31,053 nucleotides of DNA from positions 1 through 31,053 of IMG/VR virus record IMGVR_UViG_3300043410_001741. The stretch is one strand, 5' to 3'. The position numbers and the translations under genes are program-made. Of this stretch, positions 1-31,053 are shown piece by piece. The stretch comes from a virus. The notes below the pieces were generated by a model. The model was not told where the DNA came from. It was given only the letters and a program-made list of their open reading frames with translations, and searched no databases. Every line of letters starts with the position of its first letter. Position 1 is the first letter of the stretch.

Positions 1-2275
1 TTCCCCACAGCACTGCCGCCTTCACGTTCAGTCCCTGGGCCACGCTGTCCACATACTGCTTGGTGGCCAGCTGCAGGGCGCTGGTGGGGTCTTGCGTCAC
101 AGCAACGGACGTCAAGCCGCCCAGCGTGAGCGTGGTGCCGCCCAGCGCCACGGTTGTGGTTCCAAGCGTCAGCGACGAGTTCACAAGCGACGCGTTTCCG
201 ATATTCGAGAGCGTGTTCGACGAACCGGAGATCGTTTTGTTGGTCAGCGTCTGCGAACCAGCCAGCGTGGCCACGGTCGAGTCGATGGCGATCGTGACGG
301 CAGATGAGCCATTAAAACTGGTGCCAGACAGCCCGGTGCCAATCGTGAGTGCGTTGACCAGAGAGCCAACACCCGTGACCGCACTAGGGTTCACGTTGCG
401 CCAGTAGCCGCCCGCGCCGTAGTACTGCAGGAGCTGGTTGTTGGCCACCGATGTGAGCTCGACATTAGAGTCAGTGCCGCCAAGGACGGAGCCGTGGTTG
501 ATCTCGACCTGGATCGAGCCGGAGCCGCCATTGCCTGCCTTGATCAGCACGCCGACGGATACCTTCAGATTCGGAGCGGTGGGTTTTACGTTGGTCGGGT
601 TGCCGGTGACAGGGTTGTACCAAATCGTGTCGCCATCGGCCCAAACCTCTCCGTAAGCTGTGCCGTTGGTGGTGATGCCTCGCACGATGCCATAGGACGT
701 CACACGGCCCAAACCGTTGTTGGCGATTGGTTCAGTGGCCACGCCAACAATCAGGTCGCCGTCGGTGATTCCTGCAACCGTGGGACCAAACGTGATGACA
801 CCGGAGCCGCCAACGGTGCCGGTCTGGTAAACAATCTGCAGCGGCGAGTCGTTGATTGCTGCTGAGGCTTTCCCGTAGACGAACAGCTCCTCGCCGATCT
901 GCTGCGTGATGTTGCCACCGCCCATGCCAGCATTCCAGCTCCCAGTGGCGCCGTCGTACCAGAGTCGGCCAGCAGCCAGAGCCACGGCCGAGCCGTTGGC
1001 AAAGTCCAGGTAAGGCGTGGCGCCGTCGACCACATACCCACCGATGTTGTTGCTCCAAGTCGGAGCGCCAGAGCCGCCAGATTTCAGGAAGTACCCGCTT
1101 GTGCCCGCCGCGCTGAAAGCGTAGGCCGTGCCAGTGCCGTAAGCCACAGCGCCTGCCGTGGGGGTGGCCGAGCCGTTGGTGCCGCCGTTTGCGATTGCAA
1201 GCGTGCCGCCAAGCGTCACAGCGCCCGTGGTGGCTGTGGCAGGCGTCAGGCCCGTGGTGCCACCGCTCCAGCTGAGCACGCCCGTGTTGGTGATGGTCAC
1301 CGCCGCCGAGCCGTCATAGCCCGAGCCGCCCAGGCCGGTACCGATGGTCAGCGCGTAGGGGTTGGCCGCCGTGATGGTGCCCGATGCCCCCAGGGCAACG
1401 CTCACGCCGTTGTAGGTCACAGCGCCGCTGCCAGGCAGGTCGGTGTTCACGATCTGCCGGAACGTTGGATCGGCGTCCACGCCTGTGATCGGGCCGCCAA
1501 AGAACCGTTTTGCCGCCACAGGCGCCAAGATCAGCGTCGAGCCCCAGGTCGGGGCCCCGGTACCGCCTGAGACCAGCACTTGGCCCGCCACACCGGCCGC
1601 GCTGACGTACATGCCGTCCGAGCCGGACCAAATCACCGCGCCGGGCTGCATCGTCAACGAACGGGCCGTGCCACCGGACTGCAAGCCCAGGATGCCGTCC
1701 ACTTGCGCGTCGCTTGCCAGGTCAACAGCCGGGTGCTGGTGGTCCGAGCGCGACAGCGTCAGTGCGGTACCGGCCGCGCCCGAGTTCGAGCCAGCCAGCG
1801 GGGTGCCGCCGTATGAAACCGCAAGCGTCACGTTCGAGGACAGCGCACCACCGCCGGTCAGGCCGTTTCCGGCGATCACCTGCCTGCTGGTGGGCACGTA
1901 GCCCGAAATCGACAACGGAACCGATGTTGCGGCCGTCACCCGGCCCGTGGCGTCAACGGTGAACTGCGGCACGCTGGTGGCATCGCCGTACACACCAGGC
2001 GTCACGCCAGTGGCAGCCAGTTGCGTTGTGCCAACACCACCCGGGGCGATCGACAGCGTCACATTCGAGCTCAGCTGACCACCGCCTGTAAGCCCCGTGC
2101 CAGCAATCACCTGGCGCGAGGTGGGAACACCAGCAACCTGCAGCAGGTCCCCGGCGCGAATCTTGTAGGTGATGCCCTGATAGACGCCGACCAGCAGCGT
2201 ATCTTCCGACGTCGTCAGCGGGACGGGAAGTTGCGTGATGCTGATCGGGATCAGGTTTGATGGGACTTGTGCCAT
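1..2275 (-). CDS. Tail fibre / receptor-binding protein, 3' end missing
   Basis: An uninterrupted minus-strand reading frame starts at the ATG at 2275-2273 and is still open at base 1, giving at least 758 residues. It is rich in Gly, Thr, Ser, Ala and Asn and made of short beta-type repeats, as in trimeric phage tail fibres. Two copies of a unit containing SRQVIAG(T/N)GLTGGG and LSSNVTL lie near residues 50-75 and 126-150; a second unit, LTIGTGLxG followed by GS(A/S)AVTI, occurs near residues 306 and 640. Close to the left edge ATKQYVDSVAQGL matches a motif common in fibre proteins. The product probably lies at the tail tip or baseplate and contacts the host surface. The receptor-binding C-terminus is outside the window, so specificity cannot be judged. 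It is the last gene seen in the leftward structural operon, 13 bases after its neighbour, with a weak ribosome site. Confidence 0.85.
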   Translation of the reverse strand, partial: MAQVPSNLIPISITQLPVPLTTSEDTLLVGVYQGITYKIRAGDLLQVAGVPTSRQVIAGTGLTGGGQLSSNVTLSIAPGGVGTTQLAATGVTPGVYGDATSVPQFTVDATGRVTAATSVPLSISGYVPTSRQVIAGNGLTGGGALSSNVTLAVSYGGTPLAGSNSGAAGTALTLSRSDHQHPAVDLASDAQVDGILGLQSGGTARSLTMQPGAVIWSGSDGMYVSAAGVAGQVLVSGGTGAPTWGSTLILAPVAAKRFFGGPITGVDADPTFRQIVNTDLPGSGAVTYNGVSVALGASGTITAANPYALTIGTGLGGSGYDGSAAVTITNTGVLSWSGGTTGLTPATATTGAVTLGGTLAIANGGTNGSATPTAGAVAYGTGTAYAFSAAGTSGYFLKSGGSGAPTWSNNIGGYVVDGATPYLDFANGSAVALAAGRLWYDGATGSWNAGMGGGNITQQIGEELFVYGKASAAINDSPLQIVYQTGTVGGSGVITFGPTVAGITDGDLIVGVATEPIANNGLGRVTSYGIVRGITTNGTAYGEVWADGDTIWYNPVTGNPTNVKPTAPNLKVSVGVLIKAGNGGSGSIQVEINHGSVLGGTDSNVELTSVANNQLLQYYGAGGYWRNVNPSAVTGVGSLVNALTIGTGLSGTSFNGSSAVTIAIDSTVATLAGSQTLTNKTISGSSNTLSNIGNASLVNSSLTLGTTTVALGGTTLTLGGLTSVAVTQDPTSALQLATKQYVDSVAQGLNVKAAVLWG

Positions 2276-2288
2276 TTCTGCGTTGCTT

Positions 2289-2594
2289 TCAGTCGATCAC
2301 GAACAGGAACTGCCCGCTGTCGGTAACGATGAACTGCGTGCCGTCCGGCGTGATCAGGCCCGAAGGATGCGTGTTGATCGGTGTGTCTGGACGCACAAAC
2401 GGCAGCACGACCTGGTCCTCTGGCTTGGCCGCCAGGCGGTAGGGGTCGTAATCGTCCGTGTCCTCGTCGCAAACCATGAGCGCCGGGTAGTTGGGGTCCG
2501 GGTGCAAATCGGCCAGCCGGAACTTGCGCGAACAACGCGCGCAAATACCAAGCCCGTAGGTTGGTTCGCCGGATGGGTCAATGAAGCGTGGCAT
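2289..2594 (-). CDS. Conserved-looking phage protein with a Cys-pair motif, 101 aa
   Basis: The protein begins MPRFIDPSGEPTYGLGICARC. A CARC pair at residues 18-21 and a later VCDED suggest a small metal-binding knuckle. The C-terminus (TPDGTQFIVTDSGQFLFVID) reads like beta strands. The start codon follows the stop of the connector-like gene upstream by 3 bases, so the two are co-translated. Its place between connector and fibre genes suggests a minor virion or tail-assembly role, but no specific function can be assigned. The start has only a weak ribosome site and probably depends on coupling. Confidence 0.7.
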   Translation of the reverse strand: MPRFIDPSGEPTYGLGICARCSRKFRLADLHPDPNYPALMVCDEDTDDYDPYRLAAKPEDQVVLPFVRPDTPINTHPSGLITPDGTQFIVTDSGQFLFVID

Positions 2595-2597
2595 GGC

Positions 2598-3590
2598 TTA
2601 CTTCGTGTAGCACCCGATGCCGGGATTGATGAACGTGGGCGAGCCATCGTTGTCGCCGTCCCAGGCGGCCTGGCGCGCGGCGTACCACTTCTGCTCCAGC
2701 ATGGTCACCAGGCTCGGGTCCACGGACGGAGTTTCTGCGCCCACTTTGGCCGACAGACCGGCCGTGATCGCTTCGAGCCAACGCTGAGGCACCTCGACGT
2801 CCTGCTGCAGGTTCTGCGTGTCCATGATGTGGCGGTGGCGCCAGACGATCAGCTGCTGGTGCTCGGCCGCCGCATTCGGGCTTGGCCAGAGGTTCATCAC
2901 CGGCTGGGGCAGGTCGCGCTGGAACCAGTAGGTCAGCGGGCGCCCCAAGAACACCTTGTTGCTTTGCGCTACATAGGTGTCGCGGTTGAGCACACCCATC
3001 GGGATTTCCTGCGGCATGGTGCCCAGGTAAACCTCCTCCATCAGCATGGGAGCCGTGCTGGTGATGCGGAAAAACGCCTTGGGCCGAGCCGGAATCACAT
3101 CGGTCCATGTCCACTCGCCAGATGTTGCCGTGGTGGTTTGTGTGCCGACCGTGACCCAGACCAAGCCGTCGTTTGAGGTCTGAAACGTCAGGTTGACAGC
3201 GGCGCCTAGCCACTTCACGCCGACCGAGTTCACGGTACCGACGCCGCCTTCTTGGTCCGTGAAGTCCACGGTGTAGCTCGTGGGCAGCGCAACGGTGGCG
3301 CCTGTCAGCTCCTGCATCGTGCGCAGGTTGGCGTTCAACACCTCAACGGTGCCGTTGGTCAGCGTGACGATCGGCTGGCCTTCGTAGAACGGGTAAATCT
3401 GGCGCTCGATGCACCAGCTGGGGGTCTTGGTGTTGGCCAGCTCGCTGAGCAGCAGGTACAGCGCCTCAAGCGCGTAGGTCTGCATTTCGGCCGTGATGGC
3501 CTGGGCAGGCAGGCGGCAACGCCGGAAGGCGTGATCGACGACCTTCAGTGCGTTGAATGTTGTGCTGCTGATGCTGCCGGAAAAGGCCAT
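2598..3590 (-). CDS. Head-tail connector / tail accessory protein with an inserted beta domain, 330 aa
   Basis: Residues 14-55 form a helical segment (VVDHAFRRCRLPAQ, then ALEALYLLLSELAN) that resembles the helical start of P22 gp4-type tail accessory factors, which close the portal vertex. Residues about 95-190 look like an inserted beta-sandwich related to discoidin (F5/8 C) or carbohydrate-binding folds: FQTSNDGLVWVTVG, then EWTWTD and KAFFRITSTAP. The remainder (YWFQRDLPQP, LWPSPN, EVPQRWLEAITAGLSAKVG) returns to a connector-like pattern, and similar Trp-Pro-rich stretches occur in phage neck proteins. The start has a GGAG ribosome site 6 bases upstream and lies about 55 bases after a predicted transcription start. 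The connector role is inferred from pattern and location; the domain insertion is a reading of the sequence, not a database match. Confidence 0.7.
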   Translation of the reverse strand: MAFSGSISSTTFNALKVVDHAFRRCRLPAQAITAEMQTYALEALYLLLSELANTKTPSWCIERQIYPFYEGQPIVTLTNGTVEVLNANLRTMQELTGATVALPTSYTVDFTDQEGGVGTVNSVGVKWLGAAVNLTFQTSNDGLVWVTVGTQTTTATSGEWTWTDVIPARPKAFFRITSTAPMLMEEVYLGTMPQEIPMGVLNRDTYVAQSNKVFLGRPLTYWFQRDLPQPVMNLWPSPNAAAEHQQLIVWRHRHIMDTQNLQQDVEVPQRWLEAITAGLSAKVGAETPSVDPSLVTMLEQKWYAARQAAWDGDNDGSPTFINPGIGCYTK

Positions 3591-3651
3591 GCTAACTCCG
3601 TGTTGGGTCGTCAGATGGCCGCCGATTCAGCGCGCCCGATGGGGTTGGGGA

Positions 3652-3680
3652 ATTGTAGAGCAAGCGACAAGGGGCGGCAA
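3652..3680 (-). promoter_or_regulatory. Predicted sigma70-type promoter for connector and fibre genes
   Basis: On the minus strand TTGCCG (3680-3675) is followed after exactly 17 bases by TACAAT (3657-3652). It lies in the 106-base gap between the DUF6496-type gene and the connector-like gene, one of the wider gaps in the structural region. Transcription would start near 3645 and leave a leader of about 55 bases. The host sigma factor is unknown, so this is a consensus match only. Confidence 0.5.
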
Positions 3681-3696
3681 CGCACCCCTGCCCCGC

Positions 3697-4329
3697 TCAA
3701 CGCTTGGATGCCTTGCGGCCTTCGGACATGGCAATCGCCATGGCCTGTTTGCGGCTGGTGACCTCGGGGCCCTTCTTGCTGCCAGAGTGCAGCTCGCCAG
3801 CCTTGAACTCGCCCATGACCTTGCCAATCTTGGCCTGGCCAGCCTTGGACGTCACTTTGCCACCGGTTTTCATGCCGCCGATCATGGGCTGCGCGGGAGC
3901 GACGGGCACCATCTTGCGGCGAACGGATGGCATCTTCACCTGCGTGCGCTCGGTCAGCTCTTCACGCTGCATGCGCGGCGTTTCCATCTTCTCGTGCTTG
4001 ACCATGGCTTGGCGGCTGGGGTATTTCTCGCCGGTGGCTTTTTCGACCACGGGGCCGCCTTTGGCCAGCTTGAGCGTGGGCAAGTTGGGCGCCACAGGCT
4101 TGGAGCCTTTGACACCAGGATTCTTGTTGTCCTTGATTCCAAGCGAGCTCTTGTCGGCGATCATGGTCTGGCCCTTGAAGCCGGGGGCCTGGACTTTGCC
4201 GCCCTTGGCATAACCCGAGTCGCAAGACCCGCCTTTTTCGTACTTCACCGCGCCGCCCTTGGCGTACTTCACGGCGCCGTCTTTGCCTTTGGTGCCGAAG
4301 TCGAACTCTTTGACGTATGTGCAGCCCAT
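3697..4329 (-). CDS. DUF6496-type Lys/Gly-rich phage protein, 210 aa
   Basis: The ATG at 4329-4327 (MGCTYVKEF) is preceded by AGGAGC at 7 bases, which favours it over the longer reading frame starting at 4395. The N-terminal third holds repeats of the type KYAKGG / KYEKGG / GYAKGGKV. The C-terminal block, about residues 168-208, carries GKVMGEFKAGELHSGSKKGP and then SRKQAMAIAMSEGRKA. This closely matches the DUF6496 signature found in many phage structural clusters. The protein is strongly basic and low in complexity, so it could be a DNA- or capsid-associated internal protein, but its function is unknown. It lies between the one-TM protein and the connector promoter. Confidence 0.85.
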   Translation of the reverse strand: MGCTYVKEFDFGTKGKDGAVKYAKGGAVKYEKGGSCDSGYAKGGKVQAPGFKGQTMIADKSSLGIKDNKNPGVKGSKPVAPNLPTLKLAKGGPVVEKATGEKYPSRQAMVKHEKMETPRMQREELTERTQVKMPSVRRKMVPVAPAQPMIGGMKTGGKVTSKAGQAKIGKVMGEFKAGELHSGSKKGPEVTSRKQAMAIAMSEGRKASKR

Positions 4330-4339
4330 AACTTGCTCC

Positions 4340-4582
4340 TTATTCGCGGTCGGAATGACCCTTGAGGTTGTCGATCTTGCGCTCCAGTCGATCAAAACGA
4401 TCGATCAACTGTTGCATATCCGCGCGGAACTCGGCGCGTGTGATGTGGTCCCGGGCAACTTCCTCTCTGGTTTTGTTGAGAAGAATGCTGAGGCGGTCAA
4501 GTTCATTGAACTTGCCTTTCAGCAAAAAACCCATCAAAGCCACGATTGCACTCAGGACAATGTTCCAGACCATCATTTCCAT
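4340..4582 (-). CDS. Small membrane protein with coiled coil (holin-like), 80 aa
   Basis: A single hydrophobic segment at residues 4-21 (MVWNIVLSAIVALMGFLL) is followed by a charged heptad-like helix (residues 23-75: FNELDRLSILLNKTREE, then LIDRFDRLERKIDNL). A short N-terminus, one membrane helix and a cytoplasmic or periplasmic coiled coil are shared by some phage holins and lysis-related proteins, and by small hemolysin XhlA-type proteins. No endolysin or spanin gene lies in this window, so a lysis role is tentative. The start has GGAGC about 8 bases upstream. It sits 10 bases before the DUF6496-type gene in the same operon. Confidence 0.75.
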   Translation of the reverse strand: MEMMVWNIVLSAIVALMGFLLKGKFNELDRLSILLNKTREEVARDHITRAEFRADMQQLIDRFDRLERKIDNLKGHSDRE

Positions 4583-4603
4583 TGCTTACTGCTCCGGAAA
4601 TGA

Positions 4604-4867
4604 TCATGTGTAGGCAACGTTGACGGTCCCGGCTGCCACGACCACCAGGCCGTTGTTTGCCGCAATACCGTGGCTGGCCCAAGTGGCAATCTCACCGACC
4701 GCCATGGTCTTGGTGTACAGAATGTTGCCGCTGGCCGCAGATGCGTTGTCATAGACCGTGACGGCGCCCGCGACGATGCAGGTCACCGAAAACAGTCCGG
4801 CGGGGGTTGACTTGATCACAGCAGTTTCGGCTGCAACCGGCTTGTAGCCTAATTTGTCGGTCATCAT
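4604..4867 (-). CDS. Small beta-rich structural protein, unknown, 87 aa
   Basis: The protein MMTDKLGYKPVAAETAVIK... is rich in Ala, Val, Gly and Thr, with alternating hydrophobic stretches (LFSVTCIVAGAVTVYD, GLVVVAAGTVNVAYT) that indicate beta strands. An AGGAG ribosome site lies 8 bases before the ATG pair at 4867. It follows the major capsid module, so a head-decoration, neck or minor tail role is possible, but no family was recognised. The preceding gap contains a GC-rich hairpin. Confidence 0.7.
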   Translation of the reverse strand: MMTDKLGYKPVAAETAVIKSTPAGLFSVTCIVAGAVTVYDNASAASGNILYTKTMAVGEIATWASHGIAANNGLVVVAAGTVNVAYT

Positions 4868-4893
4868 GAGGTGATCTCCTGGTTTGGTTGAAG

Positions 4894-4911
4894 CCCCGCG
4901 CGGTGGCGGGG
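4894..4911 (-). other. GC-rich hairpin in an intergenic gap
   Basis: A perfect 6-bp stem (CCCCGC / GCGGGG) with a 6-base loop sits in the 63-base gap between the 69-aa and 87-aa genes. The downstream sequence on the minus strand is CTTCAACC, without a T-tract, so it is not a convincing intrinsic terminator. It might stabilise or process the mRNA. Confidence 0.35.
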
Positions 4912-4930
4912 TGCGTCACAACGCAGGGGA

Positions 4931-5140
4931 TCAGCTCAGAGCTGCGCCGACGGCGGTCACCCAAGCAGAGCCGGTGTTGATCACCAGGCAGTACTCGTTG
5001 TTGCCAGCGCCGTTGTCCGAAATGACGTAGCAGGTGCCAACGGGAACAGCGGTCACAGCAGGCAAATTGGCAGTCGTGGTGACGGGGAACGAGAAGCCGT
5101 TTTGAGAGGCGACGGGACCCGAAAAGGTAGTAGTGCTCAT
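4931..5140 (-). CDS. Small beta-rich protein downstream of capsid gene, 69 aa
   Basis: The protein begins MSTTTFSGPVASQNGFSF and consists mostly of small polar and beta-forming residues, with two Cys (GTCYVIS, EYCLVI). GAGGA lies 4 bases before the ATG. Short proteins with an N-terminal SGP(V)xSxNGF pattern occur near capsid genes of several phages, but their role is not established. It is the first gene after the strong terminator that follows the capsid gene, so it is either expressed by read-through or from a weak promoter not recognised here. Confidence 0.65.
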   Translation of the reverse strand: MSTTTFSGPVASQNGFSFPVTTTANLPAVTAVPVGTCYVISDNGAGNNEYCLVINTGSAWVTAVGAALS

Positions 5141-5211
5141 GATTTCCTCACATGCGAGTTGTGCGCAGCCGTCTGCATGTCGTCGGCCAGGGCGGGCCGT
5201 CTGCTGCGCGT

Positions 5212-5264
5212 AAAAAAGGTGCCCAACAAAGCCCCCGCCTTGTGAGCAGGGGCTTCAGTTGGCA
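5212..5264 (-). terminator. Strong intrinsic terminator after the major capsid gene
   Basis: On the minus strand AAGCCCCTGC (5255-5246) pairs with GCGGGGGCTT (5238-5229) across a 7-base loop, with one mismatch. The stem extends through TTG/CAA-type pairing and TGCC/GGCA, and is followed by TTTTTT (5217-5212). This is a classic rho-independent terminator, starting about 11 bases after the capsid stop codon. Partial termination here would give high capsid mRNA relative to the downstream tail genes. Confidence 0.8.
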
Positions 5265-5266
5265 TC

Positions 5267-6181
5267 TTAGACGCCAGCGGTACCGAACACGCCGCGCGGG
5301 TCGGTCCAGCCAAGCGCGTAACGCTCGGTGGCCTTGTAGCGCATGCTGTCGGTCTCGAAGTCGCCTTCCATGGATTTCTCCAGGCCGCGACGCATCATCA
5401 GCTTCAGACCTTCGGGAGCGTCGGTCTGCACCCACCAGGCGGTGGTGCTGGTGATACGAGACAGGTTGGCTTGACCATCGGCCAGCAAGCCCATCGACTT
5501 CACAGGGTTGATGTCGTTGTCAGCGGTGCCGGTACGCAGCACAGACTTCAGCAGCACCTCAGCCTGGAACACGTTGGAAGGACCGGAGACGATCTTCTTG
5601 GGTGTCAGGCGGATACGCTTGCCGTTGTTGTCCACAGCATTGCGGATCTGGATCAGCATCTGCTCAAGGGACGTCTGCGACAGGGCAGCGGCGGTGGCCA
5701 GCTGGTTGCTGAACGTGCCGTTGACGATCGGGTGAGCCGTGGAAACCAGGGACACGCCGTCACCGCCTGCATACGCGCTGTTGAAGGCGCGGTTCAGGAT
5801 GTTGGCTGCCAAGGTTTCTTTGGTCTCGATCAGGGACTGCGCCAGGTGCTTGGCGTAGGTCTGACCGATACGGATGTGGTCACCGTCCTCGACCAGCACT
5901 TTGGTCAGGGCGAAGGCCAGGCCGTACACCTTGTAGAGGTAGCGCTGCAGGAACAGCACGCCGCCGGACTGGTAGGTCACGGCCATGCCGTCAGGCAGCT
6001 CGGGCGCAGCACCGAAACCGTACAGGACGGGTTCTTCATGGTAGTTGCGCGGGATGCCTTTTTGCTCGCGGAAGACTTGCTTCCACTCGTCAGCACGCTG
6101 CTCATAAACGCCGTCGAACACTTCGTTCAGAATCGGCTCGACTACGGAACGGAAGTCCGTACTACGCATTGGGGTTGCCAT
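5267..6181 (-). CDS. Major capsid protein (HK97-fold, Mu gpT-like), 304 aa
   Basis: The length of 304 residues, the absence of low-complexity sequence and the position after scaffold-like and decoration-like genes fit a major head protein. Recognisable stretches are LPDGMAVTYQSGG (63-74), LAFALTKVLVEDGD (88-101), the helical KHLAQSLIETKETLAANILN (111-130) and STAHPIVNGTFSNQ (147-160). The last is typical of the Mu gpT-like capsid family (HP, then G-T-x-S-N). The C-terminal half contains the conserved pattern of strand, PSNVFQAEVLLKS helix and TTAWWVQTD. The protein self-assembles into the icosahedral shell around the scaffold. AAGGAGG lies 8 bases before the ATG, a strong site suited to high expression. 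No N-terminal prohead protease domain is visible, and no separate protease gene is seen beside it. Confidence 0.9.
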   Translation of the reverse strand: MATPMRSTDFRSVVEPILNEVFDGVYEQRADEWKQVFREQKGIPRNYHEEPVLYGFGAAPELPDGMAVTYQSGGVLFLQRYLYKVYGLAFALTKVLVEDGDHIRIGQTYAKHLAQSLIETKETLAANILNRAFNSAYAGGDGVSLVSTAHPIVNGTFSNQLATAAALSQTSLEQMLIQIRNAVDNNGKRIRLTPKKIVSGPSNVFQAEVLLKSVLRTGTADNDINPVKSMGLLADGQANLSRITSTTAWWVQTDAPEGLKLMMRRGLEKSMEGDFETDSMRYKATERYALGWTDPRGVFGTAGV

Positions 6182-6194
6182 GTTTCAGCCCTCC

Positions 6195-6788
6195 TTAGAT
6201 GCTGTTGACGGCAGCCTTGTAGGCGTGCTCGTTGATACGAACAGTGGCCACAACGTAAGCGTCGGTCAGCGAGTCGTTGATGTTGCCAGCGAAACCGGTG
6301 ATCTGGAACTGGCCAGAGGTGGTTTGGATGGCGGTGAGGTAGGTGTTGCTCAGACCGGTTTGGGTCGAGCCACCGGGAGAGGCAACGGTCCAATCGCACT
6401 CTTCACCCACAGCGGTCTGCACGGTGGTACCGGCCGAGGGGTTGTTGTACTGGACGTCGAACAGCGTTTCCGGATCGTCGTACACCCAGGCCACGATGTT
6501 GGTGGCGGTGACGCCCGAGGGCCAGAAGGGGCTGATGGTGGGGCGGCCAGTGGCGTCGTTGTACTGGCAGCCAGCGAAGATACCCAAAAGGGTAACGCCG
6601 TCGGTTGTTCCAGAACGAGTGCCGTCAGAGGTGCCGAGTTGAATGACGCCAGCGTCCGTCAGTTTCACGGGGTCACCCGAGAAAATGTTGGCAGCGTAGG
6701 CGCTTGCGATGGTGTAGGCTTTTGGACGCATCTGACCACTGTTGTGGTAAGAGGCGCGGAAGCCAAAGGGTGCGCTAGTCGAAGACAT
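6195..6788 (-). CDS. Head decoration-like structural protein, 197 aa
   Basis: The protein starts MSSTSAPFGFRASYHNSGQ and is rich in Thr, Ser, Gly and Asn, with many beta-type segments (DPVKLTDAGVIQLG, GVTLLGIFAGCQY, DAYVVATVRINEHAY). It contains an IVAWVYDDPETLFDVQ segment of a kind found in proteins encoded directly upstream of gpT-like capsid genes. It is 13 bases from the capsid start and has an AAAGGAAAA ribosome site. Role inferred: capsid decoration or stabilisation, from neighbourhood and composition. An alternative is a minor capsid subunit. Confidence 0.75.
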   Translation of the reverse strand: MSSTSAPFGFRASYHNSGQMRPKAYTIASAYAANIFSGDPVKLTDAGVIQLGTSDGTRSGTTDGVTLLGIFAGCQYNDATGRPTISPFWPSGVTATNIVAWVYDDPETLFDVQYNNPSAGTTVQTAVGEECDWTVASPGGSTQTGLSNTYLTAIQTTSGQFQITGFAGNINDSLTDAYVVATVRINEHAYKAAVNSI

Positions 6789-6823
6789 TTGCTTTTCCTT
6801 TGATGGGTTGAGTGGACTTCAGA

Positions 6824-7354
6824 TCAGGTCAGCTCAAACTGAGCTTTCCGTTTTTGTCCAATTTCAGACATGCCATCACCCGCATCCATGCGCGACCCCG
6901 ATGCACGAGCCTGTTGCTCCATGAACTCAGCCGTGTCAGTGAGCTTTTCCTCTTCGCGCAGCGGCGCGTCGTGGTGAGCTTCCTGCATGTACTTTTCGTA
7001 CAGGCTGATAGGGAGTTTGAAGGCGAGCATTTCGTTGACACCGATAAAGCCCTGCCACTCGCCAGTTTTGACGGTGACATATTCCCAGCCAGGCACGTCG
7101 CTCGGCTTCAGGGGCTCGTAACCCAGACGCATACGCATGTGGATCGAGTCACGGGGGTTGGTCGTGGTTAGCCAGCAGCAATGCCAGCCATCGAGTTTGG
7201 GCAAGTCCGGAAGTGAGGACTGGTGGAACTGCTGTCGGAACATTTCAACCCGCTCATCATCGGACAGGGCGCGCGATTCAGAAACGGCGCGATCTACCAT
7301 CGCACGGTTCTCGCGGTTGTCACCAGCAGATTTCTTTAAGCGTTCGTCAGACAT
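6824..7354 (-). CDS. Phage structural-operon protein of unknown function, 176 aa
   Basis: The first gene of the capsid transcript, with AAGGAGCG before its ATG. The N-terminus is charged and helical (LKKSAGDNRENRAMVDRAVSE). A central Trp-rich part (LDGWHCCWLTTTNPRD, GYEPLKPSDVPGWEYVTVK) looks like a compact beta domain, followed by a helical, acidic C-terminal tail. Proteins of this pattern are common beside gpT-like capsid genes, but their function is not known. The gene starts about 20 bases downstream of a near-consensus promoter and is therefore likely to be highly expressed. Confidence 0.75.
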   Translation of the reverse strand: MSDERLKKSAGDNRENRAMVDRAVSESRALSDDERVEMFRQQFHQSSLPDLPKLDGWHCCWLTTTNPRDSIHMRMRLGYEPLKPSDVPGWEYVTVKTGEWQGFIGVNEMLAFKLPISLYEKYMQEAHHDAPLREEEKLTDTAEFMEQQARASGSRMDAGDGMSEIGQKRKAQFELT

Positions 7355-7382
7355 TTCTCGCTCCTTTCAGCGATTGGGAAAA

Positions 7383-7410
7383 ATTATAGGTTGGATTTCA
7401 AAAAACACAA
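7383..7410 (-). promoter_or_regulatory. Predicted strong sigma70-type promoter for the capsid operon
   Basis: On the minus strand TTGTGT (7410-7405), a 16-base A/T-rich spacer, and a perfect TATAAT (7388-7383). It lies in the 64-base gap between the scaffold-like gene and the 176-aa gene. The local A/T richness stands out in an otherwise GC-rich region. Transcription would start near 7376 and end largely at the terminator at 5212-5264. Confidence 0.65.
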
Positions 7411-7418
7411 CGCGATTT

Positions 7419-8420
7419 TTACGCGCGGTTGTTTTTGTCGTATTCGGCATAGCGTTTTACGTACTTCATTCGAAGCACGGGATCGTCCCAAACGCCTGCG
7501 TCAATCAGAGCCTGCTTGCGCTCTGGGTTGATGTACACCTCGGTGCGGGTGCTGGTTGGTGCATGCTCACGGCCAGAGCCAATCGCAGGGCCGCCACGAG
7601 TCTGGCGTTGCTGGCGGGGCTCGTCGCGGGCGCCACGGTCATCGCCATGGTCGTTGCGGCGCTGGGTCTGCTTGAAGCGCTCGGGCAGGCGGCGGGCAAC
7701 GCGATCGCGCAGCTCGTCCCAGTACTCCTCGGTGTCAGGCCGGAAGCCCTCGCGGTGCAGGGCGCCGTCGATGGCCAGCACAACAGCGCTGTCCTCGTCT
7801 TGGCCCTTGAGGTCGTACCAGGGGTTTTCGCTGATGAACTCCTTGGCGTAGTGCACCGCCATGTCGTCCAAACCGTCGTCTTGCTTGACCGGGCGCTGGT
7901 TGGCCGCCTGCTGCTTGGCAAACGCCAGTTGTTGCGCTTTTTGCAAGGCCTGGTCGCGGTAGCGCATGGCCTGGGTGACGTCGTCCCCGTTGCCAGCGGC
8001 CACGGCCTTGGCGATCACGCGCTCGGCCATCTCGGCCTCATTGCGGGCCTGGGCGATCTGGGCGTCGAGCTGAGACAGGTCGGCCTGGTGCGTGCGCTGC
8101 TCGACGGAGCCCAGGCGGCGCTCAAGGTCGTCGTTGCGCTTGCGCAGGAAGTTCAGCTCCAGCTTGTCGCGGCTGATCGCCTCTTCGCGGCGTTGCTTGC
8201 GCTCGGCCTTTTCCTTGCGGCGGCGTTCGCGGATGGCCTCGCGCTCGGCGTCGTTGCCGTCGCCACGGTTGTCGTCGTCGTTGCCATTGAGGCGCGCATC
8301 GCCGTCGTCATCGTGGCCGTCGTCGGCGTTGTCGTTGGGCAGGTTTTCAACGATGACCAGCTCTTCCCGGTTTTCCGGGTTGTTGCTGTTGTCGTTGTCG
8401 TCTTCGGTGAGTGAAGGCAT
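7419..8420 (-). CDS. Scaffold-like head assembly protein, 333 aa
   Basis: The N-terminal 55 residues are almost all Asp, Asn and Glu (NDNSNNPENREEL, DDGHDDDGDARLNGNDDD). They are followed by a long basic/acidic coiled coil, residues about 58-180 (RERRRKEKAERKQRREE, LRKRNDDLERRLGSVEQR). The C-terminal third is mixed, with a short ordered end (NPERKQALIDAGVWDDPVLRMKYVKRYAEYD) that could contact the capsid protein. Highly charged, helical proteins immediately upstream of capsid genes are typically internal scaffolds that are removed on maturation. AGGAGAAAA lies before the ATG. The Asp-rich codon run gives strong sequence bias (many GAC and GAT codons) and large false frames on the other strand. 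Function is inferred from composition and position. Confidence 0.75.
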   Translation of the reverse strand: MPSLTEDDNDNSNNPENREELVIVENLPNDNADDGHDDDGDARLNGNDDDNRGDGNDAEREAIRERRRKEKAERKQRREEAISRDKLELNFLRKRNDDLERRLGSVEQRTHQADLSQLDAQIAQARNEAEMAERVIAKAVAAGNGDDVTQAMRYRDQALQKAQQLAFAKQQAANQRPVKQDDGLDDMAVHYAKEFISENPWYDLKGQDEDSAVVLAIDGALHREGFRPDTEEYWDELRDRVARRLPERFKQTQRRNDHGDDRGARDEPRQQRQTRGGPAIGSGREHAPTSTRTEVYINPERKQALIDAGVWDDPVLRMKYVKRYAEYDKNNRA

Positions 8421-8438
8421 GGTTTTCTCCTGTGATGT

Positions 8439-8903
8439 TTATTGGCAGGCCTCGCAGGTGCCTTCGCCGGAGAGGTCGCAGGCTTTGCCGAGGGGGAAGT
8501 CGTCGTCGTGGGCAGCCTTGGCGGCCAGCTTGCTGCGCAGCTCGTAGCCCATGAGCGGCCAGATTTTGGCCACGGCATTCTGGCGCGCGATCTTCTTGCC
8601 GATTTCGGCGTCGAAGTTCTCGGGGCTGGCGCAGGCCGACTCGCCGGTGACGGTAAAGCCGTTGCGCAGAACCAACACGCAGAATGTCAGCAGGTCAAGA
8701 GGTGCTTTGCTTGCCTCAAACACGCCAGCCTCAATGTCAGGCGAGTAATCTTTGGCCTTTGCAATCACAGCGCCAAGCGTGCCGTGCGCAGCGGTGAAAT
8801 ACACCTCTTCGGCGATGTTGGCCTCAATGTCCGCAGGCGTGATGCGCGCGGCCGTCTTGCCCTTGGCTTGGATTTCCTGTTCGATTTGTGCGTCGGTGCT
8901 CAT
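8439..8903 (-). CDS. Gp49 family protein (N4 Gp49 / Sf6 gene 66 family), 154 aa
   Basis: Residues about 25-130 match the phage Gp49/66 family by eye: an N-terminal helix, LLTFCVLVLRNGFTVTGESA (71-90), and FDAEIGKKIARQNAVAKIWP followed by LMGYELRSKL (97-126). The family is widespread in phages and its members have no agreed function. The last residues carry two Cys (GTCEACQ), which may bind metal. The gene overlaps the RyR-domain gene upstream by an ATGA junction, and the three products (GroES-like, RyR, Gp49) seem to form one translational unit ahead of the scaffold. Confidence 0.88.
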   Translation of the reverse strand: MSTDAQIEQEIQAKGKTAARITPADIEANIAEEVYFTAAHGTLGAVIAKAKDYSPDIEAGVFEASKAPLDLLTFCVLVLRNGFTVTGESACASPENFDAEIGKKIARQNAVAKIWPLMGYELRSKLAAKAAHDDDFPLGKACDLSGEGTCEACQ

Positions 8904-9265
8904 GCAGCGTCTCCTGTTGATTTTTGGATATCGCGCAGGGCGTGCACCACCGCGCGGAAGATAAAGTCCTTGGCCTGCTGCTCACGCGACAGCATGTCAA
9001 ACGGCACGATGCAGTGGTGCGTCTTGGCTTCAGGGTCTTTGGTTGGGCCGTAAACCCAGCCTTCAGCGACTTTTTGCGCCATCCAGCTCTCGTGGCTGGC
9101 CTCGGGACCGACGTTGTTTTCGGTGTGGAGCTTGACGCCAAGCATGGCGCTGTCGCGTTGCCACTGCGGCGCGTCTTCCCAGGCAGGCTGGCTCATGTCC
9201 CCCAAAGACTGGCAGTAAGCGCGGTTCACCTCGTGGCAAACGCGCGCGATCATTTCGTTGCTCAT
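8900..9265 (-). CDS. RyR-domain phage protein, 121 aa
   Basis: The protein is essentially one RyR (ryanodine-receptor-repeat) domain, residues about 8-112. Visible signature: ASHESWMAQKVAEGWVYG (56-73), KDPEAKTHHCIVPFDML (76-92) and a final helix KDFIFRAVVHALRDI. RyR domains occur as stand-alone small proteins in many phages; their bacterial function is unknown, though ligand or nucleotide-derivative binding has been proposed. GAGGGGGC precedes the ATG at 9265. It ends in an ATGA overlap with the Gp49 gene and starts 9 bases after the GroES-like gene. Confidence 0.9.
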   Translation of the reverse strand: MSNEMIARVCHEVNRAYCQSLGDMSQPAWEDAPQWQRDSAMLGVKLHTENNVGPEASHESWMAQKVAEGWVYGPTKDPEAKTHHCIVPFDMLSREQQAKDFIFRAVVHALRDIQKSTGDAA

Positions 9266-9274
9266 GGCGCCCCC

Positions 9275-9685
9275 TCAGATGAAAGCACGGATGGCGAGCG
9301 GATCGCCGGTGACCTGGCCGATGATGTCCAGGTCGTTGAAGATGACGAACAGGGCCGACTCGCCGTTGGCCAGGGGCACTTCCCAGCGATCGCCGCCGTA
9401 CTTGGGCACGCGAACGTAGTCGCCCGGCTTGCACCAGCTGCCTTCCGGCCAGGAGTCCATGGTGTTTCGGTTCTTGAACGCAAGAGCGCCAACAGAGACA
9501 ACGCGGGCCACCTGGGTGTTCCACTTCTCGGTGTCACGCGAGCCGTTGTCGATGATGATGCCCGAGGCGGTCTTGGTCTTGGGGGTGCGAATCTGCACCA
9601 GGACGCGGCTTCCAAACGGGATGATTCCCGGGGATGCGTCGGGGAATGCCTCCCGCATCGCGTCAATCAGCACTTCAGCTGTCAT
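9275..9685 (-). CDS. GroES-like co-chaperonin, 136 aa
   Basis: The order of elements is that of the Cpn10 fold: PFGSRVLVQI (23-32), a mobile-loop-like RTPKTKTASGIII (33-45), QVARVVSVG (58-66), KPGDYVRVPKYGGDRWEV (86-103) and a closing strand ALFVIFNDLDIIGQV. The SGIII segment takes the place of the GG-I-V-L tripeptide by which GroES docks on GroEL. At 136 residues it is longer than GroES (about 97), as is T4 gp31. By analogy with gp31 it could replace host GroES so that GroEL can fold the phage capsid protein; that is inference. No groEL gene is seen. AAGGAGCAGAAG precedes the ATG. Confidence 0.87.
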   Translation of the reverse strand: MTAEVLIDAMREAFPDASPGIIPFGSRVLVQIRTPKTKTASGIIIDNGSRDTEKWNTQVARVVSVGALAFKNRNTMDSWPEGSWCKPGDYVRVPKYGGDRWEVPLANGESALFVIFNDLDIIGQVTGDPLAIRAFI

Positions 9686-9710
9686 CTTCTGCTCCTTTCA
9701 GCAGGTGTAC

Positions 9711-9729
9711 GGCGGCCACAGCGGCCGCC
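9711..9729. repeat. Perfect 7-bp inverted repeat upstream of the GroES-like gene
   Basis: GGCGGCC and GGCCGCC flank a 5-base loop (ACAGC on the plus strand). It lies in the leader of the GroES-like gene, about 25 bases from its ATG, right after a second hairpin. It could influence translation or mRNA stability; no T-tract follows. Confidence 0.5.
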
Positions 9730-9732
9730 ATC

Positions 9733-9768
9733 AAAAAATCTTCACAGACCTGTGCAAATCACAGGTCT
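9733..9768 (-). terminator. Hairpin with T-tract at the end of the 65-aa gene
   Basis: On the minus strand AGACCTGTG (9768-9760) and CACAGGTCT (9754-9746) form a perfect 9-bp stem with a 5-base loop. TTTTTT (9738-9733) follows 7 bases later. The TGA of the 65-aa gene lies inside the left arm. It may be a partial terminator separating the portal/packaging genes from the head-assembly genes. The gap between stem and T-tract makes it weaker than the one at 5212-5264. Confidence 0.55.
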
Positions 9769-9956
9769 CGGTCGCCGTGTCGCTCGTCGTCCAGAAGGGC
9801 AAGCAGGGCTGCAATGGCCGCTTCGTATCCAGCGACCATGCCCACGCGGTATCCGTACTCGAAAGCGTCACGCTCGACCGGGCGCTTGAGAGCCTCAAGC
9901 GCAAATGCCTGCTGGTCAGCCTTGAGCTTTCCGAGCAGGCGGTCCTCGATGGCCAT
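9759..9956 (-). CDS. Small unknown protein, 65 aa
   Basis: The protein MAIEDRLLGKLKADQQAF... is mostly helical and charged, with an Ala-rich helix GYRVGMVAGYEAAIAALLALLDD near the C-terminus. Its start codon shares one base with the TGA of the 45-aa gene (TGATG), showing translational coupling. It resembles small helical phage proteins encoded after the portal, but no function can be given. The stop codon lies in a hairpin. Confidence 0.7.
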   Translation of the reverse strand: MAIEDRLLGKLKADQQAFALEALKRPVERDAFEYGYRVGMVAGYEAAIAALLALLDDERHGDRDL

Positions 9957-10093
9957 CAGGCGGGGGTCTTAGGCATCGTGGGGGCAGACGGCAAGGTCTG
10001 GCCGGTCACGGGCTGGCCAGCGGCCATGCGGTGGTGCTGCTTGACCAGTGCGCCAGTCATTGGCACGGTGCCTTGGGTGGGTTTGTCGCTCAT
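9956..10093 (-). CDS. Very small phage protein, 45 aa
   Basis: ATG at 10093-10091, stop at 9958-9956. It starts MSDKPTQGTVPMTGALVKQH and ends in a Pro/Thr-rich tail (LPSAPTMPKTPA). AAGGAG lies 8 bases before the ATG and the stop overlaps the start of the next gene (TGATG). These two features make it very likely a real gene despite its length. Mostly disordered; function unknown. Confidence 0.7.
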   Translation of the reverse strand: MSDKPTQGTVPMTGALVKQHHRMAAGQPVTGQTLPSAPTMPKTPA

Positions 10094-10114
10094 GGAGTGC
10101 TCCTTGGGGTTGGA

Positions 10115-12643
10115 TTATCGTGTGCCCGGGTTGATCCCGGTACCGGTGCTGACGGCGATTTTCTCGCCGGTGGCAATTTCTGCTGCAGCCATGCGCATGG
10201 CCGTGGCGTTGTCTGAGTCGTTCATCTGCAGGCGGGCATCAATTTCAGCGGCCGTGCGCTGATTCTCGGATGCTTGGCGCAACTGCTCGGACTGGAACTC
10301 CTCGGCGCGAGACTGCTGCTTGTCGGCCAGAGCGGCGGCATCCAGCTGCGACTTCTGCGCGGCTTTTTGTTGCTCGAGCTGCAATCGTGCCGCGTCGGTC
10401 TGGGCCCGCTGCTGCAGTGCAAGCTGCTGCACCTGCGCATTGAGCTGCGCAATCTGCATGCTGTTGTCTTGCGGCATCTGTGGCGGCTGAGGTGCAAACT
10501 GCTCGGCCATCTTGTCGATCTGAGCCAGCTCCTGCGCAAACTGCGCCAGCTGCTGCTCGATGATCTGCTGGACCTTCACGATCACGCGAACCTGCTGCTC
10601 GGCATCGCCGTCGGCGATCAGGTGCTCACGCTCGGCGCGCTGCACAGCCTCGTGTGCTTGCGTGAGGTAAAAGTTCAGCAGGTGGTCGCGCAAGTGCTGC
10701 GCCATCGGGTAGATGTAAGTCTTGACGATGGCCGGGTTCATGCCAAACATCGGCGACTTCAGGAACGCCAGGTGCGTCTGGATGTGCGCCACGTGGTCCT
10801 GCTTGGGCAGCACGTAGACCGGACGGCCCATCGAGGCGGCCACGTTCTCGCTCACCGGGTCAACGTCGTCCTGGCCAGGCTGAGGCTGCAGCACATCGTC
10901 TGGGCTGAGCTTCAGGTTGCGTAGGAACATTTCCTCGACCTTGCGCAGGTCGTACATCTGTGGCATGGCGGCCGCGCGGGCCTGCACGGCCTGGACCTGA
11001 GCGAAGCGCTGGGCCTCGCTGAAAATCGCCGGGTCGCTCACAGGCACAACGTCCATTGGGCCGTCGAAGTCCTCGGGCTTGATCTCCAGGCCAGATTCCT
11101 CGGCCTCGATATCCTCGTCGGTCAGGTAGGCGCTGTTGATGCGGTGCAGGATCTGGAACACGCGCGCCATCGAGTTGTGCAGGCGCGAATGGATGGAGCT
11201 GAACACCACCATGCCCTGCTCAATGAGCGCCAGGGTTGTGCCCACCGGAGCGTTGGGGTTTTGGTCGGACAGTTTCTCGAACGATGTCTGCACCACGCCC
11301 CTGCCAGCGTCCACCAGGAAGCCAAGCAGCTGGAACAGCGTCGGGCTCGGTCCGTTGAACGGAAGCGGCATGGCCAGCTTGCGAATGTCGTCGACCAGGG
11401 CGCCGCCCTCGATCTCGACCACCTCGGTCGGCTGCACGTTGATGGTCTGCCCACCAGGCCCGCCCTTGAGCTTGATCATGGTCGGGATGTTCTGGATGTG
11501 GGCCGAGTCCAGCAGCGCGCGCAGGGCGCCGGTGGCCGCGCCGGACAGGCCGCCGATCATGTGGGTGAGGCCAATCGGGTAGGCGCCGCGCCATGGCACG
11601 AACGGGAACTCGACAATCCAGTCCAGCTCCTTGCGGCGCTTGTCCTCGGGCTCCCAGTTGCGGTACAGGGCCAGGGCCTTGCGCGTGGACTTGTCGATGC
11701 TGATGATGTACGGCTCCATGCCGTCACCGAAGTCCAAGTGGGTGTAAATCTCAAAGATGGTGCGCAGGCCGTCCTCGTTGTAGCTGGTGTCCTCGCGGCC
11801 CTCGATCTTGTCGTTGGCCACACTGGCGCGGCTGAACTCGATCTGATCGGGCGAGCCAATGACCACATCGGCGTACATCCCGGCCTTGACGCGGCGGTTG
11901 AACTCGGACTTGGTGACGTACTGCACGTGCGTCTTGCGCTCGGCCGAGTAAAAGTTGGTGGCCGCAAACGGCAGGTAAATGTCGTCGATCGGGATGAACT
12001 CAGCGGTCGGGCGCTTCCACTGCGGCGACCACATGAGCTTCAAGTACTGCCCGCCGCCCAGGGGCAATTGTGTCGAAAGCTGCTCCAGCTCACCGCGCAG
12101 CTCAGGCATCTGCTGCGTGGTCTGCCAGTTCATGAAGTCGGCCTTGCGACGGGCTTTTTCCAGCTTTTCGGGCTCGACCTCGCCCAGAATCTTGGACTTC
12201 ACGGGACCAGAGGGGGGAAACACCTCCTTCATGAAGCGGGCGCTGAAGTCGACGCAGGCCTCGACCAGCATCGGGTGCACGACCTTATTGGCGCCGGTGA
12301 ATTGCGCGCCGCCGGGGGCATCGTCGCCCAGGCCGGTGCGGCGCAGGCCTTCCTCGTAGAGCTTGTCGCGCTTCTCGCGGGCGTCCTTGTCGCGCTCGAT
12401 CTTGTCGAGCAGGTCGCTGGTCGCGTCGGCCAGCATGCTGCGATCGACCTCGTCGACGATGTTGGCAAAGTGGGCCTTCTTGTCGGCCACATCCTGCTCG
12501 TTTTTCATGCGGATGACCGCACCACCGTCGTCGGTGTCCTCGACCTCCATCTCATCCTCGGTCGGCAGGGTGACGGTCTCGCCGCGCTGCTCTTCCTCGG
12601 AGTCGTTGACGTCGGTGCCGTTGTTCAGAAGTTCGTCTGCCAT
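10115..12643 (-). CDS. Portal protein, 842 aa
   Basis: The size, the position after the terminase and before the head genes, and the sequence pattern identify the portal, the dodecameric ring through which DNA is packaged and which joins head to tail. An acidic N-terminus (residues 1-60) is followed by a helical arm and VVHPMLVEACVDFSARFMKE. Further on are LGGGQYLKLMWSPQWKRP, FIPIDDIYLPFAATNF (wing/clip region) and a helical part FEKLSDQNPNAPVGTTLALIEQ. The last 150 residues are a Gln/Ala-rich coiled coil (IAQLNAQVQQLALQQRAQ), probably the barrel that reaches into the head. At 842 residues it is larger than most portals (about 400-700), as in podoviruses with long barrels. The gene starts 2 bases after the stop of the PcfJ-like gene. 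Confidence 0.88.
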   Translation of the reverse strand: MADELLNNGTDVNDSEEEQRGETVTLPTEDEMEVEDTDDGGAVIRMKNEQDVADKKAHFANIVDEVDRSMLADATSDLLDKIERDKDAREKRDKLYEEGLRRTGLGDDAPGGAQFTGANKVVHPMLVEACVDFSARFMKEVFPPSGPVKSKILGEVEPEKLEKARRKADFMNWQTTQQMPELRGELEQLSTQLPLGGGQYLKLMWSPQWKRPTAEFIPIDDIYLPFAATNFYSAERKTHVQYVTKSEFNRRVKAGMYADVVIGSPDQIEFSRASVANDKIEGREDTSYNEDGLRTIFEIYTHLDFGDGMEPYIISIDKSTRKALALYRNWEPEDKRRKELDWIVEFPFVPWRGAYPIGLTHMIGGLSGAATGALRALLDSAHIQNIPTMIKLKGGPGGQTINVQPTEVVEIEGGALVDDIRKLAMPLPFNGPSPTLFQLLGFLVDAGRGVVQTSFEKLSDQNPNAPVGTTLALIEQGMVVFSSIHSRLHNSMARVFQILHRINSAYLTDEDIEAEESGLEIKPEDFDGPMDVVPVSDPAIFSEAQRFAQVQAVQARAAAMPQMYDLRKVEEMFLRNLKLSPDDVLQPQPGQDDVDPVSENVAASMGRPVYVLPKQDHVAHIQTHLAFLKSPMFGMNPAIVKTYIYPMAQHLRDHLLNFYLTQAHEAVQRAEREHLIADGDAEQQVRVIVKVQQIIEQQLAQFAQELAQIDKMAEQFAPQPPQMPQDNSMQIAQLNAQVQQLALQQRAQTDAARLQLEQQKAAQKSQLDAAALADKQQSRAEEFQSEQLRQASENQRTAAEIDARLQMNDSDNATAMRMAAAEIATGEKIAVSTGTGINPGTR

Positions 12644-12645
12644 GT

Positions 12646-14838
12646 TTACCCTGCGTTGAGTGCGTTGAGATCGCCCACGATGGCGTCGATTCTAGCCGGG
12701 TCGAAGTCTGCTGTGTGGGAATTCGCAACCAGGCCGCCGTCAGCATAGGCTCGAACGTCCCCGGCTTGGCCACCGTCTGCGAATCGGTAGGCCGACGCTG
12801 GGTCCTGCATCGCGTCGCTGTTGTAGATGTTGGAGCCGACCAGGCCACCGTCGGCGTATTTCTGGACCAGTCCGCCGAGCGCGAAGCCTTCCGCGTTTTT
12901 GCGCACGATGTCCTTGTACTCGTCCTCAGTGACAAACCGCTGGCCACCGCGCATCTCAGCTGGCACGCCCGCTTGATGAAGATCAACAAGGCCAGCGTTC
13001 TTCAGATCGCCGACATTGCTCCAGTTTTGACTGCGCACAAAGTCCCGAACGGCAGGCAGGTACTCGGGATTGGGTGCGCGGTTGGATTTTCCTTTGATCT
13101 GGACAATGTCCTCTGCGGGTTTGATGCCCTTGTTTTGGATGAACATGTCAAACGCCGCGTCGGTGTTGTCCATGTTGTAGCCACCAATCTCATCAAACTC
13201 TTTGTGAAGTTTTCGGGCCTCATCTGGGCCCACAGCTGCGGTAACGTCGTCCCATGTTTTCAGTGGTCGCGGGGCAACCTCAATCGTCACGTGCGGCTGG
13301 CCCTTCTTGTCGCGCAGGCTGAAAATCTTGGACCGGCCCTCGACCACGTCAGGACAGTAGCCGCCGACGCAGTGGCCCATGGTTTCGCCCTCGTATTTGA
13401 GGGCATCCTCCAGGGCCTTGACCGATTCGTCCATTTCGACCGTTTTTTTGCGGTTGAAGTCGTCCATGGTCCGACGCACAAAGTCGTTGAACTCGCGAGT
13501 ACCCTCTTCGAGCCCCTCGTCGAATGCCATGTCTTCTGCGACCTCGCGCCCCATTCTTTCGTTAAAGTCAGGGGGCAAATCCATCTCTGGTTTTTCAACG
13601 CCAATCTTGCGGCCAGTTTCCTTTGGGGCTTTGAGCTCCACCCACTTGAAGCCTTGGTCCGGGTACTCCTTAATCACATGCGTGGCGGGCCCCATGGCGC
13701 GGGCCATGTCGGCCTCAGCTTTGTTGGCCGCACGCCACTCGTTGATCTTGGCCACGCGCTCGACCGCCTGGGGCACGGTGACCTTCTCCAGGTCGGAGTA
13801 CTTCAGGCGCAGGTTCTCTGGCAGGCCGGACGCGGGGTTGATGGCGTTTTTCAGCTCGTCGACCAGGTGCTGCATGCCAAGCTCTTCATTCGCGCCGCCA
13901 AGAAGTTCGTACACGCGAGTTTCAGGTGGGACTTTTGCAAGCCATGGGTCTTTTTCAACAAGCTCGGGATATCCGCGCGTCAAGTCGGAGGCTTGAAGTT
14001 CGTTGAAGAAAGTGTCGGCACGTTTTTCCCATCGCTTTGCAAGGTCGGATTGCGCCATGCCTTCTTCGGGGAATCCAGCGGCGATGCGTTGTTTTGAAAC
14101 GCTGTAGCCTGTTGGCGTTGGGTCGTAGTGCAAAACGCCGCGCTCGGCCAGCGCACGCAATGGGTCCTCGGGTGTGGCCATTTCGTTGCGCATGTACTTG
14201 CCGAGCTTGGTTTCAAGCCAGCGGTTCATGGCGGCTTCGGGCTCAAGGCGCGCACGCTCTCTCGCAAAAACAGCCGGGTCCATTGCGACGCCAGCTTCAA
14301 CGTTTTGAGCGTAAGCGGCATCAAGGTCGCGCAAACGAGCGGCAGGGTCTGAGCCAACTACTCGCGTTTTCATCGGCTCGATGACCCGCTCAATCGTTCC
14401 AGCCAGGAAGTTGCCGCCCTTGGGTTTCACCACGTTCACGGCCGGTTGCCCTGCGGCCATGACGAAGTCACGCCCAGCGCGCGACACCGCCGACGGCAGG
14501 CCAGCGATCGCACGCAGTGGGGAGCCGGGCCCGGTGTAGAACCCGCCGCCAATCTGACCGGCACCAGTTGCCGCGCGGCCAACCGGAGTCTCGCTCACGC
14601 TGCGCAGCGGCAGGCGTCGCTCAATGTCCTCGCTGGTCGGCAGGAATGTTTGCTCGGACAAGCCCGGCAGCATGCGCACCAGGGACTCAATATCGCCCGG
14701 GGCGCCCAGCACGCCAGAGGCCAAACCGCGCAGGGCGGCAAGCGGTGCGTCGGCGGAGGCGCGGCGGTCGTTGAGCTCAGGACGGCGGCGGCCAGCGGAG
14801 CGGTAGCCGATATACGGCTGGTTCAGATCATCGGCCAC
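12646..14838 (-). CDS. Large phage protein with a PcfJ-like motif, 730 aa
   Basis: The start is taken as GTG at 14838-14836 because AAGGAG lies 7 bases upstream; an ATG-less longer frame to 14913 would overlap the upstream gene by 86 bases. The N-terminal 130 residues are Arg/Pro/Gly-rich. A helical middle follows. Near residues 480-520 there is YEGETMGHCVGGYCPDVVEG, then SLRDKKGQPHVTIEV. This is the HCVGxY and (S/V)xRxxxxPxxTIE pattern of the PcfJ-like family. The last 90 residues contain short repeats FALGGLVQKYADGGLVG, FADGGQAGD and YADGGLV, as at the ends of several phage structural proteins. It lies between a JAMM-type gene and the portal, with an 11-base overlap to the former. It could be a virion-associated or injected protein; that is inference. 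Confidence 0.75.
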   Translation of the reverse strand: MADDLNQPYIGYRSAGRRRPELNDRRASADAPLAALRGLASGVLGAPGDIESLVRMLPGLSEQTFLPTSEDIERRLPLRSVSETPVGRAATGAGQIGGGFYTGPGSPLRAIAGLPSAVSRAGRDFVMAAGQPAVNVVKPKGGNFLAGTIERVIEPMKTRVVGSDPAARLRDLDAAYAQNVEAGVAMDPAVFARERARLEPEAAMNRWLETKLGKYMRNEMATPEDPLRALAERGVLHYDPTPTGYSVSKQRIAAGFPEEGMAQSDLAKRWEKRADTFFNELQASDLTRGYPELVEKDPWLAKVPPETRVYELLGGANEELGMQHLVDELKNAINPASGLPENLRLKYSDLEKVTVPQAVERVAKINEWRAANKAEADMARAMGPATHVIKEYPDQGFKWVELKAPKETGRKIGVEKPEMDLPPDFNERMGREVAEDMAFDEGLEEGTREFNDFVRRTMDDFNRKKTVEMDESVKALEDALKYEGETMGHCVGGYCPDVVEGRSKIFSLRDKKGQPHVTIEVAPRPLKTWDDVTAAVGPDEARKLHKEFDEIGGYNMDNTDAAFDMFIQNKGIKPAEDIVQIKGKSNRAPNPEYLPAVRDFVRSQNWSNVGDLKNAGLVDLHQAGVPAEMRGGQRFVTEDEYKDIVRKNAEGFALGGLVQKYADGGLVGSNIYNSDAMQDPASAYRFADGGQAGDVRAYADGGLVANSHTADFDPARIDAIVGDLNALNAG

Positions 14839-15643
14839 AAGAGCACTCCTTGATGTAGTTGAGGGGCGCACGCACTGCGCCGCCTTTTTGGAATTTCTTG
14901 GAACGCAGCACATCGACCGCAGGTCCTTCTATGCGCCGGAACAACTCGGTGTCGGTCGACTCGGGCGACGGCGTGAGCTGCTTGTTTCCAAGCTGCAGCT
15001 CGTGGCGGCCAAGGCCCTGGCCAGAGCGGTACCGGAGCAGGGTCAGCGGGGAAACATCCTCGAGCAGCTCACCAAGGTCGCCGCCGTAGTCGAAGTACTC
15101 GCGGAAAAGCGGGTCGTCCTGGATCGAGCGGAAGGCGCCCTTGCTGCCTGCGCGCTGCAGCTCAAAGCGCGCGGCGTCCAGCATCTTTGGGTCGAAAACG
15201 CGCTGCGGGTTGTCGGTGGCAAAGAAGTTGTACGAGGTTCCACGGCGCATGCCGTCGCGCGTCGGCGGCACGGCAATCAGCGTGCGAACGTCATGGCCGG
15301 TCCTGGTCGGCGGGTAGTTGGTGCTGTAGAAGCTGAAGTCTTGGCGGCTCGGGGCGGTCTCAAAGATCGAGAAGCCGGATCCGGGGTGCGTGTGGAAGTC
15401 CAGGATGGCCGGACCACCAGGAGCGCGCACTGCCTGCCGAAGGTCGTAGGCGTTGGGCGTCACGCTGGACTCGGTGCCGCGTGTGATCGCCGACGCGCCG
15501 CCTTCGTTGGCCAGGCCAATGACCGAGTGCTCGCGCCCGGTCTGCGCCGTCTGGCGCAAGGCCTCGCGGACGACGTCGGCTTGCTGTGGTGCCTCACGCG
15601 CAAGAAGTGCGCGCAGCTTTGCGAGGACTGAAACTGGAGGCAT
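14828..15643 (-). CDS. JAMM/MPN metalloprotease-like protein, 271 aa
   Basis: Residues about 30-140 read as an MPN (JAB1/Mov34) domain: REHSVIGL (37-44) supplies a candidate catalytic Glu (E38), ILDFHTHPGSGF (80-91) gives the zinc-binding HxHP (H84, H86), and APSRQD (97-102) gives the P-S-x-x-D with zinc ligand D102. The distance from H86 to D102 is longer than in the standard HxHx(10)D motif, so activity is not certain. JAMM enzymes cleave isopeptide or peptide bonds, often removing ubiquitin-like tags; phage lambda gpK uses one for tail-tip maturation. The remaining sequence is helical and ends in NYIKECSCGR. Here the gene lies in the head module. It follows the 91-aa gene by 3 bases and overlaps the PcfJ-like gene by 11 bases. 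Confidence 0.75.
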   Translation of the reverse strand: MPPVSVLAKLRALLAREAPQQADVVREALRQTAQTGREHSVIGLANEGGASAITRGTESSVTPNAYDLRQAVRAPGGPAILDFHTHPGSGFSIFETAPSRQDFSFYSTNYPPTRTGHDVRTLIAVPPTRDGMRRGTSYNFFATDNPQRVFDPKMLDAARFELQRAGSKGAFRSIQDDPLFREYFDYGGDLGELLEDVSPLTLLRYRSGQGLGRHELQLGNKQLTPSPESTDTELFRRIEGPAVDVLRSKKFQKGGAVRAPLNYIKECSCGR

Positions 15644-15646
15644 GAT

Positions 15647-15922
15647 TTACCACTTCACTTTGTTGGCCCAGTAAGCCGCGCTCGACGGCCCCTTGGCGAT
15701 GTTCTTGGCGTGGCGGGCTTTGAACGCGTCGCGCTTGGCGGTGGTGGCTGCCGACTCGCCAGCCTTGGGCTTGCCCGCCGTCTTGGCGCCTTGCTCGCCG
15801 AAGCGGATCACCTTCTCCTGGCCATCAAAGCAGGCTTTGACCACGTGGGATTTCGTTGGGTGGCCCGGCGTGCGCTTGGGTTTGTTGCAGTCCATCTCGG
15901 ACTTTTTCACCGGCCGCGTCAT
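15647..15922 (-). CDS. Small basic conserved phage protein, 91 aa
   Basis: The sequence has a motif recurring in phage genomes: SHVVKACFDGQEKVIRFGEQ (25-44), then KRDAFKARHAKNIAKG and SAAYWANKVKW at the end. It is Lys/Ala-rich and probably binds nucleic acid or is a minor virion component, but no function is established. The start shares an ATGA with the 57-aa gene upstream. Confidence 0.8.
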   Translation of the reverse strand: MTRPVKKSEMDCNKPKRTPGHPTKSHVVKACFDGQEKVIRFGEQGAKTAGKPKAGESAATTAKRDAFKARHAKNIAKGPSSAAYWANKVKW

Positions 15923-16092
15923 TTCGACTTCCTCGCGGCGCGCATGTTGTCGACCAGGTTGGGGTAAGGTCGCCCGGCCTTCTCGGCTGCGCGCTTGGCG
16001 CCGGACTTGGCGCTGGGCGAGAGCGCCTTGGGTGCGCCCAAAGAGCTGGGGCGCTTTTTGTCCCAGATGGGCTTGGGTGTTTTAAACGGCAT
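15919..16092 (-). CDS. Very small basic phage protein, 57 aa
   Basis: ATG at 16092-16090, giving MPFKTPKPIWDKKRPSSLG and a Lys/Ala/Ser-rich rest (SPSAKSGAKRAAEKAG). The start overlaps the last 11 bases of the terminase gene in another frame, and GGAAAGG lies upstream. A longer frame to 16230 runs inside the terminase gene and is less likely. It ends in an ATGA with the 91-aa gene. Function unknown; the charge suggests nucleic-acid contact. Confidence 0.7.
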   Translation of the reverse strand: MPFKTPKPIWDKKRPSSLGAPKALSPSAKSGAKRAAEKAGRPYPNLVDNMRAARKSK

Positions 16093-17665
16093 ACGGGTTG
16101 ACCTTTCCTTCACGACGATGGGGCCGATCTTCGTCAACGTCGCGTGCCTGTGGCAGTTCGAACCACCCGTCGTTTTTGAGGTAGATGACCGCCTGCGTGA
16201 AGGTGTCCACATAGTCGTCATGCTCCGCAACGGGGAACTTCGCCACTTGGGTCATAAACGGCTGGGCCCAGCTCACAGGCTGGCCGGGGTTCTTGGCAGA
16301 CTCCGGGATCCACAGCAGTCCAAGCTCCAACGTCGGCGCGGTCTGGTGTGCCCTCGACACCTTGTCCGCTTGTCCGGGATTGTAGCCAACGGCCGGGACC
16401 TTGGCCAGACGCAAGTCCTGCAGCAGCGACTGCCCCGATGCCTTGGCCTCAACCAGCAGCCGGTCTGGCTTGCGGCCCTTGGTGGGCATGCCAGCCTTGG
16501 CCGAGCTGTCGGCGCCGTACTCCGAGCGCCAGTCCCGAATCACCCGGGCGCGCAGGTCCGGATACCCGAGGTGCTCATCCCAGGCGTCCAGCAGCATGGC
16601 GTTGCGCTGGCCTCGGTGCGAAAACACGCCCCAGACCGTGCAGGCCGTCGGGTCGCCAGTCGTGCGCTCAGTGAAGGCGCAGTCGTAGCTTTGCAAGATG
16701 TACTCAAAGGGCGGCAGGCGCTGAGCCACGGGCCAGAGCTGAAAGTGCTGCGTCTTGAGGATGCCGCCCTCGGTTGGCGTGGGATCCTGCTGGAGCTGGC
16801 CCGAGGCGCCGTAGGTGCCCAGCAGCTGCTTGAGCTTGGTGATTTCGGCCTCGCCAAAGCGATCAGGGCAGATCAGCTCACCCTTCGTGCGGCGCGGGTC
16901 GTAGGGCCCAAGCACCGTGCGCCTGGCCTTGCCGTCCCACTCGGCCGGGATGCAGATGTGCTCCCAGCCGCCAATGTCGTCGATGATGTGCCCGCTGATG
17001 TCCTTCTCGTGCAGGCGCTGCATGACCGTCACCATGGCGTCGGTCTTGGGGTTGTTCAGTCGCGTGGACCAGACCTGGTCGAACCACTCAAGCGCGGTTT
17101 CACGCATCGCGTCGGACTGCGCGTCCTGGGCGCCGTGCGGGTCGTCAAGGATCAGGCGCGAGCCGCCCTCACCCGTGGCGGTACCGCCAACCGAGGTGGC
17201 CAGGCGATAGCCGGTCTTGTTGTTCTCGAAACGCTGCTTGGCGTTTTGGTCACCGGCCAGCGCAAACATGTGCCCCCAGCGCTCCTGGTACCAAGGCGAC
17301 TGAATTAGGCGCCTGGCTTTCAGGTTGTCCCGGATGGACAGCGTGCCCGAATAGGACGCGGCGAGGAACTTCTGCTCGGGCGAGGTGAGCCACTCCCAGC
17401 AGCACCAGGCCACCGAGACGATGGTGGACTTGGAGTGGCGCGGCGGGATGTTGATCAGCAGCCGCTGAATCTCGCCGGAGCTCACGGCCTCCAGGTGCTC
17501 GCAGATCGCCTCGATGTGCCAGCTCGGCACGAAGGGCACGCCGGGCTCCATCACGTGCCAGGCCTGCTGCACGAACTCGTACAGGCTGGCGCTGGCCTTG
17601 CGCCGGGCCTGCTCCTTGGCGATCAGGTCCAGCATGACGGCGGGGGAAACGCTCACTGCGGCCAC
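16082..17665 (-). CDS. terL: Terminase large subunit, 527 aa
   Basis: The DNA-packaging motor: an ATPase followed by an RNase H-like nuclease. Walker A is the variant PPRHSKS at residues 74-80 (R in place of the canonical G/K arrangement seen in some families). SRLILDDPHG (169-178) is Walker B, with D174 and D175. The nuclease has SYDCAF (D328), LLVEAKASG (E407) and EHDDYVD (D483/D484), the usual triad of acidic residues. The length (527) is normal. The start is GTG at 17665-17663, 13 bases inside the 3' end of the 66-aa gene, with GAGGCG upstream. The gene follows a terminase-small-type gene by two small genes, and the motif set resembles the terminase group that cuts by a headful or site-specific rule, which cannot be decided here. 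Confidence 0.95.
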   Translation of the reverse strand: MAAVSVSPAVMLDLIAKEQARRKASASLYEFVQQAWHVMEPGVPFVPSWHIEAICEHLEAVSSGEIQRLLINIPPRHSKSTIVSVAWCCWEWLTSPEQKFLAASYSGTLSIRDNLKARRLIQSPWYQERWGHMFALAGDQNAKQRFENNKTGYRLATSVGGTATGEGGSRLILDDPHGAQDAQSDAMRETALEWFDQVWSTRLNNPKTDAMVTVMQRLHEKDISGHIIDDIGGWEHICIPAEWDGKARRTVLGPYDPRRTKGELICPDRFGEAEITKLKQLLGTYGASGQLQQDPTPTEGGILKTQHFQLWPVAQRLPPFEYILQSYDCAFTERTTGDPTACTVWGVFSHRGQRNAMLLDAWDEHLGYPDLRARVIRDWRSEYGADSSAKAGMPTKGRKPDRLLVEAKASGQSLLQDLRLAKVPAVGYNPGQADKVSRAHQTAPTLELGLLWIPESAKNPGQPVSWAQPFMTQVAKFPVAEHDDYVDTFTQAVIYLKNDGWFELPQARDVDEDRPHRREGKVNPYAV

Positions 17666-17853
17666 AGCTCGCCTCGCTCCAGCTTGTCGCGTTGGTCCAT
17701 GGCGTTGTGCAGCATCACGCGCTCGTCGATCTCGTCAGGTTGCGGGTGGCACCAGCACACACACGACGGCTCATGCTTGCGCCAGTCGTTGATCGGGATG
17801 ATGTGCCAGCGCTCCATCTCCTGGTCGCGCGGGTGCTGCACCGTGGCGCTCAT
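17653..17853 (-). CDS. Small conserved phage protein before terminase, 66 aa
   Basis: The protein contains RWHIIPINDWRKHEPS (15-30) followed by CVCWCHPQPDE, a pattern of clustered Cys/His/Trp that is common in short genes next to terminase large subunits of Gram-negative phages. It may bind zinc, but its role is unknown. ATGA overlap with the 98-aa gene upstream; the 3' end overlaps terL by 13 bases. Confidence 0.8.
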   Translation of the reverse strand: MSATVQHPRDQEMERWHIIPINDWRKHEPSCVCWCHPQPDEIDERVMLHNAMDQRDKLERGELWPQ

Positions 17854-18146
17854 CCGACGTTGATCGCTTCCTGCAGCAGACGCACGGCGTCAAGCTGGGC
17901 GTTCACGGTGCACGTGTCGCCGTGGCCGGTCTCGCTCATGGCCATGGCCTGCGCCAGGCACTGGTTGCCGAAGGCGTCCAGCAGCGCCAGGATTCGCTGG
18001 CGCTCGGAGATGAGCATGTCCTCGCCGTGCTTGCGCACCAAGTCCTCGGGGTACAGGGCCTGAAAGCGGCCGTCGTGGTCCAGCAGCGCAGGCAGTGGCG
18101 ACTCGGGAAGGGTGGGTTTGGTGGGGGTCATTTGTTCGATTTTCAT
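17850..18146 (-). CDS. Small helical phage protein, 98 aa
   Basis: A Pro-rich N-terminus (TPTKPTLPESPLPALLD) leads to helices including KHGEDMLISERQRILALLDA and a final helix LDAVRLLQEAIN. No domain recognised. Start shares ATGA with the terminase-small gene; GGATCC lies just before it. It is probably co-translated and may belong to packaging. Confidence 0.7.
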   Translation of the reverse strand: MKIEQMTPTKPTLPESPLPALLDHDGRFQALYPEDLVRKHGEDMLISERQRILALLDAFGNQCLAQAMAMSETGHGDTCTVNAQLDAVRLLQEAINVG

Positions 18147-18613
18147 TCTTGGGATCCTTTGGCTTTCATCATCAAGGCTTGCATCTGCGCCAGCTCGGCG
18201 TCGCTCAGGCCCTTGAAGTCCACGCTGGCCACAGCGATCGGGGCACCGTTTGCGCCGGTGTGCTCAACGTGCTGCGTTTCTTTCCAACCGAGCTGGGTCG
18301 CGCCCCAGTACTTCATGAGGTTGGAGTCGCCAGCAAGCGCCTTCTTGAAGATGCCGCCAGCGATCTGGGCGTTGGCCGTTGCCTTGCCGACAACAAGCTC
18401 TGCCGCAAAGTGCTCGCGCAAAGTATCGATGTGAATTCCATCGCGAATCAGCGCGGCAATTTGGTGAAACGGTAATCCGTAGCCGGAAAGCGCTTTAACT
18501 TGCTTGCGCTCGTTTTCAGTCGGAGAAAATGCTTTTCTTCCGGCTCCTTCTCTCGCTCCGCCGTTTTCCTTGATGCTTTTTCGCTTAAGAGTTGGTTTTT
18601 CAACTTTGGTCAT
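18143..18613 (-). CDS. terS: Terminase small subunit-like protein, 156 aa
   Basis: The N-terminus has the signature GGAREGAGRK (18-27), found at the start of many phage terminase small subunits. The helical segment ERKQVKALSGYGLPFHQIAALI (35-56) reads as a helix-turn-helix, followed by DTLREHFAAELVVGKATANA and ALAGDSNLMKYWGATQLGWK. This arrangement fits the DNA-recognition component that binds packaging sites and feeds DNA to the large subunit. A near-perfect GGAGG lies 7 bases before the ATG. It overlaps the methyltransferase gene upstream (ATGA) and sits two genes ahead of terL. Confidence 0.83.
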   Translation of the reverse strand: MTKVEKPTLKRKSIKENGGAREGAGRKAFSPTENERKQVKALSGYGLPFHQIAALIRDGIHIDTLREHFAAELVVGKATANAQIAGGIFKKALAGDSNLMKYWGATQLGWKETQHVEHTGANGAPIAVASVDFKGLSDAELAQMQALMMKAKGSQE

Positions 18614-19980
18614 TTTTTACCTCCGTCTTTTTTGGCCTTGTCTGCCTTGCCAATTTCGCTGCCAATCAGCGAGTTGGGGCTGCGCTCGCCCATCACCTCC
18701 GTGAAGGACCGACCGTCGGACTCCAGGTGCGCGTGCTTGCCTGTGAACTCTTGCCAGCGGGTGACGATCACGTCGCAGTATTTTGGGTCCAACTCCATGA
18801 GCCGTGCAACCCGGCCGTTTTTCTCGGCTGCGATCAGGGTGGTGCCTGAGCCGCCAAAGCTGTCGAGCACGATGTCGCCGCCCTTGGTGTTGTTGAGCAG
18901 CTGGTACTCGAACAGGGCCACGGGCTTCATGGTCGGGTGCTCGCCGTTGCGGGCTGGCTTGTCGAACTCGAGGATGGTGGTCTGCTTGCGGTCGGACGCC
19001 CATAAGTGGCCAGCGCCTTCCTTCCAGCCGTACAGGCAGGGCTCGTGCTGCCAGTGGTAGTCCTGGCGGCCCATGACGAGCGACGATTTCTTCCAGATCA
19101 GGCACTGGCGCACGGCCCAGCCCGCGTCCTTAGCGGCGCCTCGGAAGTTGTAGCCCTCGCTGTCGGCGTGCCAGATGTAGAACACGGCGCCCGGCTTCAT
19201 GACGGCGTCGGCGGCGGTGTAGGCGTCGCGCAGGAACTGCCGGAATTGGTCGTCGCCCATCGAGTCGTTTTTGATGGTGAGCTTTTCCTTGGTGCCGCCC
19301 TCGTAGGCCACGTTGTAGGGCGGGTCGGTCAGCCATATGTCCACCGGTTGGCCGTCGCACAGGCGCTCCAGGTCTGCGATGCTGGTGCTGTCGCCGCAAA
19401 GCAGCCGGTGCTTGCCCATGACCCAGACGTCGCCCTGGACGGTCACGGGGTTGACCGGAACGGGTGGTGCATCGTCCGGGTCGGTGAGGCCCTCGGGCAG
19501 CTCCTCGGGCATGAGCGCGTCGATCTCGTCCTGGCTGAAACCGGTGAGCTCAACGTCGAATCCCATCTCCATGAGGTCCTTGAACTCCAGCGCCAGCATT
19601 TCGTTGTCCCACCCGGCGTTCAGGGCGAGGCGGTTGTCGGCCACGATGTAGGCGCGTTTCTTGGCCTCGGACCAGCCCTTGGCGACCATGACCGGGACCT
19701 GGGTCATTCGCAGGCGCTGTGCGGCCAACGTGCGGCCGTGTCCGGCAATGATGCCGCCTTGCTCGTCGACCAGGATCGGCGTGGTCCAACCCCACTCTTT
19801 GATCGAGGCCACCAGCTGCCCGATCTGCTCATCGGAGTGGGTGCGGCTGTTGCGTGCGTAGGGGATCAGTTTTTCGATCGGCCAGTGCTCGATTTTGTCG
19901 GCAGGATTTCCGGTAAGGATTTCGCCGGTAATTTGTGGGGATTGATTTTCCCCTGTTTTTTCAGTCTGCTGTTTTTTCAT
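18610..19980 (-). CDS. ParB-domain / DNA methyltransferase fusion, 456 aa
   Basis: Residues 31-110 form a ParB/sulfiredoxin-like domain: WPIEKLIPYARNSRTHSDEQ (33-52) and IIAGHGRTLAAQRL (77-90), where GHGR is the typical ParB box. The C-terminal part (about 184-425) is an amino-methyltransferase of the beta arrangement, with the catalytic motif TDPPYNV (218-224) before the SAM motif VLDSFGGSGTTLIAAE (371-386). The enzyme methylates adenine-N6 or cytosine-N4 in DNA. No cognate restriction enzyme lies nearby, so it may protect phage DNA or mark packaging sites; the ParB part may guide it to DNA. The start ATG at 19980 has GGAG 6 bases upstream; a TTG four codons earlier is less likely. It overlaps the terminase-small gene (ATGA), suggesting a packaging link. 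Confidence 0.92.
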   Translation of the reverse strand: MKKQQTEKTGENQSPQITGEILTGNPADKIEHWPIEKLIPYARNSRTHSDEQIGQLVASIKEWGWTTPILVDEQGGIIAGHGRTLAAQRLRMTQVPVMVAKGWSEAKKRAYIVADNRLALNAGWDNEMLALEFKDLMEMGFDVELTGFSQDEIDALMPEELPEGLTDPDDAPPVPVNPVTVQGDVWVMGKHRLLCGDSTSIADLERLCDGQPVDIWLTDPPYNVAYEGGTKEKLTIKNDSMGDDQFRQFLRDAYTAADAVMKPGAVFYIWHADSEGYNFRGAAKDAGWAVRQCLIWKKSSLVMGRQDYHWQHEPCLYGWKEGAGHLWASDRKQTTILEFDKPARNGEHPTMKPVALFEYQLLNNTKGGDIVLDSFGGSGTTLIAAEKNGRVARLMELDPKYCDVIVTRWQEFTGKHAHLESDGRSFTEVMGERSPNSLIGSEIGKADKAKKDGGKK

Positions 19981-20036
19981 GCAGGGCTCCAAGTGGTGGG
20001 TTGTGAATTATGCAACGGTTTGCTGGGTTGTGGCGC

Positions 20037-20157
20037 TGGCACAGGATGGCACAGGTGGAACGGGATAAAAGCAGACATTTTGACCGTATGCTTCTTGCGC
20101 ATGTGTGTGTGCGCACATCATGATCATAGGCGTTTTATCCTGTGCCATCCTGTGCCA
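20037..20157. repeat. Perfect 19-bp inverted repeat around a 83-bp spacer
   Basis: TGGCACAGGATGGCACAGG (20037-20055) is the exact reverse complement of the sequence at 20139-20157. Each arm holds two copies of the CCTGTGCC octamer, spaced 10 bases (one helical turn). The spacer includes TGCGCATGTGTGTGTGCGCA and the palindrome ATGATCAT (20120-20127). It is the left part of the iteron cluster. Confidence 0.85.
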
Positions 20158-20382
20158 AAAGTAAAAAGTCTTTTAAAATCAAGGGGTTGCATCATTTTTC
20201 GATCCTGTGCCAAACGGGTTTTATCCTGTGCCGGCACAAGATGCATCCTGTGCCAAACGCAAAAATCAGAAGGGTTCCGAGTCGCTCTCCCAATCGTGAC
20301 GTAGCCGGATCCCGGTAAAAAGGTTCAATCTTGTGCCAAAACCCTCCGTGGCACAGGATGGATCGGCCTTCGATCCTGTGCC
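20037..20382. other. Iteron-like cluster: candidate replication origin
   Basis: The octamer CCTGTGCC (or its complement GGCACAGG) occurs nine times: 20038, 20048, 20139, 20149, 20204, 20225, 20247, 20350 and 20375 (start positions). Two near copies are at 20233 and 20330. In seven of the nine it extends to ATCCTGTGCCA. By chance about 0.01 copies are expected in 346 bases. The cluster fills the 285-base gap between the primase and the methyltransferase and continues into the last 117 bases of the primase gene. It includes A/T-rich stretches (about 20157-20185) that could open easily. Such layout, iterons next to a primase-helicase gene, is typical of phage and plasmid origins. An alternative is a multi-site operator or a methylation-sensitive control region. 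No other open reading frame is supported in 19981-20265. Confidence 0.7.
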
Positions 20383-22917
20383 AGAAGCGCGTGGTTGGCT
20401 GCGCTTGATGCCCGGGAAAGCGGCCGAAAGCTGCCGTCCAAACGACACTTTGGTGCCTGCGTGATCGCGGCCTTGGGCCTCGCACCACTTCTTCCAAGCC
20501 TTGAAAAGCTCGTCCCGATCGACCTGGGCGTGCTCGCTGACGACGCACATTTCGTCGGCAAACGCCCGGATCGGACTGGTCTGATCGACCAGGTCGGAGG
20601 CCAGCTCGTCGGCTGATTTGGGGCGCTGGAAGTACCCGCGTTGGTTCAGGCGAAGCAGGCCGTCCAAGGCCCACAGGACGATGCCAGGCAGCTCCTTGAG
20701 CAGTCGGTCGGTCAGGCCATGGTCCTCGCGGCCCAAAAAGCTCGTGTTGAACTTGAAGGGCAAAAACCGGTTGGCCAGGGCGGCCGAGGCGTCCGAGAAG
20801 GCGGGCAGCTCGTTGGAGGCCAGAACGAAGCGGATGGCCATCTTGCCGGACCAGGCGGTCATGTTCTTGCGGTCGATCGTGATCGTGTCCTCACCAGAGA
20901 TCCGCAGCAGGTTCTCGACGATCGGCTGCTGGTCGGCCCGGCCGGACAGGCGCGCGTCCGAGATCATGGCCAGGCGCTTGCCGATCAGGGGTTGCAGGCC
21001 AAACTGCGTGCCCAAGGAGGCCAGGCTTGGGCTCACCCGGTTGGCGTACCCCACCAGGGCCTCGAGAATGCGCAAAATCGTGCCCTTGCCGCAGCGCGGG
21101 GGGCCGATGAGCATGAACATCTTTTGCTGGCTGGTGTCGTCGGTCAGCAGGTAGCCGAAGACCTCGGCCAGGGTGGAGATCGACTCGGGGTCGTCTGGCC
21201 AGAGGCTTTGCAGGAATTTCAGCCACTCGGTGGGCTCGCTGGCGCTGGGGTCGTAGTCAAACGCCAAGGACGAGACGCAAAAAAGGCGGTCCGTCGAGGG
21301 CATGATGGTCCGTGTGGGGTGGTGCAGAAACCCGTTTTTGAAGGCCACGATCTCGTGGGCCGGAAAGTCGCCTGGTTTCGGGTCGATCCAGACCTGAGGC
21401 TCGGGCAGGTCGGCGTAGCAAACCGCGCGCAGGGCGTGGGCCACATCGTTGACCGTGGAAGTCTTGGGGTTGAAGGCCACCGTCTCGCTGTCGCCCGTCT
21501 TGGGGTTGACCTTGAGGGTCAGACACCCGGCCATGAAGTGGTAGAGGCGCTGGTCGATGTAGACCCGGTCCCGGGTGACGTAGCGCGTGGCGTCCCAGCT
21601 GTAGAACTCGCCGCGCCAGTGCAGGATGCGCCCAGCCTCGGGCAGGGTGTCGTGGAACAGGGTGGCGGTTTTCATCGGCGAGGATGAAAAAATCATCGGC
21701 TGATCGTGGCTGTCCGGAGGAATGTCGTCCGGCCCGTCGTCGGGCGGGGGTGGGTGGCCAGCGCCGCCAGAGGAGTACTCCGGGGGGTGGGCAAAAGGGT
21801 GGGCAGATTCTGCAAAGCGTTCTGCAGATTCTGCGGAATGGTTCTGCAAAGGCACATCATCCCATGGCGCACCTTCGGGCCCGTCGTCACCAGGTGGCGG
21901 GGTCTCAGGCTCATCTGGTGAGCCTGCCTTCATGATGCCGTCCTCGACTGCCGCCAAGCCCTCGGCCAGGTGCAGGTCGTTGAAGTCGGTACCGGTGCCC
22001 CGGTCCACAGACCACAGGGGGATTGCCACCAGGGCGTTGATTTCTCGCGCAGCCTTGCGGGCGTCGGTGATGCCCGGATTGCCTTTGGTTTGGAAATCGT
22101 CGTCGGCCGCGATCACGATTCGGGCGTCGGGTAAGGCCGCGCGGATTTTGCGGGCGACCGGCGCCAGGTTGCCAGAGTTGAAAGCGACCACCACGCAGTG
22201 CCCGGTGGCCATGCGGATGGAGCAGCAGGTGGCCCAACCCTCGGCGATGATGACCGTACCCTGCTTGTCGGGCTTACCCAGGACGGTGTAGGCGCCGCCG
22301 GACGGAGTGCCTTTCAAAAACAGCTTGGTGCCGTCGGACTTGATGCGCTGCAGGCCGACCAGGGCGCCGGGGCCGTGACGCATGGGGATGAGCAGCTCGT
22401 CGGCCAGCTGGCGGGCGCCCTCGGGCTCGATCAGCTTTCGTTGGGCGTAGGGGTGAACGGTTGGGGTGCTGGCCCGGGCCCACATCTCGGCGGCGCGTTG
22501 GGCGGCCAGCTCGCGCTCGATGCGCGCTGCGGTTTCCTCTTCGGCCATCCGGGCCTCGCGCTCAGCGATGCGGCGGGCACGTTCTTCGGGGTCGACCGGC
22601 TTGCGGTCCTGGGCGGTGGATTTGTAGCCGCCCTCTTTGGCCAGGGCGATCAGGGTGCCGATCGTGGCGCGGTTGGTGCCGCCGCCGGGCTTGCACGATT
22701 TCCAGACGTCGCGCGCGTCGCGGGGGTTGTAGTTCGAGCCCTGCTGGCTCCAGGCGTCCCAGGCATCAAAGGCTGGCTCGCCGAATTCTTCTTTGAGGAT
22801 GAAGGCCATCTTCACCCAGGTTTCGCGGTCATCGACGCCGCGAACGAATGAGAGCATTCTCTCTGCTGTCTCAAGGGAAATGGGATCCCTTTGCCCTGTT
22901 GGTTTTTTTGTTGTCAT
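20266..22917 (-). CDS. P4-type primase / SF3 helicase, 883 aa
   Basis: A multi-domain replication protein. Residues about 15-85 match the PriCT-2 primase C-terminal-type domain (TWVKMAFILKEEFGEPAFDAW, with YNPRDARDVWKSC). A Toprim-like segment follows: VIIAEGWATCC near 224 and VIAADDDF near 270. Residues about 560-790 form an SF3/D5-type helicase: LIGPPRCGKGT (Walker A, near 602), ISDARL, and RFVLASNELPAF (sensor). It probably makes primers and unwinds DNA at the nearby iteron cluster. The C-terminus is WESDSEPF, acidic and ending Pro-Phe, like the SSB tail. The start is ATG 22917; a GTG at 22980 would add 21 residues, and neither has a clearly better ribosome site. The last 117 bases carry three of the CCTGTGCC-type repeats. 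Confidence 0.9.
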   Translation of the reverse strand: MTTKKPTGQRDPISLETAERMLSFVRGVDDRETWVKMAFILKEEFGEPAFDAWDAWSQQGSNYNPRDARDVWKSCKPGGGTNRATIGTLIALAKEGGYKSTAQDRKPVDPEERARRIAEREARMAEEETAARIERELAAQRAAEMWARASTPTVHPYAQRKLIEPEGARQLADELLIPMRHGPGALVGLQRIKSDGTKLFLKGTPSGGAYTVLGKPDKQGTVIIAEGWATCCSIRMATGHCVVVAFNSGNLAPVARKIRAALPDARIVIAADDDFQTKGNPGITDARKAAREINALVAIPLWSVDRGTGTDFNDLHLAEGLAAVEDGIMKAGSPDEPETPPPGDDGPEGAPWDDVPLQNHSAESAERFAESAHPFAHPPEYSSGGAGHPPPPDDGPDDIPPDSHDQPMIFSSSPMKTATLFHDTLPEAGRILHWRGEFYSWDATRYVTRDRVYIDQRLYHFMAGCLTLKVNPKTGDSETVAFNPKTSTVNDVAHALRAVCYADLPEPQVWIDPKPGDFPAHEIVAFKNGFLHHPTRTIMPSTDRLFCVSSLAFDYDPSASEPTEWLKFLQSLWPDDPESISTLAEVFGYLLTDDTSQQKMFMLIGPPRCGKGTILRILEALVGYANRVSPSLASLGTQFGLQPLIGKRLAMISDARLSGRADQQPIVENLLRISGEDTITIDRKNMTAWSGKMAIRFVLASNELPAFSDASAALANRFLPFKFNTSFLGREDHGLTDRLLKELPGIVLWALDGLLRLNQRGYFQRPKSADELASDLVDQTSPIRAFADEMCVVSEHAQVDRDELFKAWKKWCEAQGRDHAGTKVSFGRQLSAAFPGIKRSQPRASGTGSKADPSCATEGFGTRLNLFTGIRLRHDWESDSEPF

Positions 22918-22979
22918 ACCTGGCGTCTGTTGGCTGGCGACTGAAAAAGGTGGGGGCGACCCGCGCCAGGGTTGGGCCA

Positions 22980-23000
22980 CCTCGGATAGCTAATCCGAGG
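22980..23000. repeat. Perfect 8-bp hairpin in the primase leader
   Basis: CCTCGGAT and ATCCGAGG on the minus strand flank a 5-base loop (TAGCT). It lies about 10 bases after the predicted transcription start and 60 bases before the ATG. No T-tract follows, so it is more likely an operator or a structured leader than a terminator. Confidence 0.6.
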
Positions 23001-23016
23001 CTTTGCCCCCACGAAC

Positions 23017-23047
23017 AGTATAAGGGTGTGTGCCGCGAAAAATGCAA
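23017..23047 (-). promoter_or_regulatory. Predicted promoter for the primase gene
   Basis: On the minus strand TTGCAT (23047-23042), a 19-base spacer and TATACT (23022-23017). The spacer is longer than the ideal 17. It lies in the 178-base gap before the primase, and overlaps an inverted repeat that may be an operator. Confidence 0.45.
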
Positions 23048-23052
23048 CACCC
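23024..23052. promoter_or_regulatory. Operator candidate with GCAACACCC arm
   Basis: GGGTGTGTGC at the left and GCAACACCC at the right form an imperfect inverted repeat (one extra base in the left arm) around CGCGAAAAAT. It covers the spacer and -35 of the predicted primase promoter. The right arm shares GCAACAC with the operator candidate at the 27.4 kb switch. Confidence 0.4.
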
Positions 23053-23095
23053 CGAGAAATAAATGTGCGGAAAACCCGAACACTGGCCCGCAGAT

Positions 23096-23407
23096 TCAGC
23101 CCGCCAGCACCCGCCTGGCGTCCTCCACCGACCGCACGATTCCAGCCAGGGCGCCACGCTTTTTCATGGCGGCGATGAAGGCCAGCTGCTCCTTGGTGGC
23201 CCGGCCGGTGGCGGTCTTGACTTCCAGGTAAAACGCCCGGCAGTCGGCCAGGCGGTGGCCGAACAGGTCCGAAAAACCGACCGGCAGGCCCGAGCGCACC
23301 GGCCGCCCGTCCTTGGTGAAGAACAGGCCCACGTTGGCCCGGGCCACGAAGTGCCCGTCCTCCGAAAGTGCGATCATGATCTGGCGCATCAAATCGGATT
23401 CGGTCAT
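23096..23407 (-). CDS. VRR-NUC domain nuclease, 103 aa
   Basis: The start at 23407 makes an ATGA with the zinc-protein gene upstream; the longer frame to 23581 is not needed. The sequence fits the stand-alone VRR-NUC fold: MTESDLMRQIMIAL, FVARANVGLFF (20-30), LPVGFSDLFG (41-50, with the conserved G-x-S/P-D; D47), FYLEVKTATGRATKEQLAFI (59-78, E-x-K) and a last helix. VRR-NUC proteins are PD-(D/E)XK nucleases that act on branched DNA or as Holliday-junction-type enzymes. Together with the SF2 helicase two genes upstream it suggests processing of replication or recombination intermediates. Confidence 0.9.
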   Translation of the reverse strand: MTESDLMRQIMIALSEDGHFVARANVGLFFTKDGRPVRSGLPVGFSDLFGHRLADCRAFYLEVKTATGRATKEQLAFIAAMKKRGALAGIVRSVEDARRVLAG

Positions 23408-23679
23408 CGCCTGCCGTGCTCCCACACACGCCGCACCAGGGCCTCGAGCTCCAGGCAGGCCTTCTCGCCGCGCACCTGCAGGATCCCGCGTTTGACCACC
23501 TTGCCGCCTTCCTCCCGCCCGCGCAGGTACTCGCGGCGCAAGACTTTGTCGGGGATGGCCAGGATGTGGCGGGCCTCGCACTCGGCGCGGTGAGCTTCAC
23601 AGTAGGTGCACACGGTGGTGCCGTCGATCAGTTTCACGACCTGGTCGGTTTCCAGGCGGTTGCATCCAAGGCAGCTCAT
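23404..23679 (-). CDS. Small zinc-ribbon-like protein, 91 aa
   Basis: CLGC at residues 3-6 and CTYC at about 24-27, followed by EAHRAECEARH, give a zinc-binding knuckle; the rest is helical and charged (LRREYLRGREEGGKVVKRG). Start at 23679 forms an ATGA with the helicase gene and GGAGG lies upstream. It ends in an ATGA with the nuclease gene, so helicase, zinc protein and nuclease are one translational unit. Function unknown. Confidence 0.8.
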   Translation of the reverse strand: MSCLGCNRLETDQVVKLIDGTTVCTYCEAHRAECEARHILAIPDKVLRREYLRGREEGGKVVKRGILQVRGEKACLELEALVRRVWEHGRR

Positions 23680-25094
23680 CGTCGTTGTGCCTCCTTGGCG
23701 TGGCGGGCGCGCAGCACGTGTCTGGCCCAAAGTTCAGGCCTCTTCATGCCGCGTTGTCGGCCAATTTTTATGAGGTCCTCCAGCGTCTGCGACCTGCCCT
23801 GCTCCATCTTGCGGGCCTTGATCGCCTGGGCCTTGGCGGCGTCGGTGATCTCCTGCAGCTCCCCGTCCACTTCCTCGATCTCGCGCCCGACCGGCTCGAA
23901 GTGGTGGCCACAAGCGCAGTCGGTGACGATGCTGGGCACGGTGGCAAAGCAGACCGGGCAGGTCTTGACTGGCACATCGGACTTCTTGGCGCCCTTGCGC
24001 TTTTCTACGGCGGCCAGGGTCCACTCGCGTTTGTCGGTCGGAAGCCCGTGGCGCTTCACGTTGCCAGCATGGTCGAGGATGATGCAGTCCTCCTTGCCTG
24101 GGTGCGTGCGCAGGCCACGGCCGACGGACTGCAAGTACTTCACGACCGACTGCGTGGGCGCGAGCTGGATGATGCAGCCAATCGACGGGGCGTCCACACC
24201 GGCAACCCACAGCGCGCAGTTGCACACAACGTCCAGGCTGCCATCGCGCAGGCCCTGCAGGGCGGCGTCGCGCTCGACGGTGTCCGAGTCGCCACTGATG
24301 GCCACGGCCCGGTACCCAGCCTGGCGAAACTGCTCGGCCACGTTGGTGGCGTGCTCGACGGTCACACAAAACGCCACGGCCGGGCGACCGTGCGCCAGCT
24401 TGCGGTAGTGTGTGACAGCCGACCCGGTGATGACCGGCTTGTCCATCGCGGCAGCAAGCTCGCCTTGGTTGAAGTCGCCCGCAACGGTGTGCACACCGGA
24501 CAGGTCCGGCTCGCTGGGGGCGTAGTAGCGGATGGCGGCCAGCAGCTTTTCGTCGATCAGCTCCTGGGTACCGCAGGTGAGGATCAGAATGTCGGCCACC
24601 TCACCCATGCCCCGGCCGTCCAGGCGGCAAGGCGTGCCGGTCAAGTGCAGCAGGTGAGTGCCGCCAGGCCGCTTGAACTTCGGGCCTGCGCCAGCCCACT
24701 CAAAGATGGTCTGGTAGGTGTTGGCCACGGCCAGGTGTGCCTCGTCCACGATTATGAGGTCCGGCGGCTCGAACTGGTCCAAGCGGCGCACCAAGGTCTG
24801 GACCATGGCAACTTGCACCGGATGGTGTCTGTTGCCGTCGCGGCCAGCGGCGATCCAGCCGTGCTCAATGCCTGCATCGGTCAGACGGCTGCTGGTGTCG
24901 TTGAGGATTTCTTTTAGGTGCGCGATGAACCAGACGCGGTTGCCTTTGGCCAGGGCGCTGTGGATCATGCAGATCGCGGTTGCACTCTTACCAAAACCCG
25001 TGGGGGCTACCAGGATAGGCGCCTTGAAGCCGCGACGGTACGCAGCGCGCAGATCGTCGATGGCCTTCTGTTGTCGGGGACGGGGAGTGATCAT
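23676..25094 (-). CDS. SF2 DEAH helicase with C-terminal zinc ribbon, 472 aa
   Basis: All main SF2 motifs are visible: APTGFGKSA (30-38, motif I), VDEAH (116-120, motif II), LTGTP (151-155, motif III), VTVEHAT for motif IV, and QSVGRGLR (322-329, motif VI). The layout resembles the RecG/UvsW-like or type III/ResIII helicases carried by many phages. A zinc-ribbon-like CPVC...CACGHHF sits at about 379-398, followed by a helical tail. The enzyme likely unwinds or remodels branched DNA. It is the upstream partner of a VRR-NUC nuclease. Start ATG 25094 overlaps the 79-aa gene upstream. Confidence 0.92.
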   Translation of the reverse strand: MITPRPRQQKAIDDLRAAYRRGFKAPILVAPTGFGKSATAICMIHSALAKGNRVWFIAHLKEILNDTSSRLTDAGIEHGWIAAGRDGNRHHPVQVAMVQTLVRRLDQFEPPDLIIVDEAHLAVANTYQTIFEWAGAGPKFKRPGGTHLLHLTGTPCRLDGRGMGEVADILILTCGTQELIDEKLLAAIRYYAPSEPDLSGVHTVAGDFNQGELAAAMDKPVITGSAVTHYRKLAHGRPAVAFCVTVEHATNVAEQFRQAGYRAVAISGDSDTVERDAALQGLRDGSLDVVCNCALWVAGVDAPSIGCIIQLAPTQSVVKYLQSVGRGLRTHPGKEDCIILDHAGNVKRHGLPTDKREWTLAAVEKRKGAKKSDVPVKTCPVCFATVPSIVTDCACGHHFEPVGREIEEVDGELQEITDAAKAQAIKARKMEQGRSQTLEDLIKIGRQRGMKRPELWARHVLRARHAKEAQRR

Positions 25095-25330
25095 CGCTTC
25101 CCCCGAATCGGGGCGCGCTCGATAAAGTAGCGGCCGGTGGCGTGATTGAATTTGCCAGTCAAGCCGCGCTGATTGAGCAGCTCCTGCAGCGTGGTGTTAT
25201 GTGGGATGTGCGCAAGCCACTCGCCGCCGATCTCGTTTGGATCGCCGGTTGACGCGATGCGGTTCAGGAAATCGATGATCTCCAGGTAAGCATTCTTCTT
25301 AAGCGTTGCCTCGTATTCAGCTCTGGTCAT
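25091..25330 (-). CDS. Small unknown protein, 79 aa
   Basis: ATG at 25330 (MTRAEYEATLKKNAYLE...) shares ATGA with the upstream gene; a longer frame to 25378 is thus less likely. The middle contains HIPHNTTLQELLNQRGLTGK, which looks like a short helix-turn-helix or nucleic-acid-binding helix pair. Function unknown; co-translated with the SF2 helicase. Confidence 0.75.
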   Translation of the reverse strand: MTRAEYEATLKKNAYLEIIDFLNRIASTGDPNEIGGEWLAHIPHNTTLQELLNQRGLTGKFNHATGRYFIERAPIRGKR

Positions 25331-25647
25331 ATCAGATCCCCGGGCCTGACCAGTGCTTTTGCCTTCCTGCGCCGCCAACCTGCATACTGCACCGCTTTCA
25401 GATCGGCCAACACCTCGCGGTGCACGATCTCGACGTTGTGCATCTGCATGTAGTTCTCGATCACGTTGAAGCGGTTTTTCTCAAACATGAATTTCGGCTT
25501 GCGATGCAGTCGCATGCGGAAGCGGTAGGTTGTGGCGCTGTGCGCGGCAAAGTCGTACCAGGCCCAGATCAGCACGAAGCCGCCGGGCGTGAATCGAAAG
25601 TTCAGTCCAATATGAATGTGCTCGCCTTCGCGTGTGTAGTGGATCAT
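25327..25647 (-). CDS. Unknown protein, 106 aa
   Basis: ATG at 25647 with AGGAGG at 7 bases. It begins MIHYTREGEHIHIGLNFRFT; the N-terminal half is beta-like with aromatic residues (GFVLIWAWYDFAAHS), the C-terminal half is basic (YAGWRRRKAKALVRPGDL). The sequence does not match a family known to me. ATGA overlaps at both ends show it belongs to the coupled early operon. Confidence 0.75.
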   Translation of the reverse strand: MIHYTREGEHIHIGLNFRFTPGGFVLIWAWYDFAAHSATTYRFRMRLHRKPKFMFEKNRFNVIENYMQMHNVEIVHREVLADLKAVQYAGWRRRKAKALVRPGDLI

Positions 25648-25799
25648 TCGTCGTCCTCCTGGTGGTCCTGGATCAGCTGGGCCTTGACCAGGTCCAGGCA
25701 GCCGAGCGCGGTTGGAAGCAGCATGGTCTGCTCGTATTTGTGCACGACGGCGAGCAGCTCGTCGACCAGGGCTTGGGTGATGGCGCCGTGGTAGTTCAT
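25644..25799 (-). CDS. Very small unknown protein, 51 aa
   Basis: ATG at 25799-25797, stop at 25646-25644. It begins MNYHGAITQALVDELLAVVH and ends in an acidic QEDDE. ATGA overlaps at both ends, in phase with its neighbours, support it as a real gene. Mostly helical, function unknown. Confidence 0.7.
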   Translation of the reverse strand: MNYHGAITQALVDELLAVVHKYEQTMLLPTALGCLDLVKAQLIQDHQEDDE

Positions 25800-26011
25800 G
25801 CTTGACTCCTCGCTCGAATCTCAGCGGCAAACCAGTCGCCGTCTCGGTTGCGTCCTTCGCAGACCTGTGCGCAGGCTTCGCGCTCGGCCACAGCCCCCAG
25901 CTCTTTGAGTTTGTCGCAAAGGGCGTGAAACCCCGTGATGTTGATGTCGCTGTCCGAGCCTTTGATTTTGCAAATGCTCAAGATTCCCACTCTGATTTCT
26001 TGGTCGGTCAT
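25796..26011 (-). CDS. Small unknown protein, 71 aa
   Basis: ATG at 26011 gives MTDQEIRVGILSICKIKG, then CDKLKELGAVAEREACAQVC and NRDGDWFAAEIRARS. The AxxCxxxR(N)xDG and AAxIRxR style recurs in small phage proteins in this operon type (compare the neighbouring 93-aa gene, with ...ACEQIAAKY and AAIKARG). ATGA at both ends. Confidence 0.72.
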   Translation of the reverse strand: MTDQEIRVGILSICKIKGSDSDINITGFHALCDKLKELGAVAEREACAQVCEGRNRDGDWFAAEIRARSQA

Positions 26012-26247
26012 GCTTGCCCCCTCATCATCTTCCACAACACCGGCGCTGGCCGCCTGCTCAGCGCTCGCTTGCGACCGCGCATGCCTCTGGCCTTGCGGAT
26101 GGGTGGTCGCCACATCAGGTTGCGGAATATCGCGGGCGGCACGATGAGGTGCTTTGGAATGAGCGAAATGCGTTCCCCAACTTCGTCGATGTGTCCCGTC
26201 AAATTCAAAAGCAACCGCTCAAGGCTTTCCTCGGTGAGTGCAGTCAT
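26008..26247 (-). CDS. Small unknown protein, 79 aa
   Basis: ATG at 26247, preceded by AAGGGGGG. It starts MTALTEESLERLLLNLTGHI, followed by a very basic C-terminal half (WRPPIRKARGMRGRKRALSR). No family recognised; the basic tail suggests nucleic-acid contact. ATGA overlaps both neighbours. Confidence 0.7.
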   Translation of the reverse strand: MTALTEESLERLLLNLTGHIDEVGERISLIPKHLIVPPAIFRNLMWRPPIRKARGMRGRKRALSRRPAPVLWKMMRGQA

Positions 26248-26525
26248 GATTCCCCCCTTGCCTTGATAGCCGCGATGCATTCCTGGGCCTGCCAGTCTGT
26301 GGCGTACCTCTTCATGTAATATTTGGCTGCGATCTGCTCGCACGCTTTCAGGCATCCATCGCGCTCCATCGCGGCGATCTTTGCGACCAGGATCCTGGCA
26401 ATTCGAATCTCGTCCTGCAGGTCAACGCCCATGCGGTAGTTGCAGATTTGACCGTCTGAGGTTCTGAGGTTGTGCACCTCGATCAGAAACTGCTCGACGG
26501 GGTCGGTGCTTTCAAAGCTCACCAT
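26244..26525 (-). CDS. Small unknown protein, 93 aa
   Basis: ATG at 26525, with GGAGG at 7 bases. Begins MVSFESTDPVEQFLIEVHNL; the C-terminal half has DGCLKACEQIAAKYY and WQAQECIAAIKARGES, helical and similar in style to the 71-aa neighbour, so the two may be related by duplication. Function unknown. The start lies inside the last codons of the 49-aa gene. Confidence 0.72.
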   Translation of the reverse strand: MVSFESTDPVEQFLIEVHNLRTSDGQICNYRMGVDLQDEIRIARILVAKIAAMERDGCLKACEQIAAKYYMKRYATDWQAQECIAAIKARGES

Positions 26526-26668
26526 GGCGCGTCCTCCGCATCGTCGATTTGCTTGCGCTTGTACGCAGCCTCTTGCGCAGGCGTCCACGGCACGGGGCCG
26601 GTGGGCGGGGGGAATGGCCAGGTGGCCGGTTTTGCAGCCTGTGTCGGCTGGCGTTTTGTCAGGCTCAT
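26519..26668 (-). CDS. Very small Pro-rich protein, 49 aa
   Basis: ATG at 26668-26666 with GGAGGG 4 bases upstream; stop at 26521-26519. It begins MSLTKRQPTQAAKPATW and contains PFPPPTGPVPW before a helical end. Overlaps the next gene by 7 bases. Likely disordered; function unknown. Confidence 0.65.
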   Translation of the reverse strand: MSLTKRQPTQAAKPATWPFPPPTGPVPWTPAQEAAYKRKQIDDAEDAPW

Positions 26669-26692
26669 ACAGCCCTCCGTTGGTTTCCAGGC

Positions 26693-26893
26693 TCACGCCC
26701 GGTGTTTGCACCCTTCACATTTTTGATCAGCCTGGCCAAGTGATGTGCGGGTGTAGTTGCACTCGGCAGACATGCGAAACGGGCTGGGGACCATCTTGGC
26801 CACGCGGGTCTGGCCATCCATCCACCAGCCGTCTTGCACAGGAAGCATGTTGCGATACTGTGGGCGATTAAAGCAACCATATTTTTTGGTCAT
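26693..26893 (-). CDS. Small Cys-rich protein, 66 aa
   Basis: Begins MTKKYGCFNRPQYRNMLPVQD and has Cys at 7, 44, 59 and 62 (CNYTR, CEGCKHR). The terminal CEGC plus upstream Cys suggests one zinc site. A competing frame (26665-26880) has no such pattern and was not chosen. The start shares ATGA with the winged-helix-like gene. Confidence 0.65.
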   Translation of the reverse strand: MTKKYGCFNRPQYRNMLPVQDGWWMDGQTRVAKMVPSPFRMSAECNYTRTSLGQADQKCEGCKHRA

Positions 26894-27096
26894 GTGATTC
26901 GCGCCTGTCTTGAACGGTACAGAAAGCAGGTCGGGCCCGGCACACGCTCGAGCTGGCCGGAGCGAATCAGGCGCCCCAGCGCGGCGTTAATGCGGCGCTT
27001 GCCAACGCGCACAGCAATGTCACGTGGCAGCTCATAACGGATGTGCGAAATCGCACCCAACAGCTGCCGATCTGTAACAGACCGCTCACGATTCAT
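26890..27096 (-). CDS. Small winged-helix-like DNA-binding protein, 68 aa
   Basis: Helices TDRQLLGAISHIRYELPRDI and VGKRRINAALGRLIRSGQL are followed by a beta-hairpin-like ERVPGPTCFLYRSR: the order expected of a small winged helix. It may be a regulator acting with the Cro/CI-like protein, from whose gene it starts 11 bases before the stop. Family not recognised; the DNA-binding role is inferred. Confidence 0.7.
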   Translation of the reverse strand: MNRERSVTDRQLLGAISHIRYELPRDIAVRVGKRRINAALGRLIRSGQLERVPGPTCFLYRSRQARIT

Positions 27097-27361
27097 TGGC
27101 GGCCCAGTCCTGAGCGGTTCGCAAAATCAGGTCCTCGGCCGTCAGGCTCAGGCCGCGAGCCTGGGCGATGGCCAGAATGCGGCCCTGCAAGGCGGACGGA
27201 ACGGCGCCAGCGCTGCCGCCCTCGTCCTTGGGCTTGCGCCAGCGCACCACGGAGCTGGGATTTCGCTCCAGGGCTCGGGCCAAGGCGCGTACCCCACCGA
27301 AGGCGTCGATGCACTTGTCTGCGGGGGTTTCCAGGGCTGGATCTTTGGTTTCTGCGGTCAT
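27086..27361 (-). CDS. Cro/CI-like helix-turn-helix regulator, 91 aa
   Basis: Residues 16-45 contain a helix-turn-helix: CIDAFGGVRALARALERNPS and SVVRWRKPKDEGG. The motif set, with VPSALQGRILAIAQARGLSLT and AEDLIL, is that of a family of small phage repressor/Cro-type proteins (annotated in some databases with the name carph-isopro). It probably controls the divergent promoters it sits beside. The ATG at 27361 has no ribosome site, and the predicted promoter would start transcription only about 2-3 bases before it. This suggests a leaderless mRNA, as for lambda cI from PRM. It lies at the end of the leftward operon's beginning, next to operator candidates at 27369-27393. Confidence 0.85.
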   Translation of the reverse strand: MTAETKDPALETPADKCIDAFGGVRALARALERNPSSVVRWRKPKDEGGSAGAVPSALQGRILAIAQARGLSLTAEDLILRTAQDWAANES

Positions 27362-27368
27362 GGCGGGG

Positions 27369-27393
27369 GAGTGTAGCGTAAAAAGCAACACTC
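27369..27393. promoter_or_regulatory. Operator candidate at the divergent switch
   Basis: GAGTGTAGC (27369-27377) and GCAACACTC (27385-27393) are inverted repeats with 8 of 9 matching bases and a 7-base A-rich centre (GTAAAAA). It spans the -10 and spacer of the leftward promoter. A related GCAACAC copy lies at 27468-27474, beside the rightward start. Binding by the 91-aa regulator is inferred. Confidence 0.55.
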
Positions 27394-27399
27394 AACCAA
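27370..27399 (-). promoter_or_regulatory. Predicted leftward promoter of the regulator gene
   Basis: On the minus strand TTGGTT (27399-27394), an 18-base spacer and TACACT (27375-27370). Transcription would start near 27363, only 2-3 bases before the ATG of the regulator. Confidence 0.5.
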
Positions 27400-27429
27400 A
27401 AATATCTTAAAATAACCCACGCAAACCAC

Positions 27430-27458
27430 TTGCAGCCCACGCGAAACCTCGCTATGAT
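27430..27458 (+). promoter_or_regulatory. Predicted rightward early promoter
   Basis: TTGCAG (27430-27435), an exact 17-base spacer and TATGAT (27453-27458). Transcription would begin near 27465, about 25 bases before the ATG of the first rightward gene. A GCAACAC motif (27468-27474) lies just after the start. Confidence 0.7.
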
Positions 27459-27489
27459 GGAGTTATTGCAACACCAAACGGAGAAAGCG

Positions 27490-27678
27490 ATGACCAACAC
27501 CCAAAGCACCCAGGCAACCGGCGCAGCCCGCATCGGGCGCGGCACCAAGCTGCACCCGGCGGTCAAGGACCCGGTTTACGGCCTGATCATCCGCTGCAGC
27601 TGCCCAGGCACGCAGCAGGGCGGCGCCTACCACCGCGCACAGTTTTTCACCGGCCTCACAGCCACCTGCCGCAAGTGA
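27490..27678 (+). CDS. First gene of the rightward operon, 62 aa, unknown
   Basis: ATG at 27490 with GGAG 6 bases upstream, 25 bases from the predicted transcription start. Begins MTNTQSTQATGAARIGRGTK; the middle holds RCSCPGTQQGGAYHRAQF and the end ATCRK, with three Cys that could bind metal. The longer frame from 27430 begins before the promoter's start site and is excluded. Function unknown; its position makes it an early-expressed gene. Confidence 0.75.
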   Translation: MTNTQSTQATGAARIGRGTKLHPAVKDPVYGLIIRCSCPGTQQGGAYHRAQFFTGLTATCRK

Positions 27679-27685
27679 GGGCGGC

Positions 27686-28006
27686 ATGAGCAACCTTCAC
27701 CCGATCATGCAACAGGCCCTGGCCCCATTCCTGGGGGCCGCTTTTCACCAAGGAGAAGACATGGAAATCGAAACACGCGTCGCAGGCATTCCCTGCATCG
27801 CCAGAGTGACGCACTACTTTCGCCAGGCCCCGCACCGGGGCAGCCCGCACACCTGCGACAGCGACCTGGATTACTACGGATACACCGAGTGCGAGTTCGA
27901 CATCCTCGACCGGCGCGGCCGACCCGCCCCCTGGCTGGAGCGCAAGGCCACCGACGATGATCGCCAGCGCATCGAGCAAGAAATCACTGACCAACTGGAG
28001 GACTGA
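27686..28006 (+). CDS. Unknown early protein, 106 aa
   Basis: Begins MSNLHPIMQQALAPFLGAAF, a beginning seen in several small phage proteins. The rest is a beta-rich, acidic domain (ARVTHYFRQAP, DSDLDYYGYTECEFDILD) ending in a helix. A second possible start, MEIETRVAG at 27761, has a stronger AAGGAG site, so a shorter 81-aa form could also be made. Function unknown. Confidence 0.75.
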   Translation: MSNLHPIMQQALAPFLGAAFHQGEDMEIETRVAGIPCIARVTHYFRQAPHRGSPHTCDSDLDYYGYTECEFDILDRRGRPAPWLERKATDDDRQRIEQEITDQLED

Positions 28007-28009
28007 ACC

Positions 28010-28192
28010 ATGAGCACCAAGAAAACAAAACCCGAACTGACGCCCCCGCAAAGGCGCGAGATTTTTGACCGCCCAATCTACGACGGCAAGGAGCTGCGCC
28101 GCAATCCTGGCATCGCCGACGAACGGTTCCGCGCCTACGAGCTGCCCAGCCTGCAGGGCGGACGCCTGGTTTATCCCAAGGAGCAAGCATGA
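28010..28192 (+). CDS. Small unknown protein, 60 aa
   Basis: Begins MSTKKTKPELTPPQRREIFD; GGAGG lies 8 bases before the ATG. Charged and probably disordered at the start, with an IADERFRAYELPSLQGGRLV end. ATGA overlap with the next gene. Function unknown. Confidence 0.7.
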   Translation: MSTKKTKPELTPPQRREIFDRPIYDGKELRRNPGIADERFRAYELPSLQGGRLVYPKEQA

Positions 28193-28443
28193 ACACGAAG
28201 CTCCTGATCACCGCCCGCCGCCTCTGGTGCGTGGGCCACGCCGACCGGGCCACGCAGCGGGCCAATATGCGCAAGTGGGTGCGCTCGGTGCGTCTGCTCG
28301 GCAGCCGCTGGATCATGGCCGCGCCCGAGCCCAAGCTGGCCACGCCGATCGCCGACGGCAAGCTCTCCAGCCTGGTGCTGCCCTTCCCCCTGCGCACGCC
28401 GCGCAGCCTGCACGAGGCCTACGAGGCGCGGAGGCAGGCATGA
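28189..28443 (+). CDS. Small basic unknown protein, 84 aa
   Basis: Begins MNTKLLITARRLWCVGHADR and is strongly basic (ATQRANMRKWVRSVRLLGSRW), so may bind nucleic acid. AAGGAGC precedes it and it is ATGA-coupled at both ends. No family recognised. Confidence 0.7.
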   Translation: MNTKLLITARRLWCVGHADRATQRANMRKWVRSVRLLGSRWIMAAPEPKLATPIADGKLSSLVLPFPLRTPRSLHEAYEARRQA

Positions 28444-28817
28444 GCGAAACAGCCGAGCGCATGGCCTACACGTGCACCAGGTGCAACGGCACGGGCCGGT
28501 TTTCGTTTAATTTGATGCACGGCACCAAGTGCTACGGTTGCAACGGCTCGGGCAAGCAATACACCAAGCCTCGCGCGCCCACACCAAAGTGGGCCGTATT
28601 TGGCCAGCACCGCCAGACCGGCGAGTGGCTTCGGCTCTACAACGTGGTGGCGCGCTCGAAAAACGCAGCTATTGAACGCGCCCAAAACATGTACGCCCAG
28701 GCCAGCACGACCTGGAAGGACACCTACACCCTGGCCAACGCCAGGGCCCTTAAATGGTCCGACATGGCCAGCCTCGACGCGCTGAGCTGGGCCGATGCAA
28801 CGAAGGAGAGCACATGA
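28440..28817 (+). CDS. DnaJ-type zinc-finger protein, 125 aa
   Basis: Two CxxCxGxG boxes, CTRCNGTG (12-19) and CYGCNGSG (31-38), form a DnaJ-like zinc site, as in the central domain of DnaJ but with only one pair of boxes and no J-domain. The rest contains WAVFGQHRQTGEWLRLY and a helical SKNAAIERAQNMYAQA region, then LANARALKWSDMASL. It may be a chaperone-type or nucleic-acid adapter; function unknown. The start is coupled to the 84-aa gene by ATGA. Confidence 0.8.
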   Translation: MSETAERMAYTCTRCNGTGRFSFNLMHGTKCYGCNGSGKQYTKPRAPTPKWAVFGQHRQTGEWLRLYNVVARSKNAAIERAQNMYAQASTTWKDTYTLANARALKWSDMASLDALSWADATKEST

Positions 28818-29299
28818 AAATCATCGAGAAGTTTGAGCAGTCGCTCAAGAGCAAGCGAGACGCGATCGCGCACCTGGAGGACCTGAAACCCAAGTTCGAG
28901 CGCCTGGGCAAGGTCACGCGAATCATCGAGAAGTTCGCGCCGGTCAGCTACGTTTTCCTGGACACCCGGGTGATCATCCGGGTCGACGTCAAAACGATCA
29001 AAGAGGTCGAGCCCGTCTTGGAGGTTTTGACCGAAGAGCTGGGCGCCGAGTTTGATCGCACGCACGACGAGGCCAGCCTTGGCTGGCGCGAGTTCAGCTC
29101 CAGCAACGTGCCCTGGCTGCGTGTTGATGCCGAGCTCAAAGGCGAAGGCCCCGAATGCCGCCGCGTGATTGTGGGCTACGAGCAGAAACCGGTCTACGAG
29201 ATCAGGTGCGGCGACGAGGCGGCAGCGCCAGATGCAGCGCCACCGATGGCACCAGAAGTGCCGCCAGCGCCCACCACAGAAGAAGGAGTGCCATTCTGA
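28814..29299 (+). CDS. Unknown early protein with an SSB-like C-terminal tail, 161 aa
   Basis: ATG at 28814, with AAGGAG 6 bases upstream and an ATGA overlap. Begins MKIIEKFEQSLKSKRDAIAH, with a globular core of alternating strands and helices to about residue 135. Then follows an Ala/Pro-rich linker (AAAPDAAPPMAPEVPPAP) and TTEEGVPF. An acidic tip ending in V/I-P-F after a flexible linker is the arrangement of bacterial SSB (DDDIPF). No OB-fold signature is evident in the core, so it may be a functional analogue of SSB or a protein that mimics the tail to bind host repair proteins; inference. Confidence 0.7.
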   Translation: MKIIEKFEQSLKSKRDAIAHLEDLKPKFERLGKVTRIIEKFAPVSYVFLDTRVIIRVDVKTIKEVEPVLEVLTEELGAEFDRTHDEASLGWREFSSSNVPWLRVDAELKGEGPECRRVIVGYEQKPVYEIRCGDEAAAPDAAPPMAPEVPPAPTTEEGVPF

Positions 29300-29559
29300 T
29301 GAACGACTTAGATATCTGGGCCTTCCCCAGCCACGGCAGCATGGGTGAAGTTGTGCAGGAGGGCATGACCCTGCGCGACTACTTTGCAGCTCGAGCTTCA
29401 GAGGAGGATATTCAGCGCCATTTGTCAGGAATGGTGAAAGTGATTGTTGGGCAAAACGAAAAAGGTCCAATTTACGAACACCAACAAGCGTTTCGAAGCC
29501 GAGAGCAAGCTCGATACCGTTGGGCCGACGCCATGTTGGAAGCCAGGAGAAATACATGA
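29299..29559 (+). CDS. Small unknown protein, 86 aa
   Basis: Begins MNDLDIWAFPSHGSMGEVVQ; start overlaps the preceding stop (TGATG). The end, EHQQAFRSREQARYRWADAM, is helical and basic. The GMTLRDYFAARA motif occurs in other small phage proteins of unknown role. ATGA overlap with the next gene. Confidence 0.75.
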   Translation: MNDLDIWAFPSHGSMGEVVQEGMTLRDYFAARASEEDIQRHLSGMVKVIVGQNEKGPIYEHQQAFRSREQARYRWADAMLEARRNT

Positions 29560-29756
29560 CCCCCACCATGTACCTCCGGTTCATTGAGCGGTTGGAGATC
29601 ATTCCAAGCAAACCTGGCGATGAATTTTCCACTTCAAGAAAAGTCCGTGTCCTACAGCAGTTTTGGGAGCATCCAAACGGCAAGGATGCGGCTGGCGACA
29701 TGTTCCGCATCGTTATGGGCACGTGGCGCGACGTTCCCATGGAGGCCGAGCAATGA
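29556..29756 (+). CDS. Small unknown protein, 66 aa
   Basis: ATG at 29556 (MTPTMYLRFIERLEIIPSKP...), preceded by AGGAG and coupled by ATGA. Contains VRVLQQFWEHPNGKDA and FRIVMGTWRDV. Function unknown. Confidence 0.72.
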   Translation: MTPTMYLRFIERLEIIPSKPGDEFSTSRKVRVLQQFWEHPNGKDAAGDMFRIVMGTWRDVPMEAEQ

Positions 29757-30082
29757 CGCCCCAACAGATGCTCCACATGATGCTCAACGAGGCAATGACT
29801 AAGGGCACCAGCGTGATGCGAATGACGCACGACAGCAAGGGCAACATCACCCAGGAGCTGGTCGACCCTTACGAGCAGATCAGCCACGATATGAACGAAG
29901 TTGCCCAGCGCTTCGCCCATCGCCTGGCGCTGGACCTCGAGTGCGTCCTGGCGCGCTACAGCGGCCCCTGGTACGACGAGGCGATGCAAACGCTGGGCGA
30001 CTACCGCGCCGCCATGAATGAGCTGCACGAGAAACAGGCGCCCACGTTCATGGGCGAGCCGTTGGTGAGGGACGACAAATGA
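29753..30082 (+). CDS. Helical unknown protein, 109 aa
   Basis: Begins MTPQQMLHMMLNEAMTKGTS; mostly helical with acidic and basic alternation (PYEQISHDMNEVAQRFAHRL). GGAGG is 7 bases upstream of the ATG and the ATGA junction couples it to the 66-aa gene. Function unknown. Confidence 0.72.
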   Translation: MTPQQMLHMMLNEAMTKGTSVMRMTHDSKGNITQELVDPYEQISHDMNEVAQRFAHRLALDLECVLARYSGPWYDEAMQTLGDYRAAMNELHEKQAPTFMGEPLVRDDK

Positions 30083-30267
30083 CGCCCAGCAAAACAAAGG
30101 CCACGATCTACCAGGACAATGGCAAAACCTACGCCGAGTTGTGGCGCGAGGGTGGCTTGCTCAAAATGGCTATTTTTGCCCGCATGCCCGGTGTCGTGAT
30201 TCACCTGGACGAGCGGGTTATTCCACAACTGATCGAAGCCCTGCAAGGCCTCCAGGACAAACAATGA
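30079..30267 (+). CDS. Small unknown protein, 62 aa
   Basis: Begins MTPSKTKATIYQDNGKTYAE, with beta-like GLLKMAIFARMPGVVIHLD and a helix VIPQLIEALQGLQD. ATGA at both ends. Function unknown. Confidence 0.7.
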   Translation: MTPSKTKATIYQDNGKTYAELWREGGLLKMAIFARMPGVVIHLDERVIPQLIEALQGLQDKQ

Positions 30268-30398
30268 AGCACTGCAACGAATGCAACCGCGACCGCCTGC
30301 CAGGCGGTGGCATTTTTCTCACGGCCACGCGCTGGATTTGCGCCGAGTGCTGGCTGAAGTTTCTGCAAGGACGGCGCAGCGTGAAGGAGGCAGCGTGA
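30264..30398 (+). CDS. Very small zinc-binding protein, 44 aa
   Basis: Two Cys pairs, CNEC (4-7) and CAEC (26-29), with spacing typical of one zinc knuckle. Begins MKHCNECNRDRLPGGGIFLT. ATGA and TGATG overlaps with its neighbours make it a probable gene. May bind nucleic acid or a host protein. Confidence 0.7.
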   Translation: MKHCNECNRDRLPGGGIFLTATRWICAECWLKFLQGRRSVKEAA

Positions 30399-30634
30399 TG
30401 TACACCCCAGAAGATTCCCCGTTTGAAAAGTTCCGCACCGAGAAGCTCAAGGGCGTGGCCATGTCGCCAGACGTCCGCGAGCTGGTGGCGCTGGCCTATG
30501 AGTCCGGATTCATTGACGGCATGCAAAAGCAGATGCAGTCCAGCGTGGACCGGGCTGTGAACCGGATGACAGCCATTCCGGTGCCGCGCTACAACCCAGG
30601 AATCACGGCGTTTAAAACAGGAGACGAAGCATGA
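30398..30634 (+). CDS. Small unknown protein, 78 aa
   Basis: Begins MYTPEDSPFEKFRTEKLKGV; start overlaps the preceding stop (TGATG). Helical DVRELVALAYESGFIDGMQK, then MQSSVDRAVNRMTAIPV. Function unknown; ATGA-coupled to the last gene. Confidence 0.7.
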   Translation: MYTPEDSPFEKFRTEKLKGVAMSPDVRELVALAYESGFIDGMQKQMQSSVDRAVNRMTAIPVPRYNPGITAFKTGDEA

Positions 30635-31053
30635 AAGACGAAGACTGCGAAGACCGCGCCCAGGAGCAGCTGGCATCACTCAAGCGCGACATGCGCAAAA
30701 CGATGGAGGATGCAACGGTGCGCGCAATGCACAAGGTGATGGCTGAGTTTGAGGCCAAGTCAAACGAGCGGCTGATGGAGATGCCGGAAAAGCAAGATGA
30801 ATTTGTAGCCCCTGGTGGTGGGTATGTTCCTGCAATCCAACTTCCGCAACCACCGACATGGCACCACCCCGACTGCGAAGGCGAGTGCATCGCCTGCCTG
30901 ATTGAGCGCGAGGTCACGGCCGCTTACGGGACGCAGGGCCTGGCGTATCTGCGCCGCCACATTGCTGTGACGCAGCCACCAGAGGACGCGCTGCGGCACC
31001 GCATCGCAGAACTTGAAGGTGCGTTGGATGGTCTTCAGACACAGCGCAAACCG
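30631..31053 (+). CDS. Unknown protein with Cys cluster, 3' end missing
   Basis: ATG at 30631 with ACAGGAGAC upstream; the frame has no stop before the right edge (141 codons). Begins MKDEDCEDRAQEQLASLKRD, a charged helical N-terminus, followed by a Pro-rich linker. WHHPDCEGECIACLIEREV near residues 88-106 has three closely spaced Cys and a His pair, suggesting zinc binding. The C-terminal region (LRRHIAVTQPPEDALRHRIA) is helical. Function unknown. Confidence 0.7.
   Translation, partial: MKDEDCEDRAQEQLASLKRDMRKTMEDATVRAMHKVMAEFEAKSNERLMEMPEKQDEFVAPGGGYVPAIQLPQPPTWHHPDCEGECIACLIEREVTAAYGTQGLAYLRRHIAVTQPPEDALRHRIAELEGALDGLQTQRKP

Follow-up and report, generated by a model that had tools for sequence, protein, structure and literature searches.

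The window analysed here is a 31,053-nucleotide stretch of viral DNA (IMG/VR record IMGVR_UViG_3300043410_001741), which encodes a head module on the minus strand in the order terminase large subunit (terL), phrog_7595 protein, JAMM protein, PcfJ-like protein and portal protein. The terL gene (16082..17665, minus strand) is followed by a gene for a 91-residue protein matching family phrog_7595 (15647..15922, minus strand), which forms the upstream edge of a cassette, while the portal gene (10115..12643, minus strand) forms its downstream edge. The cassette itself encodes a 271-residue JAMM/MPN-domain protein (14828..15643, minus strand, ATG start), identified by conservation and predicted fold, and a 730-residue PcfJ-like protein (12646..14838, minus strand, GTG start at 14838; PcfJ PF14284, E 3e-8). 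The 755-residue open reading frame in the program-made list is a mechanical upstream extension of the latter gene. A preliminary description had set the JAMM gene between terminase and portal and under a large overlapping PcfJ-like gene; the head-module position holds, but the direct neighbour is the phrog_7595 gene and not the terminase, and the overlap, though present, spans just 11 bp. The PcfJ-like protein has a disordered N-terminus of about 135 residues, a disordered tail carrying a GG motif and a C-terminal helix within FDPARIDAIVGDLNALNAG; in its model, which is weak (pLDDT 62.5), residues 650–714 are disordered and residues 714–729 form the final helix. The other head genes include a putative separate scaffolding protein of 333 residues (7419..8420, minus strand), proposed from position and composition and without a family match, and a major capsid protein of the Phage_capsid_4/gpT-like type (5267..6181, minus strand), whose homology starts at residue 6 with no sign of a long propeptide. 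A DUF6496-type protein (3697..4395, minus strand) contains three copies of the motif [FYL]xxGGxV.

The JAMM protein contains a candidate active site made up of E38 as the catalytic residue, H84, H86 and D102 as zinc ligands, and the conserved S99, where E38 lies in the context GREHSVIG and the remaining residues in the motifs H84-T-H86-P87 and P98-S99-x-x-D102. Relatives were drawn from IMG/VR contigs and aligned as 18 members, then as a wider set of 28 distinct sequences, in all of which E38, H84, T85, H86, P87, P98, S99 and D102 are invariant at identities down to about 41–42%. The pattern HxHPx(5-14)SxxD appeared by chance in only 49 of 200,000 shuffled versions of the protein, and the dN/dS of the gene (0.13–0.25) indicates purifying selection. 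The usual His-Ser spacing in JAMM enzymes, as taken from Rpn11, is 7 residues. The H86–S99 loop of the present family ranges from 9 to 14 residues with a constant SxxD spacing, so that the long spacing is tolerated as judged from the alignment, and D102 is argued to stay a metal ligand because SxxD is fixed despite the varying loop.

The AlphaFold2 model of the JAMM protein (pLDDT 85.9, pTM 0.86) places E38 just ahead of strand 39–44, the HxH motif at the end of strand 80–85 and D102 in the first turn of helix 100–109, as in MPN enzymes, while residues 253–271 (KGGAVRAPLNYIKECSCGR) are predicted to form a disordered tail. The best Foldseek match is BubCD (E 5e-4, probability 1.0), followed by BRCC36, JAMM1 and AMSH. 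VIA-align gives Z scores of 8.3 for BubCD, 6.4 for archaeal Rpn11, 6.1 for both CSN5 and Cap3, 5.8 for JAMM1 and 5.1 for RadC, with BRCC36 also matched within the range 5–6.4; the individual values are modest, and the weight thus rests on the uniformity of the list, where nearly all of the 50 matches listed are MPN proteins. A sequence-profile search of the PDB with the JAMM protein returned no meaningful match, so the evidence for the fold comes from structure prediction. The two motifs, the candidate role of E38 and the MPN fold, all put forward in the preliminary description, are therefore upheld by the 28 homologues and the predicted structure, while its concern that the longer spacing might carry D102 away from the metal is countered by the invariant SxxD and the predicted helix position. 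Taken together, alignment and model confirm the 271-residue reading frame as a predicted JAMM/MPN+ domain of the zinc-dependent type, which is apparently intact.

The predicted MPN fold and the E, HxH and SxxD active site are shared with BubCD, Cap3, JAMM1 and the Rpn11 homologue. However, the phage protein shares only 10–17% identity with these enzymes over the aligned part, its His-Ser loop is longer by 2–7 residues, and it has extra helical N- and C-terminal parts; it is also phage-borne, with no ubiquitin-like partner gene seen nearby. Among profile families, Prok-JAB (PF14464) matches 16 of the 18 members, none seen above the curated cut-off (best E 5e-4; 14.1 bits for this phage's own protein against the 25 required). 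RadC (PF04002) gave no match to the 18 members even with E values up to 10 allowed, and none in the window record, and DUF4329/Tox-JAB-2 matches one of the 18 members weakly (E 0.27). PADLOC and NCBIfam gave no relevant match for the JAMM protein. No homologue was found in cultured phages (tblastn against the whole phage collection, with three family members as queries) or in 84,980 genomes of bacteria and archaea, and the family looks phage-restricted within the collections searched.

These family relationships bear on whether the protein may be an injected effector acting on nucleic acids or nucleotides, as proposed for the RadC and Tox-JAB clades (PMC3482391, PMC5512222). Zhang et al. suggested that effector-type JABs may be nucleases rather than peptidases (PMC3482391), and RadC does appear among the fold matches. 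The Tox-JAB-2/DUF4329 site (E, H[ST]H, S and D), which occurs in conflict-system effectors, also from Caudovirales (PMC3482391), is similar to that of the JAMM family. Against a nucleic-acid target stand the missing RadC match, the single marginal DUF4329/Tox-JAB-2 hit, the weak but widespread Prok-JAB similarity and the ranking of ubiquitin-type JAMMs above RadC in the fold matches, where the Z differences are small. Such a function is thus regarded as unlikely.

Related loci were collected via the portal and capsid proteins, and the interval between terL and portal was read in each. In every relative with enough context the JAMM gene, where present, lies within the head operon. No JAMM was detectable in 43 of the 49 non-redundant loci with a capsid identity of at least 85%, as judged from the fetched locus. 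Locus L037 (IMGVR_UViG_3300021226_000131; 54,365 bp), whose capsid and portal proteins are 99.7% and 99.4% identical to those of the window, holds in the JAMM slot a 150-residue DUF6973 protein (PF22322, E 2e-9), and the family profile detected no JAMM anywhere in its contig. The two phages share 93% DNA identity as far as the slot gene's start codon and 94% from its last codons onward, which marks a clean exchange of JAMM and DUF6973. JAMM was likewise not detected in 14 further whole contigs, many of 54–59 kb, in a search that included no positive control of its own, while the same profile, run locally, matched 45 loci; absence was thus checked on whole contigs for 15 records and on the fetched locus for the remainder. 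Thirteen intervals between terL and portal are empty, 12 of them in loci with capsids 87–89% identical. JAMM was also not found in the cultured Caulobacter phages RW, RLK, KcrB and GB2A, which are plaque-forming (PMC11053796) and have capsids 85% identical; in RLK a tRNA but no JAMM-like gene lies between terL and portal. Across a tree built from 79 portal proteins, the presence of JAMM changes 12 times, at least 10 of which are forced by supported branches, and it differs within five sister pairs with near-identical portals (window/L037, L041/L042, L058/L059, L071/L074 and L105/L106). Near-identical phages thus carry other genes or none in the slot, and by these comparisons the JAMM gene is an optional, interchangeable accessory.

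A prohead maturation protease would cleave capsid, scaffold or portal protein while the head is being assembled. It was suggested earlier that the enzyme might have this role, as its gene sits in the head module and no separate prohead protease was visible. The latter observation stands, as prohead proteases of the S78, S49, ClpP-like and Mu-like I families were found neither in the window record nor in four near-complete relatives (two with JAMM and two without) or phage DSL-LC04. Since the protease is missing also where JAMM is absent, this is a property of the lineage and uninformative on JAMM. The former suggestion fails on the capsid-identical relatives without the gene, on the plaque-forming Caulobacter phages and on a capsid protein with no evident propeptide, and a general role in shell maturation is refuted at the level of gene content, which leaves the maturation reading highly improbable. 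Lambda gpK, a tail assembly protein with JAMM/JAB-type and NlpC/P60 domains, offers another comparison through the domain common to both. However, the phage JAMM gene is accessory and belongs, with its place between terL and portal, to the head module and not to the tail module, no NlpC/P60 partner was seen, and close relatives whose head and tail-side genes are homologous lack it; a gpK-like tail-assembly peptidase can be almost entirely discounted.

The cassette shows about 30 arrangements among 83 non-redundant intervals, built from JAMM on either side of PcfJ-like, and from DUF6973, ART-like, PcfJ variant and further domains. Unrelated effector domains are joined in one polypeptide in relatives, while in the window JAMM has a gene to itself. 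Longer proteins with a JAMM domain have the composition phrog_7595-PcfJvar-JAMM (L023) or PcfJ-JAMM (L022 and L030), and in L006 a single reading frame joins JAMM to an Alt-like ART domain (phrog_802, E 3.6e-5). In all, JAMM is fused in cis within cassette proteins of L008, L018, L019, L022, L023 and L029–L036, and phrog_7595 is fused to a cargo polyprotein in L023–L028 and L125. Apparent second JAMM matches in L006 and L022 look like split profile alignments.

The slot proteins are further connected by their termini. The JAMM, DUF6973, ART-like (L071) and GREG-type (L059 and L145) slot proteins have in common a tail at the C-terminus, GGxVxxPLNxIKECSC or an abbreviated version of it, while cassette proteins adjoining the portal end in GG...[FY]DPxxIDxI..., a segment also found between domains inside polyproteins. 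Domains are swapped or joined by way of [FY]xxGGxV...DPxxIDxI linkers. A test of 17 window proteins found the GG motif in three, namely the JAMM, PcfJ-like and DUF6496 proteins, while terL, portal, scaffold and capsid lack it. The tail and the GG-DPxxID segments may be a procapsid loading signal, or they may be linkers or a seam kept by recombination. The tail could serve as a recombination anchor, as it contains one of the junctions of the window/L037 exchange; the JAMM protein of L022, which runs directly into the portal yet retains a Cys-x-Cys tail, weakly favours a functional reading.

The GG motifs also raise the possibility that JAMM is the processing enzyme of cassette polyproteins, cutting xxGG|xV linkers and freeing the PcfJ-like domain and others. 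The cut would resemble that made by JAMM enzymes behind the GG of ubiquitin-like proteins; in favour of this reading, JAMM frequently shares a polypeptide with the domains to be released, cassette proteins are rich in GG motifs, and the polyvalent protein DdrB of phage P1 is processed before packaging (PMC5512222). However, the density of the motif is nearly equal in JAMM-free and JAMM-containing cassettes (2.3 and 2.7 per 1000 residues), which argues against cleavage sites specific to JAMM, and fused polyproteins with the same linkers but no JAMM occur in L039, L077 and L125. The motifs are thus unsupported as JAMM-specific sites, and polyprotein processing is given only a small chance.

In the reading that is considered rather probable, the JAMM protein is an accessory effector peptidase of the polyvalent-protein kind, likely packaged in the virion as optional cargo of the terL–portal cassette. 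Polyvalent proteins, described from phages and conjugative elements by Iyer et al., are multidomain, combinatorial effectors whose genes lie with the late virion genes and whose domains include ART and peptidase types, and are predicted to be packaged and injected (PMC5512222); T4 Alt, the prototype of the Alt-like ART family, is packaged and injected (PMC5512222). The cassette resembles them in its combinatorial effector domains and in its place among late virion genes, in the order terL–cassette–portal. We infer packaging and injection of the cassette proteins from where the genes lie, from the domains they are fused to and from the parallel with T4 Alt and polyvalent proteins. Loading into the procapsid would be directed by the tail and the GG-DPxxID segments, the proteins would then be packaged and injected with the phage DNA, and JAMM would act early in infection as a peptidase or isopeptidase on a host target. 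Alternatively, JAMM may be a late-expressed, moron-like accessory gene acting in the producing cell and never packaged, a view consistent with its accessory distribution and with the indirect case for its packaging. Its constant position inside the head operon, the in-frame fusions with phrog_7595 and Alt-like ART domains and the shared tails speak against this, and the probability assigned to it is low.

For the packaged effector peptidase, a possible target would be the ubiquitin-like conjugates that host defences make use of (CBASS Cap2/Cap3 and BIL/Bub type); the preliminary description had likewise named host ubiquitin-like conjugates as an alternative. Such conjugates are reasonable candidates because the nearest predicted folds, BubCD and Cap3, are deconjugating enzymes, but this is the weakest step of the proposal and is put forward tentatively. 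More doubtful is the full sequence of events, in which the slot proteins, including a JAMM isopeptidase, would be loaded through a short tail (GG-DPxxID or GG-KECSC) and injected, with JAMM serving as a virion-delivered deconjugase against host defence.

Combinatorial, late-encoded phage effectors are a known kind, while the non-RadC JAMM cassette is new as far as found. The peptidases reported among polyvalent proteins are zincin-like, assemblin-like, DD and LonC, with JAB as the RadC clade only (PMC5512222), and the present cassette differs from these in its non-RadC JAMM, PcfJ-like partner, fixed slot between terL and portal and shared tails. In the open-licence PMC literature no direct precedent was found for phage proteins combining PcfJ and JAB, for phage-encoded deconjugases or for this cassette. 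The simple reading of a new type of capsid maturation protease is thus replaced by a testable slot system, where capsid-identical phages differing in the slot enzyme are a natural experiment on what phages deliver with their DNA. The system bears on how cargo is addressed to the phage head and on whether JAMM counters bacterial ubiquitin-like defence, and the cultured Caulobacter Riverwalkvirus phages, which share the capsid, could be a laboratory chassis. Structure libraries also contain phage 'minor capsid proteins' (A0A8S5MT14, A0A8S5N7P5 and others in BFVD), which have the JAB/MPN fold and are annotated as head-associated but come from different phages and architectures and share 10–13% identity with the JAMM protein; a JAMM domain near a phage head is thus not by itself unprecedented.

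In the slot between terL and the portal gene where the window has its JAMM gene (14828-15643, minus strand), the alternative that relatives carry most often is DUF6973 (PF22322), as found in L037 (contig IMGVR_UViG_3300021226_000131; 3090-3539) and at the related loci L042, L052, L055, L063 and L084. The neighbouring phrog_7595 protein (window 15647-15922, minus strand) is present in many cyanophages and roseophages, and is fused to the multidomain cargo polyproteins of the cassette in L023-L028 and L125. Its C-terminus weakly matches the tail of the head maturation protease family (phrog_976; E 0.013).

The PcfJ-like protein (window 12646-14838, minus strand) contains the residues H489-C490-V-G-G-Y-C495 and H516, which are invariant across the relatives compared. 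In some phages a variant with KLCTTIGKQAGWCTQ takes its place. This protein may be an enzyme. The related locus L011 has, at about 9900-12128, an additional C-terminal region containing the HExxH-like segment LGHELYHV, so that the PcfJ-like protein there may carry a fused zincin peptidase.

The head module also contains a GroES-like co-chaperonin gene (window 9275-9685, minus strand), which relatives also retain, DSL-LC04 and Caulobacter phage RLK among them, and a small protein (window 8900-9265, minus strand) missing from some relatives, whose sequence looks by eye like a candidate RyR domain. In the annotation of RLK, 'large terminase subunit' is assigned twice, to separate genes on either side of a SAM-dependent methyltransferase, and a tRNA-Val is found at the position occupied by the cassette in relatives.

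Elsewhere in the window, a DUF6496-type protein (3697-4395, minus strand) carries repeated YAKGGxV motifs similar to those of cassette proteins, and a putative ParB-like/DNA methyltransferase gene (18610-19992, minus strand), as read by eye, adjoins the small terminase gene.

Follow-up and report, generated by a model that had tools for sequence, protein, structure and literature searches.

PcfJ (PF14284) is a protein domain known from conjugative plasmids. Among phage proteins, the closest described class is that of the polyvalent proteins, which carry mixed enzymatic domains, JAB-clade domains among them, and are injected along with the DNA; their phage members lie mostly among the virion genes of portal–terminase phages (Iyer et al. 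2017, PMC5512222). PcfJ has no occurrence in that survey, and our literature search found no paper joining PcfJ with phage effectors. Here we analyse a 31,053-nt stretch of viral DNA (IMG/VR record IMGVR_UViG_3300043410_001741, positions 1 to 31,053; hereafter the window), in which a gene for a PcfJ-type protein adjoins one for a JAMM-like protein. A sequence-only reading had suggested that the two could be an ejected effector and its processing enzyme, an interpretation that is partly supported by what follows. On the comparisons below we propose, with moderate confidence, that this is a polyvalent, virion-borne cargo locus with an exchangeable module, in which short GG motifs would serve as sorting tags.

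The PcfJ gene (12646..14838, minus strand, read from 14838 to 12646) is confirmed as called: the open reading frame is present in the window and encodes a 730-aa protein, predicted to be a PcfJ-type polyvalent cargo protein, from a GTG start. Both the size and the start had been given by the sequence-only reading and are borne out. The start at 14838 is supported by a Shine–Dalgarno sequence, AAGGAG, at 14846..14851 (minus strand), inside the 3′ end of the JAMM gene, and by the recurrence of AAGGAG followed by GTG or ATG at nearly all of 19 junctions compared among relatives. Plus-strand open reading frames of 460 and 534 aa run across the gene and were treated as shadow frames of GC-rich DNA. 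The Pfam PcfJ profile matches residues 479–524 (13267..13404, minus strand), which contain HCVGGYC (encoded at 13354–13374) and SLRDKKGQPHVTIEV, at an E value of 3.1e-8 and 34 bits, above the curated cut-off of 25, so the assignment to the PcfJ type stands; the match covers positions 76–123 of the 147 in the profile and is thus a partial domain. When 44 sequences from the locus were scanned, 20 matched this profile. PADLOC and NCBIfam searches gave no useful match, PDB sequence searches with the PcfJ and JAMM profiles returned chance-level matches only, with nothing convincing among them, and the PcfJ core has no predicted activity of its own.

The surroundings of the gene are those of a virion locus. 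The order is terminase large subunit (16082..17665, minus strand; Pfam and PHROG matches), a small conserved gene matching phrog_7595 (15647..15922, minus strand), the JAMM gene, the PcfJ gene, the portal gene (10115..12643, minus strand; phrog_1216, 2.3e-13), a GroES-like gene and the major capsid region. The PcfJ gene thus has terminase and portal genes as its neighbours and no conjugation genes, and it sits at the late or virion-gene location in a portal–terminase phage that is typical of polyvalent proteins. The window portal shares 54% identity, over 838 aligned columns, with RW_GP094c, the portal of Caulobacter phage RW. In that cultured phage a single tRNA separates terminase and portal and no cargo gene is found there; the cargo therefore looks dispensable. 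Two further features of the region may be recorded. The GroES-like co-chaperonin gene (Cpn10, 9.7e-10; 9275–9685, minus strand) lies downstream of the portal gene, as do GroES genes in Caulobacter phage RW and in DSL-LC04. At 18610–19992 (minus strand) a ParB_N domain is fused with an N6/N4 DNA methylase.

A profile of the PcfJ core finds relatives encoded by at least 545 IMG/VR stretches, 80 of which we retrieved; the observation thus goes beyond chance. In every contig that reaches both terminase and portal, the gene is located between the two. The segment comprising HCVGGYC and SLRDKKGQPHVTIEV is the most conserved part (mean column conservation 0.88) and is flanked on both sides by hypervariable stretches; across 51 aligned relatives, several positions of HCVGGYC do not vary, and neither do both glycines of one C-terminal GG motif (YADGGLV, motif 2). 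Among named phage records the single long match is DSL-LC04 (OR003939), a metagenome-assembled genome. Searching with a more divergent query added two matches, both short and weak, and plasmid records gave two weak matches to the core (best E value 3e-3).

Immediately upstream of the PcfJ gene, and overlapping it by 11 nt, lies the gene for the 271-aa JAMM/JAB-like protein (14828..15643, minus strand), the module that occupies the slot beside PcfJ in this phage. Its signature, HTHP...PSRQD (15338..15394, minus strand), is conserved in relatives, and residues E38, H84, H86, S99 and D102, which make up the E...HxH...SxxD pattern, are invariant in 19 of them. The window protein has no Pfam match, and in one relative (L013) Prok-JAB (PF14464) scores 19 bits, below its cut-off of 25. 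Detection across relatives was done with a custom profile; PF14464 had missed a known JAMM. The protein ends in FQKGGAV...KECSCGR, in which FQKGGAV (14873..14893, minus strand) is a GG motif. We considered the KECSCGR tail as a protein tag and rejected it: the tail is conserved in slot proteins because the Shine–Dalgarno sequence of the PcfJ gene, and its overlapping start, lie in the same DNA.

Comparison of the relatives reveals that this slot is modular and that its contents are exchanged. Among 73 loci profiled, 17 carry JAMM and 23 carry DUF6973, with none carrying both, and each of these modules is seen as a separate upstream gene, as an N-terminal fusion or as a C-terminal fusion; in the window phage JAMM is a separate gene and is not fused to PcfJ. 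ART-PolyVal is matched in four related PcfJ proteins and LPD23 in one, both of them domains that take their names from the polyvalent class, so that, counting DUF6973 and JAMM, members of the family show the multi-domain make-up of polyvalent proteins around a PcfJ core. A portal tree covering 60 loci, a quick build with some long branches and of a gene that may itself recombine, requires a minimum of 20 changes of slot label, and the starred branches force at least 11 for JAMM. The exchange among near-identical portals holds regardless of the deep part of that tree: L035 and L050 have identical portals, and the former carries JAMM, the latter DUF6973.

Several loci depart from the common layout. 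JAMM occurs in large proteins at the same locus in L109 (5812–8949) and L110 (4696–6789, truncated), with no PcfJ core detected in either. In L066, overlapping tandem slot genes (4589–5077 and 4935–5618) both terminate with GG-LA and KECSCG, which resembles the insertion of a second cassette. Between terminase and slot, L043 carries a homing-endonuclease-like gene (306–947; NUMOD3/GIY-YIG-like), and L004 (6554–7030) and L037 (2989–3465) carry 158-aa genes that are HNH-like by eye and have no Pfam HNH match; such genes might drive module exchange.

One relative joins the PcfJ core to a protein of the virion region. The 1441-aa PcfJ protein of L064 (5599–9924) contains a 289-aa, 57% identical copy of a glycine-rich protein whose gene in these phages adjoins one predicted to act in tail stabilisation. 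Judged by its composition and the order of the genes, the glycine-rich protein looks like an ejection protein; PHROG matches were obtained for the DSL-LC04 copy only, with the label tape measure, and the region in L064 has no Pfam match. The L064 protein also carries a zincin-like HELYH motif. In L098, the gene after JAMM encodes the glycine-rich ejection-like protein in place of PcfJ. Taken together, the portal–terminase locus, the fusions with ART-PolyVal and LPD23 and the ejection-like domain in this one relative favour the earlier suggestion of a virion-borne, ejected effector.

The second shared feature is the GG motif. The PcfJ protein carries four [FY]A-x-GG motifs within its last 80 residues, all on the minus strand: FALGGLV (12865..12885), YADGGLV (12838..12858, the motif 2 of the alignment), FADGGQA (12763..12783) and YADGGLV (12727..12747). 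Among PcfJ-type proteins with a complete 3′ end, 64 of 65 carry the motif within the final 60 residues, whereas shuffled sequences would give about one, and pooled PcfJ proteins give the consensus [YF]A-x-GG-[LAQ]-V, with valine in 149 of 165 instances. Every slot protein whose gene overlaps the PcfJ start also ends in the motif, which stands at the borders of fused modules as well. Thus the C-terminal GG repeats that the sequence-only reading had noticed are present, although they are not peculiar to PcfJ, as they also end JAMM and its replacement modules. Across eight genomes a somewhat looser pattern has 60 matches, compared with 16.5 after shuffling (maximum 27), a count that is conservative for the window, where the JAMM and DUF6496 genes overlap longer open reading frames and were missed by the simple gene caller used; like the 64 of 65, it comes from shuffle tests that ignore common descent. 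The carriers of the looser pattern include PcfJ, slot and glycine-rich ejection-like proteins, with some matches in unrelated ones such as tail fibres. The DUF6496 gene (3697..4329, minus strand), which lies near capsid genes, encodes several KGG motifs (YAKGGAVKYEKGG, YAKGGKV and LAKGGPV), and its product is possibly another tagged virion protein. Because the valine codons at the last position of the motif are varied, a DNA element is unlikely and selection on the protein is favoured, although GGA and GGG are rarer in the motif than overall.

The sequences establish where the locus lies, that it is modular, that its modules are exchanged and how the motif is distributed; from this we infer packaging, ejection, a tag function of the motif and an enzymatic activity of JAMM. 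The PcfJ gene and its upstream partner would form a cargo locus for polyvalent proteins, in which the PcfJ-core protein would be produced late, taken up by the virion and, together with the DNA, ejected into the host. The slot swaps modules quickly (JAMM here; DUF6973, ADP-ribosyltransferase and unnamed modules elsewhere), which are encoded either by a gene of their own with coupled translation or as part of a fusion. The [YF]A-x-GG-x-V motif at module ends would most likely be a sorting tag that attaches the modules to the inside of the virion or to its ejection apparatus, and JAMM would act in the new host on host proteins and not on PcfJ. We put forward more tentatively a broader version, for a podovirus group: that [YF]A-x-GG-x-V might be a portable virion-loading address, that any effector gaining it, separate or fused, might be packed in the head or ejection apparatus and injected, and that the terminase–portal junction might hold an exchangeable effector cassette.

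The GG motifs can also be read as processing sites for another phage or host protease, with JAMM as mere cargo. The presence of a short, conserved motif where nearly all modules meet would suit such sites, as would the HELYH motif of L064 and the view that polyvalent proteins are processed by zincin peptidases (PMC5512222). However, in most relatives no such protease was found next to the locus, and a cut at the terminal copies of the motif would free little; we regard this reading as unlikely.

A related proposal makes JAMM itself the protease. JAMM enzymes elsewhere cleave after the Gly-Gly of ubiquitin-like proteins, and a maturation protease that cut PcfJ after the Gly-Gly of the motif, at assembly or after ejection, would free tagged modules. 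The intact signature, the translation coupling of the two genes, the existence of JAMM–PcfJ fusions and the GG motifs at module borders all point in this direction. Against it, 10 of 12 near-complete viral contigs, and DSL-LC04 as well, gave no JAMM match with the custom profile and yet keep the PcfJ protein and the motifs; close relatives exchange JAMM for DUF6973; and cleavage at the motif at the very end of JAMM would free only a short tail. We judge this reading improbable. The link between the two genes that had been noted before does hold where JAMM is present, the genes being adjacent or fused in most JAMM-bearing contigs, but the association does not extend to the 11 of 13 near-complete relatives in which JAMM is absent. 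JAMM as an obligatory partner is accordingly rejected as a general rule, and the earlier idea of a dedicated processing enzyme gives way to that of one among several mutually exclusive modules; processing of the PcfJ protein by JAMM is possible where both are present.

The motif could instead be a mere flexible linker or a recombination leftover at a shared junction. The ends of slot genes are shared with the start of PcfJ, and glycine pairs are common in linkers. The same overlap counts against the sorting tag, since the motif could persist by shared-end recombination and not by function. The specific consensus, with its near-constant valine and varied codons, and the presence of the motif in unlinked genes nevertheless make linkers or leftovers an improbable account of it. 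A role of the PcfJ protein in packaging or assembly at the portal, and not as an effector, would explain its invariant position between terminase and portal, but is improbable given that RW lacks such a gene there and that the modules, ART domains among them, change quickly.

The cargo reading, if correct, would place PcfJ, a domain without an assigned function, among virion-borne phage effectors. Nearly identical portals accompanied by swapped enzyme modules are the pattern expected of an arms race, and, should the GG motif be a loading tag, injected phage proteins would become predictable from sequence in a simple way.

Compared with the known systems, the locus shares with DSL-LC04 a PcfJ-like protein between terL and portal (36% identity over 380 residues), which the paper on that genome does not discuss; the DSL-LC04 locus differs in having no JAMM and in carrying its GG motifs N-terminally. 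With PcfJ of plasmids it shares the HCVGGY and SLRD...TIEV segment, matched above the Pfam cut-off, whereas only 46 of 730 residues match, plasmid records match the core weakly and the context here is one of virion genes. The JAMM signature is shared with the RadC/JAB domains of polyvalent proteins and with Prok-JAB, although the window protein has no RadC match and Prok-JAB is sub-threshold and found in a relative only. Podovirus ejection proteins (P22 gp7, gp16 and gp20; T7 gp14–16; PMC8954989) would share the proposed delivery route, and one PcfJ protein shares a domain with an ejection-like protein; here, by contrast, the cargo is variable and enzyme-like, and the searches made brought up no sequence relation to the P22 or T7 proteins. 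The likeness is to the polyvalent proteins: large modular proteins among virion genes, with ART-PolyVal and LPD23 in related PcfJ proteins. Unlike them, this family has a constant core and one exchanged slot, often a separate overlapping gene, and its modules are closed by a GG motif. The locus thus fits the known polyvalent-protein class, which it extends by a PcfJ core, an adjoining slot with exchangeable content and a GG motif common to the modules.

Follow-up and report, generated by a model that had tools for sequence, protein, structure and literature searches.

An SSB-like C-terminal tip on P0001, an optional early-operon protein of an IMG/VR virus

Among the T7-type single-stranded DNA-binding proteins (SSBs), gp2.5 ends in a terminal phenylalanine. 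An acidic disordered C-terminal tail is described for SSBs of the PF10991 family (PMC5686142), the family of Enc34 ORF6. In SSB the change of the penultimate proline to serine is reported to disrupt the binding of SSB partners (PMC10018359), and the last seven SSB residues are reported to be what RecT proteins read and depend on (PMC10711431). Furthermore, the acidic C-terminal tails of the T7 helicase are described as contacting T7 polymerase (PMC8472574).

The stretch of DNA analysed here (the window) is 31,053 bases long and constitutes a virus record of IMG/VR. Its minus strand encodes a portal protein, a terminase, a D5-type primase-helicase, a ResIII helicase and a ParB-methyltransferase, and a weak Cro/repressor match lies near the point of transcription divergence. 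The early operon runs rightward from about 27.4 kb and includes the gene of P0001, for which the original prediction had proposed an SSB-like design on an unrecognised core. The features needed below are as follows.

20266..22980, minus strand: D5-type primase-helicase with the end ...DWESDSEPF, the second acidic Pro-Phe tip of the window
28440..28817, plus strand: preceding zinc-finger-like gene, about 125 aa, putatively assigned from its Cys pattern and a relative's weak DnaJ_CXXCXGXG match
28814..29299, plus strand: P0001, the protein under study, 161 aa
28814..29212, plus strand: conserved core of P0001, residues 1-133, delimited by the relatives' alignment and low-confidence models
29213..29278, plus strand: Ala/Pro linker of P0001, residues 134-155, variable (in length too), predicted disordered
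29279..29296, plus strand: acidic tip EEGVPF of P0001
29283..29288, plus strand: AAGGAG, a Shine-Dalgarno-like word (putative function) within the codons of the tip and 10 nt upstream of the ATG that follows
29299..29559, plus strand: gene after P0001, 86 aa, differing between relatives; its ATG overlaps the P0001 stop (TGATG)

The translation of P0001 ends in ...GDEAAAPDAAPPMAPEVPPAPTTEEGVPF, an Ala/Pro linker being followed by TTEEGVPF. Codon-position GC fits a gene and the frame is preserved in nine relatives, so that the open reading frame and its tail are real, as originally described. The core is slightly acidic overall (23 K+R versus 25 D+E) and contains 11 aromatic residues; residues 1-43 are net basic. 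The protein also stays unrecognised: at E up to 10, no family and no SSB or defence match came from Pfam, PHROGs, NCBIfam or PADLOC, and the single match among PDB sequences (E 1.2) was taken as chance. No match was obtained by tblastn in named phages and plasmids, and no relative in a scan of genome contigs or in a profile search of 398 Pseudomonadota genomes, the latter run without a positive control. The profile found nothing below E 1 among the ORFs of nine RecT-bearing genome loci (L056 not among them) or of four related phage loci.

All nine relatives are IMG/VR contigs, 77-99% identical. The same nine contigs were the only ones found by the profile among the ORFs of 115 viral loci (next best E 0.23), and viral scans with other peptide patterns led to them again. 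The highly conserved core is kept in nine of nine, and two types of tip occur: [DE]EGVPF (group A, the window with four relatives), and [PS]E[DE]F, which lacks Pro-Phe, in the other five. A terminal phenylalanine with acidic neighbours is found in 10 of 10 sequences of the family and Pro-Phe in half only. It had been stated at the outset that relatives conserving the core but not the acidic Pro-Phe end would speak against the SSB-like design; five of the nine relatives are of this kind and four are not. Judged from the aligned sequences, the SSB-like ending does not define the P0001 family.

Two AlphaFold2 models, of the full-length protein (mean pLDDT 64.5) and of the core alone (63.2), are both of low confidence but agree in a helix-bb-a-bbb arrangement, in which a long N-terminal helix is followed by a pair of strands, a second helix and three more strands. 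The predicted elements, at this low confidence, are helix 2-38, strands 44-49 and 52-58, helix 62-76 and strands 100-109, 112-122 and 125-131, and the tail 135-161 is predicted to be disordered (pLDDT <50). Fold searches with these models returned background matches only; MYST acetyltransferases, designed ferredoxin folds, PulL and Mediator were at this level and no function was drawn from them. SSBs or other OB proteins were not recognised among the fold matches listed, which does not imply their exclusion. As far as sequence search and such models reach, the analysis agrees with the original statement that the core does not look like a typical OB fold, and the structure prediction of the core that had been suggested as a check gave no fold match above background.

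The stop of the zinc-finger-like gene overlaps the start of P0001 (ATGA). The slot behind this gene was surveyed in 34 of the 35 loci that carry it (L062-L095; the incomplete L096 was left out). P0001 comes next in 9 of them, a member of a 112-aa family in 14 and a 362-aa protein in 3, while other genes follow in the remaining 8. The 362-aa protein may be a GHKL-type ATPase. Kinship of P0001 with the 112-aa family, judged by eye only, was dropped. A 62-aa ORF lies between the zinc-finger-like gene and P0001 in two of the nine loci. This part of the early operon is variable, with P0001 as an optional cassette, and the presence of its gene in 9 of 34 loci argues for an accessory protein rather than the core SSB of the phage. 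Further downstream in the early operon of one relative lie genes for YqaJ exonuclease, RecT and DUF2303, and a RecT match is present in 9 of the 10 records with a P0001 gene, the window being the record without a match. A PF00436 SSB was found neither in these 10 records nor in 19 related ones (0 of 29, records that may be incomplete), in a search whose control matched in 10 of 14 genomes; at least one related record, that of L151, holds a small DMDDDIPF protein that PF00436 does not find. A search of 16 records for PF10991 gave no match, but its control matched nowhere either. Since records without P0001 are likewise without a PF00436 SSB, P0001 does not visibly fill an SSB gap.

How unusual such an end is was estimated from 9,813 distinct C-termini of six-frame ORFs of at least 50 aa in 115 related viral loci, where acidic stands for an acidic end without K/R in the last seven residues. 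Twenty-three termini end in PF and 438 are acidic; both properties coincide in 8, with about 1 expected by independence, and the acidic Pro-Phe tip is uncommon in these loci. Four of the eight are variants of P0001. The other four belong to a canonical-looking SSB (by eye), to small proteins ending DMDDDIPF and DVDCPF and to an 81-aa protein upstream of RecT. The last (L152:7379-7936, plus strand) has the end SEDPLEEPLPF and lies directly upstream of RecT; none of the 115 loci holds a relative of it. The ends DDDLPF, DDDIPF or DVDCPF were seen on small proteins at L053:8919-9236, L055:7041-7457, L168:92-673 and L151:1908-2288, all on the minus strand; the first has no Pfam match at E 0.01. By their sequences these proteins look SSB-like, outside PF00436.

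The tip codons of P0001 may have a second role as DNA. In group A the junction reads ..GAA GGA GTG CCA TTC TGA TG.., with AAGGAG inside, and in the second group CCG (once TCG) GAG GAC/GAA TTC TGA TG, which contains GGAGGA. A stop/start overlap with a Shine-Dalgarno word is an arrangement described for translational coupling (PMC6728339). Several of the genes after P0001 (window and L001-L009) begin NTGGPAFP...GMTLRDYFAAKA; the junction DNA is the same and the genes differ. Because the following gene differs between several relatives, the junction looks modular. Within group A no synonymous variation was found in the six same-residue codons of the tip, whereas 12 of 15 such linker codons vary (Fisher p 0.0015); against the core (40 of 118), however, the tip is not significantly more frozen (p 0.18). 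The codons GTG CCA TTC do not vary in group A, although they are not part of the Shine-Dalgarno word.

For comparison, 71 neighbouring gene pairs of the early operon from four loci were listed and 60 of them scored (32 with close and 28 with clearly open spacing); the other 11, with other spacings, were left unscored. A Shine-Dalgarno-like word lies within the last eight codons in 24 of 32 close pairs versus 8 of 28 others, two of these eight being the P0001 gene itself, for which the simple caller missed the next gene. The acidic residues among the last eight came to 1.44 for close or overlapping pairs versus 1.64 for the others, and at least two are found in 30 of the 60 scored genes and hence common. 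As close pairs are not more acidic, the overlap can explain frozen codons but not acidity as such, and the Shine-Dalgarno overlap alone was dropped as the cause of the acidic tip.

Two other proteins of this clade carry ends which, judging by homologs and codon usage, are stronger and better-conserved cases of an SSB design than the tip of P0001. The D5-type primase-helicase ends in PF in 10 of 10 homologs with complete ends and 84-100% identity (window; L029-L031, L177-L181, L183), while the four residues before PF vary. Its terminal proline codons are CCT in four, CCA in four, CCC in one and CCG in one. The stop lies at 20266 and the next gene called on the minus strand of the window begins only at 19980, so that no overlap explains this end. 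The PF end is absent from primase-helicase homologs of about 64% identity (L182, L184) and from three named phage primases. For RecT, a word test yielded 46 complete ORFs from 80 loci (L097-L176) with 28 distinct C-termini, of which 27 end in SPI and 26 in DSPI after a variable acidic stretch (e.g. L057:7037-7909, plus strand); the proline codons of the 27 SPI ends are CCC (13), CCG (11), CCA (2) and CCT (1). An SPI end is absent from seven other phage RecTs (L052-L055, L199-L201). The same holds for the ORFs chosen at eight RecT loci of bacteria, of which some may be in a wrong frame. The use of all four proline codons in both kinds of ends points to conservation at the protein level.

We favour, with moderate confidence, the reading of P0001 as an accessory early cassette that is not a demonstrated SSB and whose tip does not define its family. 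It is based on the optional presence of the gene, a tip that is not conserved with the core, frozen tip codons, the AAGGAG or GGAGGA word with TGATG and the missing family match. P0001 would be carried as an exchangeable cassette in an operon running towards YqaJ exonuclease and RecT, and would not be the SSB of the phage. The function would reside in the core, and P0001 would probably be a small early protein of host takeover or counter-defence, a guess drawn from the swapping of genes between relatives in this slot, and the tip of the EGVPF subgroup may be at most a dispensable docking peptide. Against the accessory reading stand the rarity of acidic Pro-Phe ends, which in these loci mark mostly SSB-like proteins, tip codons whose excess of conservation over the core is not significant, with an invariant GTG CCA TTC in group A, and overlapping genes that are no more acidic than others, so that the overlap alone leaves the acidity unexplained. 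The rarity of such ends and their bias to SSB-like proteins lend some weight to mimicry of the SSB tail, which we regard as possible but as the less probable explanation: the EGVPF tail would dock in the SSB-partner pocket of host proteins (RecO, ExoI, PriA, others) or of the phage RecT, as a decoy or adaptor, with EDF as a weaker acidic-Phe variant. P0001 has the SSB architecture of core, variable linker and kept tip, a RecT of the kind reported to read the SSB end (PMC10711431) is encoded in the same operon, conserved Pro-hydrophobic ends occur on further proteins of the clade, and eight acidic Pro-Phe ends where about one is expected count for function, which keeps docking under consideration. 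However, Pro-Phe is missing in five of nine relatives, the reported proline-to-serine change beside the last residue disrupts partner binding (PMC10018359), and the tip codons give no indication of selection on the protein. As a decoy for SSB partners the tip is conceivable in the EGVPF subgroup, although the codons of the tip also form a word resembling a ribosome-binding site.

That P0001 is a new non-OB single-strand-binding protein serving as the SSB of the phage, as was also proposed, appears very improbable. The missing PF00436 SSB in the phages (0 of 29 records), the net basic N-terminal part and the aromatic core residues would fit; but the gene is absent from most loci with the same neighbour, records lacking it also lack a PF00436 SSB, and the core is slightly acidic and without fold similarity above background. 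P0001 as a true SSB was dropped because the gene is optional. A distributed SSB hub seems unlikely too, if less so: in this clade, where no PF00436 SSB was found, RecT (...DSPI), the D5 primase-helicase (...EPF) and, in some members, P0001 (...EGVPF) would all end in SSB-tail-like peptides and be competitors for a single pocket, which would lie on host SSB partners or on the surface with which RecT reads the SSB tail. If true, replication, annealing and a swappable modulator would be tied together. A tail that resembles the one of SSB should, on an unrecognised protein, be checked relative by relative and at the codon level, because stop/start overlaps place ribosome-binding words in the C-terminal codons of dense phage operons. 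The RecT and primase-helicase ends, conserved beside freely varying sequence, offer a concrete and cheap test of whether phages equip their recombination and replication enzymes with SSB-like docking peptides that would recruit host SSB partners.

Among the papers listed in the literature searches, none was recognised as describing a phage accessory protein or a primase that mimics the SSB tail. With the bacterial SSB (PF00436) P0001 has in common the layout of a folded core, a linker predicted to be disordered and, in the window and four of nine relatives but not in the other five, an acidic Pro-Phe tip. It differs in that an SSB-family match is missing at E up to 10, as is any PF00436 match in the window record, that no OB fold is recognised in the low-confidence models (pLDDT 63-65), that the gene is optional and that the tip of five relatives is without proline. 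The acidic disordered C-terminal tail is also a likeness to the T7-type SSBs (gp2.5, Enc34 ORF6/PF10991). In contrast to these, P0001 has no Pfam match, and its predicted topology opens with a long helix and forms no recognised OB barrel; in the T7-type barrel a long helix follows strand 2, and a helix follows the second strand in the low-confidence P0001 models as well, but no such structure is among the matches listed. Finally, the T7 gene 4 primase-helicase has an acidic C-terminal end (PMC8472574), as does the primase-helicase of the window, which is however of the D5 type, another helicase family, and ends in Pro-Phe.
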